Shown here piece after piece: positions 1-64,000 of a DNA stretch of 64,000 nt. The position numbers were made by a program, and so were the translations under genes. Within the stretch, counting starts at the first letter, position 1; each line of letters starts with the position of its first letter. This DNA comes from Thermoanaerobaculia bacterium (GTDB lineage: Bacteria; Acidobacteriota; Thermoanaerobaculia; Multivoradales; J023): positions 248,001-312,000 of the forward strand of contig JAUIJL010000003.1 of assembly GCA_030431255.1 (NCBI GenBank), read 5' to 3'. Below the pieces are notes generated by a model. It was not told where the DNA came from, did no database searches, and saw only the letters and a list, made by a program, of their open reading frames with translations.

Positions 1-1712
1 AACGGCCGGGAAAAGGTGTTTACGGCGCTCCTAAGCTGCCCGTGGCGACCAGCTACGTCATGCCTCGGCGCCCCTTGGCGTTGTTGGGATTGGGGCTGGC
101 GGTCGGCGCGGTTTTTCTCGCCTATTCCATGGTGGATCACTACTCCGGTGGAGTCTTTTTGTCCGGTGGGCCCCTATCCTCGGGACACGCCATGTTGGAA
201 CGGGATTGCGCGGCGTGCCACGGCGGATTCGAAGCGCCCACCAATGAAGCTTGCTCTACGTGTCACGAGAAATTCGGCGATCCCCTGGGCACCTATTCGT
301 TCGATGCCCACTATTTGTACCGCAGCAACGATTTTCAGCAGGTGGTGGCCTCGGAGCATGAAATGACCTGCGCCCAATGCCACACCGAGCACCAGGGGCG
401 GACGGCGACCTTGACCGCGATCGTCGACGCCCGCTGCTTGACCTGCCATCAAAACGGCTCGTTCGTGGACGGGCACCCGGAATTCGCCTTTGCGGAAGTG
501 CCGGACGGTGACGACGACGCGTTGAAATTCGGCCATGGATTCCATGTCAATGAGCTGATGAAAGATCGCGGCTTGGCGGATGTCGAGCAGGCGTGTCTGG
601 TATGCCACGAGCCGGAGCCGGATGGACGCCGGTTCGGAAAGATCGACTTCGATCTCCATTGTGAGTCTTGCCATCTGACCGCCGGCACCGCCACACCTCG
701 ACTGGCGGTCGCAGACGGCGAGGATCCGGCCACGGGAGGGCTCGGGGTCAGAACCTTGGCCGAGATTCGCGTCGAAGTGGGGCCGGGCGTCGATTGGGCC
801 TTCTACACGGATCCGACGGAATTCCGAGAAGCGGGTCGAAGCGTGGCGAAGACCACCATCTACCATGAAGACCCGTGGATCTTGCACAATCTGCGTCGCT
901 TGCGGGGTTTGCTCTACGAGGATGCCGGGTTGGCGGACCTCCTGGTGACCTCACCGGATGTGGCTGCGGGTGACCAACGCCTCCTCTACGAAGAGGCGAT
1001 ATCGACCCTGGAGGAGCAAATTCGGGGCCTGCGTGGGACCCCGAGCTCAGATCTTCAGGATCAGCTTCGAGACCTAGAGGGATTGCTCTTCAGGGCGCGC
1101 CAGGCCTTGGCCGATCCTTTTGCTCCATTGGATGAGACCGAGCTTCTGTTGGCGTTGAGCCAGCCCAAGGATCTACCGGAAGAGGTGCTCAGCGAGGCCG
1201 AGCTTTTGATCGGTGATTTGACGGAGCCTTGCACGGGTTGCCATTGGATCGAAGACGCCACCGTGGTCCGGGTGAACGGGGACCAGCGAACCCTGCACAA
1301 AGCCGAGTTCGACCATGCGGCCCATGTGATTCAACGGCGATGCTTGGACTGCCATCAGCAGATTCCGATTTTGGAGGTGGTCTCCGGTGCCGAGTCGGAT
1401 CCGGCGGCGGATCACGCGGGCATCCACAACCTGCCGACGATTGCTCAATGTCAGGAATGCCACCGGCCCCGTCAAGTCGTCAGCAGCTGTGTCACCTGCC
1501 ATCTCTTCCATCCGGACGCGGAGCGGCGGGCGAGCTTCCTTCGCTACGTCAAACCGGAGGACTTCGAGCGGCTCTCGACCTTGCGTGGCAACGTGGACCG
1601 TGGGCAGGCCGGCGAGCCGGTGGAGAGCATGAGCCTGCCCGGCATCGGTGAGGACGCAGAGTCTACAGACCTGACCCAAGAGCCGGCTGAAGCCGATCTG
1701 GGCGAGGAATAG
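1..1712 (+). CDS. Multiheme c-type cytochrome, 5' end beyond window
   Basis: Membrane-anchored multiheme cytochrome expected to carry electrons on the outer face of the inner membrane. I count ten CxxCH haem motifs: CAACH, CSTCH, CAQCH, CLTCH, CLVCH and CESCH in the first half, then CTGCH, CLDCH, CQECH and CVTCH near the C-terminus. About 190 residues without haem motifs, rich in Leu/Glu/Arg and probably helical, separate the two groups. A hydrophobic stretch (LALLGLGLAVGAVFLAYSM) precedes the first motif. Possible starts are GTG at 42 and ATG at 60, but neither has a Shine-Dalgarno sequence, and the frame is open to base 1 (reading ...PGKGVYGAPKLP before the GTG), so the protein probably begins outside the window. 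It is 10 nt upstream of the FHA gene and shares its operon. The exact cytochrome family is not assigned. Confidence 0.85.
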   Translation, partial: RPGKGVYGAPKLPVATSYVMPRRPLALLGLGLAVGAVFLAYSMVDHYSGGVFLSGGPLSSGHAMLERDCAACHGGFEAPTNEACSTCHEKFGDPLGTYSFDAHYLYRSNDFQQVVASEHEMTCAQCHTEHQGRTATLTAIVDARCLTCHQNGSFVDGHPEFAFAEVPDGDDDALKFGHGFHVNELMKDRGLADVEQACLVCHEPEPDGRRFGKIDFDLHCESCHLTAGTATPRLAVADGEDPATGGLGVRTLAEIRVEVGPGVDWAFYTDPTEFREAGRSVAKTTIYHEDPWILHNLRRLRGLLYEDAGLADLLVTSPDVAAGDQRLLYEEAISTLEEQIRGLRGTPSSDLQDQLRDLEGLLFRARQALADPFAPLDETELLLALSQPKDLPEEVLSEAELLIGDLTEPCTGCHWIEDATVVRVNGDQRTLHKAEFDHAAHVIQRRCLDCHQQIPILEVVSGAESDPAADHAGIHNLPTIAQCQECHRPRQVVSSCVTCHLFHPDAERRASFLRYVKPEDFERLSTLRGNVDRGQAGEPVESMSLPGIGEDAESTDLTQEPAEADLGEE

Positions 1713-1722
1713 GAGAAGTCAG

Positions 1723-2784
1723 GTGCCGGCTCGATTGATCAGCAAGGCGGGTAAGCTCAAGGGCGAATATTCGATCGACGACGAGGCGACCCTCGGCAGA
1801 AGCTCGCGAAACAGCATCGTGCTGAAACCGGAGCTGCTTTCGAACCGCCACGCCCGGATTTGGAAAGACTCCAAGCGGGGCTGCTATATGTTGGAGGATC
1901 TGAAGAGCTCCAACGGCACTCGGCTGGACGGCGAGCCGGTGCGTCGTTCCGAGCCCTTGGGGCATCTCCATGTGATTACCTTGGCGGAGCACTACGATTT
2001 CATTTTCATCGACGAGCAGCGGGTCGGTGACCGTCACCAGGGGGAAGGGCTGACCCCGGAGTCCGTGGCCCAAGCCGTGGCCCGTCGCATTGGAGAAACT
2101 TCGGAGATCACCCTGCTCGAAAACCTGCCCATGCCCCTTCCCGGTTTCTCCGCGGGACCGGGGGTCACTGAGGAGTCCCGAGAGCACACCATGTTGGAGA
2201 AGCTGTCCTTGCCGCTTCCCGGCTTCCTCAAAGGAAGCTCGGGAAGTGGGCCGATCGGGGGTGAATTCGGCGCTCGCGACGATGATCTGCCGACGGCACG
2301 CTTGGGGGATTCTCGGGTTTCCCCCGCCTCCATGGCGGGTCCCGCGGACCGTTCCGGCAGCTATGATGCGGCGCCGGTTCCGGGTCCGAGCAGGCGTCCA
2401 CCGATGCCGACCGTGAGCCTGGAGGACGAGCCGAAAGGTGCCGAGCCGGTATTGGTCGAGCAGCCCTCGGAATTCAGTGATACCTTCTTCTTAGAGATTT
2501 CAACCGAAGAGGGACCGATTCGCCATCGCCTGAAGGACGGAGACAATCTCGTCGGCAGGGATCCCCGGGCGGATATCCGGCCTTCCAGCCCAGAGGTCTC
2601 GCGTCGCCACGCGGTGTTCATGGTTTCCACGGGACGCTTGGCGGTCAAAGACCTGGGCAGCCGGAATAAGACTTTCGTCGAAGGGGAGGCCGTTTCCGGT
2701 GAAGTCGTTCTGAAACCCGGGCAAAGGGTAAGATTCGGTGCCTTGGAAGCCCGAGTCCTGGCAGCGGACGGTTGGGAGGAGTGA
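1723..2784 (+). CDS. Protein with two FHA domains
   Basis: Phosphothreonine-peptide binding adaptor of 353 residues. FHA domain 1 spans about residues 20-95 (GR at 25-26, SNRH at 40-43, NGT at 64-66). FHA domain 2 spans about 265-348 (GR at 278-279, SRRH at 293-296, and NKT in place of NGT at 315-317). The linker is Pro/Gly-rich and low complexity except for two near-copies of a short motif, LLENLPMPLPGF (131-142) and MLEKLSLPLPGF (157-168). GTG start at 1723 is preceded by AGGAGA at 1711-1716, which overlaps the end of the cytochrome gene. No signal peptide or membrane segment, so it is cytoplasmic. Its place between a cytochrome and an FHA-bearing reductase suggests a scaffold; that role is inference. 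Confidence 0.9.
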   Translation: MPARLISKAGKLKGEYSIDDEATLGRSSRNSIVLKPELLSNRHARIWKDSKRGCYMLEDLKSSNGTRLDGEPVRRSEPLGHLHVITLAEHYDFIFIDEQRVGDRHQGEGLTPESVAQAVARRIGETSEITLLENLPMPLPGFSAGPGVTEESREHTMLEKLSLPLPGFLKGSSGSGPIGGEFGARDDDLPTARLGDSRVSPASMAGPADRSGSYDAAPVPGPSRRPPMPTVSLEDEPKGAEPVLVEQPSEFSDTFFLEISTEEGPIRHRLKDGDNLVGRDPRADIRPSSPEVSRRHAVFMVSTGRLAVKDLGSRNKTFVEGEAVSGEVVLKPGQRVRFGALEARVLAADGWEE

Positions 2785-2786
2785 AG

Positions 2787-5066
2787 TTGAGCGATCAGGA
2801 AACCATGGATCTGCTGATTGTCGGAGGAGGTCCGGCCGGCTTGGCTGCGGCCTTGAGAGGCCACGAGCTGGGCCTCAAAGTCGTGCTGCTCGAGGCCGAC
2901 GATCTCATGCGTCGGATCCGTGACTATTCCAAGGACAAGCTGATCTTGCCGGGATTCGGGGGTGGCGACCATATGCGCTTTCCCGACGGTGGATCGCTGA
3001 TCAAACGCATGGCTTTCGGGCCGATCGACAAAGACGATTTGTGCGCCCTCTACAAAGAGCTGCGGCGAGATTCGGGTATCAACGTTCACGTCGGTGTGGA
3101 GCTTCTCGGGCTGACCAGGCAGGAGAGCGGTGACTACCAGGCTCGGGTTTTCGATCATCGGACGCGCATGGACGGGACCATCATCGCCAGGCACGTGGCG
3201 TTGGCCTTGGGCCGAGGTGTGCCACGTCGATTCGATATTCCGGGTGATACGGAGGGCATCTCTTTCCGCCTCGAGGATGCACGAAATTTTGTCGGCCAAC
3301 CGGCCTGTGTGATCGGCGGTGGAACCTCCGCGGCGGAGGCGGTGATCGCCATCTCCAACGCCAAGGTCGCTGCCAAGGACCGGACGGAAGTGTTCTGGTC
3401 GTATCGCGGGGACCGTCTTCCGAGGGTGTCTAAAGCCCTGGCGGAGGTCTTCTTCGAGGCCTACGCCGGCAACGGCAACATCCGTTACCATCCCCGAAGC
3501 GAGCCTTTGATGGTGTGCGTGGGAGACGACCGACGGCAATATTTGCTGCTGCGGTTGGACCGCAGGGTGATGCCGGGCCGTCCAGTGGAGACATCGGTCG
3601 TAGAATTCCCCAAAGAGCTTTGTGTGGCTTGTATCGGTGAGGACTTGCCCGAGGAGCTGTTGGCTTCCTTCGGTATCCGCATGGCCGTCGGGCGTCGGGG
3701 CAAGAAGCGCATGGTGGTCAATCGTTTTTTGGAAACCGAGCTGCCCAATGTCTATTTGATGGGCGACATTTTGAGCCAGGCCCATCTCGAAGCCGAGGAT
3801 TTCAGCGCCGATCCCAAGACCTTCAAAGAAGTTCGCCACCGGGGCAACATCAAAGCGGCTCTCAGGGACGGGGTTCTGGTGGCCCAGGTGGTTCGCCAGC
3901 GGGTGGACGGGGCCAGCGACATCAGCGTGGATGTGGGCGACGTCGCCGATCCGGAGCCGCCGGAGGAGGGGACCGGCCTGATCAGTGTCGACGTGATGGA
4001 CGAGACCCCTGAGGTGCCGGCCACCAGTGCTCGGCCGCCGAAGTCGGAGCAGAAACCGGCCGCTTGGTTGGTCGGGGTCCTGCCCGGGGGGATGGAGGAG
4101 GAAGAGCGGCCTTTGGCAGCGAATTCGATCACGACAATTGGTCGTCGCGGCTGCGATTTATCCTTCCCGGACGATACACTCATGTCCAAGAGCCATGCAT
4201 CGATTGCGGTCGGCGAGGACGGCGCAGTTTTGAGGGATGACGGCTCCGCCAATGGCGTCTTCCTCAAGGTTCGCTCGGATTCGAAGTCGAGCTTGATCGA
4301 TGGGGACCTCCTGCGTGCCGGGCGGCAATTTCTCCTGGTGCGCAAGAAAGAAAGCGGTTTTTCGTTGGTTCACTACGATGCCAAAGGGCGTGAGCTCGGT
4401 CAGCATGGCCTCAAATCGGGCACCGTGATCGCCGGCAGAAAGGCTCCGGATCTGATTCTCGACGCGAATGATGGAACTTTGTCCCGGAGGCAGCTGGTCT
4501 TCACCGTCGACACGGATACCCTCTTGGTCAAGGATCTGGCCAGCGCCAACGGCACGTTCCTGAGGGTCCGTGATTCGGTGCGTTTGCGCCACGGCGATGG
4601 TTTCCAGGTCGGGCGGCAACGGTTCTTGCTCAGCCTACGCCGGGATTCCGTCTTCGACGCCGGTCTTCAGAGGACGCGAAAGGACAAGGCCGAGTCTTCG
4701 GAGTGGACGGAGGCAGGCACGTCAGTGGCTCTCAAACGCGAGCCTTCCACCTCCGGCTCGTCAGCCGCCGTGGCGGCGGCTCCGCTGGTGATTTTTCAAC
4801 CTTCGGGAAAGCGTTTTCCGGTATTGCCTGGGCAGACCCTCTGTGAGGTGGCCGAGGCCAACGGTGTGCAGATCTCCGCGGAATGCCACTCTGGAGTCTG
4901 CGGTAGCGATCCCATTCGAATCATTTCCGGCCGGGAGAATCTAGAATCGCCTCCCGGCGACGGGGAGGCTGAGACTCTCGAAGAGTTGTGCGAGCTCGAG
5001 CCCGGCCCATGTCGATTAGCCTGTATGGCGCGGATCAAAGGACCGGTAGAGGTCGAGATTCTCTAG
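2787..5066 (+). CDS. FAD/NAD(P) reductase-FHA-FHA-[2Fe-2S] fusion
   Basis: Four-domain redox protein of 759 residues. Residues 1-370 are a thioredoxin-reductase/YpdA-like flavoprotein: FAD motif GGGPAG at about 13-18, NAD(P) motif GGGTSAAEA at about 177-185, and a C-terminal LMGD FAD motif at about 324-327. It has no redox-active disulfide at the usual TrxR site. Two FHA domains follow (about 445-515, with GR, SKSH and NGV; and about 545-610, with GR, SRRQ and NGT). The last 95 residues resemble a plant-type [2Fe-2S] ferredoxin with Cys700, Cys705 and Cys746, but the third ligand position is Asp708. Starts TTG 2772, GTG 2781 and TTG 2787 are in frame; AGGAG at 2777-2781 best fits 2787. It probably moves electrons between NAD(P)H and the neighbouring cytochrome, which is inference. 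Confidence 0.88.
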   Translation: MSDQETMDLLIVGGGPAGLAAALRGHELGLKVVLLEADDLMRRIRDYSKDKLILPGFGGGDHMRFPDGGSLIKRMAFGPIDKDDLCALYKELRRDSGINVHVGVELLGLTRQESGDYQARVFDHRTRMDGTIIARHVALALGRGVPRRFDIPGDTEGISFRLEDARNFVGQPACVIGGGTSAAEAVIAISNAKVAAKDRTEVFWSYRGDRLPRVSKALAEVFFEAYAGNGNIRYHPRSEPLMVCVGDDRRQYLLLRLDRRVMPGRPVETSVVEFPKELCVACIGEDLPEELLASFGIRMAVGRRGKKRMVVNRFLETELPNVYLMGDILSQAHLEAEDFSADPKTFKEVRHRGNIKAALRDGVLVAQVVRQRVDGASDISVDVGDVADPEPPEEGTGLISVDVMDETPEVPATSARPPKSEQKPAAWLVGVLPGGMEEEERPLAANSITTIGRRGCDLSFPDDTLMSKSHASIAVGEDGAVLRDDGSANGVFLKVRSDSKSSLIDGDLLRAGRQFLLVRKKESGFSLVHYDAKGRELGQHGLKSGTVIAGRKAPDLILDANDGTLSRRQLVFTVDTDTLLVKDLASANGTFLRVRDSVRLRHGDGFQVGRQRFLLSLRRDSVFDAGLQRTRKDKAESSEWTEAGTSVALKREPSTSGSSAAVAAAPLVIFQPSGKRFPVLPGQTLCEVAEANGVQISAECHSGVCGSDPIRIISGRENLESPPGDGEAETLEELCELEPGPCRLACMARIKGPVEVEIL

Positions 5067-5075
5067 GTGGTGAAT

Positions 5076-5660
5076 ATGGAACACTCTCATTTCTCTTATT
5101 CCATCCGACTCGCTGATTTGGGCGATGTGGCGTCCCTTCCAGGCATTGAACGGGCTGCGGCCCGCCTGTTTATCGACGTGGGCTATCCGAGCCTGGCGGA
5201 CCGCCAAGTCACCGGATTGTCGGTGCTGATCGCGGCCCAACGGGAAGAGCGTTTGTGGGTGGCGGTCGCCGGTGCCGACGAGCGTCCGTCGACCCGACGA
5301 CCATGGGCTGCCGGGGACGATCCCGACGAATCGCCGGTGGGTTTCGCGCTGATTTCCTTGGTGGACGGTCAGCCGCACCTCCAAGAGATGGACGTGCACC
5401 CCGAGCACGGTCAACGAGGCCTCGGTCGATCCCTGGTCAGCCGGGTCCTGGACCACGCCCGCGAGCAAGGCTATTCCCGAGTGACCCTCACTACCTTCCG
5501 CACCATCCCCTGGAACGCGCCCTTCTACCGCAAGATGGGTTTCCGGGACCTAGCCGCCGGCCGCATGGGGCCGGATCTAGAGGCCCTGGTGAACGAGGAG
5601 TCCAACCAAGGCCTACCAGCCGAAGACCGCGTGGTCCTGATTCACGACCTAGATCACTAG
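5076..5660 (+). CDS. GNAT-family N-acetyltransferase
   Basis: Acetyl-CoA dependent N-acetyltransferase of 194 residues. The GNAT core is visible as the strand EMDVHP followed by the acetyl-CoA pyrophosphate loop RGLGRSL, and later the WNAPFYRKMGF motif typical of motif B. Substrate is not predictable. An in-frame GTG at 5067 directly abuts the reductase stop, but ATG 5076 is preceded by AGGTGG at good spacing and is preferred. The gene ends the FHA/cytochrome operon, so it may modify a partner protein there or simply be co-transcribed. Its stop codon overlaps the stop of the convergent helicase gene by 4 nt. Confidence 0.85.
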   Translation: MEHSHFSYSIRLADLGDVASLPGIERAAARLFIDVGYPSLADRQVTGLSVLIAAQREERLWVAVAGADERPSTRRPWAAGDDPDESPVGFALISLVDGQPHLQEMDVHPEHGQRGLGRSLVSRVLDHAREQGYSRVTLTTFRTIPWNAPFYRKMGFRDLAAGRMGPDLEALVNEESNQGLPAEDRVVLIHDLDH

Positions 5661-7855
5661 CGACCCGAGATTTCGCCCCTCAGCCGCTCTGCGAGCAGTG
5701 AGCGTCGACGCTTGGAGGTTTGTTGGTGCACGGCGATGTCGAGGGCCCGTCGGCTGCCGACGATGATCACCAATTTGCGTCCACGGGTGACGGCGGTGTA
5801 GATGAGATTGCGCTGCAGCAGGGTGAAATGCTGGGTGTGCAATGGAATCACCACGCACGGATACTCGCTGCCTTGGCTTTTGTGGATGGAGCAAGCGTAG
5901 GCCAACGCCAGCTGGTCGAGGGATGCGAAGGGGTAGATGACGGTCCGGCCGTCCATGTCGATCGTCGCCCGCTGCTCCTGGAGATCGAATCCGATCACCC
6001 TGCCGATATCGCCGTTGAAGGTCCCGAGGTCGTAGTTGTTGCGCCGTTGCATCACCCGGTCACCGGTGCGCAGCAGGTGGCCACCGCGCTGGATTTCCGT
6101 TCCTCCGGAGTTGAGCAAGGCCTGGATCTCGGCGTTGAGGTTAGCGGCGCCGAGCAGACCCCGTTGCATGGGGGTGAGAATTTGGATGTCTGACATAGCA
6201 TCTAGGCCGAAGTGATTGGGAATCCGATCTGAGACCAGACGCCGGATGACGTCGAGAATCGGCTCTGGATCGGACCGCTCAATGAAGTAGAAGTCACTGT
6301 CTTCGTCACCTCTAGCCGCGTTGATCGGCATCAAGCCGGCGCGGATGCGGTGGGCGTTGACGACGATTTGGCTGGCTTGAGCTTGACGAAAGATCTCGGT
6401 CAGTCGGGCGACCTCTACGACCCCCGAATCGATGAGATCGGCGAGGAATCGCCCGGGGCCGATGGAGGGAAGCTGGTCCACATCTCCGACCAAAAGCAAA
6501 CGGGTGTCGTCGTCGAGGGCCTTGACCAGGGAGTAGGCCAGGGAGAGGTCGAGCATCGACGCTTCGTCGACCACCACCAGGTCGGCGGTCAGCGGGTTGT
6601 CCGGACCCCGCATGAATCCGCCCGTATCCGGGCGAACCTCGAGCAGACGGTGCAGGGTTTTGGCGTCTTGGCCCGTAGATTCCTGGAGCCGTTTAGCGGC
6701 ACGTCCCGTGGGCGCCGCCAACAGGATCTTGACGTCCTTGCGCTGCAGGATGTCCAGGACGCCGCGGACCAACGTGGTCTTACCCGTGCCCGGTCCGCCC
6801 GTGAGCACCATCACCTTGGCGGTCAAAGCCTTGGCCAGGGCCGATCTCTGACCGCTCGCCAGCTCGATCGAGGTCTTCTGCTCGTACCATTGAATCGCTC
6901 GATCCGTGTCCAGGTTGAAGGGCAGCCGAGTTTGGGCGGTCAAGGCTCGGAGCCTTTGGGCGAGGCCCGCCTCGGTGCGTTCGAGCCACCGTGGGTAGAT
7001 GGCGTCACCGACGATGTGGGCCGCCTTGCCCTCGAATCCGGGGATCGGCACCAGCTCCAGCTGGTCGTTGTCTAACAGCCGCTCAATACCCCGCTGAACG
7101 GTCGGAGGGTCGACCTGCAGCAGGTCCGTCGAGCCCTCGATCAGCTCCAGCTGCTCGACGAATCCATGGCCACTGTCCACGGCCTGTTGCAACACGTGCA
7201 GAATTCCCGCCTCCACCCGCTCGGGCGCATCGGCCGCGACCCCGGCCAAACGGGCCATTTTGTCGGCGGTTTTGAAGCCGATGCCGCGCAGGTCCTGGGC
7301 CAGCCGATGGGGTGTGGTTTTCACCACCCGCAGGGCGTCCTCGCCGTAAACCTCGTGGATCTTGGCGGCGTGCTTGGCGGAGACGCCGTGTCCTTGGAGG
7401 AAGACCATCAAATCCCGCACCCGGCTCTGGGTCTGCCACGCGTCGCGGATGCGAGCGCTACGGACCTTGCCGATGCCTTCGACCTCGCGCAGCCGCTCGG
7501 GCTCGGAGTCGATGATTTCCAAGGTATCGATGCCGAAGGTCTGCACCAGCCGTTTCGCCATGGCCGGCCCGATGCCCTCGACCAAACCCGACGACAAATA
7601 TCGCTCAATGCCGATGAAGGTGGTGGGGCGGACCGTCTTAAAGCTCTCGACCTTAAATTGCTTGCCGAAGCGAGGGTCCTTGGTCCACTGGCCTTCGACC
7701 GACAGGGTTTCTCCCGGCTGGGTCCCGAAGAGGTTGCCGACGACGACCACCTCGCCCTTGGCGCGGACGGTCATCTGAGCCACCGTCCAGCCGGTTTCCT
7801 CGTTGCTGTAGATCAGCCGGTCGATCACCCCTTCGAGCTTGTTTTCCTGTTTCAC
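5657..7855 (-). CDS. recD2: RecD2-like ATP-dependent DNA helicase
   Basis: 5'-3' superfamily 1 DNA helicase of 732 residues, near the usual RecD2 length. The N-terminal region (about 80-215) carries helix-hairpin-helix repeats (VEGIGPAMA, VEGIGKVRS, LRGIGFKTA), which separate RecD2 from RecBCD-type RecD. The motor has Walker A GGPGTGKTT at about 353-361, a Walker B DEAS near 427, a motif III region GDVDQLPS, and a C-terminal UvrD-like segment ending in the IHKSQGSE and YTAVTRG motifs. No RecB or RecC is present. The role is likely in DNA damage tolerance. Transcribed alone; it converges on the GNAT gene. Confidence 0.93.
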   Translation of the reverse strand: MKQENKLEGVIDRLIYSNEETGWTVAQMTVRAKGEVVVVGNLFGTQPGETLSVEGQWTKDPRFGKQFKVESFKTVRPTTFIGIERYLSSGLVEGIGPAMAKRLVQTFGIDTLEIIDSEPERLREVEGIGKVRSARIRDAWQTQSRVRDLMVFLQGHGVSAKHAAKIHEVYGEDALRVVKTTPHRLAQDLRGIGFKTADKMARLAGVAADAPERVEAGILHVLQQAVDSGHGFVEQLELIEGSTDLLQVDPPTVQRGIERLLDNDQLELVPIPGFEGKAAHIVGDAIYPRWLERTEAGLAQRLRALTAQTRLPFNLDTDRAIQWYEQKTSIELASGQRSALAKALTAKVMVLTGGPGTGKTTLVRGVLDILQRKDVKILLAAPTGRAAKRLQESTGQDAKTLHRLLEVRPDTGGFMRGPDNPLTADLVVVDEASMLDLSLAYSLVKALDDDTRLLLVGDVDQLPSIGPGRFLADLIDSGVVEVARLTEIFRQAQASQIVVNAHRIRAGLMPINAARGDEDSDFYFIERSDPEPILDVIRRLVSDRIPNHFGLDAMSDIQILTPMQRGLLGAANLNAEIQALLNSGGTEIQRGGHLLRTGDRVMQRRNNYDLGTFNGDIGRVIGFDLQEQRATIDMDGRTVIYPFASLDQLALAYACSIHKSQGSEYPCVVIPLHTQHFTLLQRNLIYTAVTRGRKLVIIVGSRRALDIAVHQQTSKRRRSLLAERLRGEISGR

Positions 7856-7895
7856 GATGGGGGAATTCTAAGCCATGCTCGGATAGGATGGCCCC

Positions 7896-10344
<2,449 letters not shown>

Positions 10345-10350
10345 CCCGGG

Positions 10351-11613
10351 CTAGCCCTCGATGGTCGGGTCCTGGCCCACGTAGCGGGCCCGCGGACGAA
10401 TCAGCTTGCCTTGCTCCTGTTGCTCGAGAGCGTGACCGACCCAGCCGGCGGTGCGGCCCAGCGCGAAGAGGGTGAGAGCCGAATCACGGGGCAATTGCAA
10501 GGCCTTGGCCACCAAGGCTAGGCCGATGTCCACGGTCGGGTGCTCGTCCAGCAGCTCCCGGCCCGCCCGCTCCAAGGCCTCGGCCCACTCTAAGGTCCGC
10601 TCTAGTGCGGGATGACCCGGCAAGAGACCGCGGATCCGGCGCACGACTTCCTGATATCGCGGGTCGCCTTCGGGGTAAAGGGGCTGGCCGAAACCGGGTA
10701 CGGCTTCCCCGCGCCGAAGCCGATCCGCAACCGCTTCCTGGATCCCGTCGGGGGTCTCCGCCTCCCGCAGCAACCCTTCGATCCGACGGGTATGACCGCC
10801 GTGTCGGACGCCGTGCAGGGCGGCAAGACCCGCGCTGACCGCGGAGTGGATCGGTGAGCCCGCCGAGGCAACGCAGCGAGCTGTAAACGACGACACATTG
10901 AGCTCGTGGTCGGCGCACAGAATCAAGGCGGTGTCTATCAAGGAGCGCGACGCGCCTTCCAGGGATGGCGGCGCCCAGGCCCGAGCCAGAAGGGATGCGA
11001 TCGATGGCGTGTCCTCCGCGGACGTCTCGGTCGTCGAGTCGGTCCAGGTCGCGAGCTCGACTACATCTTGCAAGAGCTGTGCGCCCGTTTCAGCTCCGTG
11101 CCGTGGTGAGTCCGAGGTCCAAGCCCTGGGATTGGCCTGGGCGAGCAGGGGCACGTAGATCTGCAAGCTCTCCAGGGCCCAAGGGCGAGTCAGCCCTCGA
11201 GCGAGATGTAGGGCCGCGGCCGGAGGGCTCGGTCGAGGGCGGGAAAAGAGCTCCGCCGCGGTCTCGGAATCGGTCAGCCACAGCCAGCAGGCTACCTGCT
11301 CAAAGCTCCACGTTCGCGACAGGCTCACCGCGTCTCGGCCACGGTAGAAGATGCGACCGTCTCGGAGCAGGGTCAACGCGGATTCCAAAAGCGGGCTGCC
11401 GAAATGGAGAGCTTCTCGCAACGCCTTGCCCGGGCGCCGCCGTTGCTCTCGGCGCAGCTCGAGCTCCTCGATGTCGCTGAGCTTGTAGAGCTTGCTCCGT
11501 CCGTCAACGCTTTCCGTGGACCGAATTTGCCCCCGGCTGACGTAGGCGTAGAGGGTCTCTCGTCGGATACCCAGCCGCTCCGCGGCCTGCTCTGCGGTCA
11601 AATATCTCTGCAT
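10351..11613 (-). CDS. HTH-citrate synthase-like fusion, probable regulator
   Basis: A 420-residue fusion. Residues 1-55 form an excisionase/MerR-like DNA-binding helix-turn-helix (LTAEQAAERLGIRRETLYAYV, then a wing ending KLYKLSDIEEL). Residues 65-415 are a citrate synthase fold with recognisable motifs: NVSSFTAR, HGG (His271), FALGRTAGW and IRPRARYVG. Of the three catalytic residues in citrate synthase, the first His (271) and an Asp (362, VDIGLAL) remain, but the second His aligns with Gln310 (GFGQPLY, against GFGHRVY in the neighbour). It therefore looks catalytically weakened and may sense an acyl-CoA or oxaloacetate-like ligand. It is divergent from a plain citrate synthase across an operator-like region. 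HTH-citrate synthase proteins are known in other bacteria; the regulatory role here is inferred. Confidence 0.85.
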   Translation of the reverse strand: MQRYLTAEQAAERLGIRRETLYAYVSRGQIRSTESVDGRSKLYKLSDIEELELRREQRRRPGKALREALHFGSPLLESALTLLRDGRIFYRGRDAVSLSRTWSFEQVACWLWLTDSETAAELFSRPRPSPPAAALHLARGLTRPWALESLQIYVPLLAQANPRAWTSDSPRHGAETGAQLLQDVVELATWTDSTTETSAEDTPSIASLLARAWAPPSLEGASRSLIDTALILCADHELNVSSFTARCVASAGSPIHSAVSAGLAALHGVRHGGHTRRIEGLLREAETPDGIQEAVADRLRRGEAVPGFGQPLYPEGDPRYQEVVRRIRGLLPGHPALERTLEWAEALERAGRELLDEHPTVDIGLALVAKALQLPRDSALTLFALGRTAGWVGHALEQQEQGKLIRPRARYVGQDPTIEG

Positions 11614-11643
11614 GGTCTAGGTCGTCTCTAAAGCGGATTAAGC

Positions 11644-11697
11644 TTGATCATTGATTGTTAAATCAATATTGACATCAATGTGTGCGTCGATCAATAT
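11644..11697. promoter_or_regulatory. Operator cluster between divergent citrate synthases
   Basis: AT-rich 54-bp segment within GC-rich DNA carrying six ATTGAT/ATCAAT-type half-sites. ATTGAT (11650-11655) and ATCAAT (11662-11667) form a perfect inverted repeat with a 6-bp spacer. ATTGA-CA-TCAAT (11668-11679) is a second perfect palindrome, and an extra half-site lies at 11690-11695. A consensus -35 TTGACA (11669-11674) with a weak -10 CAATAT 17 bp downstream points at the plus-strand citrate synthase. On the minus strand, TTGATT (11661-11666) and CTTAAT 18 bp on point at the HTH fusion. Both promoters overlap the half-sites, as expected for an autoregulated divergent operator. Confidence 0.65.
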
Positions 11698-11805
11698 GTT
11701 TCCGCGCCCAGCTGAGCAGGCTGGATTCCGGAATCCTCCCGAACCCGAAAAGCTATCGTCGTGGACGCTTGCTGCGTCCCGTCTTCAACCGCGGAGGATA
11801 TATCT

Positions 11806-12984
11806 ATGAGCACGGCATCTCTGACCGACCGACCCCGGACGGATTCACCCCAGCTGCATCCAGGACTGGAGGGCATTACGCTGGCGACGACTCGAATGAG
11901 CCGGGTCGACGGTGAGAAGGGCTCTTTGGTGATCGGTGGCTATCCGGTCGAGGAGATCGCCCCCAATGCGACTTTCGAGCAGGTGGTGTATCTCCTCTGG
12001 ACTGGGCGTCTACCGAATGGATCAGGGCTCGATGCGTTCCGAAACGATTTGGCGGATCGCCGCAGGCTACCGGAGCTCGCGGTGCAAGCATTGCGTGAGG
12101 CCGTGGGCAGAGCAGCACATCCCATGGATGCCCTGCGTATGGCTGTCGCGGTTGCGGATTGGCCGGAAGATCCAGCTCCCCGATCCGGATTCGACCCTTC
12201 AGCACTCGCCATTTTGGCCCGCTTGCCGCTGGCGGTCGCGGCTTTTGAACGATTCCGTCAAGGTCAGGAGCCGGTCGAAGACGTGGCGGACCCATCCTTG
12301 GGATATGCGTCAGCGTTCTTATTCGCCCTCACCGGCGCGTCTCCTTCCGAGGCTCGGGTGCGAGCGCTGGATACCTATCTGAATACGGTCGTCGACCACG
12401 GGCTCAACGCTTCGACCTTCACCGCTCGGGTGATCGTTTCGACCCGAGCCTCCCTGAGCTCGGCCATCCTGGGTGCGCTGGGGGCGCTTTCGGGCCCCTT
12501 GCACGGAGGCGCCCCTGGACCGGCGCTCGACCAGGTAGTTGAAATCGGCCGACCCGAGCGTGCGGAGCAGGTCTTGCGGGCCAAGCTCCAGGCCGGGGAG
12601 CGTCTGATGGGATTCGGGCACCGGGTCTACAAGGTCCGGGATCCTCGGGCTGAGGTGTTGGGCCGGGCCGCCCGTCTGCTCTTCCAAGACGGCTCCGCGA
12701 CGGAGCAAGACCGCAGGCTCTTTGCCTTGGCGCAGGAGGTGGAATCCGTGGCCATTCGTTTGCTCGACGAGCACAAGCCGGGCCGCCGGCTGAGAACGAA
12801 TGTGGAGTTTTATACCGCCCTGCTGTTGCACGGCATCGGCTTGCCGTCGGATCTATTTACACCGATTTTCGCTATGGCTCGCACCGGCGGCTGGATAGCA
12901 CATGCCCGTGAGCAATTGGAGGAAGGGCGGTTGATTCGGCCGCGGTTGCTTTATCAGGGGCCTGTGCACCCGTCCTTTCCGTAA
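11806..12984 (+). CDS. Citrate synthase family enzyme
   Basis: Condenses acetyl-CoA (or a related acyl-CoA such as propionyl-CoA) with oxaloacetate. 392 residues. Visible motifs: the ASTFTAR helix, PLHGGA (first catalytic His), MGFGHRVYK (second catalytic His), NVEFYTA (Glu where many citrate synthases have catalytic Asp; Glu also occurs in some family branches), and ARTGGWIAH...RPRLLYQGP near the C-terminus. ATG 11806 has GGAGG at 11794-11798; an in-frame upstream GTG at 11761 has no ribosome site. Probably controlled by the divergent HTH fusion. Whether it is a citrate or 2-methylcitrate synthase cannot be decided from sequence; no prpB/prpD genes are nearby. Confidence 0.92.
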   Translation: MSTASLTDRPRTDSPQLHPGLEGITLATTRMSRVDGEKGSLVIGGYPVEEIAPNATFEQVVYLLWTGRLPNGSGLDAFRNDLADRRRLPELAVQALREAVGRAAHPMDALRMAVAVADWPEDPAPRSGFDPSALAILARLPLAVAAFERFRQGQEPVEDVADPSLGYASAFLFALTGASPSEARVRALDTYLNTVVDHGLNASTFTARVIVSTRASLSSAILGALGALSGPLHGGAPGPALDQVVEIGRPERAEQVLRAKLQAGERLMGFGHRVYKVRDPRAEVLGRAARLLFQDGSATEQDRRLFALAQEVESVAIRLLDEHKPGRRLRTNVEFYTALLLHGIGLPSDLFTPIFAMARTGGWIAHAREQLEEGRLIRPRLLYQGPVHPSFP

Positions 12985-13008
12985 CCCTTCCTTTCCGGGA
13001 CGTGAAAA

Positions 13009-13033
13009 ACCCCCGGTGGACAGCCGGGGGTCT
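13009..13033 (+). terminator. Hairpin terminator after citrate synthase
   Basis: Perfect 8-bp stem ACCCCCGG / CCGGGGGT with a 7-nt loop, 24 nt after the citrate synthase stop. The following tract (CTTATC) is only weakly T-rich, so termination may be partly Rho-dependent. Confidence 0.6.
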
Positions 13034-13140
13034 TATCGGGACGGGGTGAGGGAACACCCTTGCTTGGGAGGCAACGTCTAATCGCGTCGTGCAGGTGCCT
13101 GAGACCGGCCCGGCACGGCGCTTCGCTCTGAGCAGAGCGT

Positions 13141-13380
13141 TTAGTTGAAAGTCTCCAGGCCCGCAGGCACCTCATCTCGCCACCTAAGTGTCGAAGGACG
13201 ACTTTTGGCTAGGACCGGAAACGGCGGAATGTAGATCGATCGATTCTGTCGCACCCTTTCTGCACGGGCGCGTTCGATGCGAGCTTCATCTTCTTGCCAT
13301 GTCACGAGAGCCGGCCGCGGGGCCGAGATCCCATTGTCGTGGGCGGCGACGAATGTCGGTTTTGGGGCGTCTTTCTTCAT
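13141..13380 (-). CDS. Possible small protein, 79 aa
   Basis: Weakly supported frame downstream of the phenylalanine hydroxylase gene on the same strand. The predicted protein is charged, with a helical middle section (EDEARIERARAERVRQ) and a Pro-rich stretch (IYIPPFPVLAKS). I recognise no family. Its ATG overlaps the TGA of a 13-codon minus-strand frame starting at 13418. No Shine-Dalgarno sequence sits directly before it. A small hairpin at 13124-13139 follows the stop. It could be a non-coding gap. Confidence 0.3.
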   Translation of the reverse strand: MKKDAPKPTFVAAHDNGISAPRPALVTWQEDEARIERARAERVRQNRSIYIPPFPVLAKSRPSTLRWRDEVPAGLETFN

Positions 13381-13447
13381 GACTCGGCATCATGACGAGC
13401 AAACATTACAAGCTGCATTAAACAGCCGGCAGACCTCCAAAAGTTTG

Positions 13448-14380
13448 CTATTCGAACGAAGCGTTCAAAAAGCTCCGTAGGTCCTGCTCGTTGATCAACG
13501 GCTCGCCGGGGCTGACGTTGTCGAGCTTGCCTTGATGGAGCCAGGCCTCCAGCACGTCCACTTGCTCAAAAAGGTGCTTGAACGAATCGACCACGAAGAG
13601 CAGCGGCTGATATTTGTCGATTTCGAAATATTGATTGACCACCCATTCCAATTGGAAGGGATAGCGCTGGACGTCGGTGGACTCGACACAATGCTCGATT
13701 TCGCCAAAGGAAGAGAGCAGGCCGGAGCCGTAGACCCTGATCTCCTCCGAGCCGGGCTCGTGGCGCATCAGACCAAATTCGACGGTGAACCAGAAGAATC
13801 GGGCCAAGGCTTTGATATTCGACTCCACCACATGGACCCGACGCTCCCGCTCCGGGATCTCGAGGGCTCGTTTGGCCGCCGCCCGGGCGACCTCACCGAA
13901 GCGGACCAGCACGTCCGAGAAATGACGGTCGGTGTGCATGGGCACATGACCCGCGACGTCGTGGAAAATATCGGGCTCGGGTAGGTAGTCGAGGGAGTCC
14001 TTGTCCCGAATGGTGATAGTGGTGGGGAATTCCCGGCGACGCAGGCAGTCGAAAAACATGTAGGCCGGGACGTATCCGGCCACGGCTTTCGCCTTGAACG
14101 CGGACAAGGGCTCAAGGAATTTGTTGATGTCCTCCAGACGGGGCACCGCGTCCGAGGAAAGCGCCAGATTGTTGACGCCTTCGAGGAAGCGGGGATGGGC
14201 GTAGCGTTGCCAACGGGGCATCATGCGCGAGTAGAGCCGACGCCACGCTTCCTGATTGTCCTCACTGTAGAGGTGATAGGGCTGCTCGATGAAGAGATCG
14301 CCGCGACTCTGGCTTTCTTCGATAAACGGCGCCCGGGTGGTGGTCAAACCCTCGGGTCGAGTGGGGGTTGCTGTGGCCAT
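13448..14380 (-). CDS. phhA: Phenylalanine 4-monooxygenase (aromatic amino acid hydroxylase)
   Basis: Non-haem iron, tetrahydropterin-dependent hydroxylase of 310 residues converting Phe to Tyr. The iron ligands are visible as two His in HDVAGHVPMH and a Glu in FWFTVEFGLM. Also visible are the conserved YGSGLLSSFGEIEHC region and FNVDQ-like C-terminal features of the catalytic domain. It has no N-terminal ACT regulatory domain, as in other bacterial single-domain enzymes. Trp or Tyr hydroxylation cannot be excluded from sequence. No pterin recycling enzyme (PhhB) is adjacent. A 17-bp tandem array lies about 90 bp upstream of the ATG. Confidence 0.93.
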   Translation of the reverse strand: MATATPTRPEGLTTTRAPFIEESQSRGDLFIEQPYHLYSEDNQEAWRRLYSRMMPRWQRYAHPRFLEGVNNLALSSDAVPRLEDINKFLEPLSAFKAKAVAGYVPAYMFFDCLRRREFPTTITIRDKDSLDYLPEPDIFHDVAGHVPMHTDRHFSDVLVRFGEVARAAAKRALEIPERERRVHVVESNIKALARFFWFTVEFGLMRHEPGSEEIRVYGSGLLSSFGEIEHCVESTDVQRYPFQLEWVVNQYFEIDKYQPLLFVVDSFKHLFEQVDVLEAWLHQGKLDNVSPGEPLINEQDLRSFLNASFE

Positions 14381-14473
14381 ATATCTATCTCCTAGGCGGA
14401 GGGGACGGAATTGGAAGGGAATTGCCCGATGGAATCCGCATGGTGCCCTAGGCGGTTAGCCGAGGGTTGTCAT

Positions 14474-14520
14474 GGATACGGTCTTGTCGTGGAAACGGTC
14501 TTGTCGTAAATACGGTCGCG
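14474..14520. repeat. 17-bp tandem repeat upstream of phhA
   Basis: Two units, GGATACGGTCTTGTCGT (14474-14490) and GGAAACGGTCTTGTCGT (14491-14507), then a partial third (AAATACGGTCGCG). The units share the core ACGGTCTTGTCGT. It lies about 94 bp upstream of the phhA start codon and could be a protein-binding array. Confidence 0.75.
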
Positions 14521-14632
14521 GGAATTCTGATATTGGATGCTATAACCATTCCCGCGATGGGATCTTATCAGGAGCGAGGGGATCAGCCTATGGGTCGTTG
14601 AAACCCGCGTTCACCGAGATGCAGAGGCACAA

Positions 14633-14690
14633 AAGAACGGGCTGGACGCTCTCTCCCGCGGCCGGACCGCATGGAGAGCACCCAGCCCGT
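14633..14690 (-). terminator. Terminator of the lipoprotein gene
   Basis: Long hairpin with outer stem ACGGGCTGG (14637-14645) / CCAGCCCGT (14682-14690) and inner stem GCTCTC (14648-14653) / GAGAGC (14674-14679). Read on the minus strand it is followed by TTCTTTTG, a T-rich tract, about 40 nt after the lipoprotein stop. Confidence 0.75.
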
Positions 14691-14732
14691 CCTTCGGCTG
14701 TTTGCTGTATCCGGGAAAGTGAGAGGGGTAAA

Positions 14733-15482
14733 TCAGTCGCCGGAGGAGCCCTCATCGGCAGACGTCTCCACGGCCGCGGTGTCGTCTGTCGGGGTCTCTT
14801 CGTCTATCTCAGTCTCGGTCGGGGCAGCGGCGGCATAGGCCTGAAGCCGCGAAAGGTCACTCATCAGATCCTGGTGGAAAGCCAAGAGAGCAGAGCGGGA
14901 TTTATCGCGCATTTTCAGGCGATCCGGGCAGCCCTTGCAATTCAGCCGAGTCTGATCGTATTCCACCACCAGGTCGATGATGTCCGCCAGGTCTCGAGCC
15001 AGCTTTTGGCGCCGTCCTTTTTCATCGGTCAGCGAGTCGTCGATGGCCTTGCCGATGGCTTTGGTGTCGTGCCCTAGGACCTCCATGGCCTTCTGCATGC
15101 CCATCACCTCGACCCGAAGGTCTCGATTGTCTTGGGCCATGCGATCGAAGCCGGACATGACGGTGTTGAAGTACTCGTCGAGATAGTCGGAGACCTCGTT
15201 TTGCACCTGCTCCGGGACCATATTCAGAATCCGCGTGCGCTCCTCGTGCATCTCCGTCAGCGCCTGGGGCACGGCCTCGGCCACGGAATCACCGATTTGT
15301 GTCCACCTGGAGGATTCGCGGTCAAAGCGCTGCTCCCAGGAAATAACCTCGGCCTCGACTTGGGCCTTTTCCTGTTGGCAAGCGTCGAGCTGAGCCTGTA
15401 GGGCTTCGTGGTCGCTTTTTGAAACACAGCCGACGGATAGGACGGAGAGCAGGACGACAGGGACCAAGAGATAGGCGCGCAT
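14733..15482 (-). CDS. Coiled-coil lipoprotein, unknown function
   Basis: 249-residue exported protein. The N-terminus MRAYLLVPVVLLSVLSVGC is a signal peptide ending at a Cys that fits lipid attachment, although Ser rather than Leu is at -3. Residues 20-110 are strongly helical (DHEALQAQLDACQQEKAQVEAE...), consistent with a coiled coil. A CxxC pair (NCKGC) lies near residue 187, and the acidic, Thr-rich tail (ETEIDEETPTDDTAAVE) is probably disordered. ATG 15482 is preceded on the minus strand by AAAGGAG; an earlier in-frame start at 15506 has none. No family recognised. Transcribed alone with its own terminator. Confidence 0.8.
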   Translation of the reverse strand: MRAYLLVPVVLLSVLSVGCVSKSDHEALQAQLDACQQEKAQVEAEVISWEQRFDRESSRWTQIGDSVAEAVPQALTEMHEERTRILNMVPEQVQNEVSDYLDEYFNTVMSGFDRMAQDNRDLRVEVMGMQKAMEVLGHDTKAIGKAIDDSLTDEKGRRQKLARDLADIIDLVVEYDQTRLNCKGCPDRLKMRDKSRSALLAFHQDLMSDLSRLQAYAAAAPTETEIDEETPTDDTAAVETSADEGSSGD

Positions 15483-15622
15483 GGCGGGCTCCTTTGGTGT
15501 TCTCAACCGCAGCCGGCTGCCGATGGCGGTTCCTCGACAGGCCGCAGACTTGTTTGTATAGAGAGCGAACTATAAGAGGGACGCCGGCTCGGCGCAAGCG
15601 CGGCTTGCATGCAGGTACCTCC

Positions 15623-16363
15623 CTAGAGGGTTTGGCGAAACTCTGTGGGGGTGAGCCCAACCACCGACTTGAAGAATCGGCTGAACGCGCTGTGATCCGT
15701 AAATCCACAGGCATGGGCGATGTCCGAAACGGTTTTGTCGGGCTCGTCCCGCAGCATGGCCGATGCGGCATCGAGGCGGGTTTTCGCTAGAAGCTGACCC
15801 GGCGTCAGACCGAAAATTCGTTTGAGGTAGCGCTCGAAGCGGGCCCGAGACAGGTTGGCGATGTCCGCCAAATCCTCGACCCGGAGGGGCTCCGCAAAGC
15901 CCTCCTGAATGCGTTCAAGGGCCCGTGCGACCCGCGCGTACACCGAATCGGACTCGTCCGGCTGATGGAGGTCCTTGGAGATCCCGATCAGCCCGACGAT
16001 TTCCGTGGACGAGTCGCGAATCGGCATTTTATAAGTCAAGCACCAGCCGGGGGCTCGTTCCCGATAGAGGTGTAGCTCGAGACGATCTCGGATCTCGACG
16101 CCTTCTTCGATCACCTGATAGTCCTGCTCCGAGAAGGTGGCTCCGAATCCCTCGCCGAAGACCTCGACCGTGGTTCTTCCGAGCAGATCCGCCTTGCATT
16201 CCAGGCCGCTGCGCTCGACCAAGGTCGAGTTGACTGTGACATATTGACGCCGGCGATTTTTGACGAAAAAAACCGTATCCGGGGTGACGTCGAACAGCGA
16301 TTCGAGGACCGAGACGTCGATCAACCTCAAAGGCCGGGGGGCGTCGTCCGGATGCGGGCTCAT
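15623..16363 (-). CDS. PAS domain AraC-family regulator
   Basis: 246-residue transcription regulator. Residues about 15-115 form a PAS sensor domain (LFDVTPDTVFFVKN...YVTVNSTLVERSGL; ...GWCLTYKMPIRDSSTEIVGLIGISKDL). The C-terminal 100 residues form an AraC DNA-binding domain with two helix-turn-helix motifs (EDLADIANLSRARFERYLKR and VSDIAHACGFTDHSAFSRFF). ATG 16363 is 8 nt from the stop of the upstream hydrolase gene; the frame continues upstream but only as shadow. A PAS rather than a cupin sensor suggests a small ligand or redox input. Targets are unknown; the neighbouring hydrolase and peptidase are candidates. Confidence 0.88.
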   Translation of the reverse strand: MSPHPDDAPRPLRLIDVSVLESLFDVTPDTVFFVKNRRRQYVTVNSTLVERSGLECKADLLGRTTVEVFGEGFGATFSEQDYQVIEEGVEIRDRLELHLYRERAPGWCLTYKMPIRDSSTEIVGLIGISKDLHQPDESDSVYARVARALERIQEGFAEPLRVEDLADIANLSRARFERYLKRIFGLTPGQLLAKTRLDAASAMLRDEPDKTVSDIAHACGFTDHSAFSRFFKSVVGLTPTEFRQTL

Positions 16364-16371
16364 CGGGCTAT

Positions 16372-17910
16372 CTAAGGCTGTGCAGGGGCTCGGCGGGTGG
16401 CTAGGAATCGATAACCGGGGAAGAGACTCACCGTGAGCTCGGTCACCACGGAATCCTCGGCTCGACGGCTGGTGGCTCGAAGGTCCCATGCGTGATCTAA
16501 GGCCACCCAACGATCGGGCTCCACGCGAACCAGCCGCTCGGATTCGCCGAGCAGCTGCGCTTCCAAATAGGGCTCGCCGTCCTCCGTGTGTTGTAGAACG
16601 AGCCGTAGCTGTTGGCCCGGCAGAGCCCCGAGCTCGTGCTCGCCGGCCCAACGGGTGAGCTCATCGTCGGCAGGCGTCGGCGGGGGATCTTCTTCGATCA
16701 CTTGTTGTTGGAACGTCGGCCAATCGTAGATGCCGGCGAGCCCGGTGACGATCTCTCGAATGAGCCCATGTCCGCCGTCGCCGTTGGTCATGATCACCGC
16801 ACCGTGACCGCTGGACACGAAGCCCAAAGCTAGGGCCGGAAATCCACGGTTGCCCCCGAGGTGGCCCATCCAACGAGCCTGACCCGCACCGCCGACCTGG
16901 ATTCCTAGGCCCCAGCTGCCGGGTGCCTGGGGCTCGAGCATGGCGCGGGCTGTACGGCGTTTGAGGATCCTGCCGGGTTTGCCGGCGTGGGCTTTTTGAA
17001 GATCGATGAGCCAATGGACCAGGTCCGTAGGAGTAGTCCACAGACCGGCGGCCGCCAATTCGGGGTAGGTGCGGGAGCCACCGGGCAAGGGTTCTCCATG
17101 GCCGTCATGCCCAAGGGCTGCTCTCGCCTCCAATTGGGAGCTGAGGGGCTGTGAGAAGGTCGAGTGGTCCATGGCCAGGGGTCGAAGCAAGCTCTCTTGC
17201 ATGAGCTCGTCAAAAGACCGCCGGCTCTGGTCTTCCAGCAGTTTTTGAAGCAGCAGGAAACCACCGCCGGAGTACTGCCAGGCTGTGCCCGCAGGGCGGA
17301 TGACGGCGAGTCCCGGTCCTACGGCGGGCTCCACGCCTCGCAAGGTCTGGTCCAGCGAGGGGGTGGGCTCACCCGGGCCATAACCTTCGAATTCCTGCTG
17401 GTTGAGCCCGGCCGTATGGGTCAGCAGCCTGCGAGCCGTGATGCCGGTCGGCTCGGATGATCCGGCGAGGAAATCGGCGTATCGGGGGCCCAAGTCGGCG
17501 TCTAGGTCCAGGTCTCCGGATTCAACCCGGTCGAGGATGGCCGTGGCCGTCAAGGCTTTGCTGATCGAGGATGCTTGGAACAGGGTTTCCGGCGTGACCG
17601 CATCCTCACTGCCGGCTCGCACCACCCCCCAAGATTTTGCCCAACGCAGCTCTCCGCCGTCGATGACCGCAATGCTGACACCCGGCACCTTGTAGTGGCT
17701 GAGGCGATCCAACAGGCGCATGGGTTGCACTGGATCGCCGGCCCGTCGAATCGGCGCCGACAATCCTTGGCTGAGCTGTAGGGCCTCCAGCTCCGGGCCG
17801 GTGTCCGGTGGGGCGGGAATCAGTGGAGGTTGACTGCAACCGAGGGCGAAGAAGCAGGTCGCAAGAAAGGCGACGGCCGACCGGCCGGGGCGGGTGACGA
17901 TAGAAGGCAT
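16372..17910 (-). CDS. Serine hydrolase, beta-lactamase/DD-peptidase fold
   Basis: 512-residue exported enzyme of the class C beta-lactamase-like family (esterases, DD-peptidases, D-aminopeptidases). The signal peptide AFLATCFFALGC suggests a lipoprotein. The catalytic SxxK is SISK in FQASSISKALTA; the YxN-type motif is YSG in WQYSGGGF; the region GHLGGNRGF fits the third (HxG) motif. A C-terminal domain of about 110 residues with beta-rich character follows. ATG 17910 is preferred over 17943, which overlaps the upstream gene end. It sits in a minus-strand run of PepD, hydrolase and AraC regulator. Substrate unknown. Confidence 0.88.
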   Translation of the reverse strand: MPSIVTRPGRSAVAFLATCFFALGCSQPPLIPAPPDTGPELEALQLSQGLSAPIRRAGDPVQPMRLLDRLSHYKVPGVSIAVIDGGELRWAKSWGVVRAGSEDAVTPETLFQASSISKALTATAILDRVESGDLDLDADLGPRYADFLAGSSEPTGITARRLLTHTAGLNQQEFEGYGPGEPTPSLDQTLRGVEPAVGPGLAVIRPAGTAWQYSGGGFLLLQKLLEDQSRRSFDELMQESLLRPLAMDHSTFSQPLSSQLEARAALGHDGHGEPLPGGSRTYPELAAAGLWTTPTDLVHWLIDLQKAHAGKPGRILKRRTARAMLEPQAPGSWGLGIQVGGAGQARWMGHLGGNRGFPALALGFVSSGHGAVIMTNGDGGHGLIREIVTGLAGIYDWPTFQQQVIEEDPPPTPADDELTRWAGEHELGALPGQQLRLVLQHTEDGEPYLEAQLLGESERLVRVEPDRWVALDHAWDLRATSRRAEDSVVTELTVSLFPGYRFLATRRAPAQP

Positions 17911-17923
17911 TGGATTCGATACC

Positions 17924-19402
17924 TCAAGACTCTGAGCCGGCAAGCTCGTCGAGGATCGCGGTCAGATAGTCCCAAGATTTCTGGACCGATTCGACCCAGA
18001 CCCGTTCGTCCGGGCTGTGGGCCCCTTCGATCCGTGGCCCCAAAGAGATCATGTCGAGGTCGGGGATTCGATTCCCGAGCAAACCGCACTCCAATCCGGC
18101 ATGCACCGCTTCGGCCGTGGGCTCATGACCGAAAACCCGCTCGTGGACCCGTCGGCACAGAGCCAGAAGTGGAGAGGCCATATTCGGCTGCCATCCGGGG
18201 TAGGCGTTGGCGCGGGAGACAGAGGCACCTGCGAGGGTCGACACCGCTTCGATCTGACGCAGGGCCTCCTCCATCCGGGACGCCGAGGAGCTGCGGCTCA
18301 AGGTGCCGATGGCGACCTCCAATGCGTCTCCGTTCCACCGACCCTCGACGGTGGCGAGGTTATTCGAGGTCTCCACCAGCTCCGGAATGTCCGGATGCAT
18401 ACCCAAAACACCATGGGGCAAACCGAGGAGCAGGCGGATCCACCGCTGAGTGTCGGCGGCCGTCGCCGCGCGCTCGGCGACTTGGTGGTTGGACTCCAAT
18501 CGGATTTCCAGATCCGGCTCTTTGGACTCGACCCGCGCTTCCTTTTCGACGGCGGATGCCGCCGCTGAGAGCTCGGCCGCGTCGGCAACCACCAAAGCGT
18601 GGGCTTCGCGGGCGATGGCATTGCGTTTGGAGCCGCCGGACACCCCAGCGAGCCGTACCTCACCTCGGACCCGGTCCAACACCCTGGCCAAAAGTCGATT
18701 GGCGCAGCCACGGCCCTGGTGAATATCCGCTCCGGAGTGCCCGCCCCTCAAACCTCGGACGACAACTCGGTGCACGGGTTGGTCGTAGGGCTCGGAAGCG
18801 AGCTGCAAAGTGATATTCGAGTCGCAGCCTCCCGCGCAGCCCACATAGAGCGTGGCGTCGGCTTCGGTATCGAGGTTGATCAGCCTCCGACCTTGCAGCA
18901 GGGAGCCGTCGAGATGCTCGGCGCCGGTCATTCCCGCCTCTTCGTCCACGGTCATCAGGATCTCGAGGGGCGGTCTGCGGACGTCCTCCGTGGCGGCCGC
19001 CAACGCCATGCAGACGCCGATGCCGTTGTCGGCCCCAAGGGTCGTGCCCTCGGCTCGTACGATCAATCCAGCATCGTCGGCGTCTCGGTCGACTACGGTT
19101 TGAATCGGGTCCTTGTCGAAGTCGAATTCAGTGCCCGAATTCTTCTCGCAGACCATGTCGACGTGGCCCTGCAAGATCACGACCGGCGCTTTCTCGCAGC
19201 CTGGTGAGGCCGGTATCCGGGCGATGAGGTTGCCGACCTCGTCTTTTTGGGTTTCGAAACCGCGATCTCGGCAAAGTTGCTCCAGGGCGGCGACGATCCG
19301 ATCCTCGTGTTTGGAGGGACGGGGCACTCGGCACATTCGAGCGAAGTCTTGCCAAACGGCCTTGGGCTCGAGCTGGTCGTATGTAGGTAGCGGCGGGGTC
19401 AT
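17924..19402 (-). CDS. pepD: Aminoacyl-histidine dipeptidase PepD (M20)
   Basis: Zinc-dependent dipeptidase of 492 residues, the usual PepD length. Metal-site motifs are clear: GHVDMVCEKN (His and Asp), DNGIGVCMALA (bridging Asp), DEEAGMTGAEH (catalytic Glu pair) and, at the C-terminal end, HAGLECG and GPRIEGAHSPDE. The family cleaves Xaa-His and other small dipeptides in the cytosol. It begins a minus-strand run with the serine hydrolase (13 nt gap) and the PAS-AraC regulator, suggesting peptide salvage. Confidence 0.93.
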   Translation of the reverse strand: MTPPLPTYDQLEPKAVWQDFARMCRVPRPSKHEDRIVAALEQLCRDRGFETQKDEVGNLIARIPASPGCEKAPVVILQGHVDMVCEKNSGTEFDFDKDPIQTVVDRDADDAGLIVRAEGTTLGADNGIGVCMALAAATEDVRRPPLEILMTVDEEAGMTGAEHLDGSLLQGRRLINLDTEADATLYVGCAGGCDSNITLQLASEPYDQPVHRVVVRGLRGGHSGADIHQGRGCANRLLARVLDRVRGEVRLAGVSGGSKRNAIAREAHALVVADAAELSAAASAVEKEARVESKEPDLEIRLESNHQVAERAATAADTQRWIRLLLGLPHGVLGMHPDIPELVETSNNLATVEGRWNGDALEVAIGTLSRSSSASRMEEALRQIEAVSTLAGASVSRANAYPGWQPNMASPLLALCRRVHERVFGHEPTAEAVHAGLECGLLGNRIPDLDMISLGPRIEGAHSPDERVWVESVQKSWDYLTAILDELAGSES

Positions 19403-19436
19403 GGGAAACGGCTGCTCCAGTTGGGCTCCGGTCGCC

Positions 19437-21260
19437 TCAGCTCTTCTGGAGCAGGCGATCGAGCAGTTTTGAAAGATCGGGAATTCGGTAGGGCTTCACC
19501 AGCACCTCGTCGAATCCGAATGATTGAAAATCCACCAGGGCCGGATTTTGGGCGTAACCGGAAGAGGCTACGAGGATCAGATCCGGAAGCAGCTCATTGA
19601 GGTTGTCGGCGGTTTCGACCCCTCCCATGCCACCGGGGATGGTCAGGTCGAGAATCGCCAGTCTGAACGGCCGACCGTCCTTTTGAGCGTCCATGGCTTC
19701 GCTCAGGGCCTGCTCGCCGTGGGTGGTGATGACCGGATCGAAGCCCAGGCGACGCAGGGCGGCAGACAGCAGGGCCAGAATGCTCTGCTCGTCGTCCATG
19801 ACCAGAATCCTGTCCCTTGCCTCACCGTCGGGAGCGGTGGATGTGTTGGCGCTGTTGCTGCTCACTGGCTTCGCGGGTGTCGCTTTGGGGGTTGATGAGT
19901 CTTTCTGCTCCGTTGGAAGTCGGGGAGACGGTGGTTGTCCTGGAGACTGTGATTGTCCTGGAGACAGCGATTGTCGTGGAGACAGCGATTGTCGTGGAGA
20001 CAGTGTTTGTCGTGGAGACAGTGTTTGTCGTGGAGACAGTGGCCTGCGGGAGTCTGCTAAAGCCCCTGTTTCCGGCAACGGAAGGGATAGGGTGAATCGC
20101 GTCCCCTTCGATAGCCCGCTGGAGACCGCGAAAGATCCCCGTTGCCGTCTCAAAATTTCTTTTGCGGCGGCGAATCCGGTCCCGATGGGCGTGACTTCCG
20201 TGGTCTGGGGATTCGGATGAAACAAAGCGGAAAGCACCGGTTTCTCCAGCACCGCGGACGGGCTGGAGATCGAGATCCTGACGTAGTGGCCGGTGTTTCG
20301 CAAGGAAGTTCGTGACTCTTCGAAAGCTTGGTGGCGGGGAAGCGCCTTGTCCGTAGACTCGCCGGTGGCCTGGACCAAGCGGGCCTCCACCCGCAACGGC
20401 TCCTCGGCCCTCAGATGTCTGCAGGCGGAGAGGATGCAATGCAGAGCAAAGGCTGTTTGACGACGACCGACGGTCATCGGCGGTAGTGATCGATCGACCT
20501 CGAGCTTGGCATCTACGAAACCGTAGGTCTCGGCGCATTCCACCAGCAGCGTCTCAAGGTGCCACGGCCGAGGGTTGCGATGGGCCCCCACCAGAGCTCT
20601 GGCGTGGTGGGCAGGATGCAAATCCGCGGGCTCGGCGCCTTTGGGCTCACCGGCAAACGACATCAGCTGGGACGCGGCTCGCTCGCCCCGGCGGATCAGC
20701 GGCAGCAGGGCTTCGGCCAAAAGGCGCGGATTGGGATCTTCGTGGGGCTCGGAGAACGTGCCCTCGGAATGCAATTTCTTGCGCAGGTCGGAAAAGGTGG
20801 TTTCCAAGTCGTGACCAAATTCGAGACTCAACCATCGGAGGCCTTCGTAGAGCAGGGAATCGTCGGAAGGGAGATCGGAGGCGCTCTCGAGCCGGGGTTG
20901 GGGTGTTTGAGATTCGGTCGAAGGGACGTCTCGGGTGACGGCTCCCGGCTCCACGGACGGGCGGTTCTTGCGCAGGTCTTCCAACTCGGAGATTAGGGCG
21001 GATTGCTTGGGTAGAAGGTAGGCCAAGCGTGCCAGGAGGGCACCGATCAACAAGGAGGTGATGATCGTCGTCGCCTCGACGCCGGCGATCCAGCCACCGT
21101 TTCCAGTGCCTGCGGCGGCCTCCGTGGACCAAACACCGCACAACACCCACCACCCGAGACAGGGAGCTAGTGGGGGGGCGCTGAATAGCCATCTAGCTGG
21201 CCTGCAAGCACGAATTTTTCCGGCTCCTATGACAAACGAACACCACGTTGGATCCCACAA
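19437..21260 (-). CDS. Degenerate hybrid histidine kinase with receiver domain
   Basis: About 600 residues. One or two membrane helices lie at the N-terminus (ATTIITSLLIGALLARLAYLL is clear). A kinase-like core resembles NtrB-type hybrids: FGHDLE keeps the phospho-acceptor His. The ATPase domain is eroded: the N-box Asn is Ser (ILSACRHL), the DxGxG loop is replaced by SSPSAV, and only a G2-like GTGFAAAKEIL remains. A hexapeptide linker (SPRQTL and variants) leads to an intact receiver with DD, phospho-acceptor Asp in ILDLTIPGG, SSGY and VKPY. The start is unsure: TTG 21260 lacks a ribosome site. The likely role is a receiver platform whose kinase domain no longer binds ATP normally. Confidence 0.82.
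   Translation of the reverse strand: MWDPTWCSFVIGAGKIRACRPARWLFSAPPLAPCLGWWVLCGVWSTEAAAGTGNGGWIAGVEATTIITSLLIGALLARLAYLLPKQSALISELEDLRKNRPSVEPGAVTRDVPSTESQTPQPRLESASDLPSDDSLLYEGLRWLSLEFGHDLETTFSDLRKKLHSEGTFSEPHEDPNPRLLAEALLPLIRRGERAASQLMSFAGEPKGAEPADLHPAHHARALVGAHRNPRPWHLETLLVECAETYGFVDAKLEVDRSLPPMTVGRRQTAFALHCILSACRHLRAEEPLRVEARLVQATGESTDKALPRHQAFEESRTSLRNTGHYVRISISSPSAVLEKPVLSALFHPNPQTTEVTPIGTGFAAAKEILRRQRGSFAVSSGLSKGTRFTLSLPLPETGALADSRRPLSPRQTLSPRQTLSPRQSLSPRQSLSPGQSQSPGQPPSPRLPTEQKDSSTPKATPAKPVSSNSANTSTAPDGEARDRILVMDDEQSILALLSAALRRLGFDPVITTHGEQALSEAMDAQKDGRPFRLAILDLTIPGGMGGVETADNLNELLPDLILVASSGYAQNPALVDFQSFGFDEVLVKPYRIPDLSKLLDRLLQKS
19924..20041. repeat. 18-bp in-frame tandem repeat in kinase linker
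   Basis: Six 18-bp units beginning GGAGAC, then a partial seventh. On the minus strand they encode SPRQTL, SPRQTL, SPRQSL, SPRQSL, SPGQSQ, SPGQPP. The period is a multiple of three, so copy-number change would lengthen or shorten the linker between kinase and receiver without frameshift. Confidence 0.9.
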
Positions 21261-21288
21261 TGATTCTCGAAGAACCCTAAGGATGGCA

Positions 21289-22266
21289 TTAAGGATCTAG
21301 CTCCCGATAATAGCCTCGAATCAGAGCATCGTGAAGAATCGGCGCCACCGACTTTAAGCGAAGCCTCTCCGTCGCCACCTCCCGGGCTCGGGGATGGCTG
21401 TCCGTGCATACGATTTCTTCGAAAAGCCCGCTGTCCAAGAGCCGGCTCGCGGCCCGGTCGGGAAACAAACCATGGGTGGCGATCGCAGACACCCAAGTGG
21501 CTCCGGCAGATCGATAGGCGGCGGCGGCGTCGAGCAAGGATCCTCCGGTTCGGATCATGTCGTCGTAGATCACCACACCCCGGTCCTCGACATTGGCGGA
21601 TATGCCCGTGATCTCGGTGCGCTCACCGTCGAGCCGACGCTTCATCACAAAGGCTGCGTCGGTGCCCAAGTCGTTGGCCAGGGACTCCACCCATTTGGCC
21701 CGACCGGCGTCGGTGCAGGCCATGACGAAAGAACGCCCCTTCGCGAGCCGCAAACTTTCTTCCAGAATCAAGGGACGGGCGCTGAGATGCACCGGAGTCA
21801 CCGGGCCTTCGAAATATTGGGCGAGGCCGGCTGTGTGCAGGTCCAAGAGCAGGACCTCGTTGCCGTGGTGGGCCATGGGTACGCTCGAAAACAGTCTAGC
21901 TCTCGCTTTGGCGGTGACCACCTCGCCGATTTTTTCCGCCCGCTCCATGGTGGAGTAGCCGAAGTAGGGGATGACCATGGTCAGTCTCCGAGCGCCGTAT
22001 TTGGCGACGGCGCAGGCCAAGTCGAAGAGCATCAGGGTCTGAGAGTCGTCGACCGTACCTCCGAGCAACACCACCCGTCTGCCCGAGACAGAAGTGCGGA
22101 GACGGAGATAGCGCTCTCCGTCGGGGAATTCTTTCCGCTCTAAACCACCGGCTTCGATGCCACCCAAACCGACCAGCTCCGCGGCCATATCTGCGTAAGG
22201 TGGGGTGTGGAAAAGCAGCCGAGGGGCGTCAGCCAATGAGGTCGAAAGTGCCTGGGATTGGGCCAT
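21289..22266 (-). CDS. Ribose-phosphate pyrophosphokinase homologue
   Basis: 325-residue PRPP synthetase family protein. The PRPP-binding loop is [14 protein letters not shown]. The N-terminal half keeps FPDGE, the catalytic-loop region [15 protein letters not shown] (usual form YARQDRK) and [18 protein letters not shown] (usual VDLH...QGFF). The overall length and domain order fit a type I enzyme making PRPP from ribose 5-phosphate and ATP. The changed active-site loops show a divergent branch, so allosteric control and nucleotide preference may differ from the housekeeping Prs. Divergent from the phosphodiesterase gene. Confidence 0.82.
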
Positions 22267-22558
22267 ATTCGTTGTCTACCCTAGGCCTCGGGCCATCGTG
22301 GGTGGTGGGCGTAAATCTCAAGGTTTACGAGATCTTAGCAGCGCGCTCATATTCGGCAAGGCCCTCACAGCGGAATCCTTTGCCGGATTCTTACCCGGCA
22401 TGGAGCTGAGGAGCCCACAGAAGGCTTCGGATTTGCTAGGGTCGTCTTCCGAACGGACCTTCGGGACCGTCGTCACCTGACCTACCCGGCGCCGCCTGCG
22501 CCATGTCCGACTTGAGGCCGAAGTTCCCAGGGCCTCGTCCGAACCGGAGCCAAGACGC
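22267..22558. other. Divergent intergenic region
   Basis: 292 bp between the prs homologue and the phosphodiesterase gene, presumably with both promoters. A small inverted repeat (ATCTC...GAGAT, near 22315-22333) is the only structure I see; no RNA gene or strong promoter boxes. Confidence 0.4.
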
Positions 22559-24760
22559 ATGAGTGAGAGCAGAATACGGAAAATCTCGGGGGTGTTGTCC
22601 GCCGCTGTGGGACTGGTCGCCATGATGGCGCTCGCCGGATTAGGAACCGGCGCCCTGTTGGTCAACGAGGTTTCGGCCCAAGCAGATACACCGAAAACCA
22701 TTGTTTTGGGCTTTGACGGTGCCGACGGCGACCTGACCCAGCAGTGGATGGACGAGGGGCTGCTGCCGAATCTCGCCAAGCTTCGCGATCAAGGTACTTT
22801 CGCGCCCTTGAGACCGACGATTCCGTCTCAAACGCCGGTCTCTTGGTCGACCTTCGCCACCGGCTTGGATCCGGGGCGCCACGGAGTCTTCGATTTTCTT
22901 AAACGCGATCCCGCTACCTACCGACCCCAGCTTGGGTTGATCGAGGAAGGCTCCAAAGTGCTGCTTTGGGGCGAGCGCAATCCATTGGTGATCGGGGTAG
23001 CCTCGGCGGTGATCCTGGCGCTTCTGCTCTGGCTGATTTTGCGTAAGCTGAGCAACCGCGTGGTGCGGGTCTTGGTGGTGCTCGCCCTTTCCGTTGGAGC
23101 CGGAGTCGCCACCGCCAAGATGGCCGATTCCTGGCTGCCCGACGAATTGCCGACCGCCGAGAATCCCCGCCAAGGAGATACGTTCTGGCAGCTGCTCGGC
23201 GACCAGGGATATCGCACCCGGGTGGTTCGTCTGCCGCAGAATTTCCCGCCGAAGCCGGTGGCCAACAACCACCTGCTGACCGGCTTGGGCACACCGGATC
23301 TCTCCCTGCGGGTCGGTAAGCCGTTTTTCTTCACCTCCGAGCTGTTCTTCGAAGCCGAAGACGGAGACTTCTCCCTCGAGGTCGTCGAGCTGATCGACAA
23401 CCGCGGGCGCATTCCCACCAAGATCCAAGGTCCGCCGGACCGCCTCTTCAGTGAGCCGGGCAAGCTGGACTACTTGGAGCTGCCCATGGTGATCGAGGTC
23501 GCCGAGGATCGCCGTAGCGTCACGATCGAGGTCTCGGGCAACGAGGTGGTGTTGGAGCCGGGGCAGTGGAGCGATTGGAAGAGCTTCGAGTTCACCTTCA
23601 ATCCGATCATCAGCATGCACGGTATCGGCCGCTTCCATTTGATCTCCATCGATCCCGAGGTGCGTCTCTACCTGTCGCCCATTCAATTCAACCCCGAAAA
23701 GCTGCCCATGGGATTCAATCTCTCCCATCCCAAGAGCTTCGCCGCTTCCTTGATGTCTGAGCACGGGCACTACAAAACCATCGGCTGGGCCGTCGACACC
23801 TGGTCGCTGAATGAAGGCACAATTAGCGAGGAGCTCTTCCTCGAAGACGTGGAGATGACCGTCTCTCGTTACGAGCAAATGCTCGACGAGCAATTGGACA
23901 TCGCCGACGAATGGGATGTCTTGGTCCACTATTTCGAGTTCACCGACAAGGTACAGCACATGATGTTCCGCCTCTTCGATCCGGAGCATCCGCGCTACGA
24001 CGCCGAGCTGGCCGAGAAATTCGGCGGCTCGATTCTCGAGAGCTATCAGCGCATGGACAAAATCGTCGGCCATGTGATGGACCGCATGCCCGAGGGAACC
24101 CAGCTCTATGTGGTTTCCGACCACGGTTTCTCGTCCTGGCGTTGGACCATGAACTACAACACCTGGTTGGCTGAGAACGGCTATATGCGCCTCAACGGTG
24201 AGGATCCCCAGCGCATGAACCTGGAGATGCTCTTCGATAAGGGTGATTTCTTCGTCAACGTGGATTGGTCGCAAACCAAAGCCTACGCCCTGGGATTCGG
24301 CAATATCTTCATCAACCTCGAAGGTCGCGAGGCCAAGGGCATTGTGCCGGTGGAGGAATACGAGCCGCTGATGGAAGAGATCCGGGGCAAGCTGTTGGAG
24401 TTCGTGGACGAGAAGACCGGGGATAAACCGGTGGCCCATGTTTATAAGCGGACCGAGGCCTATTCGAGCTTCGACGAGAAGCTCGTGCCGGACATGATCG
24501 CCACCAACAACGACTACTACCGAGCCGGTTGGCAAGACACCCTCGGTGGCATAGCGCCCACCGTGGTCGGCGTCAACAACAAACGTTGGAGCGGCGACCA
24601 TTGCTCCCTCTACCCGCCGCTGGTGGAGGGCATCTTGTTCAGCAACCGGAAGCTGCAGGATCGCCAGCCGTATATGGAAGACGTCACCCCGACGATCCTG
24701 GACATCTACGGAGTCGAGCCGACCGTCGAGCTCGACGGCGCTTCGCTTCTGCCGAAATAA
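22559..24760 (+). CDS. Membrane type I phosphodiesterase/nucleotide pyrophosphatase
   Basis: 733-residue alkaline phosphatase superfamily enzyme. A membrane helix at about 10-36 anchors it. Metal and nucleophile motifs follow: VLGFDGADGD (49-58), PSQTPVSWSTFATG (Thr nucleophile region, about 89-102), EFTDKVQHMMF (Asp and His), VVSDHGFSSW and a final WSGDH. Unusually, two further membrane helices (about 142-162 and 168-187) sit inside the catalytic domain, between the nucleophile region and the remaining metal ligands. Family members hydrolyse nucleotide pyrophosphates or phosphodiesters; the substrate here is unknown. Followed 77 bp later by a small membrane protein gene. Confidence 0.9.
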   Translation: MSESRIRKISGVLSAAVGLVAMMALAGLGTGALLVNEVSAQADTPKTIVLGFDGADGDLTQQWMDEGLLPNLAKLRDQGTFAPLRPTIPSQTPVSWSTFATGLDPGRHGVFDFLKRDPATYRPQLGLIEEGSKVLLWGERNPLVIGVASAVILALLLWLILRKLSNRVVRVLVVLALSVGAGVATAKMADSWLPDELPTAENPRQGDTFWQLLGDQGYRTRVVRLPQNFPPKPVANNHLLTGLGTPDLSLRVGKPFFFTSELFFEAEDGDFSLEVVELIDNRGRIPTKIQGPPDRLFSEPGKLDYLELPMVIEVAEDRRSVTIEVSGNEVVLEPGQWSDWKSFEFTFNPIISMHGIGRFHLISIDPEVRLYLSPIQFNPEKLPMGFNLSHPKSFAASLMSEHGHYKTIGWAVDTWSLNEGTISEELFLEDVEMTVSRYEQMLDEQLDIADEWDVLVHYFEFTDKVQHMMFRLFDPEHPRYDAELAEKFGGSILESYQRMDKIVGHVMDRMPEGTQLYVVSDHGFSSWRWTMNYNTWLAENGYMRLNGEDPQRMNLEMLFDKGDFFVNVDWSQTKAYALGFGNIFINLEGREAKGIVPVEEYEPLMEEIRGKLLEFVDEKTGDKPVAHVYKRTEAYSSFDEKLVPDMIATNNDYYRAGWQDTLGGIAPTVVGVNNKRWSGDHCSLYPPLVEGILFSNRKLQDRQPYMEDVTPTILDIYGVEPTVELDGASLLPK

Positions 24761-24837
24761 CGGGGCTCCACGCTCTGGATTACGGGTCGCCAGGAGGACC
24801 GGGCGACCCTTTTCGAAAGCTCTGAAGGGCAATCCCG

Positions 24838-25347
24838 ATGATCCTGAACGTCATGGCCGGCTTGGTGGTGGGTTTATTCGCCACCTCGCTCTTTTGGGGG
24901 CTTCACTTCTTGGGGGAGCTGCGCTCCTCCCTCGGCTCTCAAGCCCTGTGGGCGGCGGTGCTCTTTCACGCCGTGACCCTGGTGGTCACCTTGTGGCGTC
25001 AGCGTTCCCGGGAGCTGGACATTCCTTTTCCCAAGCTGATGGCGGCCGGCTTGGTGGTGACCCTGGTCGCGGCTTTGGTCTCGGGGCTCGGCACCTGGAT
25101 CTTCATGGCCTGGATCGATCCCGGATTCCTGGATTGGGTGAAAGAGCAGTCCCTGGCCCAGCTCGCGGAGCTATCCCTCGACGAGGAGCAACGCCGGGCT
25201 CAGCTCGAAGCAGTTGAAGCCTCGACACCCAGCTCCTTCGTCGTCCAGGGCATGATTGCCGTGCTCATCCGAGGTTTTCTGCTGACACTGCCGATCGCGG
25301 CCCTGATCCGCCTCAGACGGGTTCGCTCGGGTCCTGAAGCTCTTTGA
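24838..25347 (+). CDS. Four-helix membrane protein, DUF4199-like
   Basis: 169-residue inner-membrane protein with about four hydrophobic helices (near 2-24, 36-54, 70-94 and 142-162). Between helices 3 and 4 is an amphipathic stretch beginning WIDPGFLDWVKEQ, with a Glu/Gln/Leu-rich helix (LAELSLDEEQRRAQLEAVE). This pattern recalls the DUF4199 family, whose function is unknown; the assignment is from memory of the pattern. It follows the phosphodiesterase and may be co-transcribed. Its last 35 bp overlap the end of the convergent TAXI gene. Confidence 0.75.
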   Translation: MILNVMAGLVVGLFATSLFWGLHFLGELRSSLGSQALWAAVLFHAVTLVVTLWRQRSRELDIPFPKLMAAGLVVTLVAALVSGLGTWIFMAWIDPGFLDWVKEQSLAQLAELSLDEEQRRAQLEAVEASTPSSFVVQGMIAVLIRGFLLTLPIAALIRLRRVRSGPEAL

Positions 25348-26683
25348 GCTTCTTCTCGACCAGCTCCATGTGGATGCGCAGGTTGTAGAGCTCGTCCATA
25401 TAGGAGAGGGGCACCGAGACCTCGGTGACCTCCACCTCCAGCCGATCGACCACCGCCAGCGCTTGTTGGACCTCGGTGGCCGAAGGTGACCTCAGCAAGA
25501 GCAGGTCAAGCGCGCGCAGGTCCTCGTACCACCGGTAGATTTTCGAGCGGATCCGCCAGCGATACAGCGGGGGAGCCATCTTGAAAACGATCAGGAGCAG
25601 TGGAATGAAGGGCAGCAGCAGGATCTTGAGCCGATCGACCACTGCGGCGGTGCGATAGGGAAGGATTCGGTAGAGGAACGACGGCCCATGCTCCAGGTAG
25701 TGGGCCGCTTCTTTCTTCAGCGGCAGATCGAGATGCCGATCCGACGGAAAATATCCCGCCGGTTTGAATAGAGCTTCGCGGTCGTGAACCTCTTGGGTGG
25801 CCTGGATCAGAAGCGGCACCAATGCGTGATGGAGGTCCTTACGGGCCACCAGAGCCGCCGCCGCGGCCACGAGAGGCACGTCCTCGGCGGGAAGGTTGTC
25901 GTCGAGATCGATCACCCCTTCGCCGAGCACCACCTCGGACAGGAATGGATAGCGGATGCGATAGGCGCGGTGGCGCCGGATCGGCAGCAACGTCAGGCCC
26001 TCGTCGTCCAACAAATTGCGGATATATCCAGCGGAGGGAGCGGCGACGAAGAAGGCCGCGTCGAGCTCACCGGCGATCAGGGCATCCGCCGCGGCGTCGC
26101 CGGAGAGAGGAACCAGCTCCGAGCTCGAAGCATCGACTCCGTTTTGCGCCAACAGCTCGAGGGCGAGGGTCCGGGTTCCGCTGCCCTCGGCACCGACGGC
26201 AATGCGCAGACCAGCCAAATCGATGATGTGGTCGTAGGTGGCGTCCGCTCGATGAAAGACCCACAGCGGCTCGAAGAAAAGGGAGGCGATCGCCTCGAAG
26301 CTCGGATGCTCTGCCGGGTCGGCCACACCACCCTGCAGAATGGCCAGATCGACCTCGCCGTTTTGGAGCCGGTTCAGATTATCGACGGAGCCGGCGGTTT
26401 CGGCCACCGTCAAGGTATAGCCGTGGGGTTTCAGAATCTCGGAATATCGGTGGGCATAACCGTAGAAAGCACCAGAAGCGCTTCCGGAGGCAATGGTCAG
26501 CTCTTTGGGGGCCGCCGGCTCCAGAAAGGTAAAGGTATAGCCGAAGGCGACGATCGCCAGGATCAGCACCGGACCCCAGATCTTCAACCACTCCGTCCAG
26601 CCGGCGAGACGGCCCTGGCTCGCCCTGGGGTCCTGCCCAGTCGACTCTTTTTCCTGCTGCTTGTGGGTCTGGGTGTCGCTCAT
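25313..26683 (-). CDS. Membrane-tethered TAXI-type solute-binding protein
   Basis: 456-residue protein. A membrane helix (about 30-50) is followed by a TAXI (TRAP-associated extracytoplasmic immunogenic) periplasmic binding domain: ELTIASGSASGAFYGYA, TAGSVDNLNRLQNGEVDLAILQG, and AVGAEGSGTR. A second membrane helix (about 355-378, LKILLLPFIPLLLIVF) then leads to a cytoplasmic helical tail ending LVEKKLKELQD. Ordinary TAXI proteins are free or lipid-anchored and work with a TRAP permease; none is encoded here. ATG 26683 gives a compact N-terminus; the upstream open frame overlaps the ligase gene. The layout suggests a one-protein sensor that passes ligand binding across the membrane, which is inference. 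Confidence 0.85.
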   Translation of the reverse strand: MSDTQTHKQQEKESTGQDPRASQGRLAGWTEWLKIWGPVLILAIVAFGYTFTFLEPAAPKELTIASGSASGAFYGYAHRYSEILKPHGYTLTVAETAGSVDNLNRLQNGEVDLAILQGGVADPAEHPSFEAIASLFFEPLWVFHRADATYDHIIDLAGLRIAVGAEGSGTRTLALELLAQNGVDASSSELVPLSGDAAADALIAGELDAAFFVAAPSAGYIRNLLDDEGLTLLPIRRHRAYRIRYPFLSEVVLGEGVIDLDDNLPAEDVPLVAAAAALVARKDLHHALVPLLIQATQEVHDREALFKPAGYFPSDRHLDLPLKKEAAHYLEHGPSFLYRILPYRTAAVVDRLKILLLPFIPLLLIVFKMAPPLYRWRIRSKIYRWYEDLRALDLLLLRSPSATEVQQALAVVDRLEVEVTEVSVPLSYMDELYNLRIHMELVEKKLKELQDPSEPV

Positions 26684-26688
26684 GGCGA

Positions 26689-27795
26689 TCAAAAACAACC
26701 GGCTTTTGTTTCTTCCACAAGGTGATCGACCACCGCCTCTAGGCTGCCGGTCTTGCGATAGACCTCGAGCTGCCGATCCGCGCTCGTGCCTTCCGTGAGA
26801 ATGCGCTTGATGTATTCGACCTCGTTGCGGGAGCCGAGCTCGTCGACCACGTCGTCCACCAAGTCCAGAAGCTCTTGGGCGAGGAAACGGAAAGGGACCT
26901 CTTCCCGTTTGCCGAAGTCGATGAGCTGACCATCGGTGCCGTAGCGAACGGCTCGCCACTTGTTTTCGGTGATCAGGTGGTGTCGATAGGTGCGCCAGCT
27001 CTGGTTGTTCATCCGCAGCTTGATCAGCTTAGCGACAATGGCCTGGACCAAGGCGGCAATGCTTACCGCCTCGTCGACCCGGGTGCAGATGTCGCAGACC
27101 CTGAACTCGAGGGTCGGGAATTTAGGATGGGGCCGGATGTCCCACCAGATCTTGGTCGGCTCGTCGATACATTTGGTGGCCACCAAGGTGTCGATGAATC
27201 CTTGGTAATCCGCCCACGACTTGAGGCTGGGTGGCATGCCGGTGCGCGGCAGGCTTTCGAAGACCACCGTTCGATAGGACTTTAACCCAGTATCGCGGCC
27301 TTGCCAAAACGGAGAGCTGGTGGACAACGCCAACAGATGGGGCACGAAATATCGGGCCTGATTCATGACGTCGATCATCATTTCGCGATTTTCGAAACCG
27401 ACGTGAACGTGCATGCCGAAAATCAGCATGCGTCGCGCCAGCTGGGCCATGTCCGTGGCCAGCTGGGTGTAGCGCTCACCTTTGTTGGCGGTTTGGCTGT
27501 GCCATTGAGAAATCGGATGGGTGGAAGCCGCCGCGACCCGCACGCCCTTTTCTTCCGCCAGGCGACAGACCGATCTGCGAAGGCGAATCACCTCGGCTCG
27601 GACCTCTTGAACGTTTCGACAGATATGACTGCCGACCTCGACCTGGGACTGAAGAAACTCCGGTTTGACCTGATCTTGAAGCACGACACGTGCTTCCTCG
27701 AGGAATTCCTGCACGTAGGACTTCAGCTCTCGGGTTTCAGGATCGATGATCTGATATTCCTCTTCAATCCCAAGGGTCAGAGGCGGCAGGGTCAT
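26689..27795 (-). CDS. Carboxylate-amine ligase, YbdK/GCS2 family
   Basis: 368-residue glutamate-cysteine ligase type 2 family enzyme, ATP-dependent. Signature motifs: [11 protein letters not shown] at the N-terminus, FGMHVHVGF (metal/substrate site), [17 protein letters not shown], and [16 protein letters not shown]. The family includes YbdK, which has weak gamma-glutamylcysteine synthetase activity, and enzymes joining amino acids to other amines. No glutathione synthetase is adjacent. The gene is 5 nt upstream of the TAXI gene, so the two are probably one transcript. Confidence 0.9.
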
Positions 27796-28042
27796 GGTGG
27801 GCTCCCTAGAGCGTCTAGGCTCGGAGTTGGCTGAAATGAGCCGGGGGTCACGGCTCGAAATCGCTCGGCTTGTCGATGATCGAAGGCGCGCAGCATAACA
27901 CGGGTGGATCTGCGATCTTGCGGTTCAAAGACCAGATTCAAAGAAGAAAAATCGAGATAAGATCGACCGGTCTCGGGCCCGGCGAGATCCCTCGGTCGGT
28001 ACCAGAAAATTTCTTGAAGATATAGAAAAGGACCCTGAGCTT

Positions 28043-28396
28043 ATGGCTGATTCGGAGCTTCACTCCAGGCGCTCTCGTAAGACGATTCACGGCGCCTTGG
28101 TGGCGGTAGACGCCCCTAGCCTAGCGGACAAACCTTGGGTGGTGGACGCCATTGACATCAATGCCAACGGCATGGGTTTGGTGTTGCCACCGGAAATTGA
28201 GGAGGGAACCGACGTCTTTTTGAGCTTCAAGCTGGAGGATCGCTTGGAGCTTTCGCGGGTACCGGCCAAAGTGCGTCACCAAGTGGGTGCCACCGGTGGT
28301 GTTGAATTCCAGCCGTGGCCGTCGAGCGAGCGGCTCCAGCTCCTGGAGTATCTGGTCGCCTGGTACGAGAAAGTAGATCGGGAATCGGGCGGCTAG
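28043..28396 (+). CDS. PilZ-domain protein
   Basis: 117-residue single-domain PilZ-like protein. The N-terminal Arg cluster (SRRSRKTIHG) and DINANGMGLVL correspond to the RxxxR and (D/N)xSxxG cyclic-di-GMP motifs; the second is imperfect (Asn for Ser), so binding is likely but not certain. FKLEDRLELSRVPAKVRHQ and GGVEFQ fit the rest of the barrel. ATG 28043 has AAAAGGA about 10 nt upstream. Convergent with, and overlapping by 4 nt, the next gene. No cyclase or motility gene is adjacent. Confidence 0.82.
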   Translation: MADSELHSRRSRKTIHGALVAVDAPSLADKPWVVDAIDINANGMGLVLPPEIEEGTDVFLSFKLEDRLELSRVPAKVRHQVGATGGVEFQPWPSSERLQLLEYLVAWYEKVDRESGG

Positions 28397-28968
28397 GGCA
28401 CTGGCCGGTAAACCAGCTCACCGTCCACGGTTTCGATGGTCTCGTCACGCAGCTCGATCCACCACAAAGAAAGGGTGACGTTTCGAGCCAGCTCTACTTG
28501 AGTCTCTACGTCGCCGTCGATCAGCACTTTTTGGAACGGTATCCAGCCCTGAGCAGGACCTTCGTCGGTTTGGTAGAAGTGGATTTCCGCCACCTTTGAT
28601 TCCGGGTCGAGAATGCCGGCGGAGAAGCTCAGCTGGAGGGGAAGATCGTCGTGGCTCAGATCTTGCCGCAGATCGGAGCTCGGAGGCCCGTTCACCACCT
28701 CGAGGACAATCGATCGTTTCGGACCGTCGGTGCCGACCCGTTGGATGGCCAACTCGAGGACCGTGCGTTGATCCACTGGAGGGTTCTCGGCTGGACCGGG
28801 CTCGGGCTCGAAGGCATACACCTGACTCGCGGGGGTTTGGCCTGCTATCTCGAGCGGCAAGACCACGGAAAGTCCGAGCAGGCTGAGAAGCGGCGCTTGA
28901 CGCAGGGGTGAGCCGAGCACCGACAACGACTTGGCGCGAGATCTGAGTTTCATGGCGATCCATTTCAT
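28393..28968 (-). CDS. Exported protein, unknown function
   Basis: 191-residue protein with a long N-terminal signal (basic start, then LLSLLGLSVVLPLEIAG), cleavable near AGQTPA. The mature part is short strands, acidic and without cysteines; I recognise no family. Phrases such as VLELAIQRVGTDG and GWIPFQKVLIDGDVETQVEL suggest a small beta-sandwich. Starts at ATG 28968 or internally at 28953. Not obviously linked to its PilZ neighbour, which is convergent. Confidence 0.65.
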   Translation of the reverse strand: MKWIAMKLRSRAKSLSVLGSPLRQAPLLSLLGLSVVLPLEIAGQTPASQVYAFEPEPGPAENPPVDQRTVLELAIQRVGTDGPKRSIVLEVVNGPPSSDLRQDLSHDDLPLQLSFSAGILDPESKVAEIHFYQTDEGPAQGWIPFQKVLIDGDVETQVELARNVTLSLWWIELRDETIETVDGELVYRPVP

Positions 28969-29111
28969 GACGGGCCTTGTGCTGAGCTAGAACCCACGCA
29001 AATCAGCGCCCAGCCGCCGACACGCGCGGACTCGAGAAGTATCTCATTGAGTGTCCGCCGAAGCGAGTCGGAAGCGGGCGCAGTGGTGTGGAGGCTTCGG
29101 GCAGTCCCTGA

Positions 29112-29155
29112 TGGGCGGTCCCGGGTGGGCGGTCCCGGACGGCCAAGCCCGGGAC
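29112..29155. repeat. 14-bp tandem repeat with hairpin
   Basis: Two 14-bp units, TGGGCGGTCCCGGG (29112-29125) and TGGGCGGTCCCGGA (29126-29139), followed by CCCGGGAC (29148-29155), which can pair with the GTCCCGG of either unit. It lies between rpmE2 and the exported-protein gene, about 144 bp upstream of the latter's start, and may act as a terminator or alternative hairpin for rpmE2. Confidence 0.6.
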
Positions 29156-29214
29156 GGGGCGCCTCAACGGGCAGTCTTCGTGGGCTTCGAAATGGCCGTC
29201 GGCGAGCCGTCGGC

Positions 29215-29460
29215 TCAGCCGCGCTTGCCGTATTTCCGTTGGAACTTCTCGATCCGACCGGCGGTATCGAGGAAGCGCTGTTGCCCAGTGAAGAAAGGGT
29301 GAGAAGCAGAGGAAATCTCAAGGCGGATCACGAAGTGATCAACGCCGTCGATGCTCCTCACCTCTTCGCTCTTGAGGGTCGAGCGGGAGATGAACTCGGT
29401 GTCGGAGCCGGTGTCGAGAAAGACGACCGGATGGTATTCGGGGTGAATTTCAGCCTTCAT
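29215..29460 (-). CDS. rpmE2: 50S ribosomal protein L31 type B
   Basis: 81-residue L31 of the zinc-free B type: starts MKAEIHPEYHPVVFLDTGSD, lacks the CxxC zinc pair of L31A, and ends HPFFTGQQRFLDTAGRIEKF. In many bacteria B-type L31 is made when zinc is scarce under Zur control; I see no clear Zur box here. It follows rpmB with a 17-nt gap, so the two are one transcript. Confidence 0.96.
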   Translation of the reverse strand: MKAEIHPEYHPVVFLDTGSDTEFISRSTLKSEEVRSIDGVDHFVIRLEISSASHPFFTGQQRFLDTAGRIEKFQRKYGKRG

Positions 29461-29477
29461 GTTTCAGATCCTTAAGC

Positions 29478-29720
29478 TCAGCAGGCGACGTCTTTCAACG
29501 TCAGACCGTTTTCCCGCAGGAAGGGGAGCAGGCCTTTTTTGTTGACGGTCCGCAGCGCTCGAGTGGAAAGACGAACACGCACCCAGCGTTTGAGCTCGGT
29601 GACGTAGATCCGCTTTTTCTGTAGGTTGGGACGCTGCCACTTGTTGGTGACATTGTGAGCGTGCGAGATGTTCTTGCCGCTCATCGGCTTTTTGCCGGTA
29701 ATCGCACATTTCCTGGCCAC
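29478..29720 (-). CDS. rpmB: 50S ribosomal protein L28
   Basis: 80-residue L28 of the large subunit: [20 protein letters not shown], then [13 protein letters not shown] and [15 protein letters not shown]. Only one Cys lies in the N-terminal motif and one at the C-terminus, so a full zinc site is not evident. GTG start at 29720 has AGGAGAT about 6 nt upstream on the minus strand. First gene of the rpmB-rpmE2 pair. Confidence 0.96.
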
Positions 29721-29895
29721 AGCCTTATCTCCTATCTCATCATCATCTTAGAGGTTGGTGGCGGCAATGCCTGGACATACCGCTGGCAGGAGCGCGGATT
29801 GTAGCCGAAGCCGGCCGAGGGATCAAGCGCCCAATCCGCCTAAATCGGCATAAAGACGCAAGAAATCCACAGATTTTCCACAGAGCGCTCGAAAG

Positions 29896-31122
29896 TCACG
29901 CGCAGAACCGCATGGACGCTAGGGCGAGAGCAGAGGCGACCCGGCGCAGATCCTCAAGGGGCACGTATTCGTCGGGTCCATGGGCTCGCCGCACGTCACC
30001 CGGCCCGTACATCACTGTTGGGATGCCGCCTTCGAGCACTAAGAGTCTCATATCCGCGCCGAATGTCATGCCTTCCAGCGGCGGTGGGTCCCCCTCGAGA
30101 TCGCTCACGGCCCGGCAAAGACCGGCGACGATCGGGTCGTCGACGGGCACGGATGCCGATTCGAATTGACCACCCCACCATTCCACGCGGGGCGGGTGTC
30201 GACGAAGCCAGGGATGCTCCTTGGAAGCAGCCGATACGGCCGACTCGAATTGCCCGCGGGCCGACTCGAGGGACTCACCCACGGCGACGCCCAATCGTCC
30301 CTCGCAAACCAAGGTGTCGGGGACGGAGGACGGCCAGTCCCCGGCCTTCAAAGTGCCCACGGAAAGAGGCCAGGGCAGGGAGTAACCTTCGAAAAGCTGC
30401 GGACGGGCTCGATTTCGCTCGGCTTCGAGCCGACCCAAGGCCTCGAAAATGGGCATGAACGCCTCGATGGCGCTCTGGCCTTCCTCACGGACGCAGCCAT
30501 GCGCCGCTAATCCTCGGACGGTGAGGCGAAAGTTGACCGCGCCTGCTTGGGCAGGGGCCACCGCGCGGCGGGTCGGTTCCATGATGATCGCGGCGTCCCC
30601 TCGGTGGCCCCGTTTCAAGGTTGCCAGGGAGCCGCAGCCGCCGTCTTCTTCGCCGATCACGCTGTGCAGGGAGATTTTTCCCGCCGGCTCAAACCCCGCG
30701 TCTCGGAGCGCGCGGATCGCCGCCAAGGCGCAGGCGAGGCCTCCTTTCATGTCACAGCTGCCACGACCGTACACCCTTTCCTCTGAGCCTTGGTCCTCGA
30801 CCGTGGCTCGCCAAGCCGGAAGGGTCCATTGGCCGACGTCCCCGATCGGCACCACGTCCGTGTGGCCGTTGAGCACAAGATGTTTGCCGCCCTGGTCTGC
30901 ACCCCAGCTCCCGACCACACCCAAGCCACGGCTTCGTTCCAGCTCGGCGCAGAACCGTGGGTGGCGTTGGAGGGCCTTGAAGTCGATCTCCCAGAGATCG
31001 ACGTTCATGCCCACGCCTGCCATCAGCTCGGCCATCAGCTCTTGGGCTTCGACTTCGGCAGGGCTTGCCCCAAGGCTCGGGATGCGGATCAAGGCGTCTA
31101 GGGTCTCGAGCAGATAATCCAT
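29896..31122 (-). CDS. M20 deacylase, ArgE/DapE family
   Basis: Zinc amidohydrolase of 408 residues. Metal-site motifs: LNGHTDVVPIGD (His, Asp), GRGSCDMKGGLA (bridging Asp), SVIGEEDGGCGS (catalytic Glu pair), IMEPTR, and a final AHGPDEYV His. The lid domain carries AAHGCVREEG. Resembles acetylornithine deacetylase and succinyl-diaminopimelate desuccinylase; the substrate is not settled and no arg or dap genes are nearby. ATG 31122 is chosen because the longer frame to 31212 adds only a low-complexity leader. Divergent from the PLP/YgeY operon, so a functional link to it is possible. Confidence 0.88.
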   Translation of the reverse strand: MDYLLETLDALIRIPSLGASPAEVEAQELMAELMAGVGMNVDLWEIDFKALQRHPRFCAELERSRGLGVVGSWGADQGGKHLVLNGHTDVVPIGDVGQWTLPAWRATVEDQGSEERVYGRGSCDMKGGLACALAAIRALRDAGFEPAGKISLHSVIGEEDGGCGSLATLKRGHRGDAAIIMEPTRRAVAPAQAGAVNFRLTVRGLAAHGCVREEGQSAIEAFMPIFEALGRLEAERNRARPQLFEGYSLPWPLSVGTLKAGDWPSSVPDTLVCEGRLGVAVGESLESARGQFESAVSAASKEHPWLRRHPPRVEWWGGQFESASVPVDDPIVAGLCRAVSDLEGDPPPLEGMTFGADMRLLVLEGGIPTVMYGPGDVRRAHGPDEYVPLEDLRRVASALALASMRFCA

Positions 31123-31431
31123 GGAGATCGCTTGAGTGACGCGGGATTCTGAGGGATTTGAGGGCTTAGACAAAGAGTTGCTCACCAGAATCGGTTGGGG
31201 ACAGGCCTCCAATGGGGGCGACGGATTCGGCCACGGCGGAGTCGGCGGAAAGCATACTGCACCCTGCTCGGATCACAAGGTAGGTCGGAAGATACCTGCC
31301 GCTGATTGCCGTCTACTCGCCCGTCGAAGTCGGATAAACTGTGGAGATGGACGGGTTTGGGCGGCGCTCGCTCCGAGAGACGTAACCCAGAGAAGCGCGA
31401 CCCAGGGCGTGAGCTGAATCAAGGAGGTGAC
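31123..31431. other. Divergent intergenic region before the PLP operon
   Basis: 309 bp between the M20 gene and the PLP operon. It should hold the operon promoter; GATAAACT near 31331 is a possible -10 but its -35 is poor. The perfect ribosome site AAGGAGGTGA lies at its right end (31421-31430). No RNA gene or repeat seen. Confidence 0.4.
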
Positions 31432-32985
31432 ATGCATCGAGAGCAGGCTCGTCATCGAGCGATTGAGCGTTGTCGAGAGCGCGGGGTCCTGATCCCGACC
31501 TTCGAGCAGATGCGACGACCCGATGGGCTGTCGCCGGCGATCCGTTCGGCCCTGGACGCCGTGGACATGCAAGCGGTTGAGCCGATCAACCTCTTTCGGA
31601 TCACCTGGTCGAACCGGCCCGCGTACAGCCGGACCGCGGATAGCCAACCCGAGCGCAGCCACCCCGAGCGCCGAGCCGACAAGGGGGCCGGCGCCGGCGG
31701 GTTCGGGCCGGTCAACATCTTGGAGATCCCGTCGCAGCTTACCGGAGTGCCGGCGCGAATTGTGGGTCTCGTGGGCCGACACTTTCCGACCGGAGCCCAC
31801 AAGGTCGGTGCGGCCTTCGGTTGTTTGGTGCCCCGATTGGTGGGGGGCGAGCTGGATCCCACGCGGCAACGGGCGGTGTGGCCGTCCACCGGTAATTATT
31901 GTCGCGGCGGCGTTTTCGACAGTGCTTTGCTGGGCTGCCGAGCCGTCGCCATCTTGCCGGAAGAGATGAGCCCGGAGCGATTTCAGTGGCTGGAAGCGAT
32001 GGGGGCCGACATCATCGCCACCCCGGGTTGCGAGTCCAACGTCAAGGAAATCTTCGACGCCTGCCATCAGCTTCAAGTCGACCATCCGGAAGATGTGATC
32101 TTCAATCAATTCGAGGAGATGGGCAACTATCTATGGCATCGCGGTGTCACCGGGCCCGCGGTGGAGGAGGCGTTTCGATCCCTGGCGGGACCCACCGATC
32201 GATTCGCCGGCTGGATCTCGGCGACCGGCTCCGCGGGCACCTTGGGCGCCGGCGACCATCTGAAAGCGATCTTTCCCGGCTCGGTGATCACCGCCGCCGA
32301 GGCCCTGCAGTGCCCAACCCTCCTGAGCTGCGGTTATGGCGGACACCGCATCGAAGGCATCGGCGACAAACATGTGCCGTGGATCCACAACGTGAGGAAT
32401 ACGGATGTGGTCGCGGCGATCGATGATCGGGACACCATGGCCTTGATGCGTCTCTTCAATGAGCCGGCGGGGCAAGAAGAGCTGGTGGCTCGTGGCATCG
32501 ATGAAGCGGTGGTGGGACAGCTCGATGCCTTGGGCATCTCGTCCATTTGTAATTTGCTGGCGGCGATCAAAACCGCTCGCTACTTCGAGCTGGACGAAAA
32601 CGACGTCCTCTTTACGGTCTTCACTGATTCCATGGACCTCTACCAATCCCGTCTCCAGGAGCGGTCGGCGGCTGAGGGCGACTACTCCCGCCTGCGAGCG
32701 GCGATCGATCTCGAACGCTATTTGTGGGGCTGTGGAACCGATCATCTGCGTGAGCTGCTCTACACGGACCGCAAGGCGATTCATCATCTGAAGTACTTCA
32801 CCTGGGTGGAGCAACAGGGCAGACGTGTCGAGGAGCTGGATGCGCTGTGGAGCCCGTCCTATTGGCGAGACCTCGCCGATCAGCTGCCACTTTGGGATGA
32901 CGCCATCCGGGCGTTCAACCGAGAGACCGGAGTCGAGGAGGCCCTCTACGGTGCGGCTGTCGAGGCGGGAGGCCGAGCCGAATGA
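31432..32985 (+). CDS. PLP-dependent fold II enzyme (lyase/synthase-like)
   Basis: 517-residue enzyme related to tryptophan synthase beta and cysteine synthase. The PLP lysine is likely Lys in FPTGAHKVGAAF; WPSTGNYCRGG fits the phosphate/substrate loop, and SATGSAGTLGAGDHLKAIFPG the glycine-rich cofactor loop. A C-terminal extension of about 150 residues (ELLYTDRKAIHHLKYFTWVEQQG) is not found in CysK. The reaction is not predictable, but beta-elimination from a small amino acid such as 2,3-diaminopropionate is plausible given the YgeY gene downstream. First gene of a five-gene operon; strong ribosome site at 31421-31430; its stop overlaps the next ATG by 4 nt. Confidence 0.85.
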   Translation: MHREQARHRAIERCRERGVLIPTFEQMRRPDGLSPAIRSALDAVDMQAVEPINLFRITWSNRPAYSRTADSQPERSHPERRADKGAGAGGFGPVNILEIPSQLTGVPARIVGLVGRHFPTGAHKVGAAFGCLVPRLVGGELDPTRQRAVWPSTGNYCRGGVFDSALLGCRAVAILPEEMSPERFQWLEAMGADIIATPGCESNVKEIFDACHQLQVDHPEDVIFNQFEEMGNYLWHRGVTGPAVEEAFRSLAGPTDRFAGWISATGSAGTLGAGDHLKAIFPGSVITAAEALQCPTLLSCGYGGHRIEGIGDKHVPWIHNVRNTDVVAAIDDRDTMALMRLFNEPAGQEELVARGIDEAVVGQLDALGISSICNLLAAIKTARYFELDENDVLFTVFTDSMDLYQSRLQERSAAEGDYSRLRAAIDLERYLWGCGTDHLRELLYTDRKAIHHLKYFTWVEQQGRRVEELDALWSPSYWRDLADQLPLWDDAIRAFNRETGVEEALYGAAVEAGGRAE

Positions 32986-33914
32986 ACCCTGAGCATCGCC
33001 AAGAGCAAACCCTGGACCCCGATGAGCTACCGGACGTCAGCATCGAACGCGACACCGTCCGGCTAGGGCTCATTCAATGTTCCGCGCCGTTTTTCGAAGG
33101 CTCCATCGACGAGATCAAGGGAGCGCTGTTGGCCAAACATGAGAATCTCGTGGAGGATGCCCATCAGCGCGGTGCTCAAATCGTCGCATTCCAGGAGGTC
33201 TTCAATACGCCCTTTTTCTGTGCCGGCGAAGACCCTGCTTGGTACGCCGCCGCGGAGCAAGTACCCGAGGGACCCACCATTCAGTGGGCCAAGGTGCAGG
33301 CGGAACGTTACGGCATGGTGATTGTGGCCCCGGTCTATGAACGGGCCATGCGAGGGGTCTACTACAACACCACCGCGGTGATCGACGCGGACGGCACCTA
33401 TTTGGGAAAGTATCGAAAAGTCCACGTTCCCCAGGGGTCAGGTTTTTTCGAGAAGTATTACTTCAAACCTGGAAATTTGGGTTTTCCCGTGTTCGAAACG
33501 CGGTTCGCCACCTTGGGAGTCGTGACCTGCTACGACCGCCATTTTCCGGAGATTGGTCGCGCCCTCGCTTTGAAAGGAGCGGAGATCCTGATCAACCCCA
33601 ACGCCACGATCAAGTCCACCAGCCATTACATGTGGAAGATCGAGCAGCCGGCCATGGCCTGTGCCAACGCCGTCTTCGTGGCGGCCGTCAACCGGGTGGG
33701 TTGGGAAGAGCCTTGGCTTTCGGGAAAATTCTACGGCACCAGCTATGTGGTGGATCCCCGGGGCGAGATCTTGGCCGAAGGCTCGGAAGATCAGGACGAG
33801 GTGGTGGTCGCCGACTGCGATCTGAGCGTGATCGACGAAATTCGGCACAACTACCAGTTCTTTCGCGATCGACGGCCGGACGCATATGGCGATTTGGTGG
33901 ACCCAAAGCTCTAG
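32982..33914 (+). CDS. Nitrilase-superfamily amidase, beta-ureidopropionase-like
   Basis: 310-residue carbon-nitrogen hydrolase. The Glu-Lys-Cys triad is visible: Glu in AFQEVFNTPFF, Lys in KYRKVHVPQ, Cys in VVTCYDRHFPE. GSGFFEKYYFKPG and ACANAVFVAAVNRVG match the beta-ureidopropionase/N-carbamoylputrescine amidase branch, which removes a carbamoyl group as CO2 and NH3. ATG overlaps the upstream TGA (ATGA), so it is translationally coupled to the PLP enzyme. The substrate is probably an N-carbamoyl amino acid or amine. Confidence 0.9.
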   Translation: MNPEHRQEQTLDPDELPDVSIERDTVRLGLIQCSAPFFEGSIDEIKGALLAKHENLVEDAHQRGAQIVAFQEVFNTPFFCAGEDPAWYAAAEQVPEGPTIQWAKVQAERYGMVIVAPVYERAMRGVYYNTTAVIDADGTYLGKYRKVHVPQGSGFFEKYYFKPGNLGFPVFETRFATLGVVTCYDRHFPEIGRALALKGAEILINPNATIKSTSHYMWKIEQPAMACANAVFVAAVNRVGWEEPWLSGKFYGTSYVVDPRGEILAEGSEDQDEVVVADCDLSVIDEIRHNYQFFRDRRPDAYGDLVDPKL

Positions 33915-33956
33915 CTAGACCCCCAAGCCCTAAAGACGTCCTAGGAGACCCTGGCA

Positions 33957-35222
33957 TTGGACAACGCAGATCGATCCGATGATGTGAGAAGCGCCGGCGC
34001 CGTCGAGTGGTTGGAGAGTGCGGAACGATACCGCGACGATTTGGTACGCCTGCTTCGCGACCTGATTGCCATTCCCGCCGAGAGCTGCCGCGAGGAGGCG
34101 CGCTGCCGCCGCCTCAAGCAAGAGCTCGACCGCCTGGGGTTTGAGCAAGTTTTCTTCGACCCCCTGGGAACCGTGGTGACGCGCATCGGAAACGGGCCCA
34201 AGGTTCTGTGGATGGACGGACATATCGATACCGTCGGAGTCGGTGATCCCGCGTCTTGGGAGCACGATCCCTTTGTCGGCAAATTCGAAAACGGTGAGAT
34301 TTGGGGTCGGGGAGCCGTCGACGAGCTGCCCGGGGTCGTCTGCATGGCCTACGGCGCCAAAGTGCTCATGGACCGCGGGATTCCCGACGATCTCACCCTC
34401 TATCTAACCGCTTCGGTAATGGAAGAGCCGTCCGAAGGTCTGGGGCCCGATCACTTCCTCGATTACATCGAGGAGCTGGGGTGGCCGAAACCCCAAGCTG
34501 TGGTGTTGGGAGAGCCCACGGATATGGCGATCTATCGCGGTCAGCGAGGACGTCTGGAAGCGGTGATCACCCTGCACGGCCGGGCCGCCCACGGGGCTCA
34601 ACCGGACCTCGGGGTCAACGCCCTTTATCGGGCCGGTGAGGTGTTGGCGGATTTACAGAAACTCTCCGGCCAATTGGGATCGGACCCGTTTCTGGGCCCA
34701 GGAACCCTGGTGGCGTCCGATGTGGAATGCGCCACGCCGTCACGTAACGCGGTGCCCGACTTGGTCCGAGTCTTCGTCGATCGCCGGCTGACCCTCGGCG
34801 AGACCCCGGAGCAGGCGTTGGAACAATTGCGAAGCCTGCCCAGCCTCAGCCGCGATGTGGAAGGAGTGGGCCCTGGAACCGTGGAAGTGGTGGGTTTTCA
34901 GGCGGAAGCCTGGACCGGTCGAGAGGTTCGTCAAGAAAAGGTCTATCCCACTTGGGTGGTGCCCGAATCCCATGATTTGGTGACCGCCGCGGCAAAGGCG
35001 GTGGAGGATGTCTTGGGTCACCCGCCGAGCATAGGTTGTTGGTCGTTCTCCACCAACGGCGTATCCACCATGGGTCGGCACGGCATTCCCACCGTTGGTT
35101 TTGCGCCCGGACTCGAAGATTTGGCGCACACCAATCGGGAACGGGTGGCGGTGGACGATCTCGTCAAGGCGACGGCGGTCTACGCCAGGATGTCGGAGCA
35201 ATTCGCCCGGCGAGCATCTTGA
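33957..35222 (+). CDS. YgeY-type M20 hydrolase
   Basis: 421-residue zinc hydrolase of the YgeY branch. Motifs: MDGHIDTVGVGD (His, Asp), GRGAVDELPGVVCM (bridging Asp; the usual DxKG is here DELP), VMEEPSEGLG (Glu pair), and the branch-specific CWSFSTNGVSTMGRHGIPTVGF near the C-terminus, ending with an AHTNRE His. TTG start at 33957 is preceded by AGGAGACC at 33942-33949. In E. coli and gut anaerobes ygeY lies beside ygeX (diaminopropionate ammonia-lyase) and hydantoinase in purine-ring breakdown clusters; the chemical role of YgeY is not well defined. Confidence 0.88.
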   Translation: MDNADRSDDVRSAGAVEWLESAERYRDDLVRLLRDLIAIPAESCREEARCRRLKQELDRLGFEQVFFDPLGTVVTRIGNGPKVLWMDGHIDTVGVGDPASWEHDPFVGKFENGEIWGRGAVDELPGVVCMAYGAKVLMDRGIPDDLTLYLTASVMEEPSEGLGPDHFLDYIEELGWPKPQAVVLGEPTDMAIYRGQRGRLEAVITLHGRAAHGAQPDLGVNALYRAGEVLADLQKLSGQLGSDPFLGPGTLVASDVECATPSRNAVPDLVRVFVDRRLTLGETPEQALEQLRSLPSLSRDVEGVGPGTVEVVGFQAEAWTGREVRQEKVYPTWVVPESHDLVTAAAKAVEDVLGHPPSIGCWSFSTNGVSTMGRHGIPTVGFAPGLEDLAHTNRERVAVDDLVKATAVYARMSEQFARRAS

Positions 35223-35238
35223 TGGGCGTCTTGGCGCG

Positions 35239-36510
35239 ATGACGGAACACCGACTCCGTTGCACTGAGTGCAACACGTCCTACGCGCCCACGCCGACCCT
35301 CTTGGTTTGTCCGCAGTGCGCTCGACAGCAAGTGAAGGGTGAAGGGCTGCGAGGAGTGCTCGAGGTCGACATCCCGGAATTGGAAGCCAAGCTCTCCGAT
35401 GCCGGGGGACGACCCTGGTGGCGTCGCGAAAGCTTCGACTTTCTGCTGCCGGTGAGACCCGACGGTGGCCGCAGGGAGGTCGCCGTCGGGGGCACGCCCC
35501 TGCTGAGAGCGACTCAGCTGGGTCGTGATCTCGGGCTGCGCCATCTGTGGATCAAAGACGATACCCGCAATTCCAGTGGCTCCACCAAGGATCGAGCCTC
35601 GGATTTGGTCGTGCGCAAGGCCCTGGAATTCGGATTCGAGACCGTTGCCGTGGCGTCGACCGGAAACGCGGCTACTGCCCTGGCCGCCTCGTCCGCCGCT
35701 GCCGGGCTGGATGCGGTGGTCTTCGTGCCGGCTCAAGCACCTCCCGCGAAGCTGGTGCAGATGGCCAGCTACGGGGCTCGGGTGCTCGCCATCGACGGCA
35801 GCTACGATCAAGCGTTCGAGCTCTGCTTGGCCGCCTGCGATCGATGGGGTTGGTACAACCGCAACACGGCTCTCAACCCGTTCACCATCGAGGGCAAGAA
35901 GACCGCGGGGCTTGAAATCGCCGCGCAGCTGCATCCCCAAGAGCCCGACGTCGTTTTAGTGCCCACCGGCGACGGAGTGATTTTGGCGGGCATTGCCAAA
36001 GGGTTCGACGATTTGTTCAAGGCCGGAGCTTTGCGCCGTCGGCCACGGCTGATCGCGGTTCAACCCGAGGGCTCATCCGCTATTGTTCGAGCCTGGGAAG
36101 CAGGCCTCGACGCTCCCGAGGCGATCCTAGGCGCCGCCAGCGTTGCCGATAGCCTGGTAGTGGACGCGCCGCGCAACGGCAGGTTGTGCTTGGCCAAGAT
36201 TCGGCAATCGGAAGGCGCTGCGCTCGCGGTATCGGATCGTGAGATCGTGGCTTCTATTCAGGGTCTGGCCCGCCGGTCCGGAGTATTTGCCGAGCCTGCC
36301 GCCGCCGCCGTATTGGCGGGCCTGGAGCGGGCCGTGCAAAGGAAATGGGTGGATCCGGACGAGCGTATCGTGTTGATGGTTACCGGCACGGGTCTCAAGG
36401 ATGTCGGCGCGGCGGCTGAGGGGCTCCAGGATCAACCCGTGATCCCACCCAGCTTGGACGCGGTGGAAGAGCGGCTCGCAACCTGGCCCGAGCCTAAACG
36501 CAGCATCTGA
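35239..36510 (+). CDS. Threonine synthase-like PLP enzyme
   Basis: 423-residue PLP fold II enzyme. An N-terminal zinc ribbon (CTECNTSYAP...CPQC) typical of one class of threonine synthases precedes the catalytic domain. The PLP Lys is in SSGSTKDRAS, the glycine loop in VLVPTGDG, and ASTGNAATALAA binds substrate. Threonine synthase makes Thr from O-phosphohomoserine. Its place inside a degradative operon, with no thrA/thrB nearby, suggests it may instead act on a breakdown product. ATG 35239 is 16 nt after ygeY; the upstream open frame overlaps that gene and is rejected. Confidence 0.88.
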   Translation: MTEHRLRCTECNTSYAPTPTLLVCPQCARQQVKGEGLRGVLEVDIPELEAKLSDAGGRPWWRRESFDFLLPVRPDGGRREVAVGGTPLLRATQLGRDLGLRHLWIKDDTRNSSGSTKDRASDLVVRKALEFGFETVAVASTGNAATALAASSAAAGLDAVVFVPAQAPPAKLVQMASYGARVLAIDGSYDQAFELCLAACDRWGWYNRNTALNPFTIEGKKTAGLEIAAQLHPQEPDVVLVPTGDGVILAGIAKGFDDLFKAGALRRRPRLIAVQPEGSSAIVRAWEAGLDAPEAILGAASVADSLVVDAPRNGRLCLAKIRQSEGAALAVSDREIVASIQGLARRSGVFAEPAAAAVLAGLERAVQRKWVDPDERIVLMVTGTGLKDVGAAAEGLQDQPVIPPSLDAVEERLATWPEPKRSI

Positions 36511-36529
36511 CAAATCACTGCTATAAGAT

Positions 36530-38497
36530 GTGGCCGTGGAGCTGGTAGGTCGACGCATACGCAATATCGAGGTTCGGGAGCTGATCGGTAAGGGCGGCAT
36601 GGGATGGGTGTACCTTGGATTTGATCACGCTCTGCACCGCCAAGTAGCCCTCAAAGTCATTCGGCCCGCGGCGGGATTGAGCGAGGAGAATAAGGCTCGA
36701 TTCGTCCGAGAGGCTAGGGTGCTATCCCAGCTCGAGCATGTCAACATTTGCCGAATCTATGACTTCCTCGACTACAACGGCTCGGAAATCCTGGTTCTCG
36801 AATACGTCGAAGGCAAGAGCTTGTCGGAGGCTCTCAAAGAAGGCTTGTCCTACCGCCAGCGGTTGTCCATCGCTCGCCAGCTCACGGAAGCTCTGATCGC
36901 GGCCCACGGCGCTGGTATCGTGCATCGGGATCTGAAGCCGGAAAACGTCATGTGGGTCGGCGGCGGCCGAGGCGCAGACGGCTTGGTGAAAATCTTGGAC
37001 TTCGGGCTGGCCAGATCGCTGCAAGCGGGCTGGCCTGTGGAGGCACAAGTCGCTCCCTTTGAAGACGTTCCCACCGACGTCGCGGGCCGACCCGAGCCCC
37101 AGGACGAAGCTGAAGAAGGGCGAGATCGACCCAAGGATCCCGAACCTCGAATGCCGGCGCGAGCATCGGCACCTTACGGCTCCCATAGCGAGGTCGACAA
37201 ATCCTCGCAAGTGACCCGGTTCGGGCGAGTGATGGGCACCATCTCCTACATGAGCCCCGAGCAAGCCCGGGGGGAGCTGATCACCACCGCTAGCGATATG
37301 TTCACGCTCGGCTTGCTTTTTCATGAGATTTTCGTCGGCAGACCGGCCTACGACCCGGATTTGCCGACCATGGAGAAGCTCGAGCTGGCTTCTTTGGCGA
37401 AGATCCGGCCGATCGACGGGGTGGATCCGGCCCTGGCCAATTTGATCCGACGCCTCGAAAGCCCATTGCCGGATGACCGGCCACGGGCCGTGGACGTTTT
37501 GAGCAGCTTGAATCGGATCGCCCGGCGGCCAAAGCGCCGCCTTCAGATTGCGGCAGCCGCATCGGCGGCGGCCATCTTGATGGCTCTGGCCTTCAAATAC
37601 ACCTTGGATCTGAAGCATGGTCAAGACCTTGCCGAGAACGCGCTACGTCAAGCTCGGGCGGCTCAAGCCTCCGAGCGTCAAGTGACCGACTTCTTGGTCG
37701 GCGTGTTCAAGCTCGTGGATCCCCACCAATCCCAGGGCACGGAAGTCACCGTGGAGCAGATCCTGAGGCGCGGGGCGGAAAAAGTCGAAACCGATCTGAA
37801 GGATCAACCCGCGACCCAAGCTCGTCTGTTGCAAACCCTCGGCACGGTTTATTGCAATCTAGGGGAGCACGAAGAAGCCCAAGACCACTTCCGGCGTTCG
37901 GTGGAGGTGTTGCGGGCTGTGGAAGATCGCCCCTTATGGCTGGCAGCGGCTCTGGATTTGCGGGCCGCGGAGCACCAGCATCTCGGATTCCAACAAGAGG
38001 CGGCGGGAGAGCTCGCGGAGAGCTTGACGATTCGGCGAAGAATTCTGCCGCCCAACCATCCGGATCTGGCCCTGAGCCTCGCCCTCTTCGGCCGCATGCG
38101 CTATCAAGAGGGGAAGTTGGAGGAGGCCAAGACCCTATTTGAGGAAGCCCTCAGCATCCTGGCCCTGCCGGAGCCCCGGCTGACCACCGATGGACGTCAC
38201 CAATGGGCCCGCTGTGCTGTGGATTTGGCCAAAGTTTGGCAAGACTCCGGAGATCCGGTCCGGGCCGAAACGTTGATGCGTCAAGCCCTCGGGGAGCTGA
38301 AAGATTTGCTCGGAGAGGATGCCGCCGAGGTCGGAGAGGTGCTGGAGGCCCTGGGCCGCTTCCTGGTCGCTCAAGAGCGACAGCGGGAAGCCGCACCGCT
38401 ACTTCAGCGCAGTCTCGAGGTCCGGCGCAAAGCTCTGCCCCCCAGCCACCCGGATATCGAACAATTGGCGCTCTTTATCCGGCAGCTGGATTCCTGA
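36530..38497 (+). CDS. Membrane Ser/Thr protein kinase with TPR domain
   Basis: 655-residue Hanks-type kinase. Gly-rich loop IGKGGMGWVYLG (19-30), catalytic Lys42 (VALKVI), HRDLKPENV, DFGLAR and SYMSPEQARG mark an active kinase; an acidic, Pro-rich insertion of about 70 residues separates the DFG from the activation-segment end. A single membrane helix (about 341-357) follows, then about 280 residues of TPR-like helices (VTDFLVGVFKLVDPHQSQG, TLGTVYCNLGEHEEAQDHF). The architecture is frequent in Acidobacteriota and Planctomycetota. Start GTG 36530 or 36536; weak ribosome site. Lies 19 nt after the threonine-synthase-like gene and is probably last in that operon. Confidence 0.92.
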   Translation: MAVELVGRRIRNIEVRELIGKGGMGWVYLGFDHALHRQVALKVIRPAAGLSEENKARFVREARVLSQLEHVNICRIYDFLDYNGSEILVLEYVEGKSLSEALKEGLSYRQRLSIARQLTEALIAAHGAGIVHRDLKPENVMWVGGGRGADGLVKILDFGLARSLQAGWPVEAQVAPFEDVPTDVAGRPEPQDEAEEGRDRPKDPEPRMPARASAPYGSHSEVDKSSQVTRFGRVMGTISYMSPEQARGELITTASDMFTLGLLFHEIFVGRPAYDPDLPTMEKLELASLAKIRPIDGVDPALANLIRRLESPLPDDRPRAVDVLSSLNRIARRPKRRLQIAAAASAAAILMALAFKYTLDLKHGQDLAENALRQARAAQASERQVTDFLVGVFKLVDPHQSQGTEVTVEQILRRGAEKVETDLKDQPATQARLLQTLGTVYCNLGEHEEAQDHFRRSVEVLRAVEDRPLWLAAALDLRAAEHQHLGFQQEAAGELAESLTIRRRILPPNHPDLALSLALFGRMRYQEGKLEEAKTLFEEALSILALPEPRLTTDGRHQWARCAVDLAKVWQDSGDPVRAETLMRQALGELKDLLGEDAAEVGEVLEALGRFLVAQERQREAAPLLQRSLEVRRKALPPSHPDIEQLALFIRQLDS

Positions 38498-38531
38498 GCC
38501 GCCAGGCCCTCGAGAAAACGACTGAACGTCG

Positions 38532-40043
38532 TCAGGGGTCTGTGCTCGTCCAAGCCGAGGGATCGCCGGATTCGAAACCATCGGCAAAGAGCTCAGGGCA
38601 CAGCGAGACCTTCGCATCGCAAGGGATGCTCAGGCGTTGGCTTTGGATCGCTTCTAGATCCGTGTCGTCACCGGCGGAGGTGGTTCCGTGCCAAATGCTG
38701 ACGATTTGACCGGTCGGGCTGAGGGCGAGCTGCGCCGAAGGGTCGCTGCCGAGCCCACCGAGGGTATTGACCTGCAACCGATCACCCGACATCTGCCCCT
38801 GGGGGTCGAAGCGTTGCAGCTGGAGATTCGACTCCTTCCACTGGACCAGAAATCCTCCACCGGGTTCCTGCTTGACCCTTGGACGCTCCTGATCTCCCCC
38901 CGACGACGCCGGTCCAACGTCCAAAGGCTGGCCCAAAGGAGAGCCGCCGGCATCGAAACGTCGGCCACGGATCTTCGAATAGGCGCTGCCTTCGGCGACG
39001 ACAAAGGCAGCCTCTTCGAGAGGCTCGGCTTCGGTCCCGGATAGGTTGCCGACGCGGCCGTCGAAAACCTGACTTTCGAAGCTCTCCCAAAACACCACAA
39101 AGCCATCACCGTCGGAAGAGATCGTGGGGTTGAATTGCGCGCCGGTGGTGATGGTGTTGATTTGGAAGACGTCTCCGACGGGCTCTCCGGAGCTGTCGAT
39201 GATCCGCCCATGAATCGACGTATTGTCGGTATCGTTGCCGACCGGTGTTCCGCCGGTCCAAACGACCATGAAGCCTTGGTCGGACGCCGCGATTTGGGGG
39301 GACCGGGCGAAGGAGTCGTCGGTCGCCACCTGGATAGACGGGTCGATCGGAGCACCGTTGGGTCCGAAGCGCATGGCGAGCACAGCCTCCCCGATTCCAG
39401 CCTCGGCGCCTGCGACGGGTGAGCCGTTCAGACCTATGCCCGGAGCCCGCCGCACGACAATGAATTTGTCGTCGTCGAAATATTCCACGTCGACCTCGTT
39501 GAAAGACGTGTTCGAAAGCCTGACGGCCCCGCCTAGGGAAGCGCCATCGGAGTCGAATCGCTGGAATCGTGTGGAGCCGTCGCTCGTCGAGTGCCAAGCC
39601 ACGACGAAATCGCCGTCGCTGTCCACGGCCACGTCGAGCTTCGAATCGATGCCCGTATGGGCGCTGACCAAGAAGTCGTCGCCTAGGGGCATGCCGGAGG
39701 AATCGAAACGTCGGGCCACAATGCCGCCGTTGGGTTCTCCGGTAAACGCAGCCGACTCCCAAACCGCGACAAAGGAGCCGTCGTCGGCGATACCGATCCT
39801 GGCCTGGCTTTGGCTGCCGGTGGTGTAGGCGTTGACTTGGAATTGGCTACCGACCGGCGCCGGGGTCTCCTGACCCAATGTTGTCGGGGTCTCCTGACCC
39901 AATGTTGTCGGGGTCTCCTGACCCAATGGTGAAGGGGCTGTCGATGCCATGGCTGGTGCGGTGGCAAAGCTCAACAGCGTCATCTGAGCGAGGGCGGCGA
40001 CGCCCGTGGGGAGCGTCGAAAGGAGTGAGCGCTTCGAATTCAT
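38532..40043 (-). CDS. Secreted repeat protein with DGFESG C-terminal tail
   Basis: 503-residue exported protein. Signal peptide ends near ATAPAMAS. Three copies of an eight-residue unit (LGQETPTT) follow, then about six copies of a beta repeat of roughly 60 residues built on QxNxxTTG...DGxFVxVWxS...RFDSxGxPLG, suggesting a beta-propeller. The C-terminus is CPELFADGFESGDPSAW followed by TSTDP; the same tail ends the 649-residue protein at 52998-54947. ATG 40043 has GAGGAA upstream. Function unknown; cell-surface or secreted. Confidence 0.85.
   Translation of the reverse strand: MNSKRSLLSTLPTGVAALAQMTLLSFATAPAMASTAPSPLGQETPTTLGQETPTTLGQETPAPVGSQFQVNAYTTGSQSQARIGIADDGSFVAVWESAAFTGEPNGGIVARRFDSSGMPLGDDFLVSAHTGIDSKLDVAVDSDGDFVVAWHSTSDGSTRFQRFDSDGASLGGAVRLSNTSFNEVDVEYFDDDKFIVVRRAPGIGLNGSPVAGAEAGIGEAVLAMRFGPNGAPIDPSIQVATDDSFARSPQIAASDQGFMVVWTGGTPVGNDTDNTSIHGRIIDSSGEPVGDVFQINTITTGAQFNPTISSDGDGFVVFWESFESQVFDGRVGNLSGTEAEPLEEAAFVVAEGSAYSKIRGRRFDAGGSPLGQPLDVGPASSGGDQERPRVKQEPGGGFLVQWKESNLQLQRFDPQGQMSGDRLQVNTLGGLGSDPSAQLALSPTGQIVSIWHGTTSAGDDTDLEAIQSQRLSIPCDAKVSLCPELFADGFESGDPSAWTSTDP
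39862..39933. repeat. 24-bp in-frame tandem repeat
   Basis: Three 24-bp units beginning GGGGTCTCCTGACCCAATG; the first two are identical and the third differs at its end. On the minus strand they encode LGQETPTT repeats just after the signal peptide of the secreted protein. Copy-number change would keep the frame. Confidence 0.9.
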
Positions 40044-40137
40044 AAGTTTCCTCGAAAGAGTTATGGGTTTGGGCTCGCTCAGTAGCGCGAAAAACGAAAC
40101 CCGAATCGATCAAGGGCGAGAGAAATCCTGCGACCCA

Positions 40138-40164
40138 TAAAAAAGGCCCGCAAAAGCGGACCTT
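40138..40164 (-). terminator. Rho-independent terminator of LDxN-repeat gene
   Basis: Stem AAGG-C-CCGC / GCGG-A-CCTT with an AAAA loop (40143-40164). On the minus strand it is followed by TTTTTTAT. It lies about 35 nt after the stop of the heptad-repeat gene and before the secreted-protein gene. Confidence 0.85.
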
Positions 40165-40198
40165 CTCGGACGAAAACGCCTAAAGCTTGTTGAGCGGC

Positions 40199-40717
40199 TC
40201 AGCACTTCAAGTTGTCGATTCTCCGGGCGTTGTCGTCCAATCGCTTGGAATTGTTGTCCAGGCGGGTGGCGTTGGCGTCCAATCGTTGGGCGTTTTCGTC
40301 CAGGCGCCGGGAGTTCTCGTCAATCCGTTCGCCGTTGGCGTCGAGACGTTGGGCGTTGGCGTCGAGGCGTTGGGCGTTTTCGTCCAGCTTCCGGCCCACG
40401 TCATCCATGCGTTTGGTGTTTCCGTCCAATCGTTGGGCGTTGGCGTCCAATCGTTGGGAATTGGCATCCAGGCGGGCCGCGTTCTCGTCAAGTCGCTTGG
40501 CATTGATGTCGAGCTTGGTGCCGTTCGCTTCGAGGGTCCGACCGTTGGCGTCCAAGCGCCGAGCGTTGGCGTCCAGCCGTTTGGAATTCCCGTCCAGTCG
40601 TTCGAGTGCGTCGTCGAGCTTCAACGCATTGGCTTCGAGCAGCCGTCGATTTTCATCCAACCGATCGAGAATTGCATCAAGCTTGCTGTCCAGGTAGGCC
40701 TTCAGCTCAGGGTCCAT
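40199..40717 (-). CDS. LDxN heptad-repeat coiled-coil protein
   Basis: 172-residue protein made almost wholly of heptads of the form RLDANAQ: about 22 consecutive copies with Leu at one core position and mostly Asn or Asp three residues later. There is no signal peptide or membrane segment, and the last residue is a lone Cys (NLKC). The regular phase predicts one uninterrupted rod-like helix or coiled coil of about 23 nm if fully helical. ATG 40717 is preceded by AGGAGGA at ideal spacing, and the gene ends in a good terminator, so it is surely expressed. I recognise no family. It could be a structural filament, spacer or toxin-chaperone-like shield; all are guesses. Confidence 0.85.
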   Translation of the reverse strand: MDPELKAYLDSKLDAILDRLDENRRLLEANALKLDDALERLDGNSKRLDANARRLDANGRTLEANGTKLDINAKRLDENAARLDANSQRLDANAQRLDGNTKRMDDVGRKLDENAQRLDANAQRLDANGERIDENSRRLDENAQRLDANATRLDNNSKRLDDNARRIDNLKC

Positions 40718-40740
40718 AGATCCTCCTGCATGTCTAATTC

Positions 40741-40792
40741 GACTCGTTTGAGCCGACTCGTTTGAGTTGACTCGTTTAATTTGACTCGCTCC
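40741..40792. repeat. 14-bp tandem repeat upstream of LDxN gene
   Basis: GACTCGTTTGAGCC (40741-40754), GACTCGTTTGAGTT (40755-40768), GACTCGTTTAATTT (40769-40782) and a partial fourth beginning GACTCG. It lies 24 bp upstream of the LDxN gene start, so within its promoter or leader. Confidence 0.85.
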
Positions 40793-40870
40793 CGCGAGCT
40801 TCCGACAGTGATTTGGTTCTGCTCATATTATCTTCCCCCAAACCCGGTTGAGAAGGAAGGGCTATGGCGG

Positions 40871-41749
40871 CTACTTTGAACGAGGAGTCTTGAGGAATTC
40901 CAAGATCAGCTCACTGACCTCGGGTGCGCGCAAATAGCCATAGGCCTTGTGGGTGTTGGATCGTCGCCGCGGGCAAAGATAGGTGTTGACCACCAAATCG
41001 TCGACCACCTGATCACCGTTGTCGTTGGGGCCGAAGTCGTCGCGCAGGTGCACGTCGATCGCTGCCAGATCCCTGCGGTCCGTAAAGTTCGTCCAATGGT
41101 TGACGGTATTCGGCATGCGGTTGGGCGAGTGGCGCAGCTCGAGCTCGCGGGTGAGAAAAGGGAATCCCATCGGTGAGCCTAGTCCGATCAAATGGTCGAC
41201 AATCGGCCGTTGGTAGCGCTTTTCCAGCGACCTTAAGACCTCGTATGCGATGACCGACCCCATGGAATGTCCCAAGATCAGAATGCTCTGGTCCATGGAG
41301 CTCAAGAGCACGGACTCCAATTGAGCGCGAATGGCGTTCCTCAAACGCGCGTCTTGGTTGTAGCGCTCGCAGTCGCGACAGATTCGCTCCAAGAGCCAGC
41401 CGGTCTTTCGATGCAGCTTGGGTAGCTGCATCGCCAAGTCCATGACCGACTCGCCGACATCGATGACATCCGCGACCAGCTCGTCGACCCAATCGTCTTC
41501 GTACTTGGGCAGAGGGCCGGTGCCGGCAGCCGGCAGATAGGGCTCGGGGTCTTCATCGAGCGGTTGATGGACCTCGTCCGCCCAATAGACGAGCTTGAAG
41601 TCGAATAGGTCGCCGCAGCTCTCGCTGTCGGCGTTGAGCTCGCAATTGCGTCTCAAACCTTCCAGCACAGCCTCTAACCACCCTCTGGCCAGCTTCTCAA
41701 GGGGCGGCTTGCGGGCGAAACCATGGATCCCAATGATCAGATGCGGCAC
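40871..41749 (-). CDS. Alpha/beta hydrolase
   Basis: 292-residue cytosolic hydrolase. Oxyanion region IIGIHGFARKP at the N-terminus, nucleophile elbow GHSMGS (Ser), a possible acid in TDRRDLAAID, and a possible catalytic His in SNTHKAYGYL. An insertion of about 100 residues rich in acidic groups (EDDWVDELVADVIDVGESV) forms a probable cap. Substrate unknown; lipase or esterase activity is typical. Transcribed alone. Confidence 0.82.
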   Translation of the reverse strand: MPHLIIGIHGFARKPPLEKLARGWLEAVLEGLRRNCELNADSESCGDLFDFKLVYWADEVHQPLDEDPEPYLPAAGTGPLPKYEDDWVDELVADVIDVGESVMDLAMQLPKLHRKTGWLLERICRDCERYNQDARLRNAIRAQLESVLLSSMDQSILILGHSMGSVIAYEVLRSLEKRYQRPIVDHLIGLGSPMGFPFLTRELELRHSPNRMPNTVNHWTNFTDRRDLAAIDVHLRDDFGPNDNGDQVVDDLVVNTYLCPRRRSNTHKAYGYLRAPEVSELILEFLKTPRSK

Positions 41750-41868
41750 GATCCTCTCCTCGAAAGAAAAGACAGAATATCAAATCGGCGTTGGTGTGAA
41801 GCCCGGGCGCCGATTCGGGATGGCCAAGCAAACCGGCCAGAAGAGATACTGCGGGTCAGCGAATAGGT

Positions 41869-43317
41869 TTAGGAAATCTTCGACGGCCCGGCGAAATCCG
41901 AAGCGCCCAATCCCTCGGAGGGCTGCATCGAATCATCCAGATCTCGCTGGACGCGGCGGGCGCGTCGCGCCATGCGGGCCAGCTCGACCTCGAGCTCCTC
42001 GCGTTTGGCTCTCAAAAACCGCTGGAGCTCTTTTCGCCGGGTGAAGAGGAAAAAGATCCGAATTTCCTCGAGGATCCGATGGCGCTCGTGCCCGACCCGC
42101 AACGCGATGGCCGCGGTGATCGGTAGGCTCAAGGCATAAAACGCGGCGTTCGGCCAAGGGCCCCACCACCAAGCGACGGCCAAGGTTTGGGCTCCCCAGA
42201 ACGCGACGAAGAAGGCGAGGCCAAAGAGCATGCCCGCGGTGTCGTATTGATCTCTCCCGCGAGCAGATGCCCGCGTCGCCCAACGGGTGGCGGTGTAGGG
42301 AAGGGCGGAATGCAGCAGGCCCCACAGGGCCAGGGGGAAGATGGTGGTCAGGAATCCCAAGCTTCGGGCCACGAATCCGAGCACGACCTTCGGGGTGTAG
42401 CGAAGCTGGAGCTGGTAGTTCCTCACGCCGTACCGACGGCACAGCCTCTGAAATCTGCTCAGCTTGGTGCGCAGGATCGCGATGCGATCCGGCCATCTGG
42501 CGCGTAGGGCCCGATGGGCTTGATCGAGCCGTTTCAGAGATCGGAAACGCTGGGCCAAGGATCGATGCTCTTCTTCCCCATGGCGAATCTTTTGATCCGC
42601 CGAACGCAGGGCAAAGAAGTGCTGCAGCAAACGCATCAGCGCGAGATCTTCCCAAGAGTCGACATTGAGGGTGACCCCCTTCAAACCCGCTAATACCTCG
42701 TCGGTAAAACGTCGGACTTGTTGCTCTTCGGATTCACCCTCTACCTCGGACATCACCAGAGGCGGGCCGAGCTGGACCAAGACATCGGCCCGAAAACGTC
42801 CCTTGTGGGTGAAGGTCAAACCCACGGGCACCACCGGCACGGGTCGGCCGGTGCGCTGGGCGTGACCCTGGGCCAGGCGCGCGACACCGGTCTTGAGCGG
42901 TCGAAGGCTGGGGTCCGAGTGGCTCTGGCCTTCCGGGAAGATGAGGATCACCCGGCCTTGATCGAGATATTCATAGATCCGCGCAAAGGATTCGGCGTTG
43001 TCGTTCTTCGGGGCCCCGGGGCGTCGCCTCTGAATGGGCACGGCTTGGATGAATTTGAGAATCGGGCGGAAGATCGGGCTACGGAAGAGACCGCTGCGGG
43101 CGATCGGGTGAATGGGCCGGGGGCAAGCGAATTGAACCACCACCGCGTCGACCAGCGCATTGACGTGGTTCGCCGCCAGCAGCACTGGGCCGTCTTCCGG
43201 CAGATGCTCCAGCCCGGAGACCTCGGCTTGACGATAGAAGATGCCGGTCATACGCCGGCAGAAACTCTTCCAGACGCGCTGAGACCACGGTGCAACGGTC
43301 TTGATGGATTGGGTCAT
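41869..43317 (-). CDS. Lysophospholipid acyltransferase (PlsC domain) with membrane tail
   Basis: 482-residue enzyme. PlsC motifs: AANHVNALVDAVVV (catalytic NHxxxxD), PIQRRRPG region, IFPEGQSHSD (FPEG, substrate site) and PVVPVGL. The C-terminal half adds several hydrophobic helices (LTTIFPLALWGLLH, AAFYALSLPITAAIAL) and a highly basic tail. Transfers an acyl chain to lysophosphatidic acid or a similar acceptor at the membrane. Divergent from the YheT-like hydrolase with about 30 bp between starts. Confidence 0.88.
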   Translation of the reverse strand: MTQSIKTVAPWSQRVWKSFCRRMTGIFYRQAEVSGLEHLPEDGPVLLAANHVNALVDAVVVQFACPRPIHPIARSGLFRSPIFRPILKFIQAVPIQRRRPGAPKNDNAESFARIYEYLDQGRVILIFPEGQSHSDPSLRPLKTGVARLAQGHAQRTGRPVPVVPVGLTFTHKGRFRADVLVQLGPPLVMSEVEGESEEQQVRRFTDEVLAGLKGVTLNVDSWEDLALMRLLQHFFALRSADQKIRHGEEEHRSLAQRFRSLKRLDQAHRALRARWPDRIAILRTKLSRFQRLCRRYGVRNYQLQLRYTPKVVLGFVARSLGFLTTIFPLALWGLLHSALPYTATRWATRASARGRDQYDTAGMLFGLAFFVAFWGAQTLAVAWWWGPWPNAAFYALSLPITAAIALRVGHERHRILEEIRIFFLFTRRKELQRFLRAKREELEVELARMARRARRVQRDLDDSMQPSEGLGASDFAGPSKIS

Positions 43318-43349
43318 AGCTGCCGCGATTCTATAACCCCGACCGCGAG

Positions 43350-44330
43350 ATGAGAGCGAGAATTCGAGCTAAGATTCCGCGCATGGGAATCGGAGCACAC
43401 TTCTGGACCTTCTGGCCGCTGCTCAGCCACCGGAGCCGGCCCTTGACCGCGCCTCCCTCCGTGGGCATCGAAACCTCTGTCGGCGACCCGGAAAAGGGGG
43501 CCGTGCCGCTCAAGGCCCGATTGACCGTCAACGACCCGGAACGCCTTTTGGTGTTGGTGCACGGCCTGGGTGGCTGCACGGAGAGCCTCTATATGCTGCG
43601 CGCCGCGACCTGCGCCCAGCGGGAGCTGGGTTGGTCGTCCCTACGAGTGGATATGCGCGGCGCGGACCGGCGAGGCGCGGATATCTACCACGCCGGCTTG
43701 ACCTCCGATCTACACCATCTTCTGGCGGACGAGCGATTGTCGGGTTTCCGCGAGATCTATGTCGTCGGTTTCTCGGTCGGTGGCCATGTGGTGCTTCGCT
43801 ATGCCACCAAAGAACCGGATCCGAGAGTCGTCGCCGTGGCCTCCATCTGCGGTCCGATCGATTTGGCGGCCACAGTAGTGGACTTCGATCGACCCGCGAA
43901 CTGGGTCTATCGGCACTACATCCTCAGCGGTTTGAAAGAGCTCTACGCGGCGGTGGCCGAGCGCCACGGGCTGACCGAGCGGTTGCCGGAAGTCCAGGCG
44001 GTCGACAAGCTCCGGCAGTGGGATTCCCTCACCGTGGTGCCCCGATTCGGTTTTGAATCCGTCGACGACTACTACACCCGATCGAGTGTTTGCTTTCACT
44101 TGCAGGACCTCAAAGTGCCTGCCCTCTTGGTGGCTGCGGAAGGAGATCCCATGGTGACCTCCCGCTCGATTCGCGTGGGATTGGAACGCGCCGCGCCGAA
44201 TTCCCTGGACACCCGCTGGATGGGTAGGGGGGGGCATGTGGGCTTTCCCGCCGATTTCGATCTCGGGCTTCGGGCCAAGCTGGGGCTCGACCCACAAGTC
44301 CAAGCTTGGCTTGCCCAACAGGGGCGTTGA
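43350..44330 (+). CDS. YheT-like alpha/beta hydrolase
   Basis: 326-residue hydrolase (315 if ATG 43383 is used). LVLVHGLGGCTES gives the oxyanion loop; GFSVGGHV is the nucleophile elbow with Ser; Asp in AAEGDPMV and His in GRGGHVGFP complete the triad. The HGLGG and GFSVGG motifs match the YheT/EMB8 family of putative hydrolases with unknown substrate. The adjacent acyltransferase suggests lipid turnover. Confidence 0.85.
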   Translation: MRARIRAKIPRMGIGAHFWTFWPLLSHRSRPLTAPPSVGIETSVGDPEKGAVPLKARLTVNDPERLLVLVHGLGGCTESLYMLRAATCAQRELGWSSLRVDMRGADRRGADIYHAGLTSDLHHLLADERLSGFREIYVVGFSVGGHVVLRYATKEPDPRVVAVASICGPIDLAATVVDFDRPANWVYRHYILSGLKELYAAVAERHGLTERLPEVQAVDKLRQWDSLTVVPRFGFESVDDYYTRSSVCFHLQDLKVPALLVAAEGDPMVTSRSIRVGLERAAPNSLDTRWMGRGGHVGFPADFDLGLRAKLGLDPQVQAWLAQQGR

Positions 44331-44417
44331 CCCACCTCGGATTCGGGCTCGATCCGCGAAATAAGGGCGAGGATCAACACTCGAAGTCGGGCGTGGACAT
44401 GCTACGATCTGATCTCG

Positions 44418-47400
44418 GTGGTTCCCTTTGAGCACGATTTGGGAATGACGGCGGTCCTCGGGAATCGGCCATCCTTCTCCCAAAAATCCATAAAGGCCTC
44501 AGTGAGGATCGGCCGGATGGAAGCGGGTTTATCCAAGGACCGGCTCCCAAGGATCCAGCCGACTCGCAGACCCGTCTACGACGATACGAGAAAACCGCAG
44601 ATGCGATTGTTCCTCGCCGTTCCCCAAGATCTAGAGGCAGAGCGCCAGGTGGCACATCAGGTGGTTGCGGCCCTGAACGCTCAATCCGGATTGCCGGAAG
44701 GTGATCCCAACCACATCCAGGTCGTCGATTGGCACCGCACGGCGGCGCCGCTGACCACTCTTCCCGAAAGCGTGGCTTTCAGGAATTTGGATATTCAAGA
44801 GCAAGACCTTTTCGTCGGTTTTACCTGGTTGGGATTCGACGACGATGAGCGGGGACAATCCGAGCGCTCGATTTGCTCCGAGCGTGAAATGGAGCTGGCG
44901 TACAGCTATTGGAAAAGCATGCGCCGCCCACGAGCCCTCTTCCTGCGTTGCCTGAAGCTGCCTGAAAAGCTCAAAGATATCGACGCGCGCCGCTTTGACC
45001 GGGTCAGTCTGTTCTACAACCGTTTCGACTCACCCGAGAAAAACCGTTTTTCCTACCAAGAGTTTCACTCCGCCGGCGAGCTGGAGCAGCTCTTCGAGCG
45101 GCAGATTCGGACCCTGGTCGCCGAGGATCGGCCGGTGGTTCCGCCGACTCGCTCGCGCAGCCAGCTCCGGGGCACCACCCAATTCGAGAAGAAGATGGAG
45201 CCTGGAAAGGCCTATGAGGTGACCTTCCTGAGCTTCGAAATCGCGGATTGGAACACCTTGGTCCAAGAGCATGAGGCGGACAAAGGAAAGCTTCAGATCC
45301 TGGCGGGCTCTTTGCTCGAGCTGGTCCGCAGCACCTCCAAGGTTTACGGTGGGGAAGTCTTCTCTTGGACCGCCAAGGGCGGTCTGATGATGTTCTGGGC
45401 CAAACGCAGCTTCGACCACGCCATCATGAGCGGCTTGAAGGTGCTGCACAACCTACCGGTCTTCAATCTGGATCCTCAGCAGAATCCCTTGCAGCAAAAT
45501 GTCGGCCTGCGGGTCGCGGCCCACGACGCGGTGATCGTCTTTCAGCTGCCAATCGAGGAAATCTCCTCCTCGGACATCCATTTCGTCACCGCCCTCCAAG
45601 CGGAGAACACCTCTTCCGACGAGCTTTCCATCACCCGCCGGCTGCTCGATCGCATCGATGAGCGTTTGCGTCCCCATTTCAAATTTAAGGGTCGCTACGA
45701 CCGGGAGCCCATCTACTCCTGCAAGCTACCCGCGACCGAGCAGGATTCGGCGACGGCGGATCTCGACGAGCATCTGGTGGCGGTCAAGCGCCAGACCTCT
45801 TTGGCCATGGGTTTGCTCCAGGGGCCGGCCTCGGGTTTGGACGTCTCGGCGGCAGATTCATTGGCCACCGCGGTCGACGAAACCTATGCCGCCCTCCAGC
45901 GTTTTTGCCACACCTTCAGCTCGATCGATCGCTCTTGGGCGACGGGATTCTTCCACCAGCTTCTGGTGGCCACCACCACCCTGAGAAAAGAAGAGGAGGC
46001 CCTCTGGGGCCTGCTGAGGCAGCGGATCTCCGAAGGCAGCATGGAATCCGGCACGGTCCGGCGCCTCAAGGCTCTGGCCCAAGCCGCGTCGCGACGTCGA
46101 GCTCGGCCGGTCGTGATCCTGGAGAAGCTCGAGGAAAGATGTCGAGTCTTGGCCGCCGGGGCCGAGCCGGCGGCCACGCCACAACAAGCCCAAGCCCAGG
46201 CCGCAGATGTCATCAAGCAAATCGACCGCTTCGTCAAAGCGGACGAGCTGGACAGCGAAACCGCGCTGACCGAGCTGTTGATGCATCATAAAAGAGGCTT
46301 CCTGACCTACATCCTGGAACACGGATCCGACACCGAGCGGCATCAGCGTTTAACCCGTAAGCTCTGGGAAAACGCCGATTTGGCCCTGCTCGACGATCTC
46401 TACTCGATTCGCGGCCATCGGCGGTCCGACGAGGCGCGCATCTTCGATGCGCTGATCCAACCCCAGGTGGGCCAAGCACGTTTCCAAGTCGTGCGTATTC
46501 TGCTCGAAAGCGAGGACAAACCCGAAGAGGTGGTCATCGGTCACTACTTCGAGCGCTTCAACTTGCGGCCGGTGGCCCAAGATCTTCAGGTGGTTTGGCG
46601 TTGCATGGTGCTCGGTCATCCGGAGGAGAGCATCCGTGGCTTCTCGGCCCTCAAGCTCAACCAAAGCTCCATGTGGCAGGTGGTCTCCCACCCTTCCATA
46701 CCCATCGCCAGCATCCTAGCCATCGGCGAGCGCATGTCGAAGCTCGAAGGGGAAGACGCCAAAAAGATCTTCTTCGACTGCATCCGCTCCCGGGTCGAGC
46801 AAGCGGTCGAAGGCTTCCGCAGCCGCGAAGAGCTGAACATCCTGACCAAGCTGATTCTTCAGATGTTGGGTTTCTCGTTCTTGGTGGAGACCGGCTACTT
46901 TGAACGCTTTGACGACCTGCTGCGCAAATTCCTCAACCGAGCCCAATCCATGGGCATGCAGGTGGAATATTTCGAAAAACTGCGCCAAACCCTGGAGCAG
47001 GCGCGCCAAGAGCACGGTGACCAAGGACCGGCCAAGCCGCCGGCCGGCATCAAGAGCCTGCCCCTGACGATCCAGCGTCGCCTAGCCGGCGAAGCACGCT
47101 ACATTTATTGGTTCGTCACCCATCCCGATCCGCGAATCGCCTGCGAGACCCTGCGCCATATCGGCCTCATGCATGTGGAGCGGGTCTTGAGGCTGCGGGA
47201 GATCAACAGCACGGTATTGCTGACCATTCTGCGCAAACCCGAGCTGTTCACCCGTCAGCAGGCGATCCTCTCGGCGCTGAATCATCCGAAATGCACCCAA
47301 GAATTCGCCAATAAATACATCTCTACCATGACGCGTTCGAGACAAGGGCGGCAGGCGCTTGGGAAGATTGCCCAAAACCCGTCCGCCAGCCCCGTGGTCC

Positions 47401-47453
47401 GCTCCACCGCCAAACGGGCGGTCGACAACGCGGCCCGTCGTGGGCAGAGATAG
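44418..47453 (+). CDS. DUF4062-like/pseudo-cyclase/helical-repeat protein
   Basis: 1011-residue multidomain protein I cannot match to a described family. Residues about 62-235 resemble DUF4062, a TIR-like domain found in STAND-type defence proteins (MRLFLAVPQDLEAERQVA; DLFVGFTWLGF; SEREMELAYSYW; PRALFLRC). Residues about 264-437 follow the class III nucleotidyl cyclase pattern, but the two metal-binding Asp are lost: FEIADWNT for FxDIxGFT and TAKGGLMMFW for GDGFMAVF. The remaining 570 residues are all-helical, ending in HEAT-like units. No membrane segment. Start GTG 44418, ATG 44517 (GAGGAT upstream) or ATG 44601 are all possible. Monocistronic, between a hydrolase and a CBS-like gene. A ligand-sensing defence or stress protein is the best guess. 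Confidence 0.8.
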   Translation: MVPFEHDLGMTAVLGNRPSFSQKSIKASVRIGRMEAGLSKDRLPRIQPTRRPVYDDTRKPQMRLFLAVPQDLEAERQVAHQVVAALNAQSGLPEGDPNHIQVVDWHRTAAPLTTLPESVAFRNLDIQEQDLFVGFTWLGFDDDERGQSERSICSEREMELAYSYWKSMRRPRALFLRCLKLPEKLKDIDARRFDRVSLFYNRFDSPEKNRFSYQEFHSAGELEQLFERQIRTLVAEDRPVVPPTRSRSQLRGTTQFEKKMEPGKAYEVTFLSFEIADWNTLVQEHEADKGKLQILAGSLLELVRSTSKVYGGEVFSWTAKGGLMMFWAKRSFDHAIMSGLKVLHNLPVFNLDPQQNPLQQNVGLRVAAHDAVIVFQLPIEEISSSDIHFVTALQAENTSSDELSITRRLLDRIDERLRPHFKFKGRYDREPIYSCKLPATEQDSATADLDEHLVAVKRQTSLAMGLLQGPASGLDVSAADSLATAVDETYAALQRFCHTFSSIDRSWATGFFHQLLVATTTLRKEEEALWGLLRQRISEGSMESGTVRRLKALAQAASRRRARPVVILEKLEERCRVLAAGAEPAATPQQAQAQAADVIKQIDRFVKADELDSETALTELLMHHKRGFLTYILEHGSDTERHQRLTRKLWENADLALLDDLYSIRGHRRSDEARIFDALIQPQVGQARFQVVRILLESEDKPEEVVIGHYFERFNLRPVAQDLQVVWRCMVLGHPEESIRGFSALKLNQSSMWQVVSHPSIPIASILAIGERMSKLEGEDAKKIFFDCIRSRVEQAVEGFRSREELNILTKLILQMLGFSFLVETGYFERFDDLLRKFLNRAQSMGMQVEYFEKLRQTLEQARQEHGDQGPAKPPAGIKSLPLTIQRRLAGEARYIYWFVTHPDPRIACETLRHIGLMHVERVLRLREINSTVLLTILRKPELFTRQQAILSALNHPKCTQEFANKYISTMTRSRQGRQALGKIAQNPSASPVVRSTAKRAVDNAARRGQR

Positions 47454-47474
47454 ACCCTATGTAAATGTGGAGTC

Positions 47475-47530
47475 TCGTCTGTGATATCTCGTCGGTGATT
47501 TTTCGTCTGTGATTTTTCGTCTGTGGCCGA
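47475..47530. repeat. 14-bp tandem repeat upstream of CBS-like gene
   Basis: Four 14-bp units: TCGTCTGTGATATC, TCGTCGGTGATTTT, TCGTCTGTGATTTT and TCGTCTGTGGCCGA. It ends 33 bp before the ATG of the cystathionine beta-synthase-like gene and starts 22 bp after the preceding stop. Confidence 0.9.
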
Positions 47531-47563
47531 ACGATGGCCCAGCCCCTGTGTTAAAGGAAGAAC

Positions 47564-48529
47564 ATGATTTACGACAATATTCTGCAGTGCATCGGTCAGA
47601 CTCCGGTGGTTCGATTGCAAAGAATCGGCGCCGACCTACCTGTTGAGCTCTTCGCCAAATGTGAGTTCATGAACCCGGGTGGCTCGACCAAAGATCGCAT
47701 CGCCCATCGGATGGTCGAAGGCCTCGAAGCTTCCGGCGCCATCGACTCCGAAACCGTGCTGATCGAACCCACCAGCGGCAATACCGGAACCGGTTTGGCG
47801 ATGACCGCGGCGGTCAAGGGCTATCGATTGATCATCACCATGCCCGAGAAGATGTCCCAAGAAAAGCAAGTGGTGATGGAGGCTTTGGGGGCGGAGATCA
47901 TCCGCACTCCCACCGAGGCCGGGCACGACGATCCAGAGAGTCTCTTCGGGGTCGCCCTACGATTGGAGAAAGAGCTGCCGAACGCGAAAATCCCCAATCA
48001 ATACGACAATCCCGACAATCCCGGAGCCCACTACCACGGCACGGGCAAGGAAATTTGGGACGATTTCGGCGAGGATCTCGACTTGGTGGTGCTGACGGCC
48101 GGCACCGGTGGCACGATCACCGGTATCGCGCGCTATCTCAAAGAAAAGAATCCCAACATCAAAATCGTCGGCATCGATCCCGAGGGCTCGGTGCTGGGCG
48201 GGCGAGACGAGGTCACGACCTATCAGGTGGAAGGCATCGGATACGACTTCATCCCCGATGTGCTCGACCGCGATTTGGTCGACGCCTGGATCTACTCCAA
48301 TGATCGCGACAGCTTCCAGATGGCCCGGCGTCTGATCCAAGAAGAGGGGCTTTTGGTCGGGGGTAGCTCCGGCGCCGCGGTTTGGGGGCTGCTCGAAGCG
48401 CTCAAGCTCTACCCGGACACCAAAAAAGCGCTGACTCTGCTGCCGGACTCGATTCGCAACTATCTGTCGAAATTCGTCAACGACCAATGGATGGCGGAGC
48501 ACGGATTCGCCGACGAAGCCGAGGGCTGA
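47564..48529 (+). CDS. Cystathionine beta-synthase-type PLP enzyme, catalytic core only
   Basis: 321-residue PLP fold II enzyme. PLP Lys in NPGGSTKDRIA, TSGNTGTGLA loop, GTGGTITGIARYLK phosphate loop. Features shared with cystathionine beta-synthase rather than CysK: NQYDNPDNPGAHYHGTGKEI, VEGIGYDFIPDVLDR and the C-terminal LPDSIRNYLSKFVNDQWM. It lacks the haem domain and the C-terminal Bateman (CBS) domains of the mammalian enzyme, so would not be regulated by S-adenosylmethionine. Likely makes cystathionine from serine and homocysteine, or cysteine; no cystathionine lyase is nearby. Ribosome site AAAGGAAGAAC before ATG 47564. Confidence 0.92.
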   Translation: MIYDNILQCIGQTPVVRLQRIGADLPVELFAKCEFMNPGGSTKDRIAHRMVEGLEASGAIDSETVLIEPTSGNTGTGLAMTAAVKGYRLIITMPEKMSQEKQVVMEALGAEIIRTPTEAGHDDPESLFGVALRLEKELPNAKIPNQYDNPDNPGAHYHGTGKEIWDDFGEDLDLVVLTAGTGGTITGIARYLKEKNPNIKIVGIDPEGSVLGGRDEVTTYQVEGIGYDFIPDVLDRDLVDAWIYSNDRDSFQMARRLIQEEGLLVGGSSGAAVWGLLEALKLYPDTKKALTLLPDSIRNYLSKFVNDQWMAEHGFADEAEG

Positions 48530-48554
48530 CGACCGGCGAGCCTTGGCGAGCCCG

Positions 48555-48755
48555 TCAGCTCTCCATGGCCGAGCTGACGGTGACCGAGAAGTCCTCGTCG
48601 AAGGTCAGCCTCAACACGTTGGGGCGGCAGCAGACTTGGCAATCCTCAACATAGACCTGCACACGACCGGCAAAAGGGTCGACCTCAATCTCGTTGGGCT
48701 CGCCGCAGAAGGCGCAGTGGAACGTCGTCGAATCTGCATAAGCGGAGTGTGACAT
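48555..48755 (-). CDS. CPXCG-family cysteine-rich small protein
   Basis: 66-residue probable zinc-binding protein. Two Cys pairs, HCAFCGEPNEIEVDP and DCQVCCRPNVL, match the CPXCG-motif cysteine-rich family of unknown function, although Ala replaces Pro in the first pair (CAFC). The C-terminal LRLTFDEDFSVTV fits the family. Small, cytosolic; monocistronic between a CBS-like enzyme and a two-component system. Confidence 0.85.
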   Translation of the reverse strand: MSHSAYADSTTFHCAFCGEPNEIEVDPFAGRVQVYVEDCQVCCRPNVLRLTFDEDFSVTVSSAMES

Positions 48756-48812
48756 CGTCGATGACCTATCTGGGTAGCTAGGGTTGACTACTTCCGGGGT
48801 GAGCTGCTCGGG

Positions 48813-50387
48813 TTAAGGCGCCGCCGGCAGACGAATTTCGAAGGCGGCCCCACCAGCTTGCCGGTTGGTCGTGCGGATCAGACCACCATAACCTTCCACG
48901 ATCGCCTTGACGATCGCCAGCCCGAGCCCGGTGTGTCCATCCTGGGCTCGGCTGGGATTGGCCTCGTCTCGGTAGCTGAAGAATCGCTGGAAGATTTTTT
49001 CCTTGTGCTCCTCCGGAATACCGGGGCCGCGGTCGAGCACGCGGATCACGACCCATTCCTCGTCACGCTTCAGCTCGATCGAAACCTCGCCGCCGTCCGG
49101 AGAGAATCCGGCGGCGTTGGTGAGCAAATTTTCCATCACCTGCACCATGCGATCGGGGGAAACCTCTACCGCGGCGGACCTCGCCGAAGGCTCGATGTCC
49201 AAGCGGTAAGTGAGTCCATCCCGTCTGAGGCTGTAAGTCTCCTGCAATCCCTCGAGCAGGGGAGCGGGCTCCACCCTTTCCACGGGCTGGGCATCCAGGG
49301 TGGCGTCGATTTTCGACACCTCGCGCACCCCGGAAAGCAGGCGTTCGAGCCGGCGCACGTCCCTTTGGATCATGGCCAAAAAACGGGCCCGCTGGTCGGC
49401 GTCGTGCACCTCGGCCAGCAGGTCGGAGGCGTTGCGGATGGATGCCAAGGGGTTTTTCAGCTCGTGGGAGACGTCGGAAGCGAAGGATTCGATGAATTGG
49501 AGGTGCCCTTCCAGACGCCGGGTGAGCTCCGCCAAAGCCCGGGAAAGGTCGCCGATTTCATCCTTCCGTTTGTAGGGTTTGAAAGTATCCCTGAGCCGTC
49601 CCCGACGGTCGAGCATGGCAGTGGCCCTCTGGCGCAGCTCGGCGATCGGGCGGGCGATGGTCGTCGCGAGCAATAGGGACAGCACCGCGGCGGCGAGCAC
49701 CGACGCCAAAATCACCTTGAAGGTGGAAAGCCGCAGCTCGTAGAGGGAGCCGAGAATTTGAAAGGTGGATTTGGAAACCAATACGGCGCCGACCACCTCC
49801 CCGCCGGACCAAACGGGCAAGGCGCTGTAGAGTGTCAGGGAGCGCTCGCCACCCTGGGTGGTGCGGAAGGTGGCGCCGTATCTGCCGGAGAGCGCGGCTT
49901 CGATTTCAGGTCCCACCAATTTGCGCTCGCTGGCGTAAAAGCCGGCGTCCCGGCGCGGTGGCTCCGGCGGCAGGAAGAGATCGCTGTAGAGCTTGTAGAG
50001 AAAATTTCCCAGCCGGTAGAGCGGGTTGTCGCGGATTTCCGGCTCGTCTTGGTCGTCGTCGCCCTGGTCCTCGATCCGCGGTCCGAGCCGGCTGGAATCC
50101 GCCAACAAGGAAAAATCGTGACCGATCACCCGCAGCCGCGCGTCGAAGTTGCGGTTCATGTTGATCAAAATGCTCTCGCCGGCCTCGGGGGTTAGCGGCC
50201 CTTGCTCGCCCAAGGCGGCCGCCAGCACCCGTCCCTGCTGGACCATGGAGCGCTCCTGCCAACGCAGCAGCTGACTTTCGTAGGTTTGAAGCGAAAGCAG
50301 ACCGGCCGCGGGCAAGAACACCAGCAGAATGTTGAACGCCATCAGGCGGATGGAGAGACGCGAGAAAGCTCGCTCGACGCCTTTCAA
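48813..50387 (-). CDS. Sensor histidine kinase (HAMP-HisKA-HATPase)
   Basis: 524-residue inner-membrane sensor. Helix 1 about 14-34, a periplasmic sensor of about 190 residues, helix 2 about 228-248 (VILASVLAAAVLSLLLATTIA), then HAMP (RPIAELRQRATAM). The dimerisation motif SHELKNPLASI carries the phospho-His; the ATPase has ENLLTNAAGFS (N-box), LDRGPGIP (G1) and TGLGLAIVKAI (G2), all intact. The periplasmic segment is acidic (EDQGDDDQDEPEIRDN). TTG start at 50387, 11 nt after the response regulator gene, so the pair is one operon. Signal unknown. Confidence 0.93.
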   Translation of the reverse strand: MKGVERAFSRLSIRLMAFNILLVFLPAAGLLSLQTYESQLLRWQERSMVQQGRVLAAALGEQGPLTPEAGESILINMNRNFDARLRVIGHDFSLLADSSRLGPRIEDQGDDDQDEPEIRDNPLYRLGNFLYKLYSDLFLPPEPPRRDAGFYASERKLVGPEIEAALSGRYGATFRTTQGGERSLTLYSALPVWSGGEVVGAVLVSKSTFQILGSLYELRLSTFKVILASVLAAAVLSLLLATTIARPIAELRQRATAMLDRRGRLRDTFKPYKRKDEIGDLSRALAELTRRLEGHLQFIESFASDVSHELKNPLASIRNASDLLAEVHDADQRARFLAMIQRDVRRLERLLSGVREVSKIDATLDAQPVERVEPAPLLEGLQETYSLRRDGLTYRLDIEPSARSAAVEVSPDRMVQVMENLLTNAAGFSPDGGEVSIELKRDEEWVVIRVLDRGPGIPEEHKEKIFQRFFSYRDEANPSRAQDGHTGLGLAIVKAIVEGYGGLIRTTNRQAGGAAFEIRLPAAP

Positions 50388-50397
50388 GGATCCGTGC

Positions 50398-51120
50398 TCA
50401 GGATTCGGCCTGGCGATAGCGATATCCCAGCCCGTAGACGGTCTCGATGACGTCGAATTCCGGGTCGGCCTTGACCATCTTTCGCCGTAACCGTTTGATG
50501 TGGGAGTCGATGGTGCGGTCGCTGACGTAGGTGTCGTGGGGATAACCTTCCTGCATCAAATGCTGCCGGGTCTTGACGTGCCCGGGGTGTCGGGCCAACG
50601 CGTTCAAAATCAAGAATTCCGTCACCGTCAGCTGCACAGGTTTCTCGTTCCAATGGGCGGTGTAGCGCCGCAGGTCGAGGGTCAGTGCGCCGACCCGGAG
50701 GAGCTGCTCGTCGGAATCCTGCTGGGGGCCGCGCTTGACCAACGCCAAACGGCGGAACAGCACCTTGATCCGCGCCACCAGCTCGCGCATGGAAAAGGGC
50801 TTGCAGAGGTAATCGTCGGCCCCCAGCTCCAAACCCAAGACCCGGTCGAATTCCTCGTCCCGGGACGTGAGGAAGATGATCGGCAGACTCTCCGACACCG
50901 CGCGCAAACGCCGACAAAGCTCCAAGCCGTCCATGCGCGGCATCATGATGTCGAGCACCACCACGTCCGCGAGCTGTTGCTCCAGCACCTCCCAGGCCGC
51001 CTGACCGTCGCTGTAGACGTCGACCCGATAACCTTCGCGCTTCAAGGCGAAGCTCACCGTTTCCCGAATATTCTCCTCGTCGTCGACGAGCGCGATCGTG
51101 CCTTTATCCCCTTGGTGCAT
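50398..51120 (-). CDS. OmpR-family response regulator
   Basis: 240-residue DNA-binding response regulator. Receiver: ALVDDEENIRE (acidic pair), VVLDIMMPRMDG (phospho-Asp), FLTSRDEE (Thr/Ser) and LCKPFSMRELVARI (Lys). Winged helix: LTVTEFLILNALARHPGHV and TIDSHIKRLRRKM...IETVYGLGYRY. ATG 51120. Partner of the kinase just downstream. A 14-bp repeat array lies about 30 bp upstream of its start, between it and the divergent glycosyltransferase gene. Confidence 0.95.
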   Translation of the reverse strand: MHQGDKGTIALVDDEENIRETVSFALKREGYRVDVYSDGQAAWEVLEQQLADVVVLDIMMPRMDGLELCRRLRAVSESLPIIFLTSRDEEFDRVLGLELGADDYLCKPFSMRELVARIKVLFRRLALVKRGPQQDSDEQLLRVGALTLDLRRYTAHWNEKPVQLTVTEFLILNALARHPGHVKTRQHLMQEGYPHDTYVSDRTIDSHIKRLRRKMVKADPEFDVIETVYGLGYRYRQAES

Positions 51121-51151
51121 GTCGGCAATTTATCGTAGGCCGGAACACCGA

Positions 51152-51207
51152 GCAACGGGCGCCGTGCAACGGGCGCCGTGCAACGGGCGCCGTGCAACGG
51201 GCGCCGC
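51152..51207. repeat. 14-bp tandem repeat in divergent promoter
   Basis: Four head-to-tail units of GCAACGGGCGCCGT (51152-51165, 51166-51179, 51180-51193, 51194-51207; the last ends CGC). Each unit contains the palindrome GGCGCC. It lies 31 bp upstream of the response regulator start on one side and about 120 bp upstream of the glycosyltransferase start on the other. Confidence 0.95.
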
Positions 51208-51325
51208 GCAAAAGGCTTGCCGGAGCTCGAGCGAGCAACTGGTCATCGGCAAGGCGGCTCTCGGCTGGTACTCTACGTCGGTTGCCGGCAGCAACAGCTC
51301 GATTTCGATAGCCGGAGGAGCATCG

Positions 51326-52912
51326 GTGGGGACATTGGGTCGTAGAAACATGGGTCGCAGGAACGGCAAGCTGAAGATGAAAAACCGATGGATCGATGCC
51401 TTCCTGTGGGCGATGGCCGGCATGGTATTGCTGGTCGGGGGCCTATCCCTACGCTGGCGGATGGACTTCGATACCCCCTTGCTGCTCTATCTCGGTCGCT
51501 TGATCAGTTGGGGAGAGGTACCTTATCGAGATTTCTTCGATGTCAATCTGCCCGGGACCTATCTCATCAACTATCTAGTCGTCCGGTTTTTAGGAACCGG
51601 CGATCTCGCGGTCCGAATCGCGGATTTGGGGATGCTCACCGCGGTTTGCGGCATCACAGTCGCCGCATTGCGCAGGCTGGAGAAGCGAGTGGCCGCTGCC
51701 GCAGGGATCGTTTTTGCGTTGCTCTACTTGTCCTACGGCACGCTTTTTACGCTGCAGCGTGATTTCTTATTGCTCCTGCCTTTGGCGACGGCAATCTATT
51801 GTTTGCTCGTACCGGAGAAGTGGTTCCGCCCCGGCTGGGGGCTGGGCGTCGGGCTTTGTTTCGGCTTCATCGCCGTCATTAAACCCCAAGCGTGTCTAGC
51901 CTTGCCGGTCTTCGGACTGGCGGGAGTCTTGTCCCGTGAGCCGGAAACAGCAGGTAATAGGAAGCAACGGGACGTCGGGGTATGGGTGTTGGCTGCCGCC
52001 ACAGGTTTTATGTTGCCCCTGGCAGCTGTGTGGGTTTACCTACGAGCCACAGGTGCGCTTCAACCGTTCCTCGACATCCTCAACGGTTACTGGCCGCTCT
52101 TCGCCGACTTGTCCGGCGAGCAGCGGGTGTTGGCGGGCCTCGAAAGTCGCCTAATGTATCGGATCCACCGATTCGAAGAAGAGCTGGGTAAGCTGCTTCT
52201 CTTGTTGCCTGCCCTCTACGGTGCTTGGATCGGTTGGGAGGTTGGACGAGAGCGGCCCCGAGTCCGGAGGGCGGTCATCCTCTTCCTAGGGCTGGCCGCA
52301 GCAAATGCGCTGTCCGTGTTTATGGTGGGGCGATTCTGGGCCTATCACTGGATTCCCTGTTGGTTTTCGCTTTCCGTGCTGAGCACCTTCAGCTTGTTGC
52401 CCCATACGTTTCGCGGGCGCTCCCTACTGATTTTCCTCATCTTTGTCGCCCAGCTCGCGCTTCCTTTTTTGCCCCGGGTCTACGGCGATCTTCGTTTCGG
52501 TCACGTCATTGCTCCTAAAAACGGTAGGGTCGACGAAATCGCTGCCTTCCTGAAAGAGCGCCTAGGACCGGGAGATACCGTCCAGCCTCTCGATTGGACC
52601 GAAGGCAGCCTCAACGCCATGCTGTCGGTCGACGCCCGCCTGGCGACTTCGTTCGCTTATACCTACCAATTCCATCACCACGTCTCGACTCCCTATGTCC
52701 GTGCCCTCCGTGACCGGTTTATCGAGGAGCTGAACGTAGCGCAGCCACGATTCGTCATTGAGACCCACAGCATCTGGTGGATTCTTCGAGGGCCGGACAC
52801 CTCTTCGGAATTTCCTCGGCTCAGAAGCCTGCTCAATGAACGCTACCAGCCTACCCTCCAAGGGGAGGGTTTTACGATCCATGTTCTCCGGGAGGAAGTT
52901 GCATCGGATTGA
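51326..52912 (+). CDS. GT-C fold membrane glycosyltransferase (family 39-like)
   Basis: 528-residue polytopic membrane protein with about 10-11 helices. The first outer loop carries acidic residues as in ArnT/PMT-type enzymes (MDFDTPLLLYLGRLISWGE, then VPYRDFFDVNLPG). The last 120 residues are a soluble outer domain (FLKERLGPGDTVQPLDWTEG). Such enzymes use lipid-linked sugars to modify lipids or proteins in the periplasm. GTG 51326 is chosen because GGAGGAG (51314-51320) lies 5 nt upstream; the long frame to 51098 crosses the 14-bp array and is rejected. Confidence 0.85.
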   Translation: MGTLGRRNMGRRNGKLKMKNRWIDAFLWAMAGMVLLVGGLSLRWRMDFDTPLLLYLGRLISWGEVPYRDFFDVNLPGTYLINYLVVRFLGTGDLAVRIADLGMLTAVCGITVAALRRLEKRVAAAAGIVFALLYLSYGTLFTLQRDFLLLLPLATAIYCLLVPEKWFRPGWGLGVGLCFGFIAVIKPQACLALPVFGLAGVLSREPETAGNRKQRDVGVWVLAAATGFMLPLAAVWVYLRATGALQPFLDILNGYWPLFADLSGEQRVLAGLESRLMYRIHRFEEELGKLLLLLPALYGAWIGWEVGRERPRVRRAVILFLGLAAANALSVFMVGRFWAYHWIPCWFSLSVLSTFSLLPHTFRGRSLLIFLIFVAQLALPFLPRVYGDLRFGHVIAPKNGRVDEIAAFLKERLGPGDTVQPLDWTEGSLNAMLSVDARLATSFAYTYQFHHHVSTPYVRALRDRFIEELNVAQPRFVIETHSIWWILRGPDTSSEFPRLRSLLNERYQPTLQGEGFTIHVLREEVASD

Positions 52913-52997
52913 GTCAGTCTCGGTTTAGAAGATTTGAAATGGAAAACCTGTTTTCTCATATCTACGTGAGGTTTAAATTTATGAAAAGAGGGTTTTC

Positions 52998-54947
52998 ATG
53001 CAAATTTTCGATGTTTCGAGCTTTGATATCAGGTTTATACGTACGATCTTTGTCGCCTTTCTGTCGTTGATATGTCTGGCCTACCCCGCGTCTTCGCAGC
53101 AAGTCGAAGCCACCACCCCGAATGTCACCATGTCTGTGGGCTCCATCCTTGGAGAGTCTTATCCCGACAATTCGCAGACCTTTTACAATCCGACTGGAAT
53201 TCAAATCGGCGACAGCTTCCATTTCCTGGTTCAGGTGGCGTCTGGAGATGAATTCAGCTCCGACGATTCCTTTTGTTGGGGCGATCAAATTGTGCATTTC
53301 ACGGCGGAGATGAGCTACGAAGGGCTGAGGTCGACGCCACAGCTCATCGGGAGGATTTCCCCGTGCTCGCCTTGCACAGATCTCCAATGTTCCTACGAAG
53401 ATCGCTTTATGTGGGGTCTGGGTGGGCTTTTTAAGAGCTCGTTGGACGGCGCATATTTCGTCGGCGTCGAATATGCGAAAGGGGACAACGTGCTGGTCGG
53501 AGATTTCAAGGAGATTCGTCTCATGCGTTCTGTAGACGGTTTTTCTTGGAATCAGGTTCTCGAGCCCGGGAGCGAAGAGCCCGTCAAGTTGGTGTCGCAG
53601 TCGAATCTTTCTTGTCAGGCGGAAACGGGACCTTGCTCCGGTCCGTGTGCGGGAGGCAATGCGGTGGCTCAAGGTGAATCTTGCTTGCTCTTTCAGTTTT
53701 TGGATCTGAATTTGCTCAGTGAGCAAGATCATTGGTGGGGTTATGTGCGATTTGTGGTCAGCACAACCAGCTATCTGGCGAAAATTCGTATCTTTCCGGA
53801 CGATCCGAGCCCGGGCGAGTTTCGCGTCGAGCTGTTGGCCAAGGACGATACTTGGAAGCGGGTCGGTGCATCTGGAGAGATCGATTTTCTACCGAAAAAT
53901 CTGTGGCGAGACGGTTTCGTGAACGCGCTCATCGAAAGCCCTTCCGGTTGTCAGGTCTGGGCTTCGGAATATGCGCCGAGCGCGGTGGGTGGGTGTGACG
54001 ACGGCAACAATTCCCCCGCGTCGACGAGCCGATTTGCCTACCGTGAGGTGGATGCGGAGCGCAATCTGGGCAGCGTCCACTATTTGGGCTCGAGAAGCCG
54101 CCCAGCGGAAACGATCAACTCCACCGGAAGGCTCATGCCATTGCCCGTGCGTGATCCAGATGGCAGCCTGATGCTCTTTTCCGCGAGCAGCGATCGAGTT
54201 TGCGAGGCCTTCCCGTCGTGGCCGCCGGGCGGAAACACCTATGTCGGGATGGATATCGTGCAAACCGAGATCACCGACGCATGGATCCGCGATGGTTTCT
54301 CGGCCACCAGCAGCCGTCCTGAGGGCAGCTCCTTGGATGGCTCGACGACTGAGCTCGGCAACGAAACGTGGACCGCGCTGGGAACGACGCCTGGGCTCGT
54401 GATTCGTGACGGCACGGCCACCGACGACGGTGCCGTGGATACCCGGGCAGCCAACATTCCGTTTTCGCTGTCCGACTATCCCGATACCGCGGAGATCGTC
54501 GTTCGCGGCCGGGTCGGCGCCACGGGCTCTCAGTGGGTGGGTTTCGGGCTCAACAGCACCCATACGAGCCCGCTTTTGTCAACCGGTCAGGTGTGGGTTC
54601 TAATACGGCCCAACGGCTCTTGGGAGCTGGTGGGCGAAGGGCAGACCTTGTCGTCGGGTACGGTGTCGGTCGACCCGGAAGCGATTTCGCTGGAGCTGGC
54701 TTACGAAATCGAGCGTCGACGGGTCGATCTCCGAATCGACGGTGTTTCGGCGGCGAACGATGTAGCGCTGCCGATGTCCTTCACGCCGACCCTCGAGGCG
54801 ATCGGATTCCAATTCTTCGATCCGCTGCCGGATCAACCGGGAGACAACACCCTGGATCGATTTGAGGTGGCGCTACCGACGCAGTCGATCTTCACCGACG
54901 GGTTTGAAAGCGGCAACAGGACTGCTTGGAGCAGCGAGACGCCCTAA
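52998..54947 (+). CDS. Secreted protein with DGFESG C-terminal tail
   Basis: 649-residue exported protein. Signal peptide about 1-34 (FVAFLSLICLAYPASSQ). Residues 40-430 contain many Cys pairs (CSPCTDLQC, CSGPCAGG) and WG motifs and resemble a glycosidase-like or lectin-like beta domain, but I cannot name it. Residues 440-630 look like a concanavalin-type beta sandwich (YPDTAEIVVRGRVGATGSQW; WVLIRPNGSWELVGEG; RRVDLRIDGVSAAND). It ends SIFTDGFESGNRTAWSSETP, nearly the tail of the protein at 38532-40043. Preceded by an AT-rich 85-bp gap that likely holds its promoter. Confidence 0.8.
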   Translation: MQIFDVSSFDIRFIRTIFVAFLSLICLAYPASSQQVEATTPNVTMSVGSILGESYPDNSQTFYNPTGIQIGDSFHFLVQVASGDEFSSDDSFCWGDQIVHFTAEMSYEGLRSTPQLIGRISPCSPCTDLQCSYEDRFMWGLGGLFKSSLDGAYFVGVEYAKGDNVLVGDFKEIRLMRSVDGFSWNQVLEPGSEEPVKLVSQSNLSCQAETGPCSGPCAGGNAVAQGESCLLFQFLDLNLLSEQDHWWGYVRFVVSTTSYLAKIRIFPDDPSPGEFRVELLAKDDTWKRVGASGEIDFLPKNLWRDGFVNALIESPSGCQVWASEYAPSAVGGCDDGNNSPASTSRFAYREVDAERNLGSVHYLGSRSRPAETINSTGRLMPLPVRDPDGSLMLFSASSDRVCEAFPSWPPGGNTYVGMDIVQTEITDAWIRDGFSATSSRPEGSSLDGSTTELGNETWTALGTTPGLVIRDGTATDDGAVDTRAANIPFSLSDYPDTAEIVVRGRVGATGSQWVGFGLNSTHTSPLLSTGQVWVLIRPNGSWELVGEGQTLSSGTVSVDPEAISLELAYEIERRRVDLRIDGVSAANDVALPMSFTPTLEAIGFQFFDPLPDQPGDNTLDRFEVALPTQSIFTDGFESGNRTAWSSETP

Positions 54948-54995
54948 TCCCAAGCATGGAGGCGCCGGTATCAGTGCTTCAGAGGCGATGCCGGC

Positions 54996-56630
54996 TCAGT
55001 CGTAAATCCCGTCCACGAACCAGGTGCCGTTGCTGCGGTCTCGGTACAGGCGGTAGAGGCCGCCGCTTTGCAGCTCTACGTCCCAATAGTCCCGTTGGGT
55101 GGGGCTCGGGTCCCACCAGCATTCTTCCAAAGCCCAAGGACCGGAGGCGATTTTGACCGTGCCGCGGATCTTGGGTCGTTTGGCTCCGTCGGAGTCTGTG
55201 GAATCGGGGGCTTCGATGGCCAATGGGCGATCCTCTGGATGGAGGTCGGCGATCGCGGGTAGGGGCTCGTCGGTGCTCGCCTGGGCTTTTGGTCCCGATT
55301 TAGAGCCCTGGGTTGCCCTCGGAGGGGCTGTGCTGGTGACTTCTACCGCCAAGGGAGGGCGCAGGGATCGAAGGGTCAACAGACCTCGATTCGGGCGCTT
55401 GGGGGGGCGCTCCTTGGGCGGTGGTGGCGGGGCATAGGGCACGAGTGAGAAGCGCTCGGGGCGATGGCCGTCTACCAAGCGGGGGGAACCGACGCGATCT
55501 TTGCCCAATAGGGCAAATAGGCGTCCGAGGGTGGTGGCCAAACGGTCCGGCGAGAGGGCCTCGGGGCCGAAAAGTGATAGCTGAGCTTCTCGGGGACGGT
55601 CGGGATGGGCGGTGAGCTGAAAAGCGAGCACGGGCGCTCCGGGAGCGGTGGCTTCGAGATCCAGACGCAGCAGGGTGAGCAGGGTTTTGACGTCTCGGGT
55701 GGGGGCCGGCAGCTCGATAGATCGCTCGTGTCGCCCGTGATCTTCCAGCTCCATGGACAGCTCCAAGCGCTTGCAGCCGAGGGATTGGCTCTGCATGCGC
55801 GCGGTCAGGCGCTCTAAGGCCGCGTGGGCGACGAAGAGGAAGGGCTCTAGGTTCACCAACGGCCATTCGAGCTCCATGCCCTCTTCGAAAACCGGCGGCG
55901 GCGTGCGGGGAATCAAAGGTCGGGGATCCTCGCCCCTGGCCACGGCGTGGAGCTCCCGGCCGATGTCGCCGAGGCGGCTGATGACCTCCGCTTCCGGCAG
56001 CTCGGCGAAGTCACCGAGGGTGCCGATGCCCCAGCGTCGGAGGGTATTGAGCACTTGGGCACGGGGATTTAGGTGCTCGAGGGATAAGGGAGCCAAAAAT
56101 GCGATCTCCTCACCCGGCGCGATCACCATCGGGGAAGGGTTTTGGGCGGCGGCCAAGGAAGCGGTCAATTTGCTCGACCCAATGCCCAATCTCGCGGGCA
56201 TGCCCGCTTTCCGCTCGATGGTTTGCAGCAGATCGTGCCCCAGGTCCTGCTCAGGGTGCTCTCCGGGGTAGAGGCGCTCTAAACCATCGAGGTCGAGGTA
56301 GGCACAGCCGTTGCCTGCGTTTTCGATCCGTGGCGAGAAACCTTCCGCTACATCGAGCAGCGCTTCCTGGGCGGCGCGCTCACATTCCGGATCCCGAGGG
56401 CGAGCGATCAGCTTGGGCAGGCGGAGGCGCGCTTGGGCCAAGGTCATGTCGGGTCGGATGCCGGCTCGTCTCGCCCTGCGGGTGGCGGCGACAATTTTGG
56501 CCTTGTCTCCCTGGCCGTCAATGATCGCGATCGCTTCCTCACGCAGCTCGGGCTCGCTGCGCAGCCGGGCGGCGAGAGGAAAAAGAGGCACCCGCACACA
56601 GCCGACCCGGTGGTGATGGGCCGGGCTCAT
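54996..56630 (-). CDS. imuB: Y-family polymerase-like protein ImuB
   Basis: 544-residue DinB/UmuC-fold protein of the ImuB type. Polymerase-like palm: VRVPLFPLAARLR where Y-family enzymes have the first catalytic Asp (so likely inactive), YLDLDGLERLYP with the second Asp region, ARLGIGSSKLTASLAAAQ, and helix-hairpin-helix LRRWGIGTLGDFAELP. The C-terminal extension ends WYVDGIYD-like (GTWFVDGIYD), as in mutasome ImuB. ImuB bridges the clamp to DnaE2 in SOS mutagenesis. ATG 56630 overlaps the imuA stop (ATGA); the longer frame to 57254 runs through imuA and is rejected. Confidence 0.9.
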   Translation of the reverse strand: MSPAHHHRVGCVRVPLFPLAARLRSEPELREEAIAIIDGQGDKAKIVAATRRARRAGIRPDMTLAQARLRLPKLIARPRDPECERAAQEALLDVAEGFSPRIENAGNGCAYLDLDGLERLYPGEHPEQDLGHDLLQTIERKAGMPARLGIGSSKLTASLAAAQNPSPMVIAPGEEIAFLAPLSLEHLNPRAQVLNTLRRWGIGTLGDFAELPEAEVISRLGDIGRELHAVARGEDPRPLIPRTPPPVFEEGMELEWPLVNLEPFLFVAHAALERLTARMQSQSLGCKRLELSMELEDHGRHERSIELPAPTRDVKTLLTLLRLDLEATAPGAPVLAFQLTAHPDRPREAQLSLFGPEALSPDRLATTLGRLFALLGKDRVGSPRLVDGHRPERFSLVPYAPPPPPKERPPKRPNRGLLTLRSLRPPLAVEVTSTAPPRATQGSKSGPKAQASTDEPLPAIADLHPEDRPLAIEAPDSTDSDGAKRPKIRGTVKIASGPWALEECWWDPSPTQRDYWDVELQSGGLYRLYRDRSNGTWFVDGIYD

Positions 56631-57601
56631 GCGATCGCCCTCCGTCGAGAACGGCCCATCAGCGGGTCTTGTGCGGGTTGGAGCCCGGTCTTGCCGGTCC
56701 GTCGAGCCGGCTTGGATTTCGACGCTTCCAGCAGCTGCGCGCGCATTTCCTCCAAAGTCGGTAGTTGCTTCGGGGAGGCCTGCTCCTTCAGGCAAGACCG
56801 CGGGGAGGACTGTGACGGGGAAGGCTGTGGCGACGCGGTGACGCCGGCTGAGTCGCCGGAGCCGGAAGCGACCTCGGCGACCGAGGATTGCGGCCGAAAA
56901 ACAAGGTTCTCGGCACTCGTCCGTTGCCAACCCGGACCCTTGGCGAGCTCGATGCGATTCGAAAGCTGGGCCAGCAGGCGCGGTTGTAGGCCGCTTCCAT
57001 GCCAGACGGCTTGCCGGTCCTTGGATTCCACCACCACGTGAGCGGCGGTGCCGGTGACCCGATAGGGGCTGGTGACGAGCACGGCGCTGCGTCGGCTCTG
57101 GGCTGAGCGATGGAGGCGCAACCAAAACGCTTCGGCCCCTCGTCCCCCGGGTACCGGCGGCACCCCCAAGTCGAGAATCACCAGCGGCATGCCGCAGGCG
57201 ATGACCGCTTCGGTGGCGAGCAAAGCTTCCTTGATGTTGCGGGGGCGCACCCAAAGCAGCCGTTCCAGCTCGACACCGGCGGCGTCGGCGGAGGAGGGGG
57301 AAAGAGCGTCGCCGAGGTCGATCAAGGCCGCCGCCTCACCGCCTTGGGTGGTGGCGGATAAGGCTCCTAAAACCATGGAAAACCGGCCACTGGACCCCCA
57401 GCTGACCAGCTCGGTCAAACGCCCGCGACGTATTCCGCCTTGCAGCAGGCGATCGAGGGGCTCGCAATGGGTCGGCAGGTGCTCGTCCTCGATGGCCCGC
57501 TTACGGGCGACCATCAGATCCCGGCCCGTGCGCAGGCTTCCCGCGAGACCTTCCGGGAACAATTCGGTGGGAATCCGTTGAAGGAGTGGTGAGCTGCTCA
57601 T
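56627..57601 (-). CDS. imuA: RecA-like mutasome protein ImuA
   Basis: 324-residue RecA-fold protein. LPTHCEPLDRLLQGGIRRGRLTELVSWGSSGRFS corresponds to the RecA-like start and Walker A loop, which is degenerate (WGSSGRFS lacks Lys), so ATP binding is doubtful. VILDLGVP fits the Walker B strand. The C-terminal third is Ser/Pro/Gln-rich and disordered (SPQPSPSQSSPRS). Overlaps imuB by 4 nt, giving the imuA-imuB cassette; dnaE2 and lexA are not in the window. A perfect inverted repeat lies upstream of its ATG. Confidence 0.87.
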   Translation of the reverse strand: MSSSPLLQRIPTELFPEGLAGSLRTGRDLMVARKRAIEDEHLPTHCEPLDRLLQGGIRRGRLTELVSWGSSGRFSMVLGALSATTQGGEAAALIDLGDALSPSSADAAGVELERLLWVRPRNIKEALLATEAVIACGMPLVILDLGVPPVPGGRGAEAFWLRLHRSAQSRRSAVLVTSPYRVTGTAAHVVVESKDRQAVWHGSGLQPRLLAQLSNRIELAKGPGWQRTSAENLVFRPQSSVAEVASGSGDSAGVTASPQPSPSQSSPRSCLKEQASPKQLPTLEEMRAQLLEASKSKPARRTGKTGLQPAQDPLMGRSRRRAIA

Positions 57602-57630
57602 CGAGGTTGGATCTGCCGATTTCTGTGATG

Positions 57631-57665
57631 CAAGTAAAATGACGCCTAAGTTAAAAAACTACTTG
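57631..57665. promoter_or_regulatory. Nested inverted repeats upstream of imuA
   Basis: CAAGTA (57631-57636) and TACTTG (57660-57665) are a perfect inverted repeat enclosing AGTTAAAAAACT (57649-57660), itself a 12-bp palindrome. It lies 30-64 bp upstream of the imuA start, where an SOS (LexA) operator would be expected. It does not match the E. coli or Gram-positive LexA consensus. Confidence 0.45.
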
Positions 57666-57963
57666 CGGCACATCTGTGTAAAAGAGAATTGCGTGCGGAT
57701 TGCTTAGAAAAGATGCGTTCTCTTCTTTGTGAGATGTTCCTAAATGATGAAAACATTGTGGTTGAGTCGCTCATCGTGGAAATAGGTTAAGCGTAAATAA
57801 GGCGTAATTCAAGGGTTTTTCGGGTCCTGCATAAAGCTTCGGAGAACGCAAAGTCTGATCGCGATCTCTGGAAAAATTGTTTCTTAGAAAACGTATAAAG
57901 GTTGGATTGGGTAGAGAAATGCCTCGAAAAGAGGCATCACCACCCAAATCCGAACGAGCCGGA

Positions 57964-58066
57964 CGTAGGGTCGGGGCTTGCCCCCGGTCGGGCCTGGGGA
58001 TGCGTAGGGACGAATCTTGTATTCGCCCATTCAGAGGCAAGGGCGATCACAAGGATCGCCCCTACG
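57964..58066. repeat. Composite palindromic repeat (REP/MITE-like)
   Basis: CGTAGGG occurs at 57964 and 58003, and its complement CCCTACG at 58060-58066. Between them are hairpins GGGGCTTGCCCC (57973-57984), CGAAT-CTTGT-ATTCG (58011-58025) and GGCGATC-ACAAG-GATCGCC (58042-58060). GTAGGGGCGA-type elements ending in CGCCCCTAC, with such inner hairpins, are scattered through many bacterial genomes. No transposase and no clear target duplication. Confidence 0.7.
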
Positions 58067-58142
58067 CCAGGTCTGCCGCGATCACGGGCGAATTACCGTA
58101 AAACTTGGCTCATTTGTGAGGAAAGAGGCTTTAGCGGACGGG

Positions 58143-59087
58143 CTAGCTCTTGGCCTTACCTTTTCGCGGGGTGGCGACGAAGCCGACACCGGCTAAAACG
58201 GCGATAGCGCCGAGCACCATGCGCGCGGTCAGGGGCTCATCGAGGAAGAGCGTGCCGATGGCCACGGCCACCACCGGCGCGCCGTACGCCACCAGCGAGA
58301 GTCGGATGGCGGTGATGTGCTGAAGCAGCCAGAAGAAGAGGCCGAAAGCCAAGGCCGAGCCGAAAAGGGCCAAGTAGAGCACCGCTAGGGTGGGGACCAG
58401 ACCACCAGTCACCGGTTTGTCGGCCTCGATGAGACGCGAGACCAAACCCATGAACAGCCCGGAGCAGAACATGGGAGCGGCGGTCAAGGTCAGGCTGTGG
58501 TATCCGTGCCCCCAACGTTTGACCACGACCTGGGCGAGGCCGGCGGATAGGGGAGCGATCAACAGCACGAAGGACGCGAACCGGACTTGTGGATCCGATA
58601 GGGCACCGAGATCGTCGGAAAAAATGATGCTGATCCCGATGAATCCCAGCAAAATGCCCGATAGACCCCATCGATCCAACCGTTCTGCCGGCAGCAGGAA
58701 GAATGAGAAGACGGTGACGAAGAGGGGGAGGGATGAGAAAAGCACGGAGGTCAGCCCCGAAGGTACCCATTGCTCAGCCCAATAGACCACCCCGTAGGAG
58801 ATGCCGAACGCACAAACAGCTTGGGTGAGCCACATGGCGAAGAGCCTGCGGTCGGGCCGTATGGGCACGCGAAGCAAGGCGCCGACGGCGAGCAACACCA
58901 AGCCGCCGGTGACGAAGCGTAGGGAGAGACCTAGAAAAGGCGGATAGCCTTGGTGGCTGAAAAGAATACCGGCCCAAGTCGTGCCCCAAATCAGGGTGGT
59001 GAGCAGCGCGGCGCCGGTGGCCAATGCATTGGATGGCTCAGAGCCTGCGGATGGCGAAGAGGAGGATTGGGAGGCCGAGGCTTTCAT
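58143..59087 (-). CDS. EamA/DMT-family transporter
   Basis: 314-residue membrane protein with ten predicted helices in two EamA repeats: repeat 1 starts LLTTLIWGTTWAGILFS and includes FLGLSLRFVTGGLVLLAVG; repeat 2 includes LTAAPMFCSGLFMGLV, FGSALAFGLFFWLLQHI and GAPVVAVAIGTLFLDEPLT. The family exports amino acids and other metabolites or drugs; the substrate is unknown. ATG 59087 has AGGTGG upstream. The longer frame to 59264 adds a non-conserved leader. Monocistronic. Confidence 0.9.
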   Translation of the reverse strand: MKASASQSSSSPSAGSEPSNALATGAALLTTLIWGTTWAGILFSHQGYPPFLGLSLRFVTGGLVLLAVGALLRVPIRPDRRLFAMWLTQAVCAFGISYGVVYWAEQWVPSGLTSVLFSSLPLFVTVFSFFLLPAERLDRWGLSGILLGFIGISIIFSDDLGALSDPQVRFASFVLLIAPLSAGLAQVVVKRWGHGYHSLTLTAAPMFCSGLFMGLVSRLIEADKPVTGGLVPTLAVLYLALFGSALAFGLFFWLLQHITAIRLSLVAYGAPVVAVAIGTLFLDEPLTARMVLGAIAVLAGVGFVATPRKGKAKS

Positions 59088-59432
59088 TCTGATTTTTTTC
59101 CACCTTCTGGGTTTCTCCGGAGTGTTCTGGTCACCACCTAGTGTGGATTCCACCGGCTTTGTTTCCACCTGATTCGCGCACCATCGCACCAGCAAGTGGT
59201 CATGCTGGAGGCCGCGGGCGCTGGAGACACCATGCATCACCGAGGGATGCGAACGTGTGCTCAAGCCACCGTGGGTTTAAAAGCCACCGAGTCGGCGCAA
59301 AGGACGGGCAGATTATACAGACTATCTACCCAAGGAGCAGGGTCGGTGCAGCTTTGGCTGGGAAAACCCTACCGGCTCGCAAATAACCAGGAGTCACAGA
59401 CGGATTCGGTCTCCGGGCTCGGAGCCGGTGGG
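59088..59432. other. Intergenic region between rnc and the EamA gene
   Basis: 345 bp. Just after rnc (minus strand) a GC hairpin (CCGGCTCCGAGCCCGG, 59412-59427) may terminate it. A consensus TATAAT on the minus strand (59312-59317) could be the -10 of the EamA gene, which would give a leader of more than 200 nt; its -35 is poor. I tested this leader by eye for tRNA and riboswitch patterns and found none. Confidence 0.4.
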
Positions 59433-60134
59433 TCAAACGTCTGAGAACGGTAGATCCAGGGTTTCGAGGGCGGCCGCGGCCGCGGCCTGCTCGGCGTTTT
59501 TCTTGCTCCGCCCCGTGGCGTGGCCGATTCGGCGGCCGTCTAGGCGGCATTCGACGGTAAACCGCTTGTCGTGGTCCGGGCCGGATTCTTCGGTCAGGGT
59601 GTAGGTGGGCAACCCGAAACCGGCTCCTTGGGTCAGCTCTTGCAGATGGGTTTTCGAATCGGCCGGGCGGATCTTTGAGCGGCGATTTAGACCTCGCTCG
59701 AGCACCTGGACGATCAGTCGACGGGCCGGCTCGAGACCGGCATCGAGATAGATCGCGCCGAAGAGAGCCTCGATGGAATCCGCCAGGATCGAGCTTTTGT
59801 CGTTCCCCCCCGACCGCTGCTCGCCGATGCCCAACAAAAGGTGGTCACCGAGCTCGATGGAGCGCGCGAAATCCGCCAGCACGGGCGAGCTGACCAAGAA
59901 GCTCTTCAGCTTGGCCAAGCGACCTTCGGGCTCTTCGGAGAAACGATTGTAGAGCCACTGGGAGGTGACCAAGCCGAGGACCGCGTCGCCGAGGAATTCG
60001 AGGCGCTCATAGTTGTCCTCTTGTCCCTGCTCGTTGCTGAAGGAGCTGTGGGTGAGGGCAAGCCGAGGGAGGGAGGGATCTTTGAATGTGTGGCCGAGGG
60101 CTGCTTCGAGGGAGCTGAGGTTGTCTGAGACCAT
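59433..60134 (-). CDS. rnc: Ribonuclease III
   Basis: 233-residue double-strand-specific endoribonuclease for rRNA and mRNA processing. The signature ERLEFLGDAVLG and the second acidic site ILADSIEALFGAIYLD are intact. A C-terminal dsRNA-binding domain follows (DSKTHLQELTQGAGFGLPTY...GRSKKNAEQAAAAAAL). ATG 60134 gives the normal length and has AAAAGGT upstream; the open frame to 60200 is not needed. Confidence 0.97.
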   Translation of the reverse strand: MVSDNLSSLEAALGHTFKDPSLPRLALTHSSFSNEQGQEDNYERLEFLGDAVLGLVTSQWLYNRFSEEPEGRLAKLKSFLVSSPVLADFARSIELGDHLLLGIGEQRSGGNDKSSILADSIEALFGAIYLDAGLEPARRLIVQVLERGLNRRSKIRPADSKTHLQELTQGAGFGLPTYTLTEESGPDHDKRFTVECRLDGRRIGHATGRSKKNAEQAAAAAALETLDLPFSDV

Positions 60135-60322
60135 GGAGGGGACCTTTTGAAGCCGAGATAGCCGATCGAGACTGAGGCTATCCACGCGGCCGACATGCAT
60201 CGTGCCGCGCAGATTGGATCGATCATTTGGATCTTATGAAATCCGAGCGCGGAAGATTGTGCAAATAATCTGACGGCTTTTCGGATATCTATGGACGTCT
60301 TGTATGGAACCGCTGGAGGCTG

Positions 60323-62275
<1,953 letters not shown>

Positions 62276-64000
62276 GTTGATTCCTCCATGGCGTTGAGCC
62301 GGGCCACTTTCCAATACAGGCGTCGGCAAGCCTGTAGCAGCGCCAGGCGGTTCGAGCGTCGGCCCTCGTCTTCATCCATCACCAGCACGTCGGCAAAGAA
62401 GCGATCCAGGGTTGGTGCCAGGTCCAGGAGATGGTGAAGCGCTTGCTCGTAGTCGCTTGCCGAGATGGATTCGGCCAAGCTCTCGGAGACCTGTGTCATT
62501 TTTTCGTGTAGCTCGAGCTCAGCGGGCTCGGTGAGCGAATCCGGCACCAGCTGAGCTTCCGGGGAGCCGGCGGTCATTTTTGAAATGCGTTTGGCGGCCC
62601 GAACCAGACCGTTGAAAGCCTCCCGCTGCCGGACGGTTTGCAGGGCTTCCAGCCGGGCGATGAGGTCCGGCAGATCCCGGGTGCCGACCGCCTTGGCGGC
62701 TTCGATTTCGTCCCGTTTGAAGCCCTTGACGCCGAGCAGGTGGGTCAGGCGGTCGTCGAGGAATTGTTGGAGCTGCTTCAACAGATCCTCAGCGCTGTGA
62801 TCGAGACGATCCTCGTAGAGCTTGAGCGCCCGGGCCGACAGCAAATCCAGATCCAGAGACATATCTGCTTCGATCAGGATCCTGAGCATTCCGAGGGCCA
62901 GGGGACGCAGCTTGAAAGGATCGTGACGCTGGGTCGGTATGCCGTCGCCGATGCCGAAAAAGCCCACCAGACTACCGAGCCGATCGGCCACGGCGAGCAC
63001 CTGGCCGACCCGCGAGCGCGGAATCGGATCCGAGGTGGACCGCGGCTGGTATTGGTCGTGGACGGCTTGCCAGACCGCTTCCACATAACCTTCCTCTCGG
63101 GCGTAGAGGCCACCCATGGTGCCCCGGAGCTCCGGCAGCTCGAGCACCGCCGAGGTCGCCAGATCAGCTTTTAGCAGACCGGCGGCTTCGAGGGCGGAGT
63201 CGAGGATCTCCGGCTGCCCGAGCTCGCGGCAGGCGGGTTCGACCAAGGCCTTGAGCCGCCGGCTTTTCTCCGCCCAGGTGCCGAGGCGCTCGTGGAAGGT
63301 GAGCTGCTCGAGGCGGCGCACCCGTCGCGCCAGGGGGATCTTGCGATCCGTTTCGTAGAAGAATCGAGCGTCGGCCAGATGTCCCGCCACGGCGCACTCG
63401 TATCCCCGGCAGATCTTGCCTTCGGGATCGCCCGCACGGTCGATGACCGTGATGAAGAAGGGCAATAGACCCGTTTCGGAACGAACGGCAAAGGCCTGTT
63501 GGCGTTCGGCAAGGGTGTGGACCCAAAGCGGTTCCGGTAGGGTTAGCAGCTCGGGAGCGATGTCGCCGTGGATGACGGTGGGCACCGCACAGGAGGCGGC
63601 CACGCGGTTGAGCAAGCCGGGATGCTCTACCGGCTTGCCCCCCAGCTCCGCAGCCAGGTCCCGAATCTTCGATTTCAGCAGGGTCCGACGATCCTCGTAG
63701 GAGGGCACGATGCCTTGCTCCGCCAGGATTTCGCTCCAGGAGTCCCAACCGGTGATCGGTAAGGGCTCGTCGTCGAGGTGGCCGACGGTCCAGGCTTCGG
63801 CTTGCAGGCCCTCGAAGGCCTGGTCGAGGGGCGTGCCGTCCAGGAGTGCACAGAAACCGGTCACCGGACGGGGCCAGCGGTCGCTGCCGAACCCTCGATC
63901 CGAGGATTTGGTGAGCTCGCCGAGATGGCGGTGGATCATCTCGCTGATCAGAGGGTGGATCGGCCGGCCGTCCCGGGTTTTGACCACCGCCATGAAACGT

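What the first reader, a model, noticed from the sequence alone, without database searches (positions are those of the whole stretch)
44418..47453. DUF4062-like head fused to a metal-less cyclase-like domain and helical repeats
The head resembles the TIR-like DUF4062 domain of STAND defence proteins. The middle domain follows the class III cyclase outline but both metal Asp are replaced (FEIADWNT; TAKGGLMMFW), so it may bind a nucleotide without making a cyclic product. A long HEAT-like tail could be an oligomerisation or target-sensing arm. No NTPase (STAND) module is present, so this differs from known NLR-like proteins. It is a candidate single-gene defence or stress sensor.
Basis: partly seen in the sequence, partly recalled or inferred. 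Interest (0 to 1): 0.75.

Follow-up and report, generated by a model that had tools for sequence, protein, structure and literature searches.

The report
Dead-enzyme scaffold beside cysteine gene
A 950-residue protein of an acidobacterium joins two enzyme folds that have mostly lost their catalytic residues to a long helical arm; it is inherited within one bacterial family next to one amino-acid enzyme gene, so it is more likely a binding scaffold or regulator than a phage-defence enzyme.

Summary
The gene is real but starts at 44601 (950 aa), not 44418. Profile comparison shows a DUF4062-type (TIR/nucleoside-deoxyribosyltransferase fold) head; a structure model shows a class III cyclase fold in the middle (VIA-align Z 20.6). 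The rest is an all-helical tail; no NTPase was found. The cyclase fold lacks the second metal Asp and the transition-state Asn and Arg in all orthologues; the first metal Asp is Glu or Ala. The glutamate invariant in 23 of 23 other DUF4062 domains of the class is Glu only in this genome; orthologues have Asp, Asn, Asn, Asn, Ala. All three domains are under purifying selection in the one close pair measured. Orthologues occur only in one Thermoanaerobaculia family, in 6 of 7 genomes; in five of those six the next gene is the same cystathionine-beta-synthase/cysteine-synthase-like gene, though most else around is shuffled. No defence island is nearby. The last ~400 residues are a rare module also found behind a SIR2 NADase-type head and two Ser/Thr kinases, suggesting a head-swapping sensor arm. 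Best reading: a doubly degenerate, non-catalytic scaffold or sensor, perhaps acting with the neighbouring PLP enzyme.

The parts
44601..47453 (+). the gene, 950 aa with stop codon; start corrected from 44418
   Evidence: orthologue starts at MRLFLA
44601..45125 (+). head, residues 1-175: DUF4062-type TIR/NDT-like alpha/beta domain
   Evidence: hhalign 99.6%, E 5.8e-24; PDC-S60 2.6e-6; fold resembles DNPH1, MilB, TIR-STING at Z 8-9
44886..44888 (+). codon 96, position of the DUF4062 catalytic-type Glu: E here, D/N/N/N/A in orthologues
   Evidence: 23 of 23 other DUF4062 domains of the class have Glu
45126..45188 (+). variable linker, residues 176-196
   Evidence: no invariant column; pLDDT under 50 over residues 175-191
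45189..45731 (+). class III cyclase-fold domain, residues 197-377, without catalytic residues
   Evidence: VIA-align Z 20.6, rmsd 2.1, 166 aligned; hhalign 92%; residue table
45747..46247 (+). first part of the helical tail, residues 383-549
   Evidence: long helices in the model
46248..47450 (+). shared repeat module, residues 550-950, also behind SIR2 and Ser/Thr kinase heads; its last ~90 residues resemble a widespread acidobacterial repeat protein family
47564..48529 (+). neighbouring cystathionine-beta-synthase/cysteine-synthase-like PLP enzyme, 321 aa
   Evidence: PF00291 6.8e-74; TIGR01137 477.9 bits, below its cut-off of 510; adjacent in five of six family genomes that hold the gene

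Best explanation
A non-catalytic signalling scaffold. A TIR/NDT-fold head and a class III cyclase-fold domain, both derived from enzymes, now act as binding or dimerisation domains and are coupled to a helical repeat arm that recognises a partner. Gene order suggests that the partner or controlled process involves the adjacent PLP-dependent sulfur-amino-acid enzyme. Shown: the domain identities, loss of cyclase catalytic residues in all orthologues, loss of the NADase-type glutamate in most, purifying selection in one close pair, single-copy inheritance in one family, conserved adjacency to the PLP-enzyme gene, and sharing of the tail module with kinase and SIR2 proteins. Inferred: that the protein makes no product, that the folds still bind a ligand or each other, that the tail is the recognition arm, and that the PLP enzyme is a partner.
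For: Catalytic columns: metal site 2 (residues 260/261) has no Asp in any orthologue; the Asn position is H/Q/D/D/S and the Arg position A/G/N/E/E. Head glutamate column E/D/N/N/A, plus N in the sixth, against 23 of 23 Glu elsewhere. Between G003 and G006 dN is 0.071, 0.045 and 0.056 and dS 1.45, 1.12 and 1.32 for head, middle and tail. Even within the genus, the gene and the PLP enzyme are the only shared genes in the region compared. The 73-79% identical PLP enzyme occurs only in the five genomes where the two are adjacent; G004, whose copy is elsewhere, and G005, with no copy found, have only ~42% relatives.
Against: This genome's own copy keeps the glutamate (E96), so its head could still be active. 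Adjacency does not prove a shared role: the gap is 110 bp here and G004 has the gene without the close PLP enzyme. Loss of catalytic residues does not exclude a different chemistry. Nothing was tested biochemically.
Confidence: 0.5

Rival explanations
1. A Swarozyc-like abortive-infection protein: the DUF4062 head hydrolyses NAD+ when the tail senses a phage component, and the cyclase fold only oligomerises.
For: DUF4062 proteins are NADases and some protect against phages (PMC13174449); E96 is present in this copy; the tail also occurs behind a SIR2 head related to ThsA and Dsr2.
Against: Glutamate absent in five of six orthologues; single-copy, syntenic, not found in plasmids or viral contigs by the searches made; no specific defence neighbours.
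Confidence: 0.15
2. An allosteric nucleotide sensor: one or both degenerate pockets bind a nucleotide (ATP, NAD+, ADP-ribose or a cyclic nucleotide) without turnover and change tail binding.
For: Both folds are nucleotide-binding folds; the middle domain is strongly conserved (33% invariant over five orthologues), with invariant motifs AAHDA and NLDPxQNP.
Against: The residues that hold the phosphates through metals are lost; the conserved residues could equally form a protein interface. No ligand test was possible.
Confidence: 0.25
3. A head-swapping immune-type receptor family in Acidobacteriota: the shared tail is a sensor, and SIR2, kinase or DUF4062-cyclase heads are alternative outputs.
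For: The same ~400-residue tail follows SIR2 (G013) and Ser/Thr kinase (G387, G108) heads.
Against: Very few examples; the genes next to the kinases that were looked at have no obvious defence link; the window family looks like a resident gene.
Confidence: 0.1

Closest known systems
DUF4062 TIR-like NADases (Swarozyc, TEP1; PMC13174449)
   Same: homologous head domain; modular protein with accessory C-terminal parts
   Different: catalytic-type glutamate lost in most orthologues; accessory part is a cyclase fold plus repeat tail, not the winged-helix portal-binding domain of KpSwz; no NACHT domain as in TEP1
Class III nucleotide cyclases (Ma1120, Cya2, CyaC, RhoGC)
   Same: complete cyclase fold, Z about 20
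   Different: second metal Asp, Asn and Arg absent in all orthologues; first metal Asp is Glu or Ala
STAND/NLR-like defence proteins
   Same: N-terminal output-type domain plus long C-terminal repeats
   Different: no NTPase module; no defence context
SIR2-headed and Ser/Thr-kinase-headed proteins with the same tail (L015, L026, L027)
   Same: homologous ~400-residue C-terminal module
   Different: their heads carry the usual catalytic motifs by eye; no cyclase domain
PADLOC candidate PDC-S60
   Same: weak match of the head (2.6e-6 here, 8.9e-8 in G003)
   Different: match covers only about 165 of 906 profile positions

Membership tests
DUF4062 / Swarozyc NADases | TIR-like DUF4062 domain | tested here: met
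   hhalign 99.6%, E 5.8e-24; Pfam's own DUF4062 model does not reach it
DUF4062 / Swarozyc NADases | conserved catalytic glutamate | tested here: not met
   E in the window copy only; D/N/N/N/A in orthologues. That this column is the E97 of KpSwz is inferred from its invariance in 23 of 23 domains
DUF4062 / Swarozyc NADases | NAD+ hydrolysis | not testable with these tools
   needs an enzyme assay
DUF4062 / Swarozyc NADases | defence-island setting and horizontal spread | tested here: not met
   family-restricted with a conserved neighbour; no specific defence hits around. The source paper reports islands for only about 20% of homologues, so this alone is weak
Class III nucleotide cyclase | cyclase fold | tested here: met
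   VIA-align Z 20.6; Foldseek E 2.7e-9
Class III nucleotide cyclase | two metal-binding Asp | tested here: not met
   first is E or A, second is absent
Class III nucleotide cyclase | transition-state Asn and Arg | tested here: not met
   H/Q/D/D/S and A/G/N/E/E, aligned by secondary structure and motif
STAND/NLR-like | STAND/NACHT NTPase module | tested here: not met
   no Pfam, NCBIfam or model support for an NTPase
HEAT-repeat proteins | tandem two-helix HEAT units | tested here: inconclusive
   all-helical tail with middling matches to importins, CRM1 and AP2; no HEAT profile hit in this family

The most novel reading that the evidence does not exclude
A regulator built from two dead nucleotide enzymes that docks on, and controls, its neighbouring sulfur-amino-acid PLP enzyme, carrying a C-terminal sensor arm that other acidobacteria attach to SIR2 NADase or kinase heads: a head-swapping receptor family without an NTPase, in which one branch was domesticated for metabolism.
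Probability: 0.2. Interest if true: 0.7.

Novelty: new variant of a known kind. Interest (0 to 1): 0.5.

Why it matters
It would be a case of immune-type enzyme folds turned into a resident scaffold, and it points to a repeat module (residues 550-950) that is paired with three unrelated heads. It is also a caution for DUF4062-based defence prediction: the domain can be kept under selection after its NADase-type glutamate is gone.

Tried and rejected
Pfam, NCBIfam and PDB sequence searches gave nothing meaningful for the protein itself. A pattern search built on the eight-member tail alignment could not be made. Plasmids and viral contigs gave no relative. A phylum-wide search with the middle domain found only this family, so no intact cyclase relative could be shown. 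The apparent wide spread of the tail (145 of 396 genomes) comes mostly from the last ~90 residues, shared with a separate repeat-protein family; the rest of the tail is in 8 of 149 class genomes. An ancestral gene order with the threonine-synthase-like gene at 35095-36510 was dropped: identity to the genes next to the orthologues is only about 35%. Head matches in the structure search are not specific, since a GTPase and CENP-M score as high; the sequence profile carries that claim. No terminator was seen between the gene and the PLP-enzyme gene, but such scans are weak. Literature searches for degenerate cyclase domains gave nothing of use.

Full report
What is there. The frame at 44418-47453 is real. 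Complete orthologues start at the residues matching MRLFLAVPQD, and in two of them the frame is closed immediately upstream, so the gene is 44601-47453 and encodes 950 residues. The window lies in a 10.2 Mb genome. Named relatives found by DNA pattern search are Thermoanaerobaculia or Acidobacteriota metagenome bins.

Domains. The head is beyond the Pfam DUF4062 model, but a profile of five orthologues aligns over its length with six DUF4062 domains at 99.6% probability, while head against cyclase and middle against DUF4062 give under 1%. The middle domain aligns with class III cyclases at E 5.6e-7, and one orthologue also hits the Pycsar cyclase model PycC at 4.7e-5. AlphaFold models (full length pLDDT 70.7, residues 1-381 pLDDT 79.7) show an alpha/beta head, a complete cyclase fold matching Cya2, RhoGC and Ma1120 at Z about 20, and an all-helical tail. 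The alignments behind the models held only five or six sequences.

Catalytic residues. In 23 of 23 other DUF4062 domains of the class a glutamate stands three residues after the conserved [ST]-x-T position. In the alignment that column is residue 96: Glu in this genome, Asp in G001, Asn in G002, G003 and G006, Ala in G004. The published KpSwz catalytic residue is E97; that it is the same column is my inference. In the cyclase fold the first metal Asp is Glu or Ala, the second is Gly (Arg in one orthologue at residue 260, beside the invariant Gly261), and the Asn and Arg are missing. The protein looks like a double pseudoenzyme, with a reservation for the head of this one copy.

Selection. Between G003 and G006, nonsynonymous distances are 0.071 (head), 0.045 (middle) and 0.056 (tail) against synonymous distances of 1.1-1.5; the linker changes faster. 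The degenerate domains are therefore maintained. This rests on one pair, and the synonymous distances are near saturation.

Distribution and setting. Relatives over the whole length occur in six of seven genomes of the family (the seventh is 81% complete) and nowhere else among the genomes searched. In G000, G001, G002, G003 and G006 the next gene downstream, on the same strand after 41-114 bp, is a 73-79% identical PLP enzyme close to cystathionine beta-synthase and cysteine synthase. Between this genome and its congener these two are the only shared genes in the stretch compared. G004 has the gene in another setting and lacks the close PLP enzyme; G005 lacks both. The window's other genes are amino-acid and peptide enzymes, a two-component system, RNase III, MutL and the like; PADLOC hits around are generic kinase, histidine-kinase or receiver matches.

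The tail module. Residues 550-950 are homologous to the C-terminal parts of a SIR2-headed protein (L015) and two Ser/Thr kinases (L026, L027): hhalign 99.9%, E 4.6e-32. The SIR2 head matches ThsA and Dsr2 models, and its contig carries an IS66 transposase, a WapI-like immunity gene and a DUF3368/PIN-type gene. The module is rare: 8 of 149 genomes of the class and one clear case among 162 of another class. Its last ~90 residues resemble a separate repeat-protein family found in about a third of acidobacterial genomes.

Interpretation. One arm joined to different heads suggests sensing or docking by the arm and output by the head. In the window family the output enzymes are degenerate, so the output is likely binding: dimerisation, ligand sensing or control of a partner. 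The conserved PLP-enzyme neighbour is the best partner candidate; cysteine synthase is known to have protein partners beyond its pathway (PMC4961446, PMC5562914; titles and abstracts seen). This step is inference.

Verdict.

Noticed in passing
47453-47540: Four imperfect copies of a ~16-base direct repeat (TCGTCTGTGATTTT-like) lie between the gene and the PLP-enzyme gene.
   Followed up: no
40199-40717: A coiled-coil-like protein made of repeated RLDxNAxRLDAN heptads, with long open frames on the opposite strand caused by the repeats.
   Followed up: no
L068 and L069 (own genome, contig C24): Neighbouring genes of a ~350-450 aa repeat-protein family with NPKTPxxxA motifs, found in about a third of acidobacterial genomes; no Pfam family above cut-off, LRV_2 just below it in one member.
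   Followed up: partly
L079 (own genome, contig C15): A protein kinase fused to a ferredoxin-like stretch, a degenerate cyclase-like domain and a globin-like C-terminus by eye; L078 is a kinase fused to another degenerate cyclase-like domain and an ATPase. Degenerate cyclase domains seem common in this genome.
   Followed up: no
L015:10694-13165: SIR2-headed protein with the shared tail, near an IS66 transposase, a WapI-like immunity gene and a DUF3368/PIN-type gene: a candidate defence gene.
   Followed up: partly
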